Shown here one piece after another: positions 1-64,000 of a stretch of 64,000 nucleotides of DNA. The translations under genes and the position numbers were made by a program. The notes below the pieces were generated by a model. That model was given only the letters and a program-made list of their open reading frames with translations. It ran no database searches and was not told the origin of the DNA. The DNA comes from Candidatus Mailhella merdavium (lineage in GTDB: Bacteria; Desulfobacterota; Desulfovibrionia; Desulfovibrionales; Desulfovibrionaceae). The first letter of the stretch is position 1. Each line of letters starts with the position of its first letter. The stretch lies in contig DWXS01000074.1 of the NCBI GenBank assembly GCA_019119045.1, forward strand, positions 1 through 64,000, given 5' to 3'.

Positions 1-3
1 AAT

Positions 4-918
4 ATGGTAAAAGGAACACAGGATACACCTGCAGATCCCAAAAAAGCAAAAGAACTCGCATACAGTCCTGAATATATATCGAGTACTCATGATATCATGA
101 CGCTTCTTGATATTTTTTATGACGATGTAAATAATATTGTAAAAGCAAATACACAGGAATTTGAAAACAAAATAACATATTATCTTGCATTAGCACTCAT
201 CATATTCATAATATTCACGATAATTATAGTAATGATACGAGTATATACCTATATATACGTATATACTCCAATAAATAAAATTACCCAATTCGCAAATACC
301 ATAATAAATGGAGATATTACAAAACGTATCAATAACAATATCAATAACGAAATAGGAAAATTATGCTTTACACTTAACCTTATGCTGGACAAACTTGAAA
401 ATGAAATAGTAACAAGCAGCACAGATCCGCTTACTCATCTCTGCAACAGAAGATTTTTTGAAAAAAAACTGGAAAACTTTAAACTTTCCTATGAATATAA
501 ATCACAAATCTTTTCCATTCTCATGCTGGATATAGACTTTTTTAAAAGTGTGAATGACCGTTTCGGTCATATCTGTGGAGACGACGTATTGCGATGTTTT
601 GCGGAAAAGATGCGCAGTTGCTGCAGGAGAGATGATATTGTCGCCCGTCTTGGCGGAGAAGAGTTTGCCATCCTTCTCCCCATGCCGGCCCCCGGAGCAG
701 CCATACTTGCAGAGCGTGTCCGCGCTACCATAGAAAATACAAAGATGCTCCCGGATGGAAGCGTCGTGACATGCAGTATCGGTGTGGCCCAGTACGCCCC
801 CGGAGAAAAAATGGAAGAATTCCTCGACCGGGCGGATCAGGCCCTGTATCGGGCAAAACGCGAAGGACGGAATCGCGTCTGTATTTCAGAAAAAGACATC
901 CCGAAAAAGCTTGAATGA
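4..918 (+). CDS. GGDEF diguanylate cyclase with TM/HAMP region (5' part probably outside the window)
   Basis: TM segment followed by HAMP-like linker; GGEEF active site (ARLGGEEFAIL) with upstream RRDD consistent with an RxxD I-site; ORF opens at the window edge. Confidence 0.9.
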   Translation: MVKGTQDTPADPKKAKELAYSPEYISSTHDIMTLLDIFYDDVNNIVKANTQEFENKITYYLALALIIFIIFTIIIVMIRVYTYIYVYTPINKITQFANTIINGDITKRINNNINNEIGKLCFTLNLMLDKLENEIVTSSTDPLTHLCNRRFFEKKLENFKLSYEYKSQIFSILMLDIDFFKSVNDRFGHICGDDVLRCFAEKMRSCCRRDDIVARLGGEEFAILLPMPAPGAAILAERVRATIENTKMLPDGSVVTCSIGVAQYAPGEKMEEFLDRADQALYRAKREGRNRVCISEKDIPKKLE

Positions 919-1612
919 AAAAGCATCGTCAGTCGTGCGCAAAATGTTCGACGGCAGAGAGCCCCGTATGCAATGAGCGTTGCCAGAATCTCGGGAAGCG
1001 GCTCTTCGCAGGCGGGACTGCGCTGAAACGACCAGGTTGCACCGGCTTTCAGCAGAAAACGTATTCTTCAGCACTCACAGATTGTTCAACTCCGACGGAT
1101 GAAAGACTTTCTCCGTGCCATGGGACAGGAAGGACAAACAGGAAAAAATTCCCTGTCGCCGGATCTGACCGTTCATCAAGTTTTTTCTGCCGGGAGCGTA
1201 TCCCGAGACTGTCGCCGACATCAAACGAAATGGAGCTGCTGTTCCAGCAATGTATCTTTGATGCGCCCACCGTTCGACATTCCCTCACACAGCCTGCTCA
1301 TGACAGCCTGAGGGGACAGATTCTGTACCATCACCATACAGAAAGACAGCATAAAATTTTCTGAGGTACATGTTCTGCCTGCCCGCAACGGCTCTTTTCC
1401 TGCAGCGACAGACGGTTTGAACGCCGTCATGGAATGCTGCCGGAAAATGATTCGCGGCATATTAAATGGTCTTCCCCCTTTCGTCGCTGACCGATCGCGC
1501 CCGACCTTTCCGGGACAGAACCTTTACTCACTTCGTCCCTGAAAGAACACAGCGAACGCAAAAAGGGGAAGACCTTACTCAGGCAGAGATGCTGGCAGGA
1601 CAACACGCCGGT

Positions 1613-2911
1613 CTAAAAGGATTCCGCCAGAACCTGGATGACATGCTTGACCTCGATATCGGGGCGTTCTCCGCGACGAATACCGTCCCGCAACTGCATG
1701 ATACATCCCGGACAGGCCGTTGCCACGCAATCTGCACCACTCGCCACTATGTTTTCTATTTTGCGGGACTGGATTTTCTTGGATAAATCCATGTGCGTAA
1801 GGCAGTAGGTTCCGCCCAGTCCGCAACAGGCTTCAGGATGAGCCATTTCCCGTATCGGAGCGCGAACAGCCTCCGTCAGTACGGCGCGGGGTTCCTTTGT
1901 CACCTTCTGAGCCTTCCTCAGATGACAGGGATCATGATAGGTCACGGCGAGAGCCGGCCCCTCGCCCACCAGTGCGACAATTTTTTCCATGCCGACACGG
2001 TTGACGAGATATTCCGTCACATCCATAGTTCTTGCGGCGATTTGCTCCGTCAGAGGTCCCAGCTCGGGATCGCCCTCGAACAGTTCTTTGTATCCATGTC
2101 GCAACATATGCCCGCCGGAAGCGCACACCACGACAATGGGTTCGTCCGGCTCACCGGCCGTCAGAGCGCGCACGTTGCGTTCCGCCGCCTTACGCACGGC
2201 ATCACGATCTCCGCTGATGAGCATGGGCATACCGCAGCAGCCCTGCTCGCCGGGAACGCGAACAGCCACTTCCAGAGCGTTGAGAACCTTGACCAAACTG
2301 TCTCCGATTTCAGTCATGGCATAATTTGTCATGCAGCCGGTAAAAAAAGTTACCGTCGGCCACTCTTTCCGTCCGGCAAACGACACTCTGCTCCGAAAAG
2401 GCTGTGCGGCAATTTTTGGAACATATTGTTTTTCGTCCACGGAAGGCAGGGCAAAACGGCGGTATAAGCCGCTGTCTCCCGGCACTCCACGGAACAGCAG
2501 GGGCTGAAACAAGGCTCCAAGCCGAACTTCCGCCCCCAAGGCGGCATTGCTCTGGTTCAGAGCGAAAGCAATGGCTTTCTTGAGTGCAGGCAGTCCCAGT
2601 TCCTCGGCGAAGGCCTGCCGGGCGGCGGCTATCACACGATCGGCGCGAGCGGAGCTGCCGCACTGTGCCGCGCAGCCTGTACACAGAAGACAGTTGTCCA
2701 GAGCTTCGCGCACATGATCCGTAAATTCCAGTTTACCCTCGGCAAGAGCTTCGGCAATCTGCATCTTGCCCCGGGCGGTATAACGCTCTGCCGGCGTTTC
2801 CTTGAATACGGGGCACACCGTACGGCATTCCCCGCATCGAATACACTTGTATAACTCTTCCTTTACAATCTTTTTCAGATTGTCGATGGCGGCTTGTTTC
2901 CTGTCGGCCAT
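1613..2911 (-). CDS. (Fe-S)-binding protein, glycolate/lactate oxidase iron-sulfur subunit (GlcF-like)
   Basis: CIRCGECRTVCPVF and CLLCTGCAAQC 4Fe-4S motifs, two CCG domains (GCCGMP, CCGLGGTY); adjacent to the FAD subunit. Confidence 0.92.
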   Translation of the reverse strand: MADRKQAAIDNLKKIVKEELYKCIRCGECRTVCPVFKETPAERYTARGKMQIAEALAEGKLEFTDHVREALDNCLLCTGCAAQCGSSARADRVIAAARQAFAEELGLPALKKAIAFALNQSNAALGAEVRLGALFQPLLFRGVPGDSGLYRRFALPSVDEKQYVPKIAAQPFRSRVSFAGRKEWPTVTFFTGCMTNYAMTEIGDSLVKVLNALEVAVRVPGEQGCCGMPMLISGDRDAVRKAAERNVRALTAGEPDEPIVVVCASGGHMLRHGYKELFEGDPELGPLTEQIAARTMDVTEYLVNRVGMEKIVALVGEGPALAVTYHDPCHLRKAQKVTKEPRAVLTEAVRAPIREMAHPEACCGLGGTYCLTHMDLSKKIQSRKIENIVASGADCVATACPGCIMQLRDGIRRGERPDIEVKHVIQVLAESF

Positions 2912-2915
2912 GGCC

Positions 2916-4292
2916 TTACTCCTTGGGCATGACTTTACCGGGATTCAGAATTCCCTTGGGATCGAGCAGCTTCTTGAAGCTGCGCATCATCCGCAGCGTC
3001 GGTTCGTCGATGTTCCAGTGCAGATTATGCACCTTGACACAGCCGATGCCGTGTTCCGCAGCGATCCGGCCTTCAAGAAAAACGGCGGCCTGTACGACTT
3101 CATCCTTGGCTTCCATGGGAAAAGGACGGCCGTCCTTGCCGGTAGTCATTCCAACATGGATATTTCCATCGCCATAGTGGCCGAAATTATAGATGATGAT
3201 GTTATGCCGCGCCGCAATTTCATCCAGCTTGCGGATCATCTGCGGAATACGCGAAATGGGTACGGAAATATCGTCATCCTCCCACTGATCGGAAATTTCG
3301 CATACCGCAAAGGAAAGCGCGCGCCGGGCCTGCCATAATTCCTCGCGTTCAGTTTCGTTCCGCGCCTTGCGGAATGTAATGACGCCACATTTGCGGCAGG
3401 CTTCCTCTATGTGTTGTACATCCCCGTCCAGAGCGATATCCGGTCCGTCCACTTCGATCAGCAGCAGCGCGCCTTCTTCGGGTTTCGCCCCGAAATGTAT
3501 GGCACGTTCCACAACTTCCACAGAAATACGATCGAGAAACTCCAGCGGGGAGGGACGTACGCCCGTGGCGAATATCGCCTTCACCGCCTCGGCTGCATCC
3601 TCAAGCGTATGGAACGTAGCCGTCATGGTGCGCACGGCTTCCGGCTTGGGGACGACTTTAATCACAGCCTTGGTAATGACCCCCAGAGTACCTTCGGAAC
3701 CGACGAAAAGTTCCGTCAGGTTATATCCCACCACGTCCTTGATACACTTGGAGCCGGTACGCACGACCTCCCCTGTGGGCAGCACGACCTCCAAACCCAT
3801 GACGTAGTTTTTGGTGACCCCGTACTTGACGGCGCGCAATCCTCCGGAATTTTCCGCAATATTGCCCCCGATGGTGGAAAAGGCCGTAGATGCCGGATCC
3901 GGCGGATACATCAGACCGAGCTTGTCCACCGTTTCCTGAAGTTCCTTGGTAATGACTCCCGGCTCAACAATAACAAGGAAATTATCTCTGTCGATTTCCA
4001 GAATCTTGTTGAAACGATCCATCGCCAGGACCATACCGCCGCACACGGGTACAACTCCTCCCGTGTAGCCGCTTGCCCCGCCGCGGGGCACAACAGGCAC
4101 TTCATATTCATTAGCCAGTTTCAATATGGCCGCGACTTCCTCCGTATTTTCTGGAGACACCACGCCTTCGGGCATGGCGCGCTTTTCCGCATTGGCGTCA
4201 TAAGAATAAATGAGCAGATCTTCCGGCGCAAAGGAACAGCGGTCCTTACCGACAAGAGCTTCTATCTTATCCTTGAATTCCTGTTTCAACAT
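2916..4292 (-). CDS. FAD-binding oxidase, glycolate oxidase subunit GlcD / D-lactate dehydrogenase-like
   Basis: PRGGASGYTGG and GGNIAENSGGLRAVKYGVTKNYVMGLEVVLPTGE FAD_binding_4 motifs; C-terminal HNLHWNIDEP...LDPKGILNPGKV. Confidence 0.93.
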   Translation of the reverse strand: MLKQEFKDKIEALVGKDRCSFAPEDLLIYSYDANAEKRAMPEGVVSPENTEEVAAILKLANEYEVPVVPRGGASGYTGGVVPVCGGMVLAMDRFNKILEIDRDNFLVIVEPGVITKELQETVDKLGLMYPPDPASTAFSTIGGNIAENSGGLRAVKYGVTKNYVMGLEVVLPTGEVVRTGSKCIKDVVGYNLTELFVGSEGTLGVITKAVIKVVPKPEAVRTMTATFHTLEDAAEAVKAIFATGVRPSPLEFLDRISVEVVERAIHFGAKPEEGALLLIEVDGPDIALDGDVQHIEEACRKCGVITFRKARNETEREELWQARRALSFAVCEISDQWEDDDISVPISRIPQMIRKLDEIAARHNIIIYNFGHYGDGNIHVGMTTGKDGRPFPMEAKDEVVQAAVFLEGRIAAEHGIGCVKVHNLHWNIDEPTLRMMRSFKKLLDPKGILNPGKVMPKE

Positions 4293-4319
4293 ATATGCAG
4301 CCTCTCTTTCGTGTGATGA

Positions 4320-5750
4320 TTATTCCGAAACCCCTTCGTCGGCCTTTCCGGTCAGACTTAAGGAAAAGAACAGAACAGCGGACAAGGCCAGTCCCGGCCA
4401 GACCGGATCAATGGAGAACAGCGCGACTCCCGGCAGGCACTCCCTGCCGAGATACCAGGTCAACACTGTTGCCAGAGACAGAGCAATGCTCCAGAAAGCA
4501 GCCCTCTCGGTACTGCGCTTCCAGAAGTATGCTCCCAAAGTAGGCAGAAAAAGACTGGCGGAATTAATGGTGAACGCCATGAACAACAGGCCAATGATAT
4601 CCCCGATATACCAGGCCACCAGCGCGCTGATTACGCCGACCAGAACAGACGAGGCAATGCTGAGCCATACGATCCGGCGATCCGGAGCGTGGGGATTGAT
4701 GAAACGCTGGTAAATATCGCGGGTAATATTAGCGGATGCCGTCAGAATGCAGGAACATGCCGTGGACATGATGGCGGCAAGCAGCACTACCAGCATCAAG
4801 CCCTTCACCCCGGACGGAAACAGTTTCATGATGACGGTAATAAAGGCATTGGCTCCGTCCCCGAGTTCGGGAAACAGCAACCTCGCCCCCAGTCCCATTA
4901 TACATACCGATCCGCCGATGCTCACAATCAGCACGGCTGCCAGCAACGTTCCCACCGTGGCGGCATGTCGCGATTTTGCGGAAAAGCAGCGGATATAACT
5001 GTCGCTGGAGGTATAGAAGGTCATGACCACACTGAGACACATGCCGATCAGCGACCAGGCGTCAACGCCTTCAAGGCCCGTAAAGCCCGCTGGCAATTCG
5101 TTCACGGCGAGACCAGCGTCGCCGACGGCCAGCAGCGTCAGAGGCATTCCTACAAGCGCCGTCCCGATAAAAATCAGCAGGGCCTGAAAACGGCAGGTTT
5201 CATCCATGGCAAGAAAGCCCCCCGCCGCCGTATACAGCACCGTCACCGCCGTTGCCACGGAAAACGACAGGCCGAGCGACCAGCCCGTCAGCTGATTCAT
5301 GATAATGGCAGTGGCCAGCAACTGACTCGAAGTATACCCGATATTGGCGCAGAAGGCCGTTACGGTGCTGACCACCCGACACCGGGGACCGTAATGCTTT
5401 TCAATGAAGTCGGGATATGTGATGTGGCCGTATGCGTCCCCGGCATCCTTGATTCTGCCGGTAAAGGTCAGCGCAAAGCATACGCAGCCCAGGGCTATGG
5501 CGCAGGGATAAAGCAAAGACTGTATCCCAAGTTCGTACGCCTGTTCGGCAGTATCGAGAATGGTTGCCCCGCCCACCCATGACGCCATCCACAGCGTCAT
5601 AATGGCAAGAGTGCCCGTGCGCCTGCCGCCGACAAAATATTGGGCCATATCTTTTTGTCTGCGACTCGCACGCCAGCCTATGCCGACAAGAATGCCGAAG
5701 TATGCCAGAAGCACGACATAGTCCCATATGTCCATCATATCCCCCCTCAA
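4320..5750 (-). CDS. sodium:solute symporter family protein
   Basis: Multi-TM SSS family sequence (GGRRTGTLAIMTLWMASWVGGATILDTAEQAYELG). Confidence 0.88.
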   Translation of the reverse strand: MRGDMMDIWDYVVLLAYFGILVGIGWRASRRQKDMAQYFVGGRRTGTLAIMTLWMASWVGGATILDTAEQAYELGIQSLLYPCAIALGCVCFALTFTGRIKDAGDAYGHITYPDFIEKHYGPRCRVVSTVTAFCANIGYTSSQLLATAIIMNQLTGWSLGLSFSVATAVTVLYTAAGGFLAMDETCRFQALLIFIGTALVGMPLTLLAVGDAGLAVNELPAGFTGLEGVDAWSLIGMCLSVVMTFYTSSDSYIRCFSAKSRHAATVGTLLAAVLIVSIGGSVCIMGLGARLLFPELGDGANAFITVIMKLFPSGVKGLMLVVLLAAIMSTACSCILTASANITRDIYQRFINPHAPDRRIVWLSIASSVLVGVISALVAWYIGDIIGLLFMAFTINSASLFLPTLGAYFWKRSTERAAFWSIALSLATVLTWYLGRECLPGVALFSIDPVWPGLALSAVLFFSLSLTGKADEGVSE

Positions 5751-5789
5751 AAAAAAACCGCCGTGTTTTGCACGGCGGGAAGACCCCGG

Positions 5790-7040
5790 CTAAAGGGCCG
5801 ACGCGGCGTCCGCAGCGCGACGCGCAATGCCCCGGCGACGGATCAGAAAGGCCATGAATATGCCCACAACTCCTGATGCGGCCAGGAAGGCAAATATGTA
5901 CAGATAGCCATCGGTTCCGTAAGTATCGAGCCAACGCCCGAAAAGCGGATTATAAATCATGTCCGGCAGATAGCCGAGCATGGAAGCAATTGCCACAGTA
6001 GTTCCCGTAAGTTTGCGCGGCACCCCGGCCTCTTCGATACAGGAATACAGGATGGAGTATGCGGTAAAAGTGACCGCAGCCAGAAGAAGCTGAAGACCTA
6101 TGACCACAACGGCACTGGTTCCTACAGGAATGAGCATGAAACCTGCCAGCAATGCGGCCATGGCGGCAAAACAGTAGATAAGCACAAGGGCCGGAGACTT
6201 CAGCCTGTCGGCAAGAATTCCGCCGAGAGGTCCGCAGGTAAGGCGCAGAAGATGCGTGCGGACAATAGCCAGGACACCGGAAAATGCCATGGTCACCCCA
6301 ATGACATTGGTCATGTAGGGATTGAAGTAGGATGTGCTGGTATAAATGCCGTGCCCGCAGAAAATCAGCAAGGAGATGACCCAGGTCATGGGTTCCCCAA
6401 GCACCTTGAGAATGTCTCTGGTCTGGAATTTATCGTCTTCAGACTGCGTCGTTCCCTCATCAGATTCTGCATAGAAGAAAAACAGTATCACAGAGGAAAA
6501 AATACATGCCGCGCCCTGCACATAGATAACGCCTTTCAGGCCGGCAACCTGATCGGCCGCATACAGGCCGTACACCAGCAGCCCGAGCGCCGATACTGCC
6601 GCAGAGAACAAACCGACGCCGGCATTGAAAAATCCGTACAGCTTACCCTGCTCTTTTGCGCTTCCAAGCAGGCGTATGGCCTTGATTACCCCGGACCAGA
6701 ATGCAAAGGCTGTGGTAAATGCCAGCAATACCCATACAATCATGGCCGTATTATACGTCATGTGCATGGCAAATACGAAATTCAGCACGCCCGTGCCAAA
6801 CAGAGAGAGTACAATGACCCACTTGGCGCTGAATTTATCCGCAACCCAGCCGCCGGGTATGTACAGACACAGGTTCATGATCGTGTAAATGGTAAGCAGG
6901 AGACCGGCCTGCTCATTGCTGCAATTCACGCCGGCCAGCAGCTGATCATAAAAAACATATTTTATATAGGGCAGCATGTAACTGGCGGCGTAGCCCAGCG
7001 ACAGGGCAAATACAACAAAATACTTTCTGAAAAGACTCAT
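5790..7040 (-). CDS. MFS transporter (OPA/nitrate-type)
   Basis: 12-TM pattern, GGWVADKFSAKW motif; same strand as the oxidase genes. Confidence 0.88.
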   Translation of the reverse strand: MSLFRKYFVVFALSLGYAASYMLPYIKYVFYDQLLAGVNCSNEQAGLLLTIYTIMNLCLYIPGGWVADKFSAKWVIVLSLFGTGVLNFVFAMHMTYNTAMIVWVLLAFTTAFAFWSGVIKAIRLLGSAKEQGKLYGFFNAGVGLFSAAVSALGLLVYGLYAADQVAGLKGVIYVQGAACIFSSVILFFFYAESDEGTTQSEDDKFQTRDILKVLGEPMTWVISLLIFCGHGIYTSTSYFNPYMTNVIGVTMAFSGVLAIVRTHLLRLTCGPLGGILADRLKSPALVLIYCFAAMAALLAGFMLIPVGTSAVVVIGLQLLLAAVTFTAYSILYSCIEEAGVPRKLTGTTVAIASMLGYLPDMIYNPLFGRWLDTYGTDGYLYIFAFLAASGVVGIFMAFLIRRRGIARRAADAASAL

Positions 7041-7862
7041 TCCCAGTTTCCCTTCCCATAAAGGAATATTCGTTTGTCTGCGACTGCCCGCAGAGGACGG
7101 GCAGCACTATATGGAAGACGACATGCCCCTCGACACTGCGATCTTCCCGCCTTTCCTTCAGATTGTCTCGAGACTGGTTGCGCACCGGAACAACACCGGA
7201 AAAATTCTGTCTTCCCCCGCCGACGTCCTCTCCTCGAAAAGAGCCGGACAATGCAGAGGTGCAATATATTCCGTACAAACGCATTCTTCCCGAACCAATC
7301 GAGCCACCTGCCGCCATATCTGCCTTTCGCGCGAGCTACGGGAGGCATTCCCGCCATTCCCCGTCACACACGCTCTGGACTCTTCGTAAATTCAGCCCCT
7401 TCGTAAGAATGCCTTCGAATCCGGCGTCTGAACAATTTTTCGCCCCTCCCTCTCCGACATGTATCGCGCCTCACGCAAGGGCTCTTGTTTCACATCACAT
7501 TCGTTCTTCGTCCGGCATAGTGACATGCTGCATCGTAAACACTCTCAGGGCGTTCTCTTCGTCATCGCCTGTTTCCTCCTTCCAGGGTCGCTTTCGGCCA
7601 TGATTTCCAGTCTCCTCAAAGCAATCCTGAAAATCGTTCCCGAACGGCGCCGATACTCCTCATCACTGCGAAAACATTCAGCATGAAGTCCGGTCGGCTT
7701 TTGGGTATTCTACTAGTAGAGTCCCTGAAACAGGTCAAATAATTTTGTATATTCGACTTAATATTCGGATATACGAATTTGTGACTTGAAATACATGCCT
7801 TTTCGACTATGATGTGAACAGTTATACCGTTATGCTCAGTTTCCAGCACTTCGGGAGGATAT

Positions 7863-8615
7863 ATGCCACTGAGTCGAAGCACGCTGCGCGCCACGGAAAT
7901 TCTCAGTCTGCTCGCCACACACCCGGACGGAATGACAATCTCGGAAATAAGTGTGGAACTAAGCATGCCGAAAACGAGCGCCTTTGATATTGTTCAGACA
8001 CTCCGCAAGCAACATTTTCTGCGGGAAAGCCATAAACGGTTCACCATCGGATACATGGCGCACGAGGTGGGCGAAGCCTACCAGCCGGACAAAGACCTGT
8101 ACGGTATCGTGCGACCTGCCCTTTCTCCGCTTGGCGACGAATTCGGCATGACCGTTTCACTGGTATTTTATGAAGAAGACGGACTCGTTTATGCTCTGGA
8201 ATATCGCCCTGCGGGTTCGATCATCTCCTCCGGGGCATCCAGCGGACACGGTTTTCTGCATGCCTCGGCTTCCGGCAAGGTTCTGCTCGCCTTCATGTCG
8301 GAAGCCAAACGCGCGAAAGCATTAAAAAACATTCATTTCACAGCGCTCACAGAACGCACCATCACCAGCGAAGAAGCCTTCCTGCATGAGCTTGATGAAG
8401 TAAGAAAACGAGGGTACGCACTTGATCTGCGAGAATTCAATCCGCTGCAGACATGCGTTTCCGCCCCCATTCTCCAGAGAGGACAGGCCCTCGCTGCCGT
8501 TACCCTGTCCGGACTCCAGGTAGACGAAACCCATATTCCCTTCATTGCCAACAGACTGATCCGGGCAACCCGCTCTATTGAAGGCAAGCTGCTGATGCAG
8601 GGCAATGTCGACTGA
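7863..8615 (+). CDS. IclR family transcriptional regulator
   Basis: N-terminal HTH (LRATEILSLLATHPDGMTISEISVELSMPKTSAFDIVQTL) plus IclR effector domain; divergent from the transporter/oxidase genes. Confidence 0.93.
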   Translation: MPLSRSTLRATEILSLLATHPDGMTISEISVELSMPKTSAFDIVQTLRKQHFLRESHKRFTIGYMAHEVGEAYQPDKDLYGIVRPALSPLGDEFGMTVSLVFYEEDGLVYALEYRPAGSIISSGASSGHGFLHASASGKVLLAFMSEAKRAKALKNIHFTALTERTITSEEAFLHELDEVRKRGYALDLREFNPLQTCVSAPILQRGQALAAVTLSGLQVDETHIPFIANRLIRATRSIEGKLLMQGNVD

Positions 8616-9524
8616 AGCTGCCGAAAGCGGTATTCTCCTGCGGAACGGATTCCATGCAGCCGCCGTAATCTTCGAATACCGCCGTCAGCCTCCCTGCTTC
8701 GCCCGGCATGTTTCGGAGCTTCGACAGACGAACCCTGAGCTGATGAGGCTCCATACATCAGAAAAAATACGTCATGAGCGACATATTCGTCGTTGCTCTG
8801 CGGCATACTCATGATAAAAGCCACAGAGCTTTCTGTCTCAATGTGTACGAAATCTGCCACAGCTCCGTGAGGTCATGTCCGGCAGACCCAATTGATGCAA
8901 TCATCACGACGCAACGAGTCGAAGAATTATCGAAAAAGCTTATCGACGCGGCAAACTGCCCGAAAAAGCAGTCGGAAAACTCCGTTCCGTCCGGCCCATA
9001 TGAGCGGCAATTCCCCCCAAATACAATGAATGGGAGAGGCCAGATCCTGTATAAGGAGAACGAAATATCCGCCGTCCATTTCTCCGCTTAACCAATATAC
9101 AAAGACAATAAGCGATAAACAGAAGCTGCAAACAGGTCGGAGGCTTGCCCCAGCCCTTGTTTTTTTCATGATGTTTTGATGAGCGTCACGATATTTCAAA
9201 CTGTCATGAAAGGAGCTGTTCTGCTCTCCAGATGCAGAGCCGCCTCACGAATATTCAGAATTCTGGGCAGAACAATCCGATCCCCAGATTTCACTATCGT
9301 GCATGCGCTGCTGTGCAAAGCCAGTCGCTCTCTTACTGGAGGGAACTATGCAATATCTGACCATGGTGCAGATACCCCATTCAAAGGCTGTCTCCTCGCA
9401 AACGCTCTTCCTTAACGTATACGCCATGCGAAAACACATCAGAGCAGGAGAAAAACATTTTTATCTTATCCGCTTCGCCGCCCTGCCGTTTCCGGAGGCA
9501 ACTTCTTCACTGCAAGTCAAATCC

Positions 9525-9570
9525 TTAAAAAATATAAGCCGTCGATCCTTCAGAATCGACGGCTTATATT
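9525..9570 (-). terminator. Rho-independent terminator of the infC-rpmI-rplT operon
   Basis: 16-bp perfect inverted repeat aatataagccgtcgat/atcgacggcttatatt followed by a T tract on the minus strand. Confidence 0.9.
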
Positions 9571-9595
9571 ATAAATAACGGAAATGCTGCTGGCG

Positions 9596-9949
9596 TTAGG
9601 CGAGCTTGGACTTTGCCAATTCGACGAGAGCCGCAAAATCGGCCTTTTCGCGCACGGCAAGATCAGCCAGCATCTTGCGGTTGATGACCACACCGGCCTG
9701 CTGCAGACCATACATGAAACGGGAGTAGGAAAGACCGTTCAACCGGGCACCGGCATTGATACGCAGAATCCACAAGCGACGCAGTTCGCGCTTGCGCAGC
9801 TTGCGGCCATGGAAAGCATAGGCGAGAGAACGCTCAACAGCTTCACGGGCGATACGATACAGACGACTGCGACCGCCGCGGAACCCCTTGGCCATATCCA
9901 GATATTTCTTGTGCCGACGATGGGCAGCAAGACCTCTCTTTACACGCAT
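9596..9949 (-). CDS. rplT: 50S ribosomal protein L20
   Basis: [34 protein letters not shown]...; start trimmed from the supplied ORF. Confidence 0.98.
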
Positions 9950-10095
9950 GGAAATCCTCCATTTCTTCTGTCCGACGAGGCGGAGATCAGGCCAGCCGGA
10001 CACTGCACCTCATTATAGAGGCGATAAAACATTCTACTCCTGCTTCATCCCTGCCAGCTTTCCAACAAAGAAAGCCGACGCCTTCCGTACGAAAC

Positions 10096-10293
10096 TTAGG
10101 CGTAGGGCAGCAGACGCTTGACAGCCTTGAGGTTCGTGCTGTCCACCAGGGCACTCTGTCCCAGACGCATACGACGCTTGGCATCCTTTTTGGTAAGGAT
10201 GTGACGCAACGCCTGACGACGACGGCGGAATTTGCCGCTTCCGGTGGTGCTGAAACGCTTGGCTGCGGACCGGCTGGTCTTCAACTTGGGCAT
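10096..10293 (-). CDS. rpmI: 50S ribosomal protein L35
   Basis: MPKLKTSRSAAKRFSTTGSGKFRRRRQALRHILTKK...; start trimmed. Confidence 0.98.
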   Translation of the reverse strand: MPKLKTSRSAAKRFSTTGSGKFRRRRQALRHILTKKDAKRRMRLGQSALVDSTNLKAVKRLLPYA

Positions 10294-10500
10294 ATCCAAC
10301 TCCTTAATGACATTATAGCGAAGGGGATGAATCCCCTCATCCGACCGCCTGCATGACAGGCGGAATTTGGAAGTATTCCTTTTTTTTGCTTCTTTTGCAA
10401 GCAAAAAAATACTCTCCGTAAACAGAACTCAACTCGAACAGATCCATCATCTTTTTCTGAAAACATGCAGATCTGTCAAAGACGGAGCGGAGGAAAGATT

Positions 10501-11040
10501 TCAGGACTTACGGGGCAGAGGCATGAGCAGCATCTGGAGAGTACGCCCTTCGGCACTCGGTTCCTGCTCTACCTTCCCTACGTCGCGAGTATCCTCAATC
10601 ACGCGATCCAGAATGCTGTGTCCACGATCCTTGTGAACAATTTCCCGTCCTCTGAAGAATACGGTCACCTTACAGCGGTCACCGTCTTCAAGAAAGCGAC
10701 GGATATGGCGCAGCTTGGTTTCGTAGTCATGGTCATCCGTTTTCGGACGAACCTTGATTTCCTTAATCTGCACCACAGACTGGTTGCGTTTGGCTTCCTT
10801 TTTCTTCTGCTGCTGTTCGTATCTGAATTTGCCAAAATCCATGATACGACAGACGGGAGGCTCCGCAGTTGCGGCTACTTCCACCAGATCGAGGCCGGCC
10901 TCTCTTGCGAGCGCAAGAGCTTCCATCTTGGGAAGAATACCGATCTGCTCGCCTTCTGCACCAATCACCCGCACTTCACGGGCACGAATCTGATCGTTCC
11001 GACGAACCCCATCCTGAGGCGCATCGCGCCGGGGTCTCAT
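10501..11040 (-). CDS. infC: translation initiation factor IF-3
   Basis: RRNDQIRAREVRVIGAEGEQIGI...DLVEVAATAEPPVCRIMDFGKFRYEQQ. Confidence 0.97.
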   Translation of the reverse strand: MRPRRDAPQDGVRRNDQIRAREVRVIGAEGEQIGILPKMEALALAREAGLDLVEVAATAEPPVCRIMDFGKFRYEQQQKKKEAKRNQSVVQIKEIKVRPKTDDHDYETKLRHIRRFLEDGDRCKVTVFFRGREIVHKDRGHSILDRVIEDTRDVGKVEQEPSAEGRTLQMLLMPLPRKS

Positions 11041-11041
11041 G

Positions 11042-13003
11042 TTAGGAGAAGCTATAGCTCATCCCTCCGCGTTTGAAAGGTTCCTCACTGTCTGCCCGGA
11101 TCATGGCCGCCACATCTTCCAGCGAACGGAAGCCGACGTTTTCTCCCGAGCGCAGGCGCACGTTGACGCCCTCCTCCTGCACTTCCCTGTCACCAACAAC
11201 AAGGATATAGGGAATTTTGGCAAGCTGGGCCTCACGAACCTTGAAGCCGAGCTTTTCGTTGCGAGTGTCCGTCTCGACGCGTACACCGAGTGCGGCGAGC
11301 TTTTCCTGGGCTTTTTTCACATATTCAAGCTGATCGTCGGTGACGTTGAGAATTCGGGCCTGCACAGGAGCAAGCCAGGTGGGGAATGCACCGGCATAGT
11401 GTTCCGTAAGGACGCCGATAAAGCGTTCCAAAGACCCGAGAATTGCTCTGTGAACCATGACGGGACGATGCCGCTCTCCATCCTGTCCCACATATTCGAG
11501 ATTGAAACGTTCGGGAAGCGTAAAGTCCACCTGAATGGTGGAAAGCTGCCACTCGCGACCGATGGCGTCAGTCACTTTAATATCTATCTTGGGACCGTAG
11601 AAAGCTCCGTCCCCTTCATTAATCTGATAGGGCTTGCCTTCTTTCTCCACCGCCTTGATCAGCGCGTTGGTAGCCAGTTCCCACGCTTCATCCGATCCTA
11701 TGCTGTCGTCAGGCCGGGTAGAAATGAAGATGCGGTAGGAAAAGCCGAACAAATCCATCAGATCGGCGGAAAGATGCATCACTCCGATGATTTCGTCTTC
11801 CAATTGTTCAGGCGTACAGAGAATATGCGCGTCATCCTGTGTGAACTGACGCACCCGCAGAAGACCATGCAGGGTACCGGATTTTTCATGACGATGCACA
11901 ACGCCCAGCTCAAAAAAACGCAAGGGCAGATCACGGTAGGAATGCAGGTGCTGATTGTAGATCAGCATATGCCCCACGCAGTTCATGGGCTTCACACCAT
12001 GGACATCGCCTTCAATCTCCGTGAAGTACATATTGGCGCGGTAATGATCGTAGTGACCGGATTTTTCCCACAGTTCCCGACGCAGGATCTGCGGCCCCTG
12101 CACCAGCTGATATCCTCTTTTCAGGTGTTCGCGACGCAGGAAGTCTTCCAGTATGGTACGCAGCAGCATTCCGCGCGGCAGCCAGAAAGACATGCCAGGA
12201 GCAACATCTTCATGGAAGCAGAACAGATCAAGCTCCTTGCCGAGCTTACGGTGATCGCGTCGCTTGGCTTCCTTAATCCGGTCGAGATATTCCTTGAGGG
12301 CTTTTTCATCCCCGAAAGCCGTGCCGTAGATACGGGAAAGCATGGGATTCTTTTCATCACCGCGCCAGTAGGCTCCCGCCACGGACAGCAGCTTGAAGGC
12401 CTTTGCCAGTCCGGTACGCGGCAGATGAGGCCCCCTGCACAAATCGAGAAAATCTCCGCAGCGATACAAAGACACGGTATCCGCGTCAATTCCTTCGATA
12501 ATTTCCGCTTTATATGTTTCGCCCATAGAGGAGAAGAGCTTTACAGCGTCGGCTCTGCTCATTTCCGAACGTTCAAAGGGAACGTCGGAAGCGACGATTT
12601 TCCGCATCTCTTCTTCAATGGCGGGCAAGTCTTCCACAGTAAAGGGACGCTTCACATCAAAATCATAATAGAAGCCGGAATCAATGGAAGGCCCGATAGT
12701 CACCTTTGCGTCGGGGAAAAGACGCTGAACGGCTGCCGCCATGATATGTGAAGTCGAGTGACGCAGAAGAGCCAGACCGTCCGGTTCATCGGCAAATACA
12801 GGCGCAACGGAACGCGCGCCTTCGGGCAGAGGAGAGGAAAGATCCAGCAGCTTCTCGCCGTCAGCGAGAGTTACCCGCGCGGCCAGAGCCGCCTTGAACT
12901 GCTTGCCAGAAAGACCGAGCTTCAGGGCTTCGCCACAGCTTGCTCCGGCGGAAACTTCCACGGAGCTGGAATCGCCCCCCGCGTTGATCACGGAAATCAG
13001 CAT
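11042..13003 (-). CDS. thrS: threonyl-tRNA synthetase
   Basis: TGS, editing and class II catalytic domains ([45 protein letters not shown]); start trimmed to [10 protein letters not shown]. Confidence 0.98.
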
Positions 13004-13054
13004 GACATACTCCCCAAAAGCACAAAGCATATCCGCTCTGCGCATAAACCAAGA

Positions 13055-13079
13055 AAGGGGAGGCGCGAACCTCCCCCTT
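13055..13079 (-). terminator. GC-rich hairpin between tRNA-Val and thrS
   Basis: aaggggagg-N6-cctcccctt type inverted repeat followed by tttctt on the minus strand. Confidence 0.5.
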
Positions 13080-13094
13080 CCCAATGTCTTTTTA

Positions 13095-13170
13095 TGGTAG
13101 GCACGAGCAGACTTGAACTGCTGACCCCTTCCGTGTCAAGGAAGTGCTCTGCCACCTGAGCTACGCGCCT
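13095..13170 (-). tRNA. tRNA-Val (anticodon GAC), CCA encoded
   Basis: Reverse complement folds as a cloverleaf: acceptor AGGCGCG/CGUGCCU, anticodon loop UUGACAC, T-loop UUCAAGU, 3' ACCA. Confidence 0.97.
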
Positions 13171-13798
13171 GTACCGTTCGGTGAGAACCTCTTTTATTCG
13201 GCTCTGCGTCCTTCGTCAAGCATTTTTTACGGCAATATGAAATTTTCCGTTTTTCCGTCGGAACCATCGTGGGGCGCAGGAATTCGATCTCTCCGGATAT
13301 ACTTGCCTTATCGCTTGAAACATGAAACACACACTGTGCCGGAGATATTCGCGCCTTCCATCAATATGGGGGGGGGCTGAATGTCCGACAGGAAGTCTCG
13401 ACAATGTATGAAAAGCATACCCGGCTTATCTCTGACGGCTCTTCCCGCGACAACATTGAGCCCGTTTTTGCGGCCGACCGCGTCTTTCTTGTCGCTCCTT
13501 CTCTTCTCGAACGGCATGAGAAGAAAGCCTTTCGCCTGCCTTCATACTGCCCGGAAAGAGAAAAAGGAATCAACGTACCACGCACGCTCTGCGGAAAATG
13601 CCGCCTGCACGGCCGCGCCTGCTCCGTATGAGAACGCCCTGCCGCCTCAACCACGCTGCCTGCGCGCCTGTAACGAAGCGGGGGACAGGAACTTCCTGCG
13701 TTCACCTTTTCCCGGTCATACCAAGGAAAAAGGCCCGGGGACATGTTCCTCTTCCGTCTACCGCTCGGCATAAATAAAATCCATGTCTCGGAGGTTCC

Positions 13799-14488
13799 AT
13801 GTCACAACATCGAGCTATCATCAAAATCAACGAGGAGCTTTGCAACGGCTGCGGCGCCTGTCTTCCTTCCTGTGCCGAGGGCGCACTCCGGATCGAAGGC
13901 GGAAAATTGCGCCTGATTGCCGACAAACTGTGCGATGGTCTGGGAGCCTGCCTGGGTTCCTGCCCGCGAGGTGCGCTCAGCATCGAACAGCGCGAGGCCG
14001 ATCCTTTTGAAGAACCTGCATCTGCCCACGCCTGTCCTTCGGAACAGCCCGTCTCCGCGCCAGCACAGGCTCCCCGCGCCGTTTCCTCCGGCACGGGACA
14101 GAGCAACTGGCCCATCAAGCTGGCCCTTGTTCCTGCGGCGGCCCCCTTCCTGCACGGCGCGGAAATTTTTCTCACCGCAGACTGCGCACCGGGAGCCTGC
14201 ACGGACTTTCACTCACATTTTCAACATTCCGGCCCTCTGCTGCTCTGCTGCCCGAAACTTGAGCAGCGCGCGGAAATGATACAACGACTTGCCGCTCTGA
14301 TCCGCGAATCTGCCCCCGCCGCTTTCGTTGTCGTCCGCATGGAAGTCCCCTGCTGCGGTATTCCGGAAGTGCTGGCCGCCGCCCGGAAAGAATCGGGAAG
14401 CAATGTTCCCGTACGTGTCACGGTGCTGGATCGCTTCGGTCAGGAAGTATCGCCCCTCAACGGGCCGTCGCTGAAGCCGCTGCGCTGA
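13799..14488 (+). CDS. 2x[4Fe-4S] ferredoxin-domain protein with C-terminal cysteine-containing domain
   Basis: CNGCGACLPSCAEGAL and CDGLGACLGSCPRGAL; C-terminal LTADCAPGAC / LLLCCPKLE / VPCCG motifs; RBS ggaggt. Confidence 0.88.
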   Translation: MSQHRAIIKINEELCNGCGACLPSCAEGALRIEGGKLRLIADKLCDGLGACLGSCPRGALSIEQREADPFEEPASAHACPSEQPVSAPAQAPRAVSSGTGQSNWPIKLALVPAAAPFLHGAEIFLTADCAPGACTDFHSHFQHSGPLLLCCPKLEQRAEMIQRLAALIRESAPAAFVVVRMEVPCCGIPEVLAAARKESGSNVPVRVTVLDRFGQEVSPLNGPSLKPLR

Positions 14489-14556
14489 TTTTCTCCGTAT
14501 CCGGACGTTTAAGGAGCAACAGCCCCGCATCCTTTCCCCGTTACCGAAAAGGTACT

Positions 14557-14862
14557 GTGCTTATGGATTCATCCTCTTCCCTCCCCCCGAGACCTACTCC
14601 TGAAGTAGCACAACGTATCGAAGAACTGCTCCGCGAACAGCTCGCGGAACGCGGCGTCAACCCGGGAGCCCTTCTCCCCGAAGAAATTTCCCGTCATATG
14701 GAATGTCACATTGCGCAAGACAACAGCATGACGTATTTCTGGAAAGGGGAAGCAATACTGCATGTCATGCCGGAAATCCGTACGGATTCCGTACTCTGGC
14801 GCATGTTCACCCGGGACGACATGCCTGATATGCCCTCTCCGGATAGATCCCGGGAGGTCTGA
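14557..14862 (+). CDS. small hypothetical protein
   Basis: ORF in tandem with neighbouring genes, soluble composition; no family recognised. Confidence 0.6.
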   Translation: MLMDSSSSLPPRPTPEVAQRIEELLREQLAERGVNPGALLPEEISRHMECHIAQDNSMTYFWKGEAILHVMPEIRTDSVLWRMFTRDDMPDMPSPDRSREV

Positions 14863-14898
14863 TTCTCCATTATTAACCGAAACCAACAGGATCTTGTC

Positions 14899-15843
14899 AT
14901 GATACATGCGCTGCAATGTGTGGGGAACACACCTCTCATCCATCTGGAAAAACTATCCCGCGAATGCGGAGCGCAAGTTCATATCAAACTGGAAATGCGC
15001 AATCCCGGCGGCTCCATCAAGGATCGTGCGGCCAGAGCCTATATTGAAGACGCTTTCGCACGCGGTCGGCTTGCTCCGGGCGGAACCGTGGTAGAAGCCA
15101 CCAGCGGCAATCTCGGCATAGGTCTGGCCTTTGTTTGTGCGGCCCTGGATCTGCGTCTGATCCTGACCATGCCCGCATCGGCCAGCAAAGAAAGAATGAT
15201 TCTCCTGCGGGGCATGGGAGCGGAACTGATTCTGACGGATGCAAAACTCGGGATGCAGGGCGCGCTGGACAAGGCGGAAGAAATTCTGCGCACCACCCCG
15301 GGAGCCTTCTGGCCGCGCCAGTTTGACAATCCTGCCGGGCCTGCCGTCCACTATAAAACAACTGGACCGGAAATTGCCGCCGCGTGTCGAGAACAGGGGT
15401 TTGAACCCGCGGCCTTTACCGCCGGCGTAGGTTCCGGGGCAACGCTCTGCGGCACGGCAAAATATTTGAAGGAACACTATCCTTCCCTTTCCGCCTTTGC
15501 CGTTGAACCCGCAGAATCGCCTCTTCTTTCCGGCGGAAAGGCCGCGCCTCACGGCATTCAGGGCATCGGCGCGAATTTCGTACCAAAGGTGTATGATCCC
15601 TCCGTAGTCGACGGTGTGCTTGCCATTCCCACAGAAGAAGCGAAACAGACCGCCCGCCTTCTGCTCCAGCGTGAAGGCGTGAACGCCGGCATCTCTTCCG
15701 GGGCAAATCTGCGGGCCGCCATGCTGCTGGCAAGCCGTCCTGAATTCAAGGGAAAACACATTGTCACCATCGCCTGCGATACGGGCGAACGCTATCTTTC
15801 CACGGATCTCTTCCCCCATGACGACAATGGGGCGGCCCATTGA
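14899..15843 (+). CDS. cysM: cysteine synthase (CysM-type PLP enzyme)
   Basis: GNTPLIHLEKL, MRNPGGSIKDRAA (PLP Lys), TSGNLGIGLAF. Confidence 0.9.
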   Translation: MIHALQCVGNTPLIHLEKLSRECGAQVHIKLEMRNPGGSIKDRAARAYIEDAFARGRLAPGGTVVEATSGNLGIGLAFVCAALDLRLILTMPASASKERMILLRGMGAELILTDAKLGMQGALDKAEEILRTTPGAFWPRQFDNPAGPAVHYKTTGPEIAAACREQGFEPAAFTAGVGSGATLCGTAKYLKEHYPSLSAFAVEPAESPLLSGGKAAPHGIQGIGANFVPKVYDPSVVDGVLAIPTEEAKQTARLLLQREGVNAGISSGANLRAAMLLASRPEFKGKHIVTIACDTGERYLSTDLFPHDDNGAAH

Positions 15844-16820
15844 GGATACCCATGAACTGTGAAGAACCGCGTGCAATCACTCCTGTTCGGGTGACAGGCC
15901 TCGACGACGTCGCCTCCGCGCTGTGCCGACCGGAATCTCTGGATTCCGTATTGCACGGTACGCTGTGCGATGCTCCGCTGCCGGCTTATGACAAACTCAA
16001 GGAAATTCTCGACAGACTCAAGGCCGTACTTTTTCCCGGCTACTTCGGCCCTTCGCGCGTACACATGGAGTCTCTCCGCTACCATGTGACCGCCAATCTG
16101 GACTCGATTTATCGCCTGCTGGCCGAACAAATCCGACGCGGAGGCTGCTTTGCCGGAGCAGATTATACAAAAGACTGCCCGGGCTGCGAAACAACCTCCA
16201 TGGATATCGCCATGCGCTTCATGCGGAAGCTCCCCGAAATCAGAAGACTTCTGGCACTGGACGCTCAGGCTGCATACGAGGGAGATCCTGCCGCATCAAG
16301 CCCGGGAGAGACCATTTTCTGCTATCCTTCCATGCAGACCATGATCCACCACCGCATCGCTCATGAGCTTTATCTGCTGAAGGTGCCGGTCATTCCCCGC
16401 ATCATTGCCGAAATGGCCCATTCCGCAACAGGCATTGACATTCATCCCGGCGCCCACATCGGCGAGAACTTCTTCATCGACCACGGAACGGGCGTTGTCA
16501 TCGGCGAAACCTGCATCATCGGCAGGGGCTGCCGTCTCTATCAGGGAGTTACGCTCGGCGCGCTTTCCTTCCAGAAGGCGGACGACGGAACGCTGGTCAA
16601 GGGACTGCCTCGTCATCCCATTCTGGAAGATAATGTCACGGTGTATGCAGGAGCTTCCATTCTCGGACGTATCACCATCGGCGCAGGCTCAGTTATCGGG
16701 GGCAATGTCTGGCTGACCCGAAGCGTTCCTCCCGGCAGTAAAATCGTTCAGGCCAGCGGAGCAAAAGCCAAGCCCGGCGAGCTGCTCGGAAAAAAAACGG
16801 ATTCAGAAAATCCCGCATAA
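15840..16820 (+). CDS. cysE: serine O-acetyltransferase (long EpsC-type)
   Basis: Hexapeptide repeats GIDIHPGAHIGENFFIDHGTGVVIGETCIIG; overlaps the cysM stop. Confidence 0.92.
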   Translation: MRIPMNCEEPRAITPVRVTGLDDVASALCRPESLDSVLHGTLCDAPLPAYDKLKEILDRLKAVLFPGYFGPSRVHMESLRYHVTANLDSIYRLLAEQIRRGGCFAGADYTKDCPGCETTSMDIAMRFMRKLPEIRRLLALDAQAAYEGDPAASSPGETIFCYPSMQTMIHHRIAHELYLLKVPVIPRIIAEMAHSATGIDIHPGAHIGENFFIDHGTGVVIGETCIIGRGCRLYQGVTLGALSFQKADDGTLVKGLPRHPILEDNVTVYAGASILGRITIGAGSVIGGNVWLTRSVPPGSKIVQASGAKAKPGELLGKKTDSENPA

Positions 16821-16862
16821 ATACCTTCCGGCGGCGACCGGGAGGCTGCCGCCGGATCAAAA

Positions 16863-17396
16863 TCACACGGAACAAGAGCCTTCCGTTTTTTTTCTGCTCG
16901 AAGCTGCAAAGGCTATATTGTGTACGGTCAGGATTCCCAACAGACGAGTCCATGAACGCGCCAGCAGTTCTCGGCAATAACTCTTGTCCGGCCCTTCCGG
17001 ACTATTTTCTCCTATAATATCACTGCAGTGGATACTGCCCCATTTTTCTTCACACACGGAGCGGAACCAGTCCACAAACTCTTCCTGGACTATTTTGGCT
17101 TCCGGCATGGCTACCCCGTCCTCGGCGTCCGGCCCGACCAGATAGGAAAGGACGCAACAGCCCCCCGTAAGTATGCCGCAGGCATCGCCGCTCTGGCCTA
17201 TGCCATGACACAGCCCGGCCAGGGAGCGCACAAGATCGGGATTTTCCCGCCCCTGCGCTCCGAGAATGAGCAACGCGAGAATCTGACTGCAGCAAAATCC
17301 TTTTTGCGACAGGGTAAAAATAGCCCTTTCCAGCGGCTCCAGCGCATCCATACCCCGAACCTCTCCTTTACAGACTTGAGGGAAAAATCCTCCCAA
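16863..17396 (-). CDS. C_GCAxxG_C_C family redox protein (DVU_1555-like)
   Basis: GFCCSQILALLILGAQGRENPDLVRSLAGLCHGIGQSGDACGILTGGCCVLSYLVG; real start possibly an internal Met (MDALEPLERA). Confidence 0.8.
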   Translation of the reverse strand: MGGFFPQVCKGEVRGMDALEPLERAIFTLSQKGFCCSQILALLILGAQGRENPDLVRSLAGLCHGIGQSGDACGILTGGCCVLSYLVGPDAEDGVAMPEAKIVQEEFVDWFRSVCEEKWGSIHCSDIIGENSPEGPDKSYCRELLARSWTRLLGILTVHNIAFAASSRKKTEGSCSV

Positions 17397-17496
17397 CCTA
17401 TTCCTCTGCGCTCAAGTTGGACGCAGCACCGTCAATATTCCGCCAAAGAAAACAATCTCTCACAGGATACCCTTTATTTTCTTTGATATGTCTACA

Positions 17497-17513
17497 TTGG
17501 CACGTTTTATGCT
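17497..17513 (+). promoter_or_regulatory. sigma54 (-24/-12) promoter candidate
   Basis: ttGGcacgttttatGCt: TGGCACG plus GC at exact 10-nt spacing. Confidence 0.65.
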
Positions 17514-17587
17514 TTTCTCTGGTTGCGTCCGGATCTTTCCGCGTTTTACGTTTCTGAAATCAACCATCTCACCATTATAGAAAAAGC

Positions 17588-17848
17588 ATGTCTGTCGAAA
17601 AAAATCAAAAACAATATGGCCGGGACAGCTCTGCGGATATCTCCGCCCTGAATCTGATTTGCGCCGCTCCTTCCTTTGAAAAGGACGCACTTCTGTCCCG
17701 AACTCAAAAACGGCTTCTTCTCCTGAATGAGCCTGCAGACAGCTTTCAGCATGAAAAATGCAGGGATTTTTCCCCTCCTTTTTCCAGCCCTTCCATACCG
17801 GAGTTTCTGCTGGGCGTTCTTCCGGCTGCTTCACAAACGCTCCAGTAA
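17588..17848 (+). CDS. orphan 86-aa protein downstream of the sigma54-like promoter
   Basis: ORF begins about 65 nt after the predicted sigma54 start site; coding-like composition; no family recognised; weak RBS. Confidence 0.45.
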   Translation: MSVEKNQKQYGRDSSADISALNLICAAPSFEKDALLSRTQKRLLLLNEPADSFQHEKCRDFSPPFSSPSIPEFLLGVLPAASQTLQ

Positions 17849-18053
17849 ATATTGCTGAAGGGCGGCGTATTCGGGATACGGCTTGTCTTGCGACATCGCC
17901 ATTCGCCTTTCAGCCAATCTAGGGGCGTTCATTGCCCTCGCTGGACGCAAGCATGGCTGCCTCAAGAACATTCCGAACATTTTCATCCGAGACAGACTCG
18001 CCGGCATAAGAAGGCACGCTGCGGCGTGTCTGCATTGCCGTAAAAATATCCAT
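17831..18053 (-). pseudogene. nitroreductase-family remnant (N-terminal fragment only)
   Basis: MDIFTAMQTRRSVPSYAGESVSDENVRNVLEAAMLASSEGNERP then stop; nitroreductase N-terminal signature without the FMN-binding body; a possible short tail (LAERRMAMSQDKPYPEYAALQQYLLERL) follows in another frame. Confidence 0.55.
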
Positions 18054-18291
18054 CAGAGCATGTTTCCCGCTGGGGGAGTGCGGACTGCATATTGCTGGCG
18101 GCAAGTCCGGCAATGCGCAACGCGTCTCTTCTTCCCATGTTCATACTGTCACTCCTTGTCTATGCGCGCTCCCTGCTGTTGGGGACACGTTTTACATGGA
18201 GAGCATACTACAAAAACATGGGAAAAAATTTCTGAAGGGGCATTGAATAGCGCAGACAGAAAGATGAGACCAAGAGTATGCGCTTTTCCGT

Positions 18292-19383
18292 TTATGCTCC
18301 CGGGGAAGCGTCTCCGGGGCGATGGGGCATTTTTCCCTGCATTTTCCAGATCTGGGCAAGAATCGCGGCCACAGCCTTGTACAGATCCTCGGGAATGGGT
18401 TGTCCCACTTCCACCAGTTTATACAGACTCTGAGCCAGAGGACGATTTTCCCGAATGGGCACATGATGTTCGCGGGCAATGAGTTTAATCCGCTCTGCGA
18501 CCTTATTCATCCCTTTGGCAACGACCAGCGGCGCAGGGCATACGGTGGGATCATAGCGCAGCGCAACAGCATAATGGGTCGGGTTGGTGATGACAACATC
18601 GGCTCGGGGAACTTCCTTCATCATACGTTTTGCGATAAAGGCCATCATTTTGTGCCGCTGCTGCTGCTTGATTCTCGGATCGCCTTCTGCCTGCTTGCGT
18701 TCGTCCTTGACCTCTTCCTTCGTCATCTTGAGGTTTTCCTCATACTGGTATCGTGTCCAGATGAGATCCACCACGCCTATGACGACCATGGGAGCAAGGG
18801 TATACAGGGTCATCTGAAACCCCATATGCAACATATAGGCCCCGAGACCTGCCGCATTTTCGTAGTACAGCGGGAGAAAATTTTCTATTTCACTGCGTAT
18901 GAACGCATAGGGCACAAAGCCGATGACCGCCGCAAGCAGCGCGCTCTTTCCCAATCGCACAAAGGTCTGGAGAGAAAAAAAGACTCGCTTCAATCCGCTG
19001 ATGATATTCAGAAATTTAAATTTCGGCTTTAAAATTTTGGTCGACCACAGCTTACCCACCTGTATGCGCAGACAGACGAAGGAACCCAGTGCAAGCAGGA
19101 ACATGACCGGCAATACCATGATCGCACATTCTTTCACGGCCAGTGTGAAGAGCGTATAGGCACTTTCCTGGGTGACGGGCATGGTTGCCGCATTTGCGAA
19201 AAAATAGCGGAATACGCGGGATACATGCTCGACAATAACAGGAAAATACAGGTACATGCCAAGGACTCCCACCACAAGGGTGATGGTCTTGGTTATTTCC
19301 TGCGAGCGGGGAACGTTCCCCTCCTTGCGGGCCTTGTTACGCCTTTTGGGCGTTGCTTTTTCTGTTCTGCTGGTATCCTTCAT
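18292..19383 (-). CDS. flhB: flagellar biosynthesis protein FlhB
   Basis: EKATPKRRNKARKEGNVPRSQE N-terminus and NPTH autocleavage motif (VVITNPTHYAVALRYD). Confidence 0.97.
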   Translation of the reverse strand: MKDTSRTEKATPKRRNKARKEGNVPRSQEITKTITLVVGVLGMYLYFPVIVEHVSRVFRYFFANAATMPVTQESAYTLFTLAVKECAIMVLPVMFLLALGSFVCLRIQVGKLWSTKILKPKFKFLNIISGLKRVFFSLQTFVRLGKSALLAAVIGFVPYAFIRSEIENFLPLYYENAAGLGAYMLHMGFQMTLYTLAPMVVIGVVDLIWTRYQYEENLKMTKEEVKDERKQAEGDPRIKQQQRHKMMAFIAKRMMKEVPRADVVITNPTHYAVALRYDPTVCPAPLVVAKGMNKVAERIKLIAREHHVPIRENRPLAQSLYKLVEVGQPIPEDLYKAVAAILAQIWKMQGKMPHRPGDASPGA

Positions 19384-19393
19384 GTCTGTTTCC

Positions 19394-20185
19394 TCATCTT
19401 CCGGGCGGAGTCAACGCACGCAAAAGGTTGAGGAAAAGATCGTCGATGCCCAGCACGTACTGCCGCACATCTTCCGCCAGCATGGAAAAAATAAGAGAAA
19501 CAAAAATGAAGCCTACCGCGATTTTAATCGGGAAACCTACTTCCATGATATGAATCTGCGGCGCAGCTCTGGTCATGAGGGCCAGGCCAAGCTCTACAAG
19601 AAACAGGGAGGCCATGACCGGCCCGATGATTTTCAGGGCAAGGGAAAAGAGCATGGTACTCAGAGCCATAATCTGATGAAAAATGCCGTCCCCGAGGAAA
19701 AGCCCCCCCGCAGGAATGTAACGGAACGTCTGAGTAAAGGCATTAAAAAGATAAAGATGGCCGTCAAAACACAGGAATACAAGCAACGTCACCGTGTACA
19801 GAAGATGGGCAATGACACCGGTCTGATTGCCGCTGGAGGGATCGGCAAAGGTGATCATGCTGAAGCCCACCTGCATGGCAATCAATTCCCCGCCGGCCTG
19901 AACCCCCATGAAAAAAAAACGCAGCGCCAGTCCGAGAATAAGCCCCAGAACCACTTCCCCAAGCAGGATAAGCGCTATGTCGAAGGGATGGGCAGGCATC
20001 TGGGTGCCGGACAGGCTCACCGTCGGCCAGATGGCCATTGTCAGAACAAGGCAAAGGGCAGCCTTCCACTGTGCCGGTAACCCGTCCGTCTCAAATACGG
20101 GCAATACGAAAAGAACAAGGCTCACCCGCATGAAGGTGAGCAGGAAACTCAACATGGCGTTGGGATCAAAGTTGAAAAGATCCAT
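19394..20185 (-). CDS. fliR: flagellar biosynthesis protein FliR
   Basis: FliR/SpaR family multi-TM sequence (GELIAMQVGFSMITFADPSSGNQTGVIAHLLY); upstream of flhB. Confidence 0.95.
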   Translation of the reverse strand: MDLFNFDPNAMLSFLLTFMRVSLVLFVLPVFETDGLPAQWKAALCLVLTMAIWPTVSLSGTQMPAHPFDIALILLGEVVLGLILGLALRFFFMGVQAGGELIAMQVGFSMITFADPSSGNQTGVIAHLLYTVTLLVFLCFDGHLYLFNAFTQTFRYIPAGGLFLGDGIFHQIMALSTMLFSLALKIIGPVMASLFLVELGLALMTRAAPQIHIMEVGFPIKIAVGFIFVSLIFSMLAEDVRQYVLGIDDLFLNLLRALTPPGR

Positions 20186-20430
20186 AGTATCATCCCACGG
20201 CCGCACGCAAAAACACTCGCTCGAAATTCCTTGCGCCCGATGTTCAAGAACCGTTCTACAGACCGAGGTTCATGTTTTTTCTTTCCGGTGCGGAGTCTTC
20301 CCCCATGTGTTCCTCCGGTAGAATCCTTGTCCTACCGACAGTCGCTTCCCCGGAAATTTTCTTCAGGAGAAGGTAGCTCTCTGCTTTCCGGCTGTCAAAA
20401 GCGATCGGCCCGCCAGCCGCGCCGTCCGTT

Positions 20431-22044
20431 CTACTGCTGGCCGTTGCGAAAGGCGAAACGATGAGGATCTATGCCGTATTTCTTAACTTTGTAGTTAACA
20501 ATCCGATAACTGGATTTCAGATCGCGGGCTGCCTTGAGCATGTTTCCTCCAGCCTTAATCAGAGCGTCGACCAGCAATTCCTTTTCAAATCTGGCTACGG
20601 CATCCCCCAGCGAGAGCCCCGCCTCCGTAGCGGTACTTTCCGCAGTCTGAAGCGAAGGGGGTAAATCGCCGGCACGAATCACCTGATCTCCGGAATACTG
20701 CGCGGCACGAAGCAGACAGTTCTTGAGTTCTGAAACATTGCCCGGCCAGTAATAGCGTGTCAGAAGTTCCAGAGCCGGATAGGAAATACGTTTGATTCCT
20801 TCTCCCTGTCTCTCTGCGGCATAACGACGCAGCACATGTTCCGCAAGAGGAATGATATCCTCTCGCCGTTCACGGAGGGGGGGAATGCGCAGGGAGGACA
20901 CTTCCAGCCTGGCCAGAAGTTCCGGCAAAAAGCGGCCCTTTTCGACAAAATCCTCAAGATCCGCCGCAGATGAGGCGATAACGCGGACATCTACATTCAC
21001 AGGCTCGTCCGCGCCCATCCGTAAGACCTCCTGTCTCTGGATCAGGCGCAGGAGAGCCCGTTGTGCAGAAAGCGTCAGAGACTCCACGGCATCCAGAAAG
21101 AGTGTACCGAGGTTCGCCTGCTCAAAAATACCTTTCCTCGTTTGGGAAGCTCCTAAAAAAGACCCTTTCTGATATCCGCACAGCTCTGCTTCCTGATGTT
21201 CTGGAGCCAGCGCAGCGCAATGACAGCTCAGAAGAGGCATATCTCTGCGGGGACTGCCGGCATGGATGCGGGCAGCCAGACGATCCTTACCTACTCCTGG
21301 CTCTCCTCGAAGGAGGATGGGGGTCCGTCCCTGTGCCATATGCGAGGCAAGGTCAAGAATATGCCGCATGACCTTGGACTGGGAAATAAGCTCGCTCTGC
21401 CGTTCACCCTCCGCTCTGGAAACATTTTCCGATTCCTCCTCATTCAGGGGCGGACGATGCTGTCGTGCCATTTCCTCCTGAAGATACGCGGCCTCATTGG
21501 CAATGAGAGCTGCAACAACGCGGAGGAAAAGACAGCGCAGCTCCAGATCCTCTCGGGAAAGGAATCTGGTATCGGCGTTGAGCGTTCCGACAACCTCTCC
21601 GGGGGAAAGCGCGCCCCCCGTGCTGGACGGAGCAAGGATGGGAACACTGATGAAGGAAAGAGTTCGGAGTTCTTCTTCCGTGCGCTCGAAAAGCAGACTC
21701 ATGAACAGGGGATGCCCCTGCATTTTTTCTACGATCACGGCCTTGCCGGTGGCGAACACCTGCCCTGTGACCCCGATTCCCGGCGTATATTCGTCGTGAG
21801 CGGCGCGAGGCGGCGTATCTGCCAGACATAAGCGAAGCAGGCCCGTTTCCGGCTCAAAAAGCACCAGATGCGCACGCAGAAAGTCATGACGCGAGGCAAG
21901 CAGACGCAACAGATCGGTCAGCGTGGACAAAAAAGGCCGCCGCGACCCGAGCATACCTGCCATGAGTCGCAGCGATTCCAGCCAATACCCCATTTCCGTA
22001 TCCGATCCGGCGGATACGGATGCGATATCCTGTACTTCGGGCAT
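20431..22044 (-). CDS. GAF / AAA+ / Fis-type sigma54-dependent activator (bEBP) with atypical motifs
   Basis: GAF domain, Walker A GEPGVGKD, GSFLGA in place of GAFTGA, FLDAVESL in place of FLDEI, C-terminal Fis-like HTH. Confidence 0.9.
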   Translation of the reverse strand: MPEVQDIASVSAGSDTEMGYWLESLRLMAGMLGSRRPFLSTLTDLLRLLASRHDFLRAHLVLFEPETGLLRLCLADTPPRAAHDEYTPGIGVTGQVFATGKAVIVEKMQGHPLFMSLLFERTEEELRTLSFISVPILAPSSTGGALSPGEVVGTLNADTRFLSREDLELRCLFLRVVAALIANEAAYLQEEMARQHRPPLNEEESENVSRAEGERQSELISQSKVMRHILDLASHMAQGRTPILLRGEPGVGKDRLAARIHAGSPRRDMPLLSCHCAALAPEHQEAELCGYQKGSFLGASQTRKGIFEQANLGTLFLDAVESLTLSAQRALLRLIQRQEVLRMGADEPVNVDVRVIASSAADLEDFVEKGRFLPELLARLEVSSLRIPPLRERREDIIPLAEHVLRRYAAERQGEGIKRISYPALELLTRYYWPGNVSELKNCLLRAAQYSGDQVIRAGDLPPSLQTAESTATEAGLSLGDAVARFEKELLVDALIKAGGNMLKAARDLKSSYRIVNYKVKKYGIDPHRFAFRNGQQ

Positions 22045-22053
22045 ACACTCCGC

Positions 22054-22782
22054 CTATTTCAATGCGGCGATACGGGCCTTATAGAAACCTGCCTGAGCGG
22101 AATCGGCAGGGGGCAGACTCTTGATGAATTCCTCATATGCGCTTATGGCGCGGGCCTTGTCTCCGGCCAGTTCAGCGGCCATGCCGATCTGACTCAGGCA
22201 GAGCGATTTCACCGCCGCCGGCACTCGGGGAAGAAAGGCTTCCAGTTCGCTCACGGCATCCTGCGCCATATTCTGACGCAGCAAAAGATCAACCCTGTTC
22301 AACAGGGCAGTAACAGCCAGAGGAGAAAGCTCCCCATCCCCTTCTTCTTCCACTATTCTGCCGTAGGCCTGAGCAGCGTCGTTCCAGCGTTCCAAAGCTA
22401 CAGCCGTGGACGCCAGTTCAAGATCGACGGCGCGGGAAATTTCCTCCGGAGCGCGTGCAGCGAACTCCTGCAGGGCGGCATAGCGTGCGGCAGGCTCCGC
22501 TTTGGCGCAGATACGCCCGAGTTCTGCTCTGGCCTCCTGCGCCACATTCTGAGCGTGCCATCTCCAGCCGGCAGCGGCGAGTATCGCCACAATGACCAGC
22601 ACGACGGCCAGAGCGATCGCCCTTGCGTGTTCCAACACAAAGTTCCACAGAGGAGCCGCTTCGGGGCTGACCTCAGACTTCATTTCATTGAACATCTGCG
22701 CGGCAGCCATGCCCGGAATATCTGCGGGAACCTGCACGGGGGTGGACGGCGAGGAAAGAACCTGAGGTTTCTTGATAGCCAT
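22054..22782 (-). CDS. single-TM tetratricopeptide-like protein (YfgM-like)
   Basis: N-terminal cytoplasmic segment, one TM helix, TPR-like helices (AGDKARAISAYEEFIKSLP); start trimmed to MAIKKPQ. Confidence 0.7.
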   Translation of the reverse strand: MAIKKPQVLSSPSTPVQVPADIPGMAAAQMFNEMKSEVSPEAAPLWNFVLEHARAIALAVVLVIVAILAAAGWRWHAQNVAQEARAELGRICAKAEPAARYAALQEFAARAPEEISRAVDLELASTAVALERWNDAAQAYGRIVEEEGDGELSPLAVTALLNRVDLLLRQNMAQDAVSELEAFLPRVPAAVKSLCLSQIGMAAELAGDKARAISAYEEFIKSLPPADSAQAGFYKARIAALK

Positions 22783-23026
22783 GAAAAGCTCCTTTGAGCC
22801 GTTATGCGCGGCATATCGTAGGGGCATATGCCCGGAAAATGCCGGTTCGGGAGAGTCCTCACACGAACCGGTAATGTGGTGATGCAGGCTAGATAAAGCT
22901 TACAAAAATGTCAATCAATCCCGTTCGGACTTGCGCGCAACCGCGCTCCGCCGTATGAAAACGGAATACGGAGCAGGCGCCGTGCCCTTCTCCGCCTCTT
23001 CCCTCGATCACACACGGAGGATACCC

Positions 23027-24325
23027 ATGTCCGTACGTCCCGAACACGCTTCCGCCCTGTCTCATGATGAACTGAAAACACGTCTGCATACCATGGGGCG
23101 GGAGGCCCGGGAAGCCTCACGAATCATGGCGGCAGCGGGCCCCGCCGCCAAGGCGAATGCGCTTGAAACGCTTGCCCTGCTTCTGCAGGAGCGCAGGGAA
23201 GAAATACTTGCGGCAAATGCAGAAGATCTTGCAGCCGCCCGCGATGCCGGACTGGACGCTCCCCGCCTGGATCGACTTACGCTGACAGATAACACACTTA
23301 AGGAAATGGCGGAAGCCTGCCGCTTTGTCGCCTCTCTGCCCGATCCCGTAGGGGCAATGGACAGTCAGTGGCAACGCCCCAACGGACTGCTGGTAGGACG
23401 TATGCGTATACCTCTCGGGGTAGTGGGGATGATTTATGAAGCCCGTCCGAATGTTACCGTAGACGCTTCCATACTCTGCCTGAAAGCCGGCAATGCCGTT
23501 CTGCTGCGCGGGGGATCGGAAGCGTTGCGTTCCAACCTTGCCCTCGGCCGCCTTCTGGGGGAATCCCTTGCAAAGGCAGGTCTGCCCGCCGCTGCGGTTC
23601 AGCTCATCGACGTAACGGATCGTGCGGCTGTCGGCATACTGTGCAAAATGGATGAATTTGTGGACGTACTTATCCCCCGGGGAGGCGAATCTCTGGTACG
23701 GGCCGTCACCGCCCAGGCAACCATGCCCGTCCTCAAGCATTTCATGGGCGTCTGTCATGCCTTTGTTGATGAAGGGGCGGATCTGTCGCAGGCTCTGGAT
23801 ATCGTGTTCAACAGCAAGGTGCAGCGTCCCGGCGTATGCAATGCCCTGGAATGCCTCCTTGTTCACAGGGCGGAAGCCGACGGTTTCCTGCCCATGGTCG
23901 GAGAAAAACTCGGCAGAGCGGGTGTGGAGTTCCGGGCCTGTCCCGTATCCCTTCCCCTTCTGGGTGAAAAGGCCGTTCCTCTGAGCAAGGACGATCTCGG
24001 CAGAGAATTTCATGACCTCATCCTTGCGGTGCGCGTCGTGAACGACCTCGACGAAGCTCTGACACACATCGCCAGATACGGCTCCCATCACACGGAAGTC
24101 ATCTGCACGCGGGATCATGTCCGGGCCATGCGCTTCCTGCGCGAAGCAGACGCCTCCATGGTGGGTGTCAATGCCTCGACACGTTTCAATGACGGCGGCC
24201 AGCTCGGACTTGGCGCGGAAATAGGCATCAGTACCTCCAAGCTCCATGCCTATGGACCTATGGGGGTACGCGAGCTGACGACTACCAAGTTCGTTGTCTT
24301 CGGTCAGGGCCAGGTACGGGTCTGA
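23027..24325 (+). CDS. proA: gamma-glutamyl phosphate reductase
   Basis: GVVGMIYEARPNVTVDASILCLKAGNAVLLRGGSEA; VGVNASTRFNDGGQLGLGAEIGISTSKLHAYGPMG; start trimmed. Confidence 0.97.
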   Translation: MSVRPEHASALSHDELKTRLHTMGREAREASRIMAAAGPAAKANALETLALLLQERREEILAANAEDLAAARDAGLDAPRLDRLTLTDNTLKEMAEACRFVASLPDPVGAMDSQWQRPNGLLVGRMRIPLGVVGMIYEARPNVTVDASILCLKAGNAVLLRGGSEALRSNLALGRLLGESLAKAGLPAAAVQLIDVTDRAAVGILCKMDEFVDVLIPRGGESLVRAVTAQATMPVLKHFMGVCHAFVDEGADLSQALDIVFNSKVQRPGVCNALECLLVHRAEADGFLPMVGEKLGRAGVEFRACPVSLPLLGEKAVPLSKDDLGREFHDLILAVRVVNDLDEALTHIARYGSHHTEVICTRDHVRAMRFLREADASMVGVNASTRFNDGGQLGLGAEIGISTSKLHAYGPMGVRELTTTKFVVFGQGQVRV

Positions 24326-24326
24326 T

Positions 24327-25106
24327 ATGGGCGGTATCGGCATACTGGGGGGGACCTTCAATCCCGTGCATGGCGCACATATACGCCATGCCGTGGAAGT
24401 TCGTGAACGGCTGAACCTCGATCTCGTCCTGCTCATGCCCAATTCCGTCCCTCCGCACAAGGCGGCGCGGGGCCTGCTTCCCTTCGAGCTGCGCGTGGAT
24501 CTGTTGCGTGCGGCAACGGAAGGCATACCCGGACTAGAAATCAGCACGCTGGAAGGAGAACTCGAAGGCCCCTCCTATACATGGCGTTCGCTGGAAGAAT
24601 TCCGGCGTCGGGGTCTTGTCTCCCGCCCGCAGGATCTGTACCTCATGCTCGGCGTGGAAGATTTCGCCCAGCTCCTTACCTGGAAAAGAGGCCTTGAATT
24701 GCCGGCCTTTGCCAATCTTGTCGTCGTCCCCAGACAGGATTCCGGCAGACAGCTTTTTAATCGGGCAGGCTCCACATTCTGGCCGGAAATCTGGCCCTGC
24801 CCTGTCAGCGGCCCCCAAAACGATCTGGGACGACTGGCTGGCCGGATTTCATTCCCGTACCGGAACACCGTAAGCGACCCTCAAAACGACCTGATACGAC
24901 TGGATGTGTCGCTGGAACCGCTTTTTCCCGGTATGCGCTGCATCTATATGCCCCTTCCCCGCATGGACATCACTGCGACGGAAATCCGTCGCCGGTGGCT
25001 GGCCCGGCGTTGTCTCAATATTCTTGTACCCGATGCGGAACTGGCTCTGATGCAAAAGCACGAGAGCCTGCTTCGGGATATCTGGACAGATGCTCCCGGG
25101 ACGTAA
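24327..25106 (+). CDS. nadD: nicotinate-nucleotide adenylyltransferase
   Basis: GILGGTFNPVHGAHIRHA and ITATEIRRR motifs; contains an in-frame 22-residue repeat insertion. Confidence 0.92.
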   Translation: MGGIGILGGTFNPVHGAHIRHAVEVRERLNLDLVLLMPNSVPPHKAARGLLPFELRVDLLRAATEGIPGLEISTLEGELEGPSYTWRSLEEFRRRGLVSRPQDLYLMLGVEDFAQLLTWKRGLELPAFANLVVVPRQDSGRQLFNRAGSTFWPEIWPCPVSGPQNDLGRLAGRISFPYRNTVSDPQNDLIRLDVSLEPLFPGMRCIYMPLPRMDITATEIRRRWLARRCLNILVPDAELALMQKHESLLRDIWTDAPGT

Positions 25107-25420
25107 GCGCGGAAATCACCATCAGCCGGCAGGACGGCACATTACAATTCCCCTGAAAACAGGAGACACCTTTTCCTGCTGAAAAACGTTCCGGCGACGC
25201 CCCGGTATACCGTCTTGAAAACACTGTGAAGCGGCAGACGGGGGAACGGCGATGTCGTTCTCTATCAAAGCTTTCCTTCCGAAGAGTCGGAGCATCCCCT
25301 GCTGTCTTCCAGAACGAACACCTTCCGTAACACCATATTTTGTATTCCCGTGGCTTTTCGGTATTCCGAAGCCACAACCTGCATATACACTCCCACATTT
25401 TTTTGACTCAATTAAAATAC

Positions 25421-25453
25421 GGGGCCGTCAGAGAGATGACGGCCCCTTTGTTT
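25421..25453 (+). terminator. Rho-independent terminator upstream of flgB
   Basis: ggggccgtca-gagaga-tgacggcccc followed by tttgttt. Confidence 0.8.
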
Positions 25454-25505
25454 CGCCTCTTTTTACAAGACTATAACATATTGTTTTTTTATTATAATTT
25501 TTATA

Positions 25506-25522
25506 TTGGAACACTTTTTGCT
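25506..25522 (+). promoter_or_regulatory. sigma54 promoter candidate for flgB-flgC-fliE-fliF
   Basis: ttGGaacactttttGCt: GG-N10-GC spacing, AT-rich upstream, 53 nt before the flgB start. Confidence 0.65.
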
Positions 25523-25574
25523 AAAAGCCTTGCAGATTTTTGTCAACAAGCGGCGTCCGCCGCAGGAGAACATC

Positions 25575-25985
25575 ATGAAAAGCCTGACCGAATCACACGT
25601 GAACCTGCTTGGCGCCGTGATGGATATGCAGCTTCAGCGGCAGAACGTGATCATGAGCAATATCGCCAACGTGAACACGCCGAAATATCTGCCCCGCGAG
25701 CTTGATTTTGAAGAAGAACTGCAGTCCGCCCTCAATCTGGATGCGAAAGGGAAAATGGCCCATACCGACGACAGTCATATGCCCGCCACTTTCGACGCGA
25801 ACAAATTCGAACCGCAGTGGTGGAAACATCCTCAGCTGCGCATCGCACCCGGTGAAGACCGTGTAAATCTGGATAAGGAAATGGTCAAAATGGCCAAAAA
25901 CCAGCTTCAGTACAACGCGCTGACACAGATTACCAAAAGCAGCTTTGACGGACTGCGTCAGGTCATTCAGGAAGGGAGTAAGTAA
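25575..25985 (+). CDS. flgB: flagellar basal-body rod protein FlgB
   Basis: LGAVMDMQLQRQNVIMSNIANVNTPKYLPRELDFEEEL; start trimmed. Confidence 0.96.
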   Translation: MKSLTESHVNLLGAVMDMQLQRQNVIMSNIANVNTPKYLPRELDFEEELQSALNLDAKGKMAHTDDSHMPATFDANKFEPQWWKHPQLRIAPGEDRVNLDKEMVKMAKNQLQYNALTQITKSSFDGLRQVIQEGSK

Positions 25986-25987
25986 TC

Positions 25988-26431
25988 ATGGATTTCATGA
26001 CCGCACTGGATATCGGCGCGTCCGGCATGAGCGCCGACCGCACACAGCTCAACGTTACGGCAATGAACCTGGCCAACGCCAAGACCACCAGAATGCCCGG
26101 CGGCAACGGCCCCTACGTCCGCAAGACCGTCATCAAAACGACCAGCGATCTCGACGATCGCTTCGGCGTACACATGCGCACCGCGCTCGATCGTGAAGTC
26201 AAGGGCGTACGCGTCATGGGCATTGCTCTGGACAATCGCCCCACCCGCCGTGTGTATGAACCGGGACACCCCGACGCCGACGACGATGGTTTCGTGGAAT
26301 ATCCCGATATCAACGTCGTGGAAGAAATGGCCAATATGATGACGGCCCAGCGCAACTATGAGGCCAACGCCACGACGGTGGACACCGTGAAGGCCATGTA
26401 CCTGAAGGCGCTGGAAATAGGCCGCAGCTAA
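25988..26431 (+). CDS. flgC: flagellar basal-body rod protein FlgC
   Basis: ALDIGASGMSADRTQLNVTAMNLANAKTTR; C-terminal NVVEEMANMMTAQRNYEANATTVDTVKAM. Confidence 0.97.
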   Translation: MDFMTALDIGASGMSADRTQLNVTAMNLANAKTTRMPGGNGPYVRKTVIKTTSDLDDRFGVHMRTALDREVKGVRVMGIALDNRPTRRVYEPGHPDADDDGFVEYPDINVVEEMANMMTAQRNYEANATTVDTVKAMYLKALEIGRS

Positions 26432-26511
26432 ACAGAACGGTACGTCCCGCAGCCGATTAATCCCAAAATTTTCCCGTAAGCATAGTTCAGAACATCAAGA
26501 GAGTATTTGTC

Positions 26512-26850
26512 ATGAGCATTTCCACCACCGCCATTCAAGCATACAGCAACGCCATTTCCGACTTCCAGAAGGCCCAGACCAATCTTGGTCAGAAGCAGGA
26601 AGAATCCACCCTTCCCAAACAGTTTGCCGCCCCCAGCTTTTCGGATACCCTTCACGATTCGCTGAATGCAGTCAACGATTTGCAGACGCAGAAGACGCAG
26701 ATGATCACCTCTTTTGCTTCCGGCCAGACTCAGAACGTGCATGAACTGATGATCTCCATGCAGAAGGCGAGCCTTGCCGTCAATCTTACGTCGGCAGTGC
26801 GCAACAAGGTTCTTGAAGCCTACCGCGAACTCAGCAAGCTGCAGTTCTGA
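26512..26850 (+). CDS. fliE: flagellar hook-basal body complex protein FliE
   Basis: NVHELMISMQKASLAVNLTSAVRNKVLEAYRELSKLQF. Confidence 0.95.
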   Translation: MSISTTAIQAYSNAISDFQKAQTNLGQKQEESTLPKQFAAPSFSDTLHDSLNAVNDLQTQKTQMITSFASGQTQNVHELMISMQKASLAVNLTSAVRNKVLEAYRELSKLQF

Positions 26851-26951
26851 TTCTTTCCGGCCCGCCCGAATATCGTCCAGACTGACGAAATTTACGGCTC
26901 TGTCTGCAACCTTCCCCTTCCCTCTGTTCCCTTTCACGCGCATTACGGAGC

Positions 26952-28616
26952 ATGTCCATGAACGCCCATGTGCAAACCGCCGTCGACAAGACCCGTGACG
27001 TATGGTCGCGGCTCGGCAAAGTTCAACGTATCGCCATCGTCGGCGTTACCGCATTGCTGTTCGCCATCTTCGCAGCCTTCATGCTGTGGATCACCCGACC
27101 TGATTATCGGCCGCTGTACACCAAACTCAGCCCGGAAGACGCCAACCGCGTTGTGAACATGCTCCAGACCGAAAAGGTTTCCTATCGTCTGGAAGACAAC
27201 GGCTCCACCGTACTTGTTCCGGCCGATTCCGTATATGACATGCGTATCAAGATTGCGGGCGAAGGCAATCTCGTAGGTCAGGGCATAGGCTTTGAAATTT
27301 TTGACGCCGTGCAGATGGGACAGACGGAGTTCGTTCAGCGCATCAACTACCAGCGCGCCCTGCAGGGCGAACTGGCCCGCACCATAAGCGAATTCCCCAA
27401 TGTGGACAGTGCCCGCGTTCATCTGGTCATTCCGCAGCGCAGTCTGTTCATTGAAGAACAGCAGTCTCCTTCCGCCTCGGTCGTCGTTCGTCTTGTCGAT
27501 CCTTCCGCAAAGATGAGTCCCCGGGAAATCAAGGGGATGGTCAATCTCATGACCATGGCCGTGGAAGGACTGGATGAGGGACACGTTTCCATCACGGACA
27601 GCAACGGCAAGGTTCTCTTTGCTCCGGAAGACGAAACGACCGGACTCAACAACGCTCATCTGGAATACCGGCTCAAGCTGGAAAGCAGCCTGGAACAGCG
27701 CATCAACGAACTGCTTTCTCCCGTACTCGGCCCCGGAAAGATGATCGCCAAGGTCAACGCCACGCTGGATTACAGCCAGCGCACAATCCGCAGAGAAATT
27801 TATGACCCCGACACTTCGGTAGTCCGTTCCGAACAGCGTTCCGAAGAACAGCAGACCGGTCGTGCCAATCTCGAAGGCGGTTCCACAGACGTCAACTTCA
27901 GAGGCGACGGTCTGGGCGGCTCGCTCAGCAGCCAGGAAGGCAACCGCGAATCGCGTACCATAAACTATGAAATCAACAAGGAAGAACACACCATCGTCGG
28001 GCAGATGGGCGAAATCACCCGCCTGACCGTGGCTGTGGCCGTGGACGGAACCTATACGAAAACGGCAGAAGGAAGCTGGGAATACACCCCCCGCAGCGAA
28101 CAGGAACTCGAACAAATCCGTCAGCTCGTCGCCAATGCCGTGGGCTTCTCCGCTGAACGCGGCGATACCATCGAAGTCAGCAACATGGCATTCGGTGAAA
28201 GCGATATTCCCGTTGAACCCAATGCGGCCGAACTGCTGGCCCAGTTCGCGGAACGCATGGGACGGCCTCTGCTCATCGCCTTCATCTCCTTCCTCTTCCT
28301 CATGCTTGTGGTACGTCCTCTGGTTCTTGCTCTGGTTCGTCCCAAGGTGGAAGCCGGCGAAGTTGTAGAAGGTCTGGAAGGTCTGCCCGCGGCGGAAGAA
28401 CAGTACGCTCTGTATGAAGCTCAGGAGCAGGAAGCCCGCGCAGCCGAGGAAAATGCCAAGGCTCTGGCCGAATCGGGAGAAGACGGCGGCTATGGTCTCG
28501 AATCCGGACTCAGCCTTGACGATATCAAGGCCCGTGCCCTTCAACTGGCAGAACGCAACATTGAACAGACCGTGTTCGTCATACGCTCCTGGATGAAAGA
28601 AGGCGTCAAAAACTGA
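26952..28616 (+). CDS. fliF: flagellar MS-ring protein FliF
   Basis: PDYRPLYTKLSPEDANRVVNMLQ; C-terminal FliG-binding tail LAERNIEQTVFVIRSWMKEGVKN. Confidence 0.97.
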   Translation: MSMNAHVQTAVDKTRDVWSRLGKVQRIAIVGVTALLFAIFAAFMLWITRPDYRPLYTKLSPEDANRVVNMLQTEKVSYRLEDNGSTVLVPADSVYDMRIKIAGEGNLVGQGIGFEIFDAVQMGQTEFVQRINYQRALQGELARTISEFPNVDSARVHLVIPQRSLFIEEQQSPSASVVVRLVDPSAKMSPREIKGMVNLMTMAVEGLDEGHVSITDSNGKVLFAPEDETTGLNNAHLEYRLKLESSLEQRINELLSPVLGPGKMIAKVNATLDYSQRTIRREIYDPDTSVVRSEQRSEEQQTGRANLEGGSTDVNFRGDGLGGSLSSQEGNRESRTINYEINKEEHTIVGQMGEITRLTVAVAVDGTYTKTAEGSWEYTPRSEQELEQIRQLVANAVGFSAERGDTIEVSNMAFGESDIPVEPNAAELLAQFAERMGRPLLIAFISFLFLMLVVRPLVLALVRPKVEAGEVVEGLEGLPAAEEQYALYEAQEQEARAAEENAKALAESGEDGGYGLESGLSLDDIKARALQLAERNIEQTVFVIRSWMKEGVKN

Positions 28617-28811
28617 ACGTCCCATCCGCCTTCCTTCCCTGCGCCATAAACATGAACATTGCCGGGGGGATTGAGTCCCCCCGGTAAAATGTTTTCTGAC
28701 GGGTTTTCTCGACATGCCGGAAGACGCATCGGCGCGGTATTCCGCAGTTCTTCCTCAGAAAGAGCATCCAGAGTTTCCCGTCTCAATACCCAAATAATCG
28801 AGAGAGTCCTC

Positions 28812-29033
28812 ATGGAAAAGCCCAGCTCTTCCCTCCCTCATTTCATGAACAAGTCCGGCGTCGCCAGGGACAGTGCAAACCCGTCCCCCGAAGGAAAAAA
28901 AGCCGCGCAGCCTGAAGGACGCAACGCCTATCAGCAGCGCGTCGACCAGCTCAAAATACGTATCGCAGAGCTGAGTCAGCGCAATATGGAAAACACCTTA
29001 CGCATCCTCCGAACCTGGATGAAGGAAAGATAA
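28812..29033 (+). CDS. 73-aa protein ending in a FliF-type C-terminal (FliG-binding-like) motif
   Basis: MEKPSSSLPHFM...KIRIAELSQRNMENTLRILRTWMKER resembles the FliF tail; gagag SD; directly downstream of fliF. Confidence 0.75.
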   Translation: MEKPSSSLPHFMNKSGVARDSANPSPEGKKAAQPEGRNAYQQRVDQLKIRIAELSQRNMENTLRILRTWMKER

Positions 29034-29107
29034 TTTTTTCGGGACAAATACTCCTCTGGACAGGGACAGTAGGCCGCGCTATACAAAATATCTATTTCCC
29101 TTTCCGG

Positions 29108-30907
29108 ATGGCAATCGACATGCTCGAATATTTCATCTTTCTTCGTCCTGCGAGGCCTGTTTCTTTTTTCCACCGTCAGCCTTTGGCCGGCATGGCCTGC
29201 GGCCTTTTTCTTGCACTATCCATGCTATGTTTTCCGTTCTGTGCCGAGGCGGCAAATTCAGAACAAGCCCCCCCAAAAGAAGCATCCCAAAGTACAGCCA
29301 AAGCTGCTGCCCCTGACGGCAGCACTTCCCCCGAGCTTTCCGAGCAGGTTCCGGACACGGAGGCAAGCGCAAGCGAACCTGTCTTCGGTATGGCCGACGT
29401 GGAGGCCAAAGCCCGCGCTCTGGCCGAATCCGAGTTCGAAAATCCGGACGGCAAGGTTCCGGCGTTTCTGCTCGACATCAGCTATGATCAGTGGAGAAAA
29501 ATCCGCTTCAAACCGGACTCTTCCCTGTGGCGGAATGAAGACTCTCTGTTCGAGGCCCAATTTTTCCATCCCGGCCTGTTTTACAACAGACTGGTTTCCA
29601 TCAACGTTGTACAAAACGGCAAAGCAGAAAAGCTCACCTTTTCTCCAGATATGTTCGAATATGGGGACAAGGCTCTGGCCGATAAAGTCAGGCAGACTCC
29701 GCTGGACTTTTCCGGATTCCGTCTGCATTTTCCCATTAAAAACCCGGATTACAAGGACGAAGTTGTTGTTTTTCTCGGCGCCACCTATTTTCGTGCAGTG
29801 ACCCGCGACTCTCAGTACGGTCTCTCCGGCCGAGGTCTGGCCATTGATACGGCTCTGGCCAGCGGCGAGGAGTTTCCTTATTTCCGTGAATTCTGGCTGG
29901 TCAAACCGGAAAGCGGGGCACAGACCATGACCGTTTACGCTCTCATGGATACCCCCAGCATGACCGGCGCATATCGTTTCGACATAACGCCGGGAGCTTT
30001 CACCGTCATGGATACCAGCTGCACGCTGTTTGCCCGCAAAGGAGCAAAACCCGTGCAGAAAATCGGACTGGCTGCGCTGACGAGCATGTTTCTGTTCGGA
30101 GAAACGGAAAACGGCCGTTCCGGCGATTATCGCCCGGAAGTACACGATTCCGACGGACTGCTCTTTCTGGATACGGACGGAAACTGGTTCTGGAGTCCTC
30201 TTGCCAACCCTCCCCGTCTTGCAATCAACGAATTTCGCCTCGATAATCCGCGAGGTTTCGGGCTGATGCAGCGGGACGGCTTTTTCGATCACTATCAGGA
30301 TCTGGAAGCCCGTTATGAAATGCGCCCCTCCCTATGGGTGGAACCCAAGGGAGACTGGGGACCAGGCAGACTCGAACTCATTGAAATACCTTCGGAAGAA
30401 GAAATTCATGACAATATGGTTGCCTTCTGGGTTCCGGACAAAAGCGTCAGTCAGGCCAAGGTGGAAGGTCAGGCCGAAGCCCCCAGGCTGTACCCTGAAA
30501 CCATGTCCTACGCCTATCGCCTGATCTGGATGCCTCCGGGAAGCAATCCGCACGGGCTGGGCTGGGCCGTCGCCACGAGAACAGCAAGACAAGAGGACAG
30601 GCTGCGCTTCATTATTGATTTTGAAGGCGGACTGCTGGACTTTCTGCCCGGAGATACGGGCCTGAGTTCCGTTGTCAAAATTCCAGAGTCCGTACAGCTG
30701 ATTGAAAAACAACTGAGCAAGAATCCTGTAACGGGAGGCTGGCGTCTGGTCTTCATGGTGCGCCTGCCCAAAGAAGAAGGGGTTCTGCAAAGCATCCGTG
30801 CTGCCAGAGACGGCGCCCCGAGTCTGCGCTTCAAGGCGGTTCTTAAAAAAGGCGAGAACCTGCCGGATCCTCTTACGGAAACATGGTTCTATGATCTTCA
30901 GCTCTGA
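29108..30907 (+). CDS. opgG: periplasmic glucan biosynthesis protein OpgG/MdoG family
   Basis: Signal peptide; YDQWRKIRFKPDSSLWR, FHPGLFYNRLVSINVV, YGLSGRGLAIDTALASGEEFPYFREFWLVKP. Confidence 0.92.
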   Translation: MAIDMLEYFIFLRPARPVSFFHRQPLAGMACGLFLALSMLCFPFCAEAANSEQAPPKEASQSTAKAAAPDGSTSPELSEQVPDTEASASEPVFGMADVEAKARALAESEFENPDGKVPAFLLDISYDQWRKIRFKPDSSLWRNEDSLFEAQFFHPGLFYNRLVSINVVQNGKAEKLTFSPDMFEYGDKALADKVRQTPLDFSGFRLHFPIKNPDYKDEVVVFLGATYFRAVTRDSQYGLSGRGLAIDTALASGEEFPYFREFWLVKPESGAQTMTVYALMDTPSMTGAYRFDITPGAFTVMDTSCTLFARKGAKPVQKIGLAALTSMFLFGETENGRSGDYRPEVHDSDGLLFLDTDGNWFWSPLANPPRLAINEFRLDNPRGFGLMQRDGFFDHYQDLEARYEMRPSLWVEPKGDWGPGRLELIEIPSEEEIHDNMVAFWVPDKSVSQAKVEGQAEAPRLYPETMSYAYRLIWMPPGSNPHGLGWAVATRTARQEDRLRFIIDFEGGLLDFLPGDTGLSSVVKIPESVQLIEKQLSKNPVTGGWRLVFMVRLPKEEGVLQSIRAARDGAPSLRFKAVLKKGENLPDPLTETWFYDLQL

Positions 30908-31092
30908 CGTCGTTTCCTGATACTACCGGGCAAGCGCCGGAATTCCGACAGGCGGAAATTTTTCTTCACAACAGTCTTCATTTTTGGAGCTGTTCGAGAA
31001 AAATACTCCGCCATTCCACCATTTTCCAGAAGCCGCACGCTTTCCGCCATTGCTTCAAGCGGAAGGACTCGGCAAAGAGGAAGGAACTTCGC

Positions 31093-31575
31093 ATGAAACA
31101 AGCTCCGCAATCTTCCGATACGCCAGCTCCCCAGGAAGATGCTGTCGCCGACGTCACCCTGCCGGACTTTTCACTGCCGGACGAACGCGGGCAGCGTACC
31201 CGTGATCGGGTGCTGCTCTATGTGCGGGGCATGGACGTAGCCCCTCTGCGCAGTCTTGCCTTTGCAGCGGAAAGTCTGGGCCGCTCCGGCTCTTCCCCAT
31301 CGCAGGCAGAAGCCATGCACAGTTTATGGGAAGTTCTGCGCGAAGAGGGTCGCCTGGAAGGACGGGAATACGGTCTGTACGACGGCGAAAGCGGAAAGCT
31401 GGACTCCGCCCCCCCCATGAACCGCCATACCATGATTGCGGAAAAACTGGATCGCAAGCCCTGGCTTACGGCCATAGGACGGCTGTTCTCCGGACATGCC
31501 TCTGTTTCGGAAGTCAATACGGCCTCTCCCTCCGATCGGAATCATACTGCCCATGGAGAACGCCCTCATGACTGA
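31093..31575 (+). CDS. separate OpgH/MdoH N-terminal cytoplasmic domain-like protein
   Basis: ...SAPPMNRHTMIAEKLDRKPWLTAIGRLF resembles the MdoH N-terminal segment; 8-nt overlap with the next ORF. Confidence 0.65.
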   Translation: MKQAPQSSDTPAPQEDAVADVTLPDFSLPDERGQRTRDRVLLYVRGMDVAPLRSLAFAAESLGRSGSSPSQAEAMHSLWEVLREEGRLEGREYGLYDGESGKLDSAPPMNRHTMIAEKLDRKPWLTAIGRLFSGHASVSEVNTASPSDRNHTAHGERPHD

Positions 31576-33667
31576 CAACCTGCGCTGGTCCGGCCCCGCC
31601 ATCCGACGCCGTCTCTGTCTGCTTGCGCTGATTATTCTGCCCTCGCTGCTTGCAGCCCATACCATGTATCTCATGCTGCCGCACAAAGGCGACGAAAATA
31701 TCGAACTGTTCATGGTTGCCCTTTTCGGAGTGCTGTTCGCGTGGATTTCCGTCGGATTCTGGACTGCCGTGGCCGGAGTCTGGGTCACGCTGCGCGGCTA
31801 CGATCGATTTACGGTCAGTCTGGGCTGCCCCTCCTCTCTGGAGCTGCCGGATCCCGAAGTCCGCACCGCCATACTCTTTCCCGTCTATAACGAAGATGTG
31901 AAAAGCTTTATGGCGGGAATCCGTACCGTTCTGCATTCTCTGCGCGATACGGGGCAGGCTTCCCGCTTCGACATCTTCATTCTCAGCGATTCCACCAATC
32001 CTGAATCCTGGATTGAAGAAGAGGAGGCATGGCACGAATTCTGCCGGGATGAACAGGCGTTCGGGCAGGTGTTTTACAGGCGGAGAAGAAGCAATCTCAG
32101 CAGAAAAAGCGGAAATATTGCCGACTTCTGCCGCCGCTGGGGCGCAAACTATCGTTACATGATTGTTTATGACGCAGACAGCCTGATGCGCGGCTCCACC
32201 ATGGTCCGCATGGTACAGGCAATGGAGCTGCATCCTTCGATAGGTATTCTCCAGACGCCTCCAAAGGCCATGAACAGCCGCTCGCTTATTTCCCGCGTTC
32301 AGCAGTTCGCCAACCATCTTTACGGCCCCATATTCGCAGCGGGCCTGCATTACTGGCAACTCGGCGAAGCGCAGTACTGGGGACACAACGCCATTATCCG
32401 CGTGGCCCCCTTCATGGCCCACTGCCAGTTGCCGCGTCTGCCCGGCAAAGGCCCCCTGAGCGGTGAAATATTGAGTCATGACTTTGTGGAATCCGCGCTG
32501 ATACGCAAGGCGGGGTATGGGGTATGGCTGGCCTACGAACTCGACGGGTCATGGGAGGAAACACCCCCCACGCTGATTGACGAACTGATCCGCGATCGCC
32601 GCTGGTGTCAGGGAAACCTTCAGCACAGCAGACTCATTTTTGCACACGGCTTCTTTCCCACGCATCGGGCCTTGTTCGTCAACGGCATCATGTCGTACGG
32701 TTCGGCTCTTCTCTGGGCTTTTTTCCTGATTGTAAGCTCGCTTCAGGCAGTTGTGGAAATACTGGTTCCTCCTACCTACTTTACCAGCACGCGCACACTT
32801 TTTCCCGTATGGCCCACATGGTATCCTCAATGGGCCTTGACACTGCTCAGCAGCACGGCGGTTCTTCTCTTCCTGCCCAAACTGCTTGCTCTGATCCTGA
32901 CGACGGCCAAGGGAGCCGCACGAGATTTCGGCGGAATATGGGCCATGACCTGCGGCGTACTGGGAGAAATCATCGTCTCCACCTTCCTTGCCCCGGTACG
33001 TATGCTGTTTCACAGCCTGTTCGTCATCACAACACTGCTGGGCTGGAGGGTAAGCTGGAACACTCAGAACAGAGGAGACACGGGAACAAGCTGGAAGGAC
33101 GCTCTGCGCTTTCACTGGTGGGGAACGCTGCTCGGTCTCGTCTGGGGAGGAATGATATGGATCGTCAATCCCGGCTTCTTCTGGTGGCTCTCCCCCATTG
33201 TGGCAGGATTGGCTCTCTCCATTCCCCTTTCTGTCTGGACCAGCCGCCGCAGTTGGGGTGAGGCCGCACGAAAACTGGGCTTTTTCCTTACGCCTCCTGA
33301 AATTCATGCCCCTGACGAAATTGCAGCGCTGGACAAGAACCTGCGCCGTCCTGCTCCCTACTCTCCCTTCCCCCTTTCCCGCAGACAGGGCTTCATCCGG
33401 GCCGTGGTCATCCCAAGCGTACACGCGCTGCATATTTCCCTGACACGGCATCGCAGCAGACGCCGCCCCGAACATGCGGAAAAAATGAAGGAACTTGAAG
33501 CCAAAGCCCTGGCTCTGGGGCCGGATGCGCTGGATCGCAAGACAAAGTGCGCCATTCTTTCCGATCCTGAAAGTCTGCATCGTCTTCATGTTCAGGTCTG
33601 GGAACTGGAAGACGGCCCTCAGGCCGCGCAATGGGGGCTGTGCCCCGACGGAAGGGAAAAGGACTAA
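31568..33667 (+). CDS. opgH: glucans biosynthesis glucosyltransferase OpgH/MdoH (membrane catalytic part)
   Basis: RTAILFPVYNEDV, FDIFILSDSTNPE, FYRRRRSNLSRKSGNIADFCRRWG, WGHNAIIR, LSHDFVESALIRKAGYGVWLAY. Confidence 0.95.
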   Translation: MTDNLRWSGPAIRRRLCLLALIILPSLLAAHTMYLMLPHKGDENIELFMVALFGVLFAWISVGFWTAVAGVWVTLRGYDRFTVSLGCPSSLELPDPEVRTAILFPVYNEDVKSFMAGIRTVLHSLRDTGQASRFDIFILSDSTNPESWIEEEEAWHEFCRDEQAFGQVFYRRRRSNLSRKSGNIADFCRRWGANYRYMIVYDADSLMRGSTMVRMVQAMELHPSIGILQTPPKAMNSRSLISRVQQFANHLYGPIFAAGLHYWQLGEAQYWGHNAIIRVAPFMAHCQLPRLPGKGPLSGEILSHDFVESALIRKAGYGVWLAYELDGSWEETPPTLIDELIRDRRWCQGNLQHSRLIFAHGFFPTHRALFVNGIMSYGSALLWAFFLIVSSLQAVVEILVPPTYFTSTRTLFPVWPTWYPQWALTLLSSTAVLLFLPKLLALILTTAKGAARDFGGIWAMTCGVLGEIIVSTFLAPVRMLFHSLFVITTLLGWRVSWNTQNRGDTGTSWKDALRFHWWGTLLGLVWGGMIWIVNPGFFWWLSPIVAGLALSIPLSVWTSRRSWGEAARKLGFFLTPPEIHAPDEIAALDKNLRRPAPYSPFPLSRRQGFIRAVVIPSVHALHISLTRHRSRRRPEHAEKMKELEAKALALGPDALDRKTKCAILSDPESLHRLHVQVWELEDGPQAAQWGLCPDGREKD

Positions 33668-34302
33668 GCCGAGCAAGAGTTCTTCGTTAGATGAAAATGA
33701 TGTCGAGATACGCAGCCTACGCCCCCTCGGAGGGCAACTTTTCGGAGAAGTCGGCGTTATGCTCTGAAAAACAACGTGATACCGTCCATTTTTGTATTGG
33801 CATCCGTCTTTTGTTTTTCTCCATCAAAAAGAACTCGTTCAGTGGGGAAGAGCTGCGCTGACTCCCGTGGAAACTGCTGTCCCGTATATCCTGACGAAAC
33901 ATGCCGTCAGCTCTTTTCAACATTGAAAGCTTGTTCGCTTTAAACATGTTCCCGGAGCCAAGCGAAGCGAGACTGCGCCGCAACCTCGGAGCAAGCGCAA
34001 TGTACTTGCGGCGTCGCCATCCGAGAGGCGACCCGCCAAGGCGTATCGGTAGCCGCAGGAGTACAGGCCCGACCCGACAGATAAGCTACGGAAGAGGCGT
34101 GAACGGCGTGAACATTGCGCGCTGAAACATAGGCTCTGCATTGCAGATATTTCAAGAACCAAATGCTCCAAGCCTGTTCTGCCTTGCAGGGAATCTCCGG
34201 CTCAAGTGGACGAACTTCAAACGCAGTTTGACAGGAAAAGAAACTTTAGCTTTCTCCGCCTGTGCCCTTCGATAAGTCATAATAAAGGTTCAATAGTTCA
34301 GC

Positions 34303-35064
34303 TCAGGCTTCTCTGCACCACCAGATGACCCGCCCCAGAATCCGGACGGAATCTGCCAGATCCCCGCGCAAATCCACTTCTATAGGCGCGTAATTTCGGT
34401 TCAGACTACGCAGCACCAGTCGTCCGCCGGGCAGGGTCTCAATCTGCTTGATATAAATTTCCTCATTTACGCCCACTGCATATATGGCGTGTCCGAAAAT
34501 GGCAGTCTGCGCCTGATTCACCAGAACCATATCGCCATGTCTGATATCCGGCTCCATACTGTCGCCGAAAACCTTCATTAGAACCATTCGTTCCGGGTCG
34601 CCCTTGCGACACAGCCATTCCTGACGGAAGGCAAAATACCCTTCTACCTCTCCGCCGCTTTCCAGACTTCCCATTCCGGCAGCAAGACGTGCGCTCACGA
34701 GCGGCACAAATGCCATTTCCAGATTTCCCGCCGTTCCCGGCAGTCGGGCCTCGCCGAACACGGTTCCTGCATGGGCTGTATCCGCTTCGGCAGAATATGC
34801 CTCTCCTCGACCGAAATAAATCCAGTCCGTGGAAAGATTGAAACGTGACGCAAGGCGAAGTACCCAGCCGTCCGGAACCCGGCCCTTACGTCTGGCCTGA
34901 CTCACAGCCTGCGGCGAAACTCCAAGTAATTCCGCAAGCTGGCTGTCTCTGCGCAATCCCGTTCCCTGGAGCAGTCTGTCCAAAACCTGCGCGGAAGCGA
35001 TTTCCTCCGCCGAAAGAGCGATGTCGGCAGAACTCGCAGTTTTCATAGTGATCAAAGTCCTCAT
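34303..35064 (-). CDS. S24 peptidase/HTH repressor (phage CI/LexA-like); start uncertain (35112, 35064 or 35046)
   Basis: HTH LAELLGVSPQAVSQARRKGRVPDGWVLRLASRF; Ala-Gly autocleavage-like RLAAGMGS; FGDSMEPDIRHGD and IYIKQIE Ser/Lys dyad. Confidence 0.9.
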   Translation of the reverse strand: MRTLITMKTASSADIALSAEEIASAQVLDRLLQGTGLRRDSQLAELLGVSPQAVSQARRKGRVPDGWVLRLASRFNLSTDWIYFGRGEAYSAEADTAHAGTVFGEARLPGTAGNLEMAFVPLVSARLAAGMGSLESGGEVEGYFAFRQEWLCRKGDPERMVLMKVFGDSMEPDIRHGDMVLVNQAQTAIFGHAIYAVGVNEEIYIKQIETLPGGRLVLRSLNRNYAPIEVDLRGDLADSVRILGRVIWWCREA

Positions 35065-35312
35065 GGTTTCGCCGCCCCGGGCTTCCGGAGAAGGCGGAAA
35101 ATGATGGCGCATACCTTTAAGTCTTTAATAAAGAGGTATATGATTGAACGATGATAAGTCAAGAAAAAATTGTAATTATCAACAAGTCATGTAAATTTTC
35201 AATCAAAAATATAAATTTATTCTTGACTTTTTTCTTATTCTTTTCCAAATTCCTTTTCGCAGACAATTTTTTTCAATTTTTGATTAATATTTCCTTTCCG
35301 GAGGGTGAACAT

Positions 35313-35558
35313 ATGGCTATCAGTGAGGATTTACGCAGTATTCAAACCATGCTCGGCTCGACTGTCATGACGAACTTGAATGAACCTCTGGCGGATCTGC
35401 TGCGTCTGGCATGTGACAATCTCTGTTCTCTTGCCGAGCAGGTGGAAGCTCTGGAGGAACTTTCGCTTACAAGCCCGGAGGAAACAGCTGACTCCTCTTC
35501 TGTTTGCTCCGTTTTTTTCCCCTGCTCGAGCAATACCTGCGAAGCTCCTTTGCAATAG
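35313..35558 (+). CDS. 81-aa small protein divergent from the S24 repressor
   Basis: Strong SD (ggagggtgaac-at-ATG); helical N-terminal half MAISEDLRSIQTMLGSTVMTNLNEPLADLLRLACDNL. Confidence 0.65.
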   Translation: MAISEDLRSIQTMLGSTVMTNLNEPLADLLRLACDNLCSLAEQVEALEELSLTSPEETADSSSVCSVFFPCSSNTCEAPLQ

Positions 35559-35646
35559 GAGGAATTTATGCTGGACACTATATGTTAGCCTGAAACTTCA
35601 TGCGAGCGAAGCTCTGGCAGATTCCGCAAAGCCTGCCTTGAAGTAA

Positions 35647-35673
35647 CGCCGGGGAATTCCATCTTCCCCGGCG
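35647..35673 (+). terminator. hairpin ending the small-ORF operon
   Basis: cgccggggaa-ttccatc-ttccccggcg perfect 10-bp stem, no strong T tract. Confidence 0.6.
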
Positions 35674-35972
35674 CGCTCCGAATTCTTTGTCGCCGAAACG
35701 ACATGATGTACAGAAGCCGTACAGAACACATGCTCGCCACCAACCTTTCCTGCCCGTTCCTTTAAAATCCCGGAACTACGCTCTCAACATGCCCCAGGAC
35801 AAACAATATGGAGAATCTGCCTGCAGAACGGCTCCTTCTTCATTTTCGTACCGTCCTCTCCACAACGGCATTTTCTTTACGCTCCCGCATAACATACGAA
35901 CGCGAAGCTCTTTCCCTTCCCTCTGCTTTCCTATACACTTCCTCATACGGCCTTTCGCCGAAAGAGGAAGCT

Positions 35973-37052
35973 ATGAACACATCTGAATTTTTCAACGCAT
36001 TCGGTACAGAAGGTTCCATTCTTGCTCTGGATATCGGCAGTGGCACGCAGGATGTCCTTCTTGCCGTTCCCGGCGTCGCTCCCGAAAACTGGCCTCGTTT
36101 CGTTCTGCCTACGCCGGCCCTTCGCGTGGCCGGACAGATACGGGAACTGACCAGACAACTCACGCCCATCTGGCTGCACGGCTCCAACATGGGAGGAGGT
36201 TTTGCCGGTGCGGTGGAAGAACATCTGAAACGTGGGCTGCGCATCGCGGCAACGCCTCAGGCGGCCTCCGCGCTGCATGACGATATTGCCCGTGTCCGCG
36301 CCATGGGCATTACCATTACGGAAGAAGAGCCTCCGCAATGCCCCACGGGATATGCTCCCGTATTTCTCTCCGATTTTCCCCCGGGATACTGGTCGCGTCT
36401 GCTTGAAAGCGCAGGACTCCCCGTCCCCTCTCTTATTGTGGCGGCGGCACAGGATCACGGCGTACACTCCGACACGGGAAACAGAGAAGGTCGTTTTCGC
36501 CTGTGGAAACGGCTGCTCGCCGAAGGCGACGGCGATCCGTCCGCCTGGCTTTATACTGCTGTTCCGAGTGAATGCACCCGCCTTGCCGCGCTTCAATGCG
36601 CCATTGGAGGCGGCCCTGTGGCGGATACCGGTACGGCCGCCGTACTCGGAGCCCTGGCAACGCCGGAAGTGGCAGAACGTTCCGATCGTGAAGGCGTACT
36701 TGTCGTCAACGTCGGCAACAGTCATACCACGGCCTTTCTTGTTTTCCGACGCCGGGTTCTCGGTATTTACGAACATCATACGGGAATGCTGTCTACCGAG
36801 TCGCTGCTCAAGGATCTGAACGAATTCCGCCTCGGCTGGCTCCCTGACGAGCAGGTTCGGGCTGCCGGCGGACACGGATGCGTATTCCGTGAACTTCCTC
36901 CTGAAGCCGAGGGCTTCCGCCCTGCGTTCATTCTCGGCCCCCGCAGGGAACTCATGCGCGGACACGGCGCATTCATTGCCCCTTACGGCGACATGATGCT
37001 GGCAGGCTGCCACGGCCTGCTGCACGCGCTCATGTCACGGAAAGAAAAATAA
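35973..37052 (+). CDS. DUF1786 family protein
   Basis: ILALDIGSGTQDVLLAVPG start and GIYEHHTGML; start trimmed to MNTSEFF. Confidence 0.8.
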   Translation: MNTSEFFNAFGTEGSILALDIGSGTQDVLLAVPGVAPENWPRFVLPTPALRVAGQIRELTRQLTPIWLHGSNMGGGFAGAVEEHLKRGLRIAATPQAASALHDDIARVRAMGITITEEEPPQCPTGYAPVFLSDFPPGYWSRLLESAGLPVPSLIVAAAQDHGVHSDTGNREGRFRLWKRLLAEGDGDPSAWLYTAVPSECTRLAALQCAIGGGPVADTGTAAVLGALATPEVAERSDREGVLVVNVGNSHTTAFLVFRRRVLGIYEHHTGMLSTESLLKDLNEFRLGWLPDEQVRAAGGHGCVFRELPPEAEGFRPAFILGPRRELMRGHGAFIAPYGDMMLAGCHGLLHALMSRKEK

Positions 37053-37106
37053 TACCCACTCCGGCCGCAGGATCTTTCAACCTTTTTCCAGCATACGGAC
37101 GCCCAA

Positions 37107-38423
37107 ATGGAACATTATGACATCGCAGAAACCTGGAGTACGGATCACATTCGCGAAGAACAGACAAAACGCCTCCGCGCCGTTGTCGCGCAGGCCCGCA
37201 AGGCTCCCTTCTATGCCCGGATGCTGGACGAAGCCGGCCTGACCCCGGAGAACATCAGAAGTCCGGAAGACATTCGCTGTCTGCCATTCACCTCCAAGGA
37301 TGATCTGCGTGCCCAGTACCCCGATCATCTCTGCTGCGTTCCGCGAGCTGATCTTGTGCGTATGCACTGTTCCAGCGGAACGACAGGTTCTCCCGTGGCC
37401 ATCTGCTATACGCAAAAAGATGTGGATACCTGGGCTTCCCTCATGGCCCGCAGCATGTTCGCCACGGGAATACGTCGGGAAGATACCTTTCAGAATATGT
37501 CCGGCTATGGTCTCTTTACCGGGGGACTGGGAATTCACTACGGGGCGGAACGTCTCGGCTGCATGACCATCCCTGCGGGCGCGGGCAATACGCGCCGTCA
37601 GATCAAGCTGATCAAGGATTTCGGCGTCACCGCCGTGCATATTCTTCCTTCCTACGCCCTGCACGTGGCACAGCAAATCGAAGCGGAAGGGGAAGATCCG
37701 CGCCTTCTGCCCCTGCGCATCGCGCTGGTGGGAGCCGAACCCTACACAGAGGAAACCCGCCGTCGCATAGAAAAAATGCTGGATCTGAAAGTCTACAACA
37801 GTTTCGGCATGTCGGAAATGAACGGCCCGGGTGTAGGAATCGAATGTGAGGCGCAAAGCGGCCTGCATATCTGGGAAGACGCCTATCTGCTGGAAATCAT
37901 CGATCCCGAGACAGGGCGGCTTTTGCCTGACGGAGAAGTCGGCGAACTGGTCATGACCACGCTCACCCGGGAAGGAATGCCCCTGCTGCGCTACCGCACG
38001 CACGACCTCACCCGCATCATTCCGGGGGATTGCTCCTGCGGGCGCAAACATCGCCGTATCGACCGCATTCTCGGCCGTTCCGACGATATGTTCATCCTCA
38101 AGGGAGTGAACATCTATCCCATGCAGATTGAACAGGTCCTGATGAGCTTCCCCGAAGTCGGACACAATTATCTTATCCGGCTGGAAAAACAGGGGCTCCT
38201 GGAAACACTGCGTATTCTTGTGGAGGTGCGTGCGGAACATTTTGTAGAAGACATGCGCGTCCTGCGGGCTCTTCAGGACAACATTGCAAGACGCCTGCGT
38301 GATGAAATTCTGGTAACGCCCAAGGTTGACCTCGTCCAGGGAGGCAGTCTGCCCCATGCAGACGGCAAAGCGCAGAGGGTCGTGGATCTGCGCAATGCGC
38401 CCGAAAACGGAGAACAGGCATGA
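37107..38423 (+). CDS. paaK: phenylacetate--CoA ligase family AMP-forming enzyme
   Basis: MHCSSGTTGSPVAI, YNSFGMSEMNGPGV, RSDDMFILKGVNIYPMQIE. Confidence 0.92.
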   Translation: MEHYDIAETWSTDHIREEQTKRLRAVVAQARKAPFYARMLDEAGLTPENIRSPEDIRCLPFTSKDDLRAQYPDHLCCVPRADLVRMHCSSGTTGSPVAICYTQKDVDTWASLMARSMFATGIRREDTFQNMSGYGLFTGGLGIHYGAERLGCMTIPAGAGNTRRQIKLIKDFGVTAVHILPSYALHVAQQIEAEGEDPRLLPLRIALVGAEPYTEETRRRIEKMLDLKVYNSFGMSEMNGPGVGIECEAQSGLHIWEDAYLLEIIDPETGRLLPDGEVGELVMTTLTREGMPLLRYRTHDLTRIIPGDCSCGRKHRRIDRILGRSDDMFILKGVNIYPMQIEQVLMSFPEVGHNYLIRLEKQGLLETLRILVEVRAEHFVEDMRVLRALQDNIARRLRDEILVTPKVDLVQGGSLPHADGKAQRVVDLRNAPENGEQA

Positions 38424-38932
38424 GCGTCATTCTGATATCCGTCTTTATCGTTGTTCTGGCCTGCTGTGCGCTGCTAAATCTCGTCATGCTCCCGGGAAAC
38501 TGGGTTGTAGTGGCGCTCGTCGCTCTCTATGCCTGGCTCGGCCCGGACACTCCGCACCTCAACCTGCTCTTTTTCATCGCCCTTATCGGAATGGCCGTAG
38601 TGGGCGAAGTGGTGGAATTCCTGACTCAGATATGGGGCGCAAAAAAATACGGCTCTTCCAATAAAGCCACGCTTGCCGGCATGATTGGAGCAATAGCCGG
38701 GGCCATTTTCTTCGCCCCCTTCCTTTTCGGAATCGGAGCCATTTTCGGAGCTCTGGCAGGAGCCTGGGCTGGGTGCTATGTTGGGGAAAGACTGCTGGCC
38801 CATCGCCCGCAATCCGAAGCCGTCACTGCCGCAAACGGGGCGCTGGTCGGTCGTTTTCTCGGCATGGTCGTCAAACTCGGCCTTGGTATCACCATGGTTG
38901 TTCTTACCGCTTCGACCATTTGGCCGAACTGA
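38420..38932 (+). CDS. DUF456 family membrane protein
   Basis: Multi-TM glycine-rich sequence (MLPGNWVVVALVALYAW; GAIAGAIFFAPFLFGIGAIFGALAGAWAGCYVGE); overlaps the paaK stop. Confidence 0.85.
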   Translation: MSVILISVFIVVLACCALLNLVMLPGNWVVVALVALYAWLGPDTPHLNLLFFIALIGMAVVGEVVEFLTQIWGAKKYGSSNKATLAGMIGAIAGAIFFAPFLFGIGAIFGALAGAWAGCYVGERLLAHRPQSEAVTAANGALVGRFLGMVVKLGLGITMVVLTASTIWPN

Positions 38933-39304
38933 TTCCTTTATCTTCAGAGGAGGGGTATCCGCCGGAGTCTGCTCCCGAACAGACAGGCTTGCCCGCAAGA
39001 GAAAAGCCCGGGTTGCAAAAGAGGCTGCAAGGAGCCTTCAATTCAGCGGCTTCCGGTACGAAGCGTTTCCGCAAACTGTTGGGAGGACAGCTCCCTTCGC
39101 AGGAAAAACATGAATAGCCCATTACGCCTGCAAAAACTTTCAGAAAAACAAATGCGATACTCTGCAAGGGTATCTCTCGCAATCCTCCCTGACGTGTCTG
39201 TAAAAAGACAACGCCGGAATTCCCTTCACTGAATTCATCGCGGCAGCCGCAGCAATCGCAGGAGTCTGCCGCGCGAACGGACGACACATCCTGAGGCAAT
39301 ATCA

Positions 39305-40081
39305 TTGAAACAGCACACATTCGCCGACGTAATGCGCCATCTTCGTCTCGTACTGGTTCGCACGCGCTTTCCTGAAAATGTGGGGACAGCCGCTCGGGCT
39401 GCGGCCAATTTCGGCCATGCCCCGCTTTTTCTCGTCGAACCGGAACGCTGGGGCGAAGCAGGCAAGGCAAAAGCTCTGCCGCTTGCAACAAATCAGGGCG
39501 CGCCGCTGCTGGATACCCTGACGCTTTCCCCTTCTCTGGCAGAGGCCGTCGCCCCCTGCACGCTGGTCATCGGCACCACGGCCAGAACGGGAGGCTGGCG
39601 CCGTCAGCTCTTCACTCCCCGACAGGCTGCGGCCCATGTGGCCGAACGTCTTTCCGCAGGCGAGGATGTTGCCCTTGTCTTCGGGCCTGAAGATCGCGGC
39701 TTGAGCAATGAAGATCTCGAACACTGCGGTATGCTGGTCACCATACCTACGGCTCCGGACGCTTCCTCGCTCAACCTGGCACAGGCGGTACTTCTGCTGG
39801 TCTATGAATGTTTTCTCGCCCTGCCTGAAAGCCCCCGCGTGTCGGATCACGGCGCGTTGTCCCGCCGCATCACTCAGCAGGAACGCGACATTCTGCATAA
39901 AACCCTCAAGGATACGCTGCTGGCTCTGGACTTTCTCAAGGCGGATAACCCTGATTACTTCTTTCTGCCCATGGCCAGATTTCTGGATCGAGCCGATATG
40001 CGACGGCACGAAATGGATATGTTCATGGGGATCTGTCGTCAGATCCGCAATAAGACTACGGACGAAAAATCCCGGAGCTGA
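39305..40081 (+). CDS. TrmH-family RNA methyltransferase (TrmJ-like)
   Basis: VLVRTRFPENVGTAARAAANFG, ALVFGPEDRGLSNEDLEHC, SSLNLAQAV. Confidence 0.93.
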   Translation: MKQHTFADVMRHLRLVLVRTRFPENVGTAARAAANFGHAPLFLVEPERWGEAGKAKALPLATNQGAPLLDTLTLSPSLAEAVAPCTLVIGTTARTGGWRRQLFTPRQAAAHVAERLSAGEDVALVFGPEDRGLSNEDLEHCGMLVTIPTAPDASSLNLAQAVLLLVYECFLALPESPRVSDHGALSRRITQQERDILHKTLKDTLLALDFLKADNPDYFFLPMARFLDRADMRRHEMDMFMGICRQIRNKTTDEKSRS

Positions 40082-40084
40082 CCT

Positions 40085-41500
40085 GTGTCTGCTGCGCCGA
40101 ATCTGATTATCCAGCTCCAGCGCATGGGGGATCTTGTGATGAGCTTCCCCCTGCTGGCCTGGCTAAAGGCGGCCGATCCGACCCGTCCTCTCTGGGTACT
40201 GGCAGAGCCGGGCTTCTTCGAGCCGCTCATGCCGCTTTCGCCGGACGCGGTTTTTTTCCCTCCGGAAGCGGAAGAACAGCTCGCCCGTACCCCTCTGCAC
40301 CGGGTGATCAACCTCAGTCACAGACCGGAAGCCGCAAGACTTGCAAGCCGCATGAAGGCGGAATATCTGCTGGGGCCATATGCTTCCGGCGAAGTCGTCC
40401 GCATAAAGGGGGCGTGGCAACTGTATCGGGCTTCTCTGGTACACAATAACCGTCACAATCTTCTGCACTGGGCGGATCTCAACGCTCTGGACACCGTTTC
40501 CCTGAGATCCATGCGTCGCACGTCCTGGCCCGCACCCCGTATTCCCAGCCTGACGCAGGGCGGCAAAGTCGGTCTCTTTGTCGGAGCAAGCGAGGCAGCC
40601 AAACGTCCTGCCCCCGAGTTCTGGGGAGAACTTGCTCTCGAACTTCTGCGACGCGGACACAAACCCGTCTTTCTCGGAGGAAAAGGCGAACGGTCGCTGG
40701 GCGGAGCGGCCGCCCTCCGGGCAGGTCTGCCCCGCAGCAATCTGTGCGGCTACTTCAGCCTGAGCGAGCTGCTCCGCTTTCTGCGCGGGCTCGATCTGCT
40801 GATCACCCCCGACACAGGCCCCATGCACGTCGGCGCCTGGGGAGGGACGCTGACACTCAATCTTTCCATGGGGCCCGTCAACGCGTGGGAAACCGCGCCC
40901 GCACCTCCCGGTCATTTTGTGCTGCGCCCCACGGCCTCCTGCGTCGGCTGCTGGCGTTGTACAAGGAACTCGGAAAATCCCCCCTGCCGTAAACGTTTCC
41001 AGCCTGCGCGCGTCGCCTTTCTTGCCCATCGCCTGCTTTCCGGCAAACATGATCGCTTTCCGCATCTGCCGGGCCTTGAACTCATGCGTACCAGACGCGC
41101 AACTTCGCTCGGACTTTTTGAACTGGAAGCTCTGACCCGGCCTTATGAAAGCTCCTTTCGGGAAGCCCGGCCTGCCCTGTCCCTCTTCTGGCGGCAATGG
41201 TTCCTTGCCGGACTCGCGGGGCAAACAGATGAAAACGCCGCAACATTTCTTGCGGAAAAACATCCCCGGGCCATTTCTCTGCTGCATTCCCACCTGCCGC
41301 GCATTCAGACGGAATGTGCGCAGGCTCTGCGCAGCAACAACATACTGCCGAAAGCATTCTGGCAGGCAACGCCCCCTCTGCTCCGTCCGCTGACAGGCTA
41401 TCTCCAGCTTCTTCTGGAAAATGACGATTACAGCCGGGACGCATGGAAAAAAGCTCTCGACCATCTGGAACGTCTGGCTGCGCTTCTTGCCGATGTCTGA
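40085..41500 (+). CDS. glycosyltransferase family 9 (heptosyltransferase-like), GTG start
   Basis: LIIQLQRMGDLVMSFPLLAWLKA; LLITPDTGPMHVGAWGGTLTLNLSMG. Confidence 0.88.
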   Translation: MSAAPNLIIQLQRMGDLVMSFPLLAWLKAADPTRPLWVLAEPGFFEPLMPLSPDAVFFPPEAEEQLARTPLHRVINLSHRPEAARLASRMKAEYLLGPYASGEVVRIKGAWQLYRASLVHNNRHNLLHWADLNALDTVSLRSMRRTSWPAPRIPSLTQGGKVGLFVGASEAAKRPAPEFWGELALELLRRGHKPVFLGGKGERSLGGAAALRAGLPRSNLCGYFSLSELLRFLRGLDLLITPDTGPMHVGAWGGTLTLNLSMGPVNAWETAPAPPGHFVLRPTASCVGCWRCTRNSENPPCRKRFQPARVAFLAHRLLSGKHDRFPHLPGLELMRTRRATSLGLFELEALTRPYESSFREARPALSLFWRQWFLAGLAGQTDENAATFLAEKHPRAISLLHSHLPRIQTECAQALRSNNILPKAFWQATPPLLRPLTGYLQLLLENDDYSRDAWKKALDHLERLAALLADV

Positions 41501-41572
41501 AGAGAAAACAATACGGCAAAGATTGCCGCAAGGAAAATACAATCTATTTGTTTTTACTATATTTTTTTATTC

Positions 41573-41588
41573 TGGCACGCTCTTTGAA
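41573..41588 (+). promoter_or_regulatory. sigma54 promoter candidate for fliK-flgD-flgE
   Basis: TGGCACGctctTTGaa: perfect -24 element, degenerate -12 (TTGA), 27 nt before the fliK start. Confidence 0.55.
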
Positions 41589-41614
41589 TTTTCTTCCGGC
41601 ACAAGGAGTCAGCC

Positions 41615-43402
41615 ATGCAAATTATGCCGGAAAGCAACCTTGTCCAAAGTGCAGTCGGAGCCTCTCTGAGCCTTTATGCTTCCCAGAGCAGCGATCAGTT
41701 CGGATTGGAAATGTCGAAGCTTCTGCAAAGCAGCGATCAGGACAGCCTGGCCTATGATGAAATAGAAGATGACGATGATGAAAATGACGATCGAGCCGAT
41801 TCTACCGTTGCGGCTCCCTATAACCCTACTCCCGAGCTGATTTCACCCTTCATGCCTCAGGATGCGCGTCTTACCCCGACTGAAGTGAACAGCATTGTCG
41901 ACGCGATGAGCGAAGACGGCGTTCCCGTCAGCGTCCTGAATGCAATAAAGGATGCCGGGCAGACTGCCGGCGGCGCCACGCTCGATATGCTTATGAACGC
42001 TGCGCGCAAAGCTCTGCGCGGTGAAAATTCCGAACTTTCCAGGAGCGAAGAGGCGCAGCTTACCTCTCTGTCCGGCAAGCTGGCGGGAACGCAAAGCCGC
42101 GAACTTGCGCAGCTGCTCTCCTCCGCGGCCGAATCCGGTTCCGCATCTGACGCACAAAATGCTCTTGCGGCCGTCTTGAACAGCCTTAACAACGCCAATT
42201 CTTCCATCAGTATGAACAAGGAAGAAATGAGCGCACTGCTCAAGGCCCTCGGTATTTCCCAGAATGCGAGCAAGGGAATTCTTGCGGCATTTGATGATAA
42301 GCACTCGCTGACCATGTCCGGCGGAGCGTTCGCCGAACTGCTCAAGCCTGCCAAGGCGGAGCTTGCATCCCGCTCCGCTCAGCTGGACAGCGCGCTTGCC
42401 AGTCTGCAAAAGCAGGCCGGCCCGGTCATGAAGGAAGCCCGGCGTCGCGAGGAAATGGAACGCATGGCCGCTATGCGCGAAGATCAGGCGGTTTCCCGCT
42501 CACGCATTCTGATTAAGGATACGGCCACGCAGGCCGCCCCCGGACGTGAAGATCAGGTCGCGCAGGAAAAACAGACGCGGGCCGTCGCCATGCGCGAAAA
42601 GGCGCAGACCAGGGCCGACAATGAAGCACACCTTCAGGCCGGACAGGACGCCCGTCAACACCAGGAACAGACGCTTTCCCACAAGGAAGATATGGCCTGG
42701 GGGCAGCAGCGCGACAATGAACGCCTCGGGCGCGACATGAGCGGACAGGAGCGCAGCAGAGTCTTTTCCTCTTCCGTGAGCGGAACGGAAACTCGGCAGA
42801 CTCCGCGCACAGCGACCTCCACCGGCAACTCCGTATTTTCAGGTTCGACCTTTACCACCCTGTCTCCGGGGGCAGAATTTTCCGCACAGAACGGTAAAAC
42901 CGGCAATCTGCCCTCCGCGCTCTCTTCCCAGACGCTGAACCAGATTGAACAGGCCATACTCAGCTCTTCCAAAAACGGAACGCAACGCCTTGAGGTCAAG
43001 CTCAACCCTGTCGAACTCGGGGCCATTACCGTCGCGCTGACCACAAACCGCCAGGGCGAAGTCAGTGCGGTAATCCGGCCGGAAAAGGAAGAAACGACCG
43101 CCCTCATCAACCAGCAGGTGGATCAGATCCGCGCGGAACTGGAACATCAGGGCTTCAAGGTGGATAAGGTGGAAGTTCAAACCCAGCTTGCGGATCAGAG
43201 TGGGCAGAACTGGCAGGGTATGCAGCAGCATAACAACGCCCGTGAACTGGCCCAAAGAGCAAGTGTTCTTGAACAGTTACGCACCCTTACCCGTCTTGGT
43301 TCCGACTCGGAAAACATTTTGGCACGGGGTATGCAAGGTATGGAAGTAAACGGACAGGAAGCGGCAAATGCTTCCGCCCGGGGCCTGCATCTTGTGGCCT
43401 GA
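41615..43402 (+). CDS. fliK: flagellar hook-length control protein FliK
   Basis: Gln/Ala-rich body with C-terminal Flg_hook domain LEVKLNPVELGAITVALTTNRQGEVSAVIRPE; next to flgD. Confidence 0.9.
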   Translation: MQIMPESNLVQSAVGASLSLYASQSSDQFGLEMSKLLQSSDQDSLAYDEIEDDDDENDDRADSTVAAPYNPTPELISPFMPQDARLTPTEVNSIVDAMSEDGVPVSVLNAIKDAGQTAGGATLDMLMNAARKALRGENSELSRSEEAQLTSLSGKLAGTQSRELAQLLSSAAESGSASDAQNALAAVLNSLNNANSSISMNKEEMSALLKALGISQNASKGILAAFDDKHSLTMSGGAFAELLKPAKAELASRSAQLDSALASLQKQAGPVMKEARRREEMERMAAMREDQAVSRSRILIKDTATQAAPGREDQVAQEKQTRAVAMREKAQTRADNEAHLQAGQDARQHQEQTLSHKEDMAWGQQRDNERLGRDMSGQERSRVFSSSVSGTETRQTPRTATSTGNSVFSGSTFTTLSPGAEFSAQNGKTGNLPSALSSQTLNQIEQAILSSSKNGTQRLEVKLNPVELGAITVALTTNRQGEVSAVIRPEKEETTALINQQVDQIRAELEHQGFKVDKVEVQTQLADQSGQNWQGMQQHNNARELAQRASVLEQLRTLTRLGSDSENILARGMQGMEVNGQEAANASARGLHLVA

Positions 43403-43460
43403 CCACATATGAAGGCTTTCGGACACGCCAACTTTCAATACCAACAGGTTTGAGGATACC

Positions 43461-44471
43461 ATGTCGACCACCACATCCGCTCTTGATTCTGCTTACAGCA
43501 ACGCTCTCGGCACCGCAGTTTCCAGCTCTACGGGCGGTTCTGATCTGGGTAAGGAGGAATTTCTGCAGCTGCTGGTCACACAGTTCCAGTATCAGGATCC
43601 TCTCAACCCCATGGAAGACAAGGAATTCATCGCTCAGCTCGCTCAGTTCTCCAGCCTTGAGCAGAACATGCAGATGAACGAAAACCTGGAAAGCCTGCTC
43701 ACGCTGCAACAGCAGCAGACCGTCATCGGCGCGGCGAACTACATCGGCAAAACCGTTTCCGCCCGCGGCTACGGCATTTCCTGGGAACCCAACTCCACAG
43801 GCACGGGCGGCAAGTCCTCCACGGTGGACTGGGCCACAGGCGAAGATGCCGCTTCCGTAACGGTGAACATCCTCGATTCGTCCGGTTCCCTGGTCAACAC
43901 CTACGATCTGGGTTCAACCACCTCCGGTTCCATCAATACCTTCAAGTGGGACGGCAAGAATTCCATGGGCAGCTACGTGAGCAAGGGCGTGTACACGGTC
44001 AGCTTCGTGGCCAAGACCCCCGCAGGGGCGACCACCTTTGTGGATACCCAGGTTTCCGGCGTGGTCAACGGCGTATCCAACTACAACGGCGTCCAGTATG
44101 TACGTCTGGAAGACGGCCGTACCGCCACTCTGGACAACATTCGCGAAGTCGTTGCGGCCGACGCGGCCACGGAAGAATTGAGCGGTCCGGACGTCATCAA
44201 TGTCCAGGACGGCAAGGCCACAACGGTTCGTTACTATGTACCGCGCGAAATTCGCGGATGCAGCGTGACCATCAGCGATGCTAACGGCGAGGACGTATTT
44301 ACCAATTCCGATCTCGGCGTTCATACGGAAGGCACCTTCGAATACGAATGGAACGCCAAGGATTCCGATGGAAACGGCGTGGCCGACGGCCAGTATCGGG
44401 CAAAATTCTTCGGCATTGACGCAGACAACAACATGGTTGCCATTGAATGCGTCCCTGAAGATGTAAACTGA
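43461..44471 (+). CDS. flgD: flagellar hook capping protein FlgD
   Basis: LGKEEFLQLLVTQFQYQDPLNPMEDKEFIAQLAQFSSLEQ. Confidence 0.97.
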   Translation: MSTTTSALDSAYSNALGTAVSSSTGGSDLGKEEFLQLLVTQFQYQDPLNPMEDKEFIAQLAQFSSLEQNMQMNENLESLLTLQQQQTVIGAANYIGKTVSARGYGISWEPNSTGTGGKSSTVDWATGEDAASVTVNILDSSGSLVNTYDLGSTTSGSINTFKWDGKNSMGSYVSKGVYTVSFVAKTPAGATTFVDTQVSGVVNGVSNYNGVQYVRLEDGRTATLDNIREVVAADAATEELSGPDVINVQDGKATTVRYYVPREIRGCSVTISDANGEDVFTNSDLGVHTEGTFEYEWNAKDSDGNGVADGQYRAKFFGIDADNNMVAIECVPEDVN

Positions 44472-44577
44472 TAATCAACATTTCCGACGGGAATATTTTT
44501 CCCGCCCTCCCACAGGGAGTTCCGGCCGTCTGAGGGGACGGCTGCAGGAAGAATGCAAGGATTGAAGGAGAAATACT

Positions 44578-46809
44578 ATGAGTCTCAGCGCCAGCATGTG
44601 GACAGGCGTATCCGGTCTTCTCGCCCACGGTGAAAAGATGAACGTGGTGGGCAACAACCTCGCCAACGTGAGTACCGTAGGTTTCCGCGGTCAGCGTATG
44701 GACTTTGCGGATTTCGTATACGCCAACACCTATACTTCGGCAGGCACCGGCCAGATCGGACGTGGAGTCAAGGTAGGAACCATCATGGGGAACTTTGCGC
44801 AGGGTTCCTTTGAAACCACGACCAATGCAACCGACCTCGCCATTTCCGGTTCCGGATTCTTCAAGGTCAACAAAATCGGCAAGGATCAGGGCTTCTACAC
44901 CCGCGCGGGCAACTTCTCCTTCAACAGCGAAGGGTATCTGGTTGATCCCAACGGTTATGCCCTTCAGGGCTGGATGGTGGACAATACCGGCGGCATTACC
45001 CGTGCCTCCGGCGGTCTGAATCCTGATTCCGTGAGCAATCAGGAAACGTCGGATATCATCGGTTCCGGTACACCCACCGATATCAAGCTGGATACCTGGA
45101 CAGTGTTCCCGCAGCAGACCACAAACATGACCTTCAAGGTCAATCTGCCTTCCGCCTCTTCGGATCATGCGCGTTCCAACACCAACCCCTTCGCTTCCCT
45201 GATGGAAGCCTGGAACGGCACCCAGCCGCAGAGCAGTGAAAATACACCCTATATCGCTTCCAGCGCCTACGCTTCCACTACCACGCTCACCGTGTACGAC
45301 GAAGCCGGCAGCAAGCACACCATTTCCATTTACTACGACAAGGTTGATTCGGACGATGTGGAAGGCCTCGGCAACAACTCCATGTGGGAATACATCGTCA
45401 CCATGGATCCCGCCGAAGACCAGCGTCAGTTCTGGGATGAAGATGCCGGGAAACTGCGTAATGTCAATGAAACGAATATGGGCGGCGTACTCGCTTCCGG
45501 CACCATCACCTTTGACGCTGCCGGTCGCATGACAAACCAGAGCTGTTACACCTGGGGCGGCTCTCAGAGCCCGGATACTCATCCCAACAGCTTTAGTGAA
45601 GTGGCGGATCCCACCAATCCGCTGAATACGCTTCAAGTAGTCAATCTTGATCCTACCGACCTCAACAACTGGTATCCCGCTGAAATTTCCAGTAACGGAT
45701 ATCCCATTGTCGTGGCCAACTTCTCCGGTGTTCTTGACGCCCAGACCTCCGGTTCCACCAACGGCGAACGCTACGGTATAGAACTGAACTTCGGCGTCAA
45801 GGTCGGCAACTTCGACATGCCCTGGGAAAACAACAATTCCCTCGGCTCTCTTGCCGTCACACCTTACGCGCAGAACGGCGCGGGGAAGGAACCTGAATAT
45901 TACGCCATCAATACGGAATACAATCCGAAGGCAGACTGGACTGACCGCAATCATTACCAGTGGCAGTTCAAGGGCGTGGATTACGGCACCCCCGGCACGG
46001 CGGCCGGCGATGCGGCTCTCCTCAGCGCCATTCAGTCCATGTACGGCAACGTCGCCATCTCCAGCGGGGAGCTGGGCACCTACCAGGATAACGCCGGGAC
46101 GACTCAGCCCCTGCCGCCCAGCACCATTTATTTCAACTTCGCTGACAAGAAATTCTATACTGCGGACGGTACTGCCTATACCGCAGGTTCTACGGAAGAA
46201 CAGACTGCCCTTGATAATTTCACCAACAACTGGGATACGGCTCAGGGCACCAAAAATGTGGTGATGAAGGATCTGGTAGGGGAAAAGCTCGCCGCCATGA
46301 CGCCCAAGGACACCACGGTCATGGTTGCCGCCAACCCGGCCAATGCCAACCATGTGGCCGAATTCAACAAGCCCATCGTGCTGGAATCCTCCGCCTGCAC
46401 CAGCCTGAACAGCTCCTTCACAGCCAATCAGGCGCAGGACGGCTACGGCTACGGCGATCTGACAAGCTACAGCGTCGATGCGGACGGCATTCTGTACGGC
46501 GTCTATTCCAACGGCGTCACCCTGCCTCTGGCTCAGGTCTGCATGTATGACTTCACCTGTCAGCAGGGCCTGCGCCGCGAAGGCAACAACCTCTTCAGTC
46601 AGACCCGTGCCTCCGGGGAACCAAAATCCGGAGCGGCAGGCGTAGCCGGGCTCGGCACCATCAACAGCTATGCACTGGAACAGTCCAACGTAGATATGTC
46701 CACGGAATTCGTGCAGATGATCACCACGCAGCGCGGCTTCCAGTCCAACAGCAAGGTCATCACCACGACCGACACCATGCTTGATACCGTCATCAACATG
46801 AAACGATAG
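44578..46809 (+). CDS. flgE: flagellar hook protein FlgE
   Basis: MSLSASMWTGVSGLLAHGEKMNVVGNNLANVSTVGFRGQR; C-terminal SNVDMSTEFVQMITTQRGFQSNSKVITTTDTMLDTVINMKR. Confidence 0.97.
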   Translation: MSLSASMWTGVSGLLAHGEKMNVVGNNLANVSTVGFRGQRMDFADFVYANTYTSAGTGQIGRGVKVGTIMGNFAQGSFETTTNATDLAISGSGFFKVNKIGKDQGFYTRAGNFSFNSEGYLVDPNGYALQGWMVDNTGGITRASGGLNPDSVSNQETSDIIGSGTPTDIKLDTWTVFPQQTTNMTFKVNLPSASSDHARSNTNPFASLMEAWNGTQPQSSENTPYIASSAYASTTTLTVYDEAGSKHTISIYYDKVDSDDVEGLGNNSMWEYIVTMDPAEDQRQFWDEDAGKLRNVNETNMGGVLASGTITFDAAGRMTNQSCYTWGGSQSPDTHPNSFSEVADPTNPLNTLQVVNLDPTDLNNWYPAEISSNGYPIVVANFSGVLDAQTSGSTNGERYGIELNFGVKVGNFDMPWENNNSLGSLAVTPYAQNGAGKEPEYYAINTEYNPKADWTDRNHYQWQFKGVDYGTPGTAAGDAALLSAIQSMYGNVAISSGELGTYQDNAGTTQPLPPSTIYFNFADKKFYTADGTAYTAGSTEEQTALDNFTNNWDTAQGTKNVVMKDLVGEKLAAMTPKDTTVMVAANPANANHVAEFNKPIVLESSACTSLNSSFTANQAQDGYGYGDLTSYSVDADGILYGVYSNGVTLPLAQVCMYDFTCQQGLRREGNNLFSQTRASGEPKSGAAGVAGLGTINSYALEQSNVDMSTEFVQMITTQRGFQSNSKVITTTDTMLDTVINMKR

Positions 46810-46854
46810 TATCCCGATATTCCTTAATCCTTGCCAGGGGCCTCCCTCGGCCCC

Positions 46855-46903
46855 GGATCAGAAAGCGCACCAGGAAAAATATTCCTGGTGCGCTTTCTGA
46901 TCC
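46855..46903 (+). terminator. long perfect inverted repeat downstream of flgE
   Basis: 22-bp arms ggatcagaaagcgcaccaggaa / ttcctggtgcgctttctgatcc, 5-nt loop. Confidence 0.75.
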
Positions 46904-47417
46904 GATCTTTGAACTTTTCCCTGCCCACATTTCGCCCCTGGCAGAAACAGGCGGCAGTCGCGTATTACGTCTGAAGCAAAACATTCCACCGCAAAGGCAA
47001 GGTCTCCATACCATATCTTTCTGGCCAGTCAGTCTTTATGCCATCAATATAATGACTCACGGCACTGAATGACTTGCGCCTGATGCCCTGCCTCGGCATG
47101 CTTATCCTGTTCTGAAATTTCAGATCTTCTTTCTTCTCCGGGATAGAGACAAGGAAAAGGGGGAAAGGAGAAACGTTCTGCCAGATATCAGGGCTGAATG
47201 CCGCACTCTCCATTTGTCATATATATGCAAATGGCAGCACCCTGCCCTCTCCGGGCAGAGGTACATTTTTTTGCATCTGCCCCCGATACGTTACGGAGAA
47301 TGCAGACATCCGCGCCCCTTACTGCAGGCCCATACAGGATGGAACTGTGATTCCCGCGTGAGGAAACTCCATTTTCTGGAATGTCTTTTCAGCGGAGTTC
47401 CCCGGTTCCGCCAAAAG

Positions 47418-47660
47418 TCAGGCAAAAAGATTTTCTTCACAGCACACGGCCACAAGAAACATTGCGCCCAGTACCGATCCTGTCATCCCACAGAAGAAAT
47501 CGCCCCAACTCCATTCCTTCTTGCTCCACAAATCAAGAAATTCCTTCACAATGGTGACCACGACCCCGGAAGCATAAAGAGGCTCCCAGAACACGCCCAG
47601 CAGCGTTAACAGAAATCCCCAGAAAAAATGGAGCTGGAGATCCCAACGAAAAATACGCAT
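47418..47660 (-). CDS. small membrane protein (about 80 aa)
   Basis: MRIFRWDLQLHFFWGFLLTLLGVFWEPLYASGVVVTIVKEFLDLWSKKEWSWGDFFCGMTGSVLGAMFLV; two predicted TM helices; upstream Met possible at 47702. Confidence 0.65.
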   Translation of the reverse strand: MRIFRWDLQLHFFWGFLLTLLGVFWEPLYASGVVVTIVKEFLDLWSKKEWSWGDFFCGMTGSVLGAMFLVAVCCEENLFA

Positions 47661-47889
47661 CACCACGGCCCCCGTCTTCTTATATTTTGTCAGCAGGTTC
47701 ATAAACTCTCCAGAAGACTGGTTTGGAATGACTGGAAACGAAACTCCGTCCTTCAGACGAATCGCTCCTCCGCAGAAGCTTCCAGCGGCTCAAGCGTTTT
47801 CGTCCGGCGTCTTCAAGAGTATCCGAGAGCCCACGACCTTTCAAGTCGTACAGAAAACGAGAGAGGGCTTCAAAGAACGGGCTCGCCCG

Positions 47890-49377
47890 TCAGGCGTGCA
47901 GCGAAGTCTTTTCGATCAAATGTACCGTATGACTGATCTGGCGACCAAGAGGACTCTGACGACTTATTTCCCGTTCCAGCGACGTGATCCCCTTGAGAAC
48001 GCTGGAGTGTCTGCGATTAAAACGATTCCCTATTTCTTCCAGCGTCATATCCGTATGCTTGCGCAGCAGGAAATAGGCGGTATTACGCGCCATGACCAGT
48101 TCCTGCCTGCGCGACCGGGAAGCCAGTTGCGAAGGCGTAAGCTTGTAGCTCCGGCAGACCAGATCCACCACTTCTTCCAGCGTCAGCGTGGAATGTTCCT
48201 GCGCCACCTGCCGGATAACCTCATACGCCATGGCTTCCGTTACAGGGCAGCCTTCCAGCCTTGCCTGAAGCGTAAGATTGTTCAGGCAGCCTTCCAGCAT
48301 GCGCACGTCGCCCGTAATGCGGTCCGCCAGCATGGCCGCCACGGAATCCGGCAGAATAATGGAGTTTTTCCGCGCCTTGCGCTGAAGAATATGCAGCCGG
48401 GTTTCCCGATCCGGGCGGGCGATGGACGCAACGAAGCCGGAACAGAAGCGCGACACAAGCTGACTGTCCACGCCCTGTAAATCGCGGGGCGCAAAGGAAC
48501 TGGTCAGCACTACGCGTCCACCTCTGGACTGGAGCGTCTTGATTGTGGCAAGCAACGCCTCCTGCGTCTTGTCCTTTCCGCGAAGAAAATGAATATCTTC
48601 CAGCAGCAGCATGTCCAGATTGCGGAAACGTTCGTTGAAATCCCCCATCTGGCCGAAACGGGAAGCCTGCACAAACAGCGAAGTATACTCTTCTGCCGTC
48701 AGATACTCCACCTGCGCACCGCTCAGATCGCCCTCTTCACACAGGGCACGCCCCACAGCCTGGGCAAGATGCGTCTTGCCGAGTCCGGACGCCGAGCTGA
48801 GGAACAGCATATCCACCGGTTCCGTAGCGTGCAGAATCTGGGTAGCTGCGGCATGAGCGAGCTGGTTGCTGGCACCTACCACGAAATCTGCAAAGGAATA
48901 TTTCCATCCGCGTACAAAGGCAGACTGCCGCGAGCGCACATGCGGCATGGTGACCGGAAGAACAAGCTGCTCGCTGGCGGCAAGCACGGCCGGCGAAGAA
49001 GGAAATTCCGACAGAGAAGCCCTGCTGTTCTTTTCTCTTTCCGCCTTTAGTTCCACATTCAGCGCACGCCGGGAAAGTGGAGATGGGAGAGGAGGTTTCT
49101 CCTGCTGTGTCTTGTCCGATCCGGAAAGAACGGCAAGTTCCGGACGAGTCCCGAGTACCTCGGACGCAGCCTGCAAAATGGCGGAACTCAGACGTTCACG
49201 CACCCAGTTTGCCACGAAATCATTGGCCGCTTTCAGCTCAAGACGCCATTTTTTTGCGCCTTTTGCCCCGCTCAATGCGTGCAGCTCTCCCTTTAAAGGA
49301 TCCAGCCAGACCTTACACTGAGGTTCCGGCAAATCCTTGTGAAGCTGAATGAGTATCTGGGACCAGCACGCTTTCAT
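47890..49377 (-). CDS. dnaA: DnaA-family replication initiator (diverged paralogue)
   Basis: DnaA N-terminal, AAA+ and C-terminal domains recognisable (GLGKTHLAQAVG, LLLEDIHFLRGKDKTQEA, GDVRMLEGCLNNL, NRRHSSVLKGI). Confidence 0.88.
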   Translation of the reverse strand: MKACWSQILIQLHKDLPEPQCKVWLDPLKGELHALSGAKGAKKWRLELKAANDFVANWVRERLSSAILQAASEVLGTRPELAVLSGSDKTQQEKPPLPSPLSRRALNVELKAEREKNSRASLSEFPSSPAVLAASEQLVLPVTMPHVRSRQSAFVRGWKYSFADFVVGASNQLAHAAATQILHATEPVDMLFLSSASGLGKTHLAQAVGRALCEEGDLSGAQVEYLTAEEYTSLFVQASRFGQMGDFNERFRNLDMLLLEDIHFLRGKDKTQEALLATIKTLQSRGGRVVLTSSFAPRDLQGVDSQLVSRFCSGFVASIARPDRETRLHILQRKARKNSIILPDSVAAMLADRITGDVRMLEGCLNNLTLQARLEGCPVTEAMAYEVIRQVAQEHSTLTLEEVVDLVCRSYKLTPSQLASRSRRQELVMARNTAYFLLRKHTDMTLEEIGNRFNRRHSSVLKGITSLEREISRQSPLGRQISHTVHLIEKTSLHA

Positions 49378-49559
49378 ATGTGTTTTCTATACGAGATTTT
49401 ATCTGTTCCGGCTATGCAGGGGATAAGCTTCCCCTCGCCTCCTGCACCTTTTTTTCTTCCCCAGTTCGACTTTTTGCTAACCTTGCGATTTAATATATTT
49501 TTACATTTTTGCTAGAAATTTCGCCTTCGGCGCAGGCACCTACGCGACAAGGGAATCTC

Positions 49560-49760
49560 GATGTCAATACCTGTTTATCCACTTTCTTCATCAATATTTT
49601 TCCACAACAATAACTTTATTTTTTTCAAAAAAACTAAAAAAAATTTGATATATCTCAAAAACACATAAAAACATATTCTTAGGAGCATAAAAAAATTGCT
49701 TCTCGATATGCGACCGTACTTCTGCAAACAACTTTTCCTTAAAATACAGATCTAAGCTGA
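49560..49760. promoter_or_regulatory. candidate DnaA-box/AT-rich (oriC-like) region upstream of dnaA
   Basis: TTATCCACT (49575-49583) and TTTTCCACA (49598-49606), each 8/9 to TTATCCACA, next to an A/T-rich tract. Confidence 0.45.
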
Positions 49761-49833
49761 ACCCCAAGACCCATACTCTTGACATTCGTTTTATACAAAG
49801 CTATGTATCACCGGCTGGACGTGATCCAGCCGT

Positions 49834-49928
49834 GGAGAGATGTCCGAGCCGGCCGAAGGAGCTCGCCTGCTAAGCGAGTATACGGGCTTAAACCTGTATC
49901 GAGGGTTCAAATCCCTCTCTCTCCGCCA
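49834..49928 (+). tRNA. tRNA-Ser (anticodon GCU), CCA encoded
   Basis: Acceptor GGAGAGA/TCTCTCC, anticodon loop CTGCTAA, long variable arm, GCCA 3' end. Confidence 0.97.
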
Positions 49929-49943
49929 TCAAAAATTTTTTTG

Positions 49944-49986
49944 AGTCCTTTCGGATACGTAATCATCCGAAAGGACTTTTTTTGAT
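49944..49986 (+). terminator. Rho-independent terminator after tRNA-Ser
   Basis: agtcctttcggat-N8-atccgaaaggact followed by a T run. Confidence 0.9.
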
Positions 49987-50358
49987 TCAGCATGTTGTTT
50001 TACGCTCAGCTGCTTTCCAAGCGTAAAACTTTTGCGATACGTTGCGTATCCTTTTGGTGGGGAGTCTTCCAGAAGGGGTGGATATTTTCTTGATACATAG
50101 ACCAAATAAACAACGCAGTTCGCACAGAATATCTGTTCGCAGCCAACAAGAGAGAAGTTGAACAGAAGCCTGCGCATTGGTCTTTCCAGAGGACGGATTT
50201 CCGGCAACACTCCGAACCGACATGCTCTAATATTCATGCTGACGTTGAGATTCTAAGCAATATTCGCCACCTTCATGCAACGGGAGCATTCCGCCTTTAT
50301 CGGCGCAGTACCTTCCCCGCAGGAATATCTGTACAGAGCCGAATCACACGAAGGAAGC

Positions 50359-50607
50359 ATGACGATCAACACAACGAACAACGCAGTTTCCGCCATGATC
50401 AGCACCTTCAGTCTCGACGGCAGGGGAACATGTGAATTTGACGGAACCCTTGTCAATACGGACAGGGACGGATGGTATGAATCCGAAAATCCGGAGGACG
50501 GCATTGCCATTCTGTTCATGCAAAACAGGGCGGAACTGCCTGATTTCGGCAATATTCTCTGCGGCGCCTATGGCTCCATGGCCGGAGAATATATGGCCCG
50601 CCAATAA
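50359..50607 (+). CDS. 82-aa hypothetical protein
   Basis: aaggaag SD before MTINTTNNAVSAMISTFSLDGRGTCEFDG; no family recognised. Confidence 0.6.
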   Translation: MTINTTNNAVSAMISTFSLDGRGTCEFDGTLVNTDRDGWYESENPEDGIAILFMQNRAELPDFGNILCGAYGSMAGEYMARQ

Positions 50608-50922
50608 ACGGTTTTCTGCATGAGGATCTGAAACGACAAGGGGGAAACGTCTTACGGATTCCCCCTGAGAATTCCCCCTGTCCTCCCCTGCCGCGATGCT
50701 TCGGCAATATACCCTGTGAATACGGGTGCAAAACTGTGCGACTCCGCCCCACGACGGAAAAACAATGCAAACGCGCTTGAAAGCCAGAGGAAAGAACCGA
50801 TTCTGCCCTCCTCTCCCGTCTTTTTTCACCGCTTCAGACCAACGGCTCTGCCGGAAGGCATCCTGACAACTACTATTCAGAGATCAGGAAAATCCTCCCG
50901 CACAATATTCTGAAAAAAGGCT

Positions 50923-52365
50923 TCAGTCGGAGATTTCTTCCTCTGCCGCGGGCAGAACGACGCTGATTCTCAAACCTGTTTCCGTGCGTTCCGCCGACGC
51001 GCTGCACCTGTGGCAGGAGGCAATTTTCCGAACCAGCGTCAGACCGAGCCCCGCCCCCTGCGCATTTCCAATGCCTTCTCCCCGGAAAAAAGGCTCAAAC
51101 AGGCGATTCAGTACATCGTCTTCCATCCGTGGACAGGTGTTTTCCACCCGCAGCCGAACCGTTCCGTTCTGTCTGTCCAGCCCGAGAATGAGACGACCGC
51201 CCCTGTCCGTGTATTTGAGCGCATTATCCAGCAGATTGGTTATGACGAGCGAAAGCAGGGCTTCGTCCCCCATAACCCACAGATCCGGCCTGATATCCAC
51301 ACTCAGCGACAGTTCCCGCTCGGCGATCAGGGCTTCATGCCGCAAAACGATATCCATACCAAGCGCGGACATGTCCACCGGCTGCATTTGCAGTTTTTCA
51401 TGCTGCAATTCCAGTCTGCTGTTCAGCAGAGAAGATCCGACAAGCCGTTCCATATGTTCAATTTCCTGAAGCATATATCCGATATGCACGCAGGCCAGAG
51501 GCGTACCGGAAGCGTTGAGAATGAGACGGGGATACGTCTCCGCGTCGTCCTCCGCCCTGCTCGTACGGGAAGTTCTGGAAGCAAAAAGCGCGGCCAGTCC
51601 CTCCTGAACAATCGCCGCGGAAATACTCATCCGCGCCAGAGGCGAACGCATTTCGTGCGAAAGGTTGGCCACAAGCTGGCGCATGTTCCGGATATTGTTC
51701 AGCAGACTCTGCGCCATGTTGTTCACGGCCCGGGCAACCTGGGCAATCTCTTCCGGCCCGTTTTCTCCAACCCGGGCTTCAAGATCTCCCCCCGCTATCT
51801 GCAGGACTTCCGAACGCAGCCTGTTCAGAGGACGGGCAATACGCCAGGTAATCCAGACGCTCAAGGCTCCGCCGACAATACAGACGGCTATCAGACTCTG
51901 AAGGAAGATCATGAGCAGAGGCGGCGGGGGTTGTTCATCAAGGCGCAGGCAAACCACGGCCTCATGCTCCCGAAGATGCGCGACGCTTTCTGCCAGGTAG
52001 GCTCCGCTTGTCGCGTCGCGCAGTACCGTGACGGGCCTTTCCCTTACGCCGACCTTTTCCATCCTCTCTCTTGCAGCAGGAGAAAAGCGAGGATCCGGCT
52101 TTCCTATCATCATGGAACCGTCCGGATATTCAATCCACATTTTCTGCCGGGACTGCTCGAAAAATTTAATAAGCGCGCCGAGAGAGTCCTTTTCCCTTCC
52201 CTCAATGGCCGAAGCCGCATTGGTTGCGAGTTCCGCCAGAAAACGTGCGTGCATGTCTCTCTGCGCCATGAGCCGGAACATCGCAGAACTGACCAGATGG
52301 GACACGAGTATGAGAAGAATGGCATAGGCAAAGACTCTTTGCCAGAGTCGCGGCAACAGACACAT
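50923..52365 (-). CDS. sensor histidine kinase (HAMP-HisKA-HATPase)
   Basis: NLSHEMRSPLARM H-box, NLLDNALKYTDRGG N-box, GAGLGLTLVRKIA G-box. Confidence 0.93.
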   Translation of the reverse strand: MCLLPRLWQRVFAYAILLILVSHLVSSAMFRLMAQRDMHARFLAELATNAASAIEGREKDSLGALIKFFEQSRQKMWIEYPDGSMMIGKPDPRFSPAARERMEKVGVRERPVTVLRDATSGAYLAESVAHLREHEAVVCLRLDEQPPPPLLMIFLQSLIAVCIVGGALSVWITWRIARPLNRLRSEVLQIAGGDLEARVGENGPEEIAQVARAVNNMAQSLLNNIRNMRQLVANLSHEMRSPLARMSISAAIVQEGLAALFASRTSRTSRAEDDAETYPRLILNASGTPLACVHIGYMLQEIEHMERLVGSSLLNSRLELQHEKLQMQPVDMSALGMDIVLRHEALIAERELSLSVDIRPDLWVMGDEALLSLVITNLLDNALKYTDRGGRLILGLDRQNGTVRLRVENTCPRMEDDVLNRLFEPFFRGEGIGNAQGAGLGLTLVRKIASCHRCSASAERTETGLRISVVLPAAEEEISD

Positions 52366-52374
52366 GACTCCCCC

Positions 52375-53124
52375 TCACGCTTCCGATTTTGCGGAAAGGG
52401 CTTCCCCCCCGTCGCTGACCCAGCGATAGCCCGATCCCCAGACCGTATGAATGGGAGACTCCCCGCAGAGCTTACGCAGGGTATTTCTTGCCCGACTTAC
52501 ATATACGTCGATATTCCGATCGTTGCAGTAATAATTTTCCCCGAAGGCCATTGTCTGCAGATCGTCGCGGGAAAGAATCTCGTCCGGATGCCCCATAAAC
52601 ACGCGTATGATGCGGAACTCGGTGGTGGTGAGCTGTATGCTCTCTTCCCCCCGGAGCAGCCTCTGTCGTTTCAGATCCAGCCTTATTGACCCGGCTGTCA
52701 GCATATCCGGATGCTGTTCCTGCGAAAAAGCTCCCTGCCCCGTCGTGCGGCGCAACACCGCCTTGATACGGGCAAGCAGTTCTCTGGGATTGAAGGGTTT
52801 GGGCAGATAATCGTCCGCCCCCATTTCCAGCCCCACAATACGATCGGCATCATTGCCGCGCGCCGTAAGCATGATGACCGGAATACTCGATACCGCGCGC
52901 AGACGCTGAAGCACGATAAAGCCGTCATCTCCCGGAAGCATGACGTCCAGCAAGACAATGTCGGGCTTCAGTTCCTCCAGAGCAGCCTCAATACCCCGTC
53001 CATCATGCAACGAGCTTATCTTGCAGCCGTACGGCTCCAGAAAGTCCCTTGCATTGGTCTGCAACCTGCCGTCGTCATCTACAAGCAGCGCGTGAATTCT
53101 GACGTCTTCCCGCAAATCGGCCAT
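52375..53124 (-). CDS. OmpR/CpxR-family response regulator
   Basis: ALLVDDDGRL, PDIVLLDVMLPGDDGF, winged-helix C-terminus ending HTVWGSGYRWV; start trimmed to MADLRED. Confidence 0.94.
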   Translation of the reverse strand: MADLREDVRIHALLVDDDGRLQTNARDFLEPYGCKISSLHDGRGIEAALEELKPDIVLLDVMLPGDDGFIVLQRLRAVSSIPVIMLTARGNDADRIVGLEMGADDYLPKPFNPRELLARIKAVLRRTTGQGAFSQEQHPDMLTAGSIRLDLKRQRLLRGEESIQLTTTEFRIIRVFMGHPDEILSRDDLQTMAFGENYYCNDRNIDVYVSRARNTLRKLCGESPIHTVWGSGYRWVSDGGEALSAKSEA

Positions 53125-53436
53125 GCCTTCCTCCCGCACAGTAGAAGCGAATACCCCCGGAAACATTCTGCGTCTCCAGAACAAATTCTTTTGTATGGGT
53201 AGCACACAGCCCTGCCAGTCCACAGCCCTCTGTCACATATTGTTACATTTGCAGCGACGGAAGCACTGTTCCCCCCTGAAGGGCAAAAGTTACAAACTGA
53301 TACATATTATCAGCCTTCCGCAACACTTTTTCCACGTCCGAAGTCTATTTTAATTTCGCAAAACATCCGAAGAGAAAGGCATGGCCTCCATACGGGAAGA
53401 GTACGGCCATGGGGACATTCAAGGAAGGGAAGCGAT

Positions 53437-53703
53437 ATGCCAGCCTCAACATTCAATACTCCCATCATGAAGGAGCTGCTTCAGGGCATCAGAATTTCCG
53501 ACGAGACCGGCAGACGTCTCGGCGTATCCCCGGCTCAGCTCGAGCTGTGGATTCATCAGCTGGCCGACAACCTGGACAGTTTTACCGGTTCGGAGCCAAG
53601 GAAGGACAACGCTCTGCGGGACACGGAAAACGGTTATCTTACGCAGGCGGAACTCAATTTTCTTCTGGACGGCCTTGCAGAACCCGCCACCCGCTGCGCA
53701 TGA
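53437..53703 (+). CDS. 88-aa hypothetical protein
   Basis: Good SD (ggaagggaagcgat-ATG); helical soluble sequence; divergent from the two-component genes. Confidence 0.6.
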   Translation: MPASTFNTPIMKELLQGIRISDETGRRLGVSPAQLELWIHQLADNLDSFTGSEPRKDNALRDTENGYLTQAELNFLLDGLAEPATRCA

Positions 53704-54168
53704 GCAGCCGCTGTTCCCCTGAAAGGGGCGTCCGACAACATTCTCTTTTCGTAAAGAACGCGCTCCTGCACAACATACAGTCCAGGAACAGACACTTATA
53801 CTTTTGAGCTGAATAGCGGACTCCGCTCCGCCGTATTCTTCATCGACGGCAGACCTCATCGAGAAGGTCTCAAACTCGTAAATCCCGCTCTCCTGTCTCC
53901 AGAAAAGACGCCCGCGCCGCTCCCCGCACGACATCACGGAAACATCCACAAAAAAAGCCTGTCCTCGAAAAAGGTCAGGCTTTTGAATATTTCTCGTCGG
54001 AATATCCCCCGCAGACTACGGGCAATTCCGGTCGCAACGCAAGGCATTACGAGGATCTTCCTCCTGCGCAGGCTTCTTCAGAGGCTTGCCCAAAGCACAG
54101 TCCGACCTCTGTTGAAGCGTACAGCTCCCGCAGGATGAACCGTCCCGACGCCATGCTCCGGAAAGCGA

Positions 54169-54657
54169 TTATTCCTTGCCGGCCAGCACGTTGCGCAACT
54201 TGGCCTCGTCTTCATGAGAAAGAGAGGTTTTAAGAATGGTGCCTCCTGTTCCGCGCAGTTCCTCAAGAGCCTTATCCACAGTGGCGTTGCGGAACAGAAC
54301 GAACAGCGCGGAATGACCGGGCTGAAGCTGAGAAGCAAGTTCCTTCATGAACTCGTCGTTGACGCCGACATCGGCCAAGGCTCCAGATACCGCGCCGGCT
54401 CCTGCGCCGACTGCCGCACCCAGCAGAGGATTGAGGAAAATCAGACCGATCAGCGCACCCCAGAATCCGCCGCTGACCGCGCCTCCGGCGGTAAGGTTGA
54501 CAAGCTGATGCAGTTTGATCTTGCCGTTTTCCTGTTTGACGGCGATGGCGGCATCTTCAAGCTCCAGCAGATATTCCTTTTGCAGTTTGAGCAGTTGAAG
54601 CCGAACTTCCTCAGCCTTGTACAGGGACGGATAGGCAACGACAACAAGTGTACTCAT
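54169..54657 (-). CDS. DUF1269 family protein
   Basis: TLVVVAYPSLYKAEEVRLQLLKLQKEYLLELEDAAIAVK...GGFWGALIGLIFLNPLLGAAVGAGAGA. Confidence 0.9.
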   Translation of the reverse strand: MSTLVVVAYPSLYKAEEVRLQLLKLQKEYLLELEDAAIAVKQENGKIKLHQLVNLTAGGAVSGGFWGALIGLIFLNPLLGAAVGAGAGAVSGALADVGVNDEFMKELASQLQPGHSALFVLFRNATVDKALEELRGTGGTILKTSLSHEDEAKLRNVLAGKE

Positions 54658-54776
54658 AGATATACTCCTTAATGGCGAGTAACAGAAAAACTGTTACCTG
54701 AATATATTAATCAGGAGCAGACCGAGGTCAAGAGTACGCAAGGTACCGGAATGGTATGATTCGGCGGGGATTTTCT

Positions 54777-54974
54777 TCAACAATCTGCAAAGACGGCTGA
54801 CTCGAAATCGCACATTTTTCGTGCCTCATTGATGAAAGTTTCTGCATCATCCCCAAAAAGATTATTCAGCAGCAAGTCGTTGTCGGTTTTCCTTATCCGG
54901 CTTTTCTCATTTTCCATTTCAAGGATTCTGTCATAGAAAAAATCGTATTTAACCATCTGTTTTGTAAGTTTCAT
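54777..54974 (-). CDS. 65-aa small protein
   Basis: Strong SD (aaaaggagaatat-ATG); MKLTKQMVKYDFFYDRILEMENEKSRIRKTDNDLLLNNLFGDDAETFINEARKMCDFESAVFADC. Confidence 0.65.
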   Translation of the reverse strand: MKLTKQMVKYDFFYDRILEMENEKSRIRKTDNDLLLNNLFGDDAETFINEARKMCDFESAVFADC

Positions 54975-55065
54975 ATATTCTCCTTTTGTTATACGTCGTC
55001 CCTGTGCCGTCCCTTGCGCCTTCCCCGCGCTCTGCGATCGTGCTGCATGCAGAAGAAGGCTCATG

Positions 55066-55827
55066 CTATGCGGCGATGCCGCCAAATCCGGGCAAATCCG
55101 AAAGGTCGGAATATCCGGACGGCATGGAGCGAACACGCCCGTCGTACACAATGCTTCCCCGATCCAATACAATGGCACGGGAGCAATAGCGCGCATATGT
55201 CCAGTCAGCCAGGGCAACAACGACGGTCACGCCCTCCCGGGCGTTGAACTCGCTCAGAAGTTCCATAATCTCACAAACGGAACGTGGTTCCGCGTTCAGC
55301 GCGGGATCTTCGGCAAACAGCACCTGCGCGCCCTGAACAAGAGTTCTGGCAAGCGCAAGCTTCCACCTCTGAACGCAGGAGAGAGATGCCGTACTCTGCC
55401 AGGCTTTGTCGCGAAGTCCCATACGAGCCAGAGCGTCCATGGCGCGACACACGCTCTCGTCGTCAAGCCTGCCGTCTGTTCCGTCGAGTCTGCATGGCCC
55501 GGCCAGGGCTCCGGAAACCGCATTGCGGGCCACGCTGACACGTTCAGCAAAAACTCTGTCCGGAAAAACAATCCCCATGCCAGCCCGGATATCCCGAATA
55601 TCCCGGTTTACCAGACCATTTTTCTGGACGCTTGCTCCGCCGACCATGACGTATCCTTCCTCTCTGTCTCCGGCGGAAAACCCGCAGAGCTGGCGCAGGA
55701 GTACGGATTTTCCTGCCCCATGACGCCCCGTAATGGCTACCATTTCCCCGGGGCGCACACGAAAACTGACATTTCCGAGTGCCCTTACGCCGGAAAAACT
55801 TTTGTTCAGATTGACGACACGGATCAT
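55066..55827 (-). CDS. PhnC-like ABC ATP-binding protein with degenerate catalytic motifs
   Basis: Walker A GRHGAGKS; signature LSCVQ; Walker B-equivalent VLFAEDP; strong SD gaggaggtca; start trimmed to MIRVVNLNKSF. Confidence 0.85.
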   Translation of the reverse strand: MIRVVNLNKSFSGVRALGNVSFRVRPGEMVAITGRHGAGKSVLLRQLCGFSAGDREEGYVMVGGASVQKNGLVNRDIRDIRAGMGIVFPDRVFAERVSVARNAVSGALAGPCRLDGTDGRLDDESVCRAMDALARMGLRDKAWQSTASLSCVQRWKLALARTLVQGAQVLFAEDPALNAEPRSVCEIMELLSEFNAREGVTVVVALADWTYARYCSRAIVLDRGSIVYDGRVRSMPSGYSDLSDLPGFGGIAA

Positions 55828-56107
55828 TTGACCTCCTCTGCCGCTCCATGCGGCGAGCCGAAAACCCGTTTCCATATGCTTTCGTTCACGGATACCCTTG
55901 TACCCGGGGAGTGTGAAAACGGAATGAAGTTCCTGTAAAATCATCGCAAAATATCTGACATTCCCCGCCATCAGAATGAAGGCGGAAAATTCTTTTTCTC
56001 CAGGACGAGGCACATACCGATCTGCGGCATTGACAGGCCCGCCCGCGTGAGGATAGAAGAAAAGCCCTGCGGGCCTTCCGCCCGCCGCTCCTCCTTCGGA
56101 ATTTTCC

Positions 56108-56192
56108 GGGAACCGGGCGGCGGTGGCGCCGCCAACCCCGCCAGATCCGAAAGGAAGCAACGGTAACGGTTGTCGCCGGGTGTCCGGTTCCC
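56108..56192 (+). ncRNA. ffs: signal recognition particle RNA, small bacterial (4.5S) type
   Basis: Apical SRP motif ccAGATCCGAAAGGAAGCAAC; closing stem gggaaccgg/ccggttccc; followed directly by a terminator. Confidence 0.9.
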
Positions 56193-56224
56193 AAAAGGCG
56201 CAAGAAACTCTTGCGCCTTTTTCT
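56193..56224 (+). terminator. Rho-independent terminator of ffs
   Basis: aaaaggcgcaaga-aac-tcttgcgcctttt followed by T-rich sequence. Confidence 0.9.
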
Positions 56225-56281
56225 TTACCATGCGTCCTCTTCAGGAGGGCGCAGCTCTCACAACCATACAGGAATATCATC

Positions 56282-57940
56282 ATGCGCAGTCACAACATGA
56301 CGAAAGGGCTGGAAAAAGCTCCGCATCGTTCGCTTCTGCACGCTCTGGGTCTGACCAGAACGGAAATCGAACGACCTCTCATCGGCGTGGTCAATGCCGC
56401 CAACGAAGTTGTTCCGGGACACATGCACCTCGATCGCATTGCCGAAGCCGTCAAGGCAGGCGTCCGCGCCGCAGGCGGCACTCCCATGGAAGTGCCGGCC
56501 ATTGCCGTATGCGACGGTCTGGCCATGAATCATGAGGGAATGAGGTTCTCCCTTCCCTCGCGGGAAATCATCGCCGATTCCGTGGAAATCATGGCCACGG
56601 CCCATCCCTTTGACGGGCTTGTGCTTATCCCCAACTGCGACAAGTGCGTCCCCGGCATGCTCATGGCTGCGCTGAGGCTGAATATCCCCACCATTGTCGT
56701 CAGCGGCGGCCCCATGCTCGCAGGCGACAACAACACCGACCTCAACAGCGTGTTTGAAGCTGTAGGAAAGCTGCGGGCCGGTCTCATCAACGAACAGGAA
56801 CTGCGTAAAGTGGAAGAAAGCGCCTGCCCCGGCTGCGGTTCCTGCTCCGGCATGTTCACGGCAAACACCATGAACTGCCTTTCCGAGGCCATAGGTCTGG
56901 CATTACCCGGCAACGGCACCATTCCCGCTGTTTCCTCCGCGCGGATACGTCTGGCCAAGGAAGCCGGTATGCAGATTCTGGAACTTGTCCGCCGCGATCT
57001 GCGCCCCCGGCAGATTGTTACGGAAAAGGCCGTGCGCAACGCCGTAGCCTGCGACATGGCTCTCGGCGGCAGCACCAATACGGTTCTGCATCTGCCCGCC
57101 GTCTTCGCCGAAGCAGGCCTTTCCCTTACGCTGGACATTTTTGACGAAGTCAGCCGCACAACGCCGAATCTGTGCAAACTGGCTCCGGCCGGCCATTACC
57201 ACATTGAAGATCTGCATCGTGCCGGCGGTATTCCCGCCGTTCTGGCGGAACTCCTGCGCAAGGGCTTTGTCGACGGAACCCCGCTTACGGTGACAGGCCA
57301 TACCCTGGCTGAAAATCTGGACGAACTCGGCGCGCGCATCATGGACACGCAGGTCATCCACACGCTGGAAGAACCCTACTCTCCCGAAGGAGGCATAGCC
57401 ATTCTTCACGGCAACCTAGCTCCGCAGGGCGCAGTAGTCAAACAGAGTGCCGTTGCTCCGGAAATGAAACAGCGTGAGGCGGTCGCGCGTGTGTTTGAAT
57501 GCGAGGAAGACGCCATGCACGCCATTCTTGACGGCAAAATCAAGCCCGGAGACGTCGTGGTCATCCGCTATGAAGGCCCCCGCGGCGGCCCGGGTATGCG
57601 CGAAATGCTCAGCCCCACCTCGGCCATTGCCGGCATGGGACTGGACAAAGAGGTTGCGCTGATTACCGACGGACGTTTCAGCGGAGCCACCCGGGGAGCG
57701 GCCATCGGTCATATCTCGCCGGAAGCGGCGGACGGCGGCCCCATTGCTCTGGTGGAAGAAGGCGATATCATCCGTATTGATATCCCCGCCAGAAAACTTG
57801 AACTTCTTGTGGACGAAGCAACGCTGGAACAGCGCAGGGCAAAGGTAAAGCCCCACACCCCCAAAACGACGTCGCCATTCCTGCGCCGTTACGCAAAACT
57901 GGTCAGTTCCGCAGCATCGGGGGCGGTATTCTCCAAATAG
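56282..57940 (+). CDS. ilvD: dihydroxy-acid dehydratase
   Basis: [62 protein letters not shown]; start trimmed. Confidence 0.97.
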
Positions 57941-58040
57941 GCGGCCTCCGCGCAAAACCGTGTTCTGTGGAATGCGACTACGCAGACTCCGGAAAGATTC
58001 GGATTCGCTCCGCAGAACACACCGAAAAAAATGAACTCTG

Positions 58041-58097
58041 AAAAACGCCTTTCCCTCATGATGCCCCTCCGACGGGGGGCGAGGAAAAGGCGTTTTT
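58041..58097 (+). terminator. terminator hairpin after ilvD
   Basis: aaaaacgccttt...aaaggcgttttt long stem with GC-rich inner stem. Confidence 0.85.
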
Positions 58098-58354
58098 CAC
58101 ATATCTCCCGGGAAATATTTTCCGAAAAAAAGCGACCTTTCTTTCCGTTCCTTCAACGCCTCTTTCCGCTCAGGAACTTTCCTCTGAAAACAAGACGGAC
58201 AGTTTCGCTGAAAACGTCATATTGTTTGCCTGTAACCGTACTGTCTTTACCGTTGAACATGTTCGAATCTTAAGGTGTCCATGAATATCGGCGAACAGGC
58301 CACACTGCCCGCCGGGAACGTCTCGCTTTGTCTTTCTGTCTCCTGCGGCGGGAA

Positions 58355-58380
58355 GCGACTGGACTTTATTGTCCAGTCGC
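58355..58380. repeat. perfect 10-bp inverted repeat
   Basis: gcgactggac-tttatt-gtccagtcgc. Confidence 0.8.
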
Positions 58381-58478
58381 CGTATCCCTAAACTTGGAAT
58401 TCGCGAATATTCGTCAGCCGATCGCAAGGAACCGATGCTCGCAGAACAGTCTGTTCCCCCCTGTTCTGTCCATGAGGA

Positions 58479-58754
58479 CTAGGCATTTTTAGAAGCTTTT
58501 GCGTTTTTTTCCTCTTTTCTGGGAGAAAGCTCATACCCCAGAGAGTTGGCCATGAACTCCAGCGGCTTCAAATCTCCTGTCTGCGTCATGATTTGCAGCA
58601 ATGTTTCCGCCCCGAGCTTCGCACCGGTGTCGTAGGGATTTACTTCACGCAAAAGCGTGGAGTAGGGCTTGCCGATGGATTTGGCCAGATCCTTGGCCGG
58701 AACGGGGTTATCAAGCACCAGTTCGTGAAGGATGGAAGCGAATTCAGAAACCAT
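58479..58754 (-). CDS. small regulatory protein resembling the phage CII (CP76) family
   Basis: AKDLAKSIGKPYSTLLREVNPYDTGAKLGAETLLQIMTQTGDLKPLEFMANSLGYEL; start trimmed to MVSEFAS. Confidence 0.65.
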   Translation of the reverse strand: MVSEFASILHELVLDNPVPAKDLAKSIGKPYSTLLREVNPYDTGAKLGAETLLQIMTQTGDLKPLEFMANSLGYELSPRKEEKNAKASKNA

Positions 58755-59154
58755 AGCATTTCCCTCATTTCCGGGGAAATCTTTTCCCCGGTTATTGTGT
58801 GGAGACTCCCTGCCAGAAGTTTCCGCACGTTCCGCCATGACGTGGAAGACTCTTCTTCACCCCAAACACGTCATGGCTTTTTATAATCAAAACATTCCAT
58901 AGCTTATACTAAGGGTCAATAATACGGGAAATAAAAAATAATACTCTTCTCATTATTCTCATTCATCTGTAAAATTTTTTGCAAAAATTCTATAAAATCT
59001 CTAAATAGTCTTTATATTTAAATTTTTTTCTATCCATTTTTTTTTAAAGCTGATACAGTCAAACAAAAGTTCTGATCGAGCTCTGCAACCGAACACGATT
59101 ATACAAAGGATCTTGGTTCATTCGTGTTCCTTATATTATGGAAAGATGTGCGCC

Positions 59155-59667
59155 ATGAAGTACCGTACCCATCTTTTTCCTCTTCTGTTATGCGGCCTGA
59201 CGAGCCTGTGTCTGATTCTTGCCTCAGGATGTGCCTCTAAACGTTACGGCAACCTCCCTTCCCAAACGGCGGGGACCTCCTCGCGTCTGGGGATGAATGT
59301 CGTGCGGACAGCCTCGACTCAGCTCGGCAAACCTTACCGACTCGGCGGAGATTCTCCGCGCAAGGGCTTCGACTGCTCCGGCCTGATCTACTGGTCATTC
59401 GGACAAAACGGAGTCAAGGTTCCCCGCATCACCACAAGCCAGGCCCGAGCCGGTACGAAAGTTTCCGTCAACCGTCTCCAGCCTGGAGATATTCTCGTCT
59501 TCCGTACCCAAAACGCCCCGAACGGCCTGCATACCGGCATCTATGTCGGCGACGGCCGCTTTATCCACAGCCCCAATTCGCGCAGTCGAGTACGCGTGGA
59601 TGATTTGTCTTCCTCCAGCTACTGGAGAAAACACCTCCTCATGGGAAGAAGGTTGTCTTCGCGCTGA
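59155..59667 (+). CDS. NlpC/P60 family lipoprotein
   Basis: Lipobox LASGC; FDCSGLIYWSF catalytic Cys, GLHTGIYVGDGRFIHSP catalytic His. Confidence 0.94.
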   Translation: MKYRTHLFPLLLCGLTSLCLILASGCASKRYGNLPSQTAGTSSRLGMNVVRTASTQLGKPYRLGGDSPRKGFDCSGLIYWSFGQNGVKVPRITTSQARAGTKVSVNRLQPGDILVFRTQNAPNGLHTGIYVGDGRFIHSPNSRSRVRVDDLSSSSYWRKHLLMGRRLSSR

Positions 59668-60550
59668 TATGCCTCTTTCCTTCTCCTTCTCCGTCACGGT
59701 CTGAAGCCCCTCCCCCTGGATTCGCTTCCGGCTCTTCGACTGTGAGGATCTGTGCTTAATATGGTGTCACGGTTTATATAAACGAATTTATATAGACAAT
59801 ATAATATTCCCGTCAAGTATCCAGAAAACGCGCCGCAAATACCGCACAAACAATTTATAACTTATCTTGGTAAAATAACAGGTAAAATATTTTATCCGCT
59901 CACAATCATACGATGGCATAAAAATTTCAACGACTCTGTGGACGTTTTTTAAATATAGATAAAGTTATTTTTTTCTCAATATTGATCAACCTTACCCATA
60001 AATGCAGACAGGAACTTCCGTGTTCCACACTCCACTCCTCAAAAGCTTCTGACAAACGAAACCTCTGCACCGGAAGATGGCAGCACTTAACCAACCTGCT
60101 GAAGTTCCCCCACAGGACAGCACGCTCCTCGCTCAACCTGAAAAGTGCTTTTTTCCGGAAGGCATAAAAGAAATTCGGGAATCGCTTCTTCCGTCATTTG
60201 AAAAAAGACGAGACCTCGCGCTGTCTGAGCGTCCGTCACAGCATGCCTGACAGACTCCGCGAACTGCGTTTGTACAACTGGCCTTTCCGCTTCTGAAGAA
60301 GAACAGGTCTATGGATGGGTGGATGGAAAGCGGCTGCGGGAATAATACTTCAAACCTGAAGGAAATGCTTTTGAACAGCCTTCCTGCCTATCGAGACGCA
60401 CGTTATCTTCCCCCAAAAATCTGGAAGACTTCTATGCTTCCGAACATCGGACACAGTTTTTCCGGCGTCTTCTTCAAGAAAATCTTTCAGACGCCCATAA
60501 ATCAGTCGCTAAAAGGATGACGACTTCCGTACTCGAACAAAGAAGCGCGC

Positions 60551-60916
60551 TCAGGAAAGGGAAATAGTCATAATATGCGGCATGGGCTCGGAATCCGACG
60601 GAAGGGACGATGCTCCGCCGAACAAAACTCCTTTACTGCGGGCAAAGCTTACGCGACGCTGCATTTCCCAGACGACTATCTGTCCGTAATGCTGCGCGGG
60701 ATCTGCATCCCAGCCGCTGTCTTCCATGGCCCATACGGCTTTCTGTGTCTGCTCCCACAAATTGAGCAGCTCTTCATCCGGCAGAAGTTGCAGATCAAGA
60801 GGAAAGGAACTTTGTTCCGACGAAAATGAGGAAGTCGCAGAAAAAACAGGCACCATAAGGTCTCCGATAAAATTCAGAAAGGACTCTAGTAGCATCGGCC
60901 TGAAAAGGCAAGCCAT
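60551..60916 (-). CDS. hypothetical protein; start may be internal (60856)
   Basis: Coherent acidic sequence DLQLLPDEELLNLWEQTQKAVWAMEDSGWDADPAQHYGQIVVWEMQRRV. Confidence 0.6.
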   Translation of the reverse strand: MACLFRPMLLESFLNFIGDLMVPVFSATSSFSSEQSSFPLDLQLLPDEELLNLWEQTQKAVWAMEDSGWDADPAQHYGQIVVWEMQRRVSFARSKGVLFGGASSLPSDSEPMPHIMTISLS

Positions 60917-61140
60917 AAAACCCGGACGGGCAACCGAACAGGAGAGTACGGCACACTATCCGCTTTTTCACACATCGTTCATGCTCCGTGCCGAAGAATA
61001 CTCGTCCGTACCGGGTACCCGCCATTCTCATGCTTCGTGGGCCCTGTACAGTCCTCTCGCATCCTCCGGAAGAACGGGGAATGCTTGCCTCATTGTTCCA
61101 TTGTGCATATTTTGAAGATAATCTTTCATGGAGAGAGATC

Positions 61141-61854
61141 ATGTCGGAAAAAAATATCGCTGCGTTTTACAGCAAGGCAGAACTGGCCCGGCACTTCAAT
61201 GTGCCGGAATCCACCATCCGCTTTTACTGTACCCGTTTTGCCGACTTCCTTCCCTGCACAGGAGAAGGGCGAAAGCGTCGCTATGCCTTTGCCTGCCTTG
61301 AGATTCTCGCCTTTATACGCAAACAGCTGCCTGTGCTGCGCACCAGCGAAGCCGTGGAACGGGCTTTGACCGAACATTTCCCCAGAACACTGCCCTCTTC
61401 CGCCATTCATGCCGTTCAGCCTGCAAAACCGTCTGAACAGGGACAGAGTCGCATCCAGACCATGACGGAAAACAGCTACAACTGGGGAATAAACAGCATA
61501 CACGAACGTTTTTTCCAATTAATGCCACCTGAAAATCTTCCGGCCGAACATCAGGGAACGGCTCCCTCCATGCACAGTTCATCCCCGGCAGAAGACAACG
61601 ACCTCCGAAACAGTCTCATGGAGCGCATAGGAGAGGCCCTGGAATGCCTGAACAGGGAAAACAGGGAAAAAACGGGAAAACTCGAAGCCCGTGCGGATGA
61701 AACGGACAGGGAACTCAATGCACTGCGTGAAGAAGTCCAGAACATGCGCCTGCTGCTGACAACTGCCGAAAAAACGCAGCAGGCCGATATTGAACAGTTA
61801 CGAAGTCTCTTGTTGCGGGTTGCCAGAACCCTGACGGAGAAAAACACACGTTGA
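61141..61854 (+). CDS. MerR-like HTH protein with C-terminal coiled coil
   Basis: YSKAELARHFNVPESTIRFYCTRFADFLPCTGEGRKRRYAFACLEILAFI; heptad-like C-terminus; start trimmed. Confidence 0.8.
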   Translation: MSEKNIAAFYSKAELARHFNVPESTIRFYCTRFADFLPCTGEGRKRRYAFACLEILAFIRKQLPVLRTSEAVERALTEHFPRTLPSSAIHAVQPAKPSEQGQSRIQTMTENSYNWGINSIHERFFQLMPPENLPAEHQGTAPSMHSSSPAEDNDLRNSLMERIGEALECLNRENREKTGKLEARADETDRELNALREEVQNMRLLLTTAEKTQQADIEQLRSLLLRVARTLTEKNTR

Positions 61855-62432
61855 CACCGCCGACGAACTGAATCCGCACAATACGCCCCCACATCGCTCC
61901 GTCGTACGACACGAGGGGCAGATAGCGGCTGATGACGTCTGCTTCCGATGATGTTCCGGCAGCTTCCCTCGTCATGCCTGCGAAAGCTCCTGATCTCGGG
62001 GAGCCGCCAGTTCCCCGTTCTCCGTCGCAGCTCCGCAAGTTGTCGCGCAGCGTCCTTCGGCAGGAAAAGGCCTTCTTTCCGCGACTTCCCGGCTCGAGCG
62101 AAAACGTTTTGTTTTTTCAGCAGGACGCCTCTCCATAACGGTTCGGCACGCCTTTCCTTCTTTCCGGGGGCACATGAAGTTGATACCTTACCCCTGCATG
62201 GCCGACCTGAAACAAAAAGCAGATAAAATAACTCAATGAATTCCCCCAGCAAAGGTATCACAGCATCCCGAAAGCACAGTTCCGACCCCGTAAAAACAAT
62301 TTAATCAGGAAAATTATGAGGCTTGCCGGTAATGCTCACGAAAAGGGCGGCATATCAACCGGGAAGCTTTGCGAAAAGATGCCCGTCGATATCCGCCCTT
62401 TTCCCCGCTTTGCGGGAAACAGGGAGCCATGT

Positions 62433-63809
62433 TCAGTTTTTCAGACTGTGAATCGGGGCGGGAATCCGCCCGCCGAGGCTGATAAACCTCGAGGCGTCTC
62501 CTCCCGGAACGGGGATAATTGAGGCTTCGCCGAGCAGGCCGCCGAAACAGGCGGTATCACCGACCCCCTTTCCGGGAACCGGAATAATACGCACGGCGGT
62601 GGTTTTGCTGTTGATCATGCCTATCGCCATTTCATCGGCAATCATGCCGGAAATGGTGGAGGCCGGCGTATCTCCGGGAATGGCAATCATATCCAGCCCC
62701 ACGGAACAGACGCTGGTCATGGCCTCAAGCTTTTCCAGACTGAGCGCGCCGGAGCGTGTCGCAGCCTCAATACTGGAATCCTCGGAAACGGGAATAAAGG
62801 CACCGGAAAGACCGCCTACATGAGAGGAAGCAAACGCTCCGCCTTTTTTCACAGCGTCATTAAGCATGGCCAGGACGGCGGTTGAACCGGGCGCGCCAAT
62901 GGAAGACAACCCCACGCTCTGGAAAATTTCGCCTACGGAGTCCCCGACTGCCGGCGTCGGGGCAAGGGAAAGATCTGCAACGCCGAAGGGAATGCCCAGA
63001 CGATCAGCAACTTCTTTTCCAATAATCTCCCCAACGCGGGTAACTTTGTACGCTGTTCGCTTGATGACTTCCGCAACTTCGCCGAGAGTAATACCGCCGC
63101 TTTCGCCTGCGGCCATTGCCCGATCTATGGCCTTTTTAACCACTCCCGGCCCGGAAACGCCAACATTGATGACCACATCCGGTTCCCCTACCCCCAGATA
63201 GGCTCCGGCCATAAACGGTACGTCCTGCGGAATGTTGGCAAATACAACAAGTTTGGCACAGCCTATGCCGTCACGATCGCGCGTGGCTTCCGCCACATCG
63301 AGAATTCGCTGCCCCATCAGAGCAACGGCATCCATATTGATACCCGAGCGGGAAGAAGCCACATTGATGGATGAGCAGATTCTGTCGGTACAGGCCAGAG
63401 CTTCTGGCAGAGAATCAATAAGATTACGCTCGCCGGGAGTCATTCCCTTTTCCACCAGCGCCCCGAAGCCGCCGAGAAAGTCGACTCCCGCATTTTTTGC
63501 CGCCTCATCCAGTACCCGGCAGGCCTTGACCATTTCATCCCGGGAGAAGGAAGCCCCCACCACCCCGATGGGGCTGACGCTGATGCGCTTGTTCACCACC
63601 GGAATGCCGTACTTGTCGGCAACATCGTTGCAGGTTTCCACCAGTCTGCTGGCATAGCGGGATATTTTTGCCCGCACCTTATAGGCAAAAACGTCAAAAT
63701 CATGAGTAGCACAGTCAAAAAGACTGATGCCGAGCGTCACCGTACGTACGTCCAGATGTTCGTTACGCAGCATGTTGAAAGTGCTGAGTACTTCGCGATC
63801 GGTAAGCAT
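62433..63809 (-). CDS. PFL family protein (UPF0210/DUF711)
   Basis: [75 protein letters not shown]. Confidence 0.93.
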
Positions 63810-63892
63810 GAAAATCTCCCCGGTTCAAAAGGTAGCCGGAATTATTGGCGCTGATTGAAAATCTGATTCGCAGTCTTTTTCTTTTCCATATC

Positions 63893-64000
63893 TCAAATGG
63901 ATTGAACGCGATGCACGGCCTCAAAAATATCCCTGTGCTGCATACTCACGCGCAGGCCCATTTCTCCGGCCTTGTCCTCAAGCGTACGACGCAGGGCGCT
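63893..64000 (-). CDS. ACT-domain protein (UPF0237-like), truncated by the window end
   Basis: Reverse-strand translation ...SALRRTLEDKAGEMGLRVSMQHRDIFEAVHRVQSI*; upstream of the PFL family gene as is common. Confidence 0.7.
   Translation of the reverse strand, partial: SALRRTLEDKAGEMGLRVSMQHRDIFEAVHRVQSI

Follow-up and report, generated by a model that had tools for sequence, protein, structure and literature searches.

Introduction

The joint between FliF and FliG carries all of the torque of the flagellar motor, and the two proteins are treated as a fixed pair. Lynch 2017 and Xue 2018 (as cited in PMC11087270) established that the C-terminal tail of FliF contacts the N-terminal domain of FliG (FliG_N), and the tail has been seen co-folded with FliG_N (PDB 5TDY and 5WUJ). 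In Salmonella, FliF_C wraps FliG D1 and transmits torque, and a FliF33:FliG34 rotor has been proposed (PMC11087270). On their own, FliG domains are unstable (PMC11236974). Two further proteins invite comparison. FlgV of the Campylobacterota is a small accessory flagellar protein of the MS/C-ring junction that occurs in one lineage only (PMC10655999). The FliG-interacting domain of FlhF is soluble and binds FliG early in rotor assembly at a place other than that used by FliF (i.e., the middle/C-terminal domains), with FliF binding left open (PMC11236974).

We analyzed a stretch of 64,000 nucleotides from Candidatus Mailhella merdavium (contig DWXS01000074.1; here called the window), in which a 73-aa open reading frame (ORF) directly follows fliF. 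Like FliF_C, the encoded protein contains a 31-residue two-helix sequence, aligned without gaps, and shares with it the hydrophobic positions and the tryptophan. Unlike FliF_C, it is a separate, soluble protein rather than part of a membrane ring protein, and it has a variable N terminus and extra positive charge. FlgV differs in having transmembrane helices and forming its own ring, and it has not been described as a FliF-tail homologue; the FlhF domain differs in its fold (three strands and a helix). The FliF tail element itself is already known, and what is new is its occurrence as a stand-alone gene, of which we found no description in the open-access literature. Flagellated Desulfovibrio, Mailhella, and their kin all carry this gene and, in all likelihood, produce a detached version of the tail by which FliF grips the rotor, the element that joins the two rings of the motor.

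Results and Discussion

A stand-alone FliF tail next to fliF

The features of the locus are as follows.

26952..28616, + strand: fliF, encoding the MS-ring protein (554 aa; Pfam YscJ_FliF, 8e-61; YscJ_FliF_C, 5e-43)
28515..28607, + strand: FliG-binding tail of FliF (LDDIKARALQLAERNIEQTVFVIRSWMKEGV), aligned without gaps to the tail of the small ORF
28659..28687, + strand: terminator-like hairpin in the gap between fliF and the small ORF (13-pair stem, T-rich tail; intergenic fold z = -2.5)
28812..29033, + strand: small protein with a stand-alone FliF tail (73 aa; ATG start; pI, about 10.3)
28812..28931, + strand: variable N-terminal extension of the small protein, not alignable across genera
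28932..29030, + strand: conserved part of the small protein with the two-helix tail, from near YQQRVDQLKIRIAELSQRNMENTLRILRTWMKER onward (the conserved alignment core)

The genes flgB, flgC, and fliE lie upstream, and mdoG and a glycosyltransferase gene (MdoH-like) lie downstream. These mdoG- and mdoH-like periplasmic glucan genes (29108-33667) directly follow the small ORF, and homologous ORFs occupy the same place in a relative (G017).

FliF of the window ends in ...KARALQLAERNIEQTVFVIRSWMKEGVKN, and the small protein ends in KIRIAELSQRNMENTLRILRTWMKER. By BLASTP, the latter matched its own FliF with 13 of 29 residues identical and 23 of 29 positive (E = 2e-8), and the alignment of small and FliF tails extends over 31 columns without gaps, which bears out the claim of an earlier note on this DNA that the ORF ends in a mimic of the FliF tail. 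When the small protein was searched against its own genome, the FliF tail (2.5e-4) was the sole other match below E = 0.1. The tail has the helix-kink-helix sequence of FliF tails, with the conserved N/H-M and W positions, and the small proteins keep the hydrophobic positions -25, -22, -18, -15, -10, -6, -3, and W0. We scored tails with a matrix derived from 58 FliF tails that were assigned to non-carriers, a few of which may belong to carriers through tail-parsing misses that leave the picture unchanged; the mean scores were 27.8 bits for the small tails, 25.1 bits for the FliF tails of the carriers, and -83 bits (s.d. 14.5) for shuffled small tails.

At 73 aa and without a Pfam match, the protein lacks the periplasmic YscJ/FliF domains and the two transmembrane helices of an MS-ring FliF, and no long hydrophobic segment is obvious in it. 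No family in Pfam or NCBIfam covers the protein or its homologues. The N-terminal extension is probably disordered, as its counterpart in a homologue was modeled by AlphaFold2 with pLDDT values of <50. The 73-aa ORF is best read as a partial paralogue of fliF, of ancient origin, in which just the FliG-binding tail is retained.

The gene has a single origin and is under purifying selection

Searches with the single protein and with a profile both uncovered stand-alone copies in other genera. We surveyed 288 Desulfovibrionaceae genomes, setting a profile search for the small protein against a Pfam search for FliF. A stand-alone copy was located directly 3' of fliF in 65 of the 66 FliF-positive genomes of four genera: all three species in the genus of the window, both in g7, all three in g40, and 57 of 58 in the Desulfovibrio genus g41. 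The single exception (G196) is not counted as an absence because its contig breaks off right at the stop of fliF, and two further g41 genomes with marginal FliF matches (G140 and G150) were left out of the count. One of the two g7 genomes (G108; contig C197; L052 and L118) should not be taken as an independent case, since it is nearly identical to the window, with a FliF 99% identical to the window's, and its contig may be mis-binned; FliG was not found in its bin. In other genera, every one of the matches listed (to about E = 1e-6) was FliF itself. No stand-alone copy was present at the non-carrier loci inspected or, outside the carrier group, in a phylum-wide sample of 395 genomes.

When the tail was left out of the FliF tree, the 26 sampled carriers formed one clade (support, 100/98), which requires one change. 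The small gene was thus gained once, and no loss was seen among FliF-positive members. The core of the small protein is under purifying selection. The window and L118, a near relative, differ in the core by six synonymous and no nonsynonymous changes; in most close pairs, the dN/dS of the core is 0 to 0.14, and the one pair at 0.27 owes that value to four changes.

These data bear on the reading of the ORF as a nonfunctional remnant of a fliF duplication. It is clearly derived from the FliF tail, and its N-terminal half is not conserved. However, the gene has a single ancient origin, is intact in all inspectable FliF-positive carriers, evolves under purifying selection, and has a conserved overlap with fliF, leaving the remnant reading next to no probability. 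A decayed fliF duplicate is ruled out by the intact copies in relatives, where the ORF is neither absent nor frameshifted, by the low dN/dS, and by the FliF tree. We regard the ORF as a conserved separate gene.

The small gene lies between fliF and fliG in most carriers

In g41, the gene order is fliF-small-fliG, with an overlap of 14 to 32 nt between the fliF stop and the small ATG; the same order, also with an overlap, is found in G107. The window contains no fliG, as the earlier note had observed, and the fliG of this genome is located on another contig (C91), where FliH- and FliI-type genes come after it. In a Taurinivorans-like genome (G057; 2.17 Mb in one contig; G+C, about 43%), fliG is 1.15 Mb from fliF. 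Taurinivorans muris has polar flagella (PMC10507020). Hence, fliG moved away in Mailhella and in the Taurinivorans-like genome while the small gene stayed beside fliF, and the ORF occupies the usual fliG position in the window because fliG had moved. Of the proposal that a FliF-tail mimic stands in the place of fliG, the mimic survives as a conserved and constrained gene. The substitution does not, since most carriers have the small gene between fliF and an adjacent fliG; replacement of fliG is ruled out by this adjacency in the Desulfovibrio genus and G107.

The hairpin of the window (28659-28687) stands where most relatives have overlapping fliF and small genes, and expression of the small gene may therefore be uncoupled there.

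The usual overlap also bears on whether the protein is a negative regulator or decoy that competes with FliF for FliG, limiting flagellar number or delaying C-ring assembly. In its favor, the tail pattern of FliF recurs here on a soluble protein, and polar flagellates regulate both the placement and the assembly of their flagella, with FlhF also gating FliG (PMC11236974). Yet tight coupling to fliF would be odd for a switchable inhibitor, and neither a regulatory domain nor linkage to a regulator was seen. We consider a decoy distinctly unlikely.

The two tails change in parallel

In the Mailhella and Taurinivorans-like genomes, R-12, N-11, and mostly T-7 are found in both the small and the FliF tails, while Desulfovibrio has H-11 in both; positions 7 and 15 of FliG_N likewise set Desulfovibrio apart from the rest. 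Parallel lineage changes are as expected if both tails meet the same FliG surface, and they are suggestive only, as they represent a single lineage contrast. Tail identity was 0.347 within genomes and 0.348 between genomes. Since there is no within-genome excess, the parallel change is not due to gene conversion still acting on the two tails. The FliF tail of Desulfovibrio has itself drifted from the family consensus (DNHMEQVV..VRGWM), and the small tail keeps the more canonical EQHMDQAVRLIKRWL.

The tail could instead have been re-purposed for a partner other than FliG_N (e.g., another armadillo-like protein, FliF itself, a membrane lipid, or a checkpoint kinase). Arginines gained at several non-hydrophobic positions raise the net charge of the small tails to +3.0, versus -0.1 for the FliF tails of carriers, and the small core is somewhat less constrained than FliF's own tail (pooled pN/pS, 0.29 versus 0.17; 1326 non-independent pairs). 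Against this, the hydrophobic positions are as conserved as those in FliF, and the tail changes by lineage in parallel with that of FliF. We judge re-purposing to be very improbable.

Structure prediction

We folded homologues of the window's small protein with AlphaFold2. Each query came from a natural sequence that carries the small ORF and fliG in one frame, with the intervening stops read as serine. Without FliF-FliG rows, the readthrough chain was modeled with a pLDDT of 69.1 and a pTM of 0.52. A different, trimmed query with 15 FliF-FliG readthrough rows reached a pLDDT of 86.8 and a pTM of 0.70 (contacts not visible), a gain that is not creditable to docking alone because the two runs differ in both query and rows. 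In the latter model, the tail is predicted as a helix-kink-helix (pLDDT, 84 to 94). The matches from a fold search were FliG chains of FliF-FliG complexes, in none of which the tail could be seen at the FliF site, and a sequence profile search of solved structures returned only coiled-coil noise. The readthrough model with paired rows is consistent with FliG_N binding. From homology, parallel evolution, and structure prediction, we infer that the small protein binds FliG_N.

A candidate rotor-assembly factor

Since FliF_C wraps FliG D1 and isolated FliG domains are unstable, a soluble partner for FliG is plausible. We somewhat favor, from sequence comparison and modeling, a role for the small protein as a soluble FliG_N-binding rotor-assembly factor (i.e., a chaperone or placeholder), although the chaperone or placeholder part follows more weakly than FliG_N binding. 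The protein would be made together with FliF, translationally coupled to it in the usual arrangement, and the soluble tail would co-fold with FliG_N. It would most likely keep FliG_N folded and assembly-competent, tune the loading of FliG onto the MS ring, or both, until the membrane-bound FliF tail finally takes over FliG_N. The presence of the gene with FliF in 65 of 66 genomes, its restriction to one clade, its low dN/dS, and its kept hydrophobic positions argue for this role. However, one might expect the gene for a dedicated FliG chaperone to move together with fliG, and it stayed with fliF (one event); an assembly factor also leaves the extra positive charge of the small tail unexplained.

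Alternatively, the protein may be a permanent rotor subunit, its free tail capping those C-ring FliG subunits that lack a FliF tail and so solving a FliF:FliG mismatch. The ratio proposed for Salmonella indicates that the two proteins need not be present at 1:1 (PMC11087270), H. pylori has a 39-fold C-ring and, where the MS and C rings meet, an FlgV ring (PMC10655999), and coexpression with fliF fits, as do the kept hydrophobic positions. On the other side, none of the other Desulfovibrionaceae checked has the gene, and a search for a C-ring structure from this family found none. We regard a permanent subunit as rather unlikely; if it were the case, the C-rings of this lineage could hold more FliG than FliF.

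Compared with these roles, the assembly factor remains our preferred reading. Because this lineage has a further FliF tail that is not attached to the ring, it lends itself to natural tests of FliG loading, of FliF/FliG number matching, and of the pacing of rotor assembly, and the small gene is an unannotated, lineage-marking flagellar gene of gut sulfate reducers.

Flagellar loss and locus decay

In the genus of the window, 15 species without FliF are also without the small gene. Most of the sampled species of this genus (Mailhella; g1) have no FliF, which suggests that flagella were lost repeatedly, or early, within it. Among the FliF-negative members of the clade, the small gene was not found, save at one decaying flagellar locus (G133:C1, L106:3647-4684). 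There, the beginning of fliF runs into the tail of the small protein, apparently at a shared QRV, and a truncated fliG follows. Given the decay of this locus and the truncation of its fliG, G133 provides no evidence for a functional natural fusion of the small protein with FliG.
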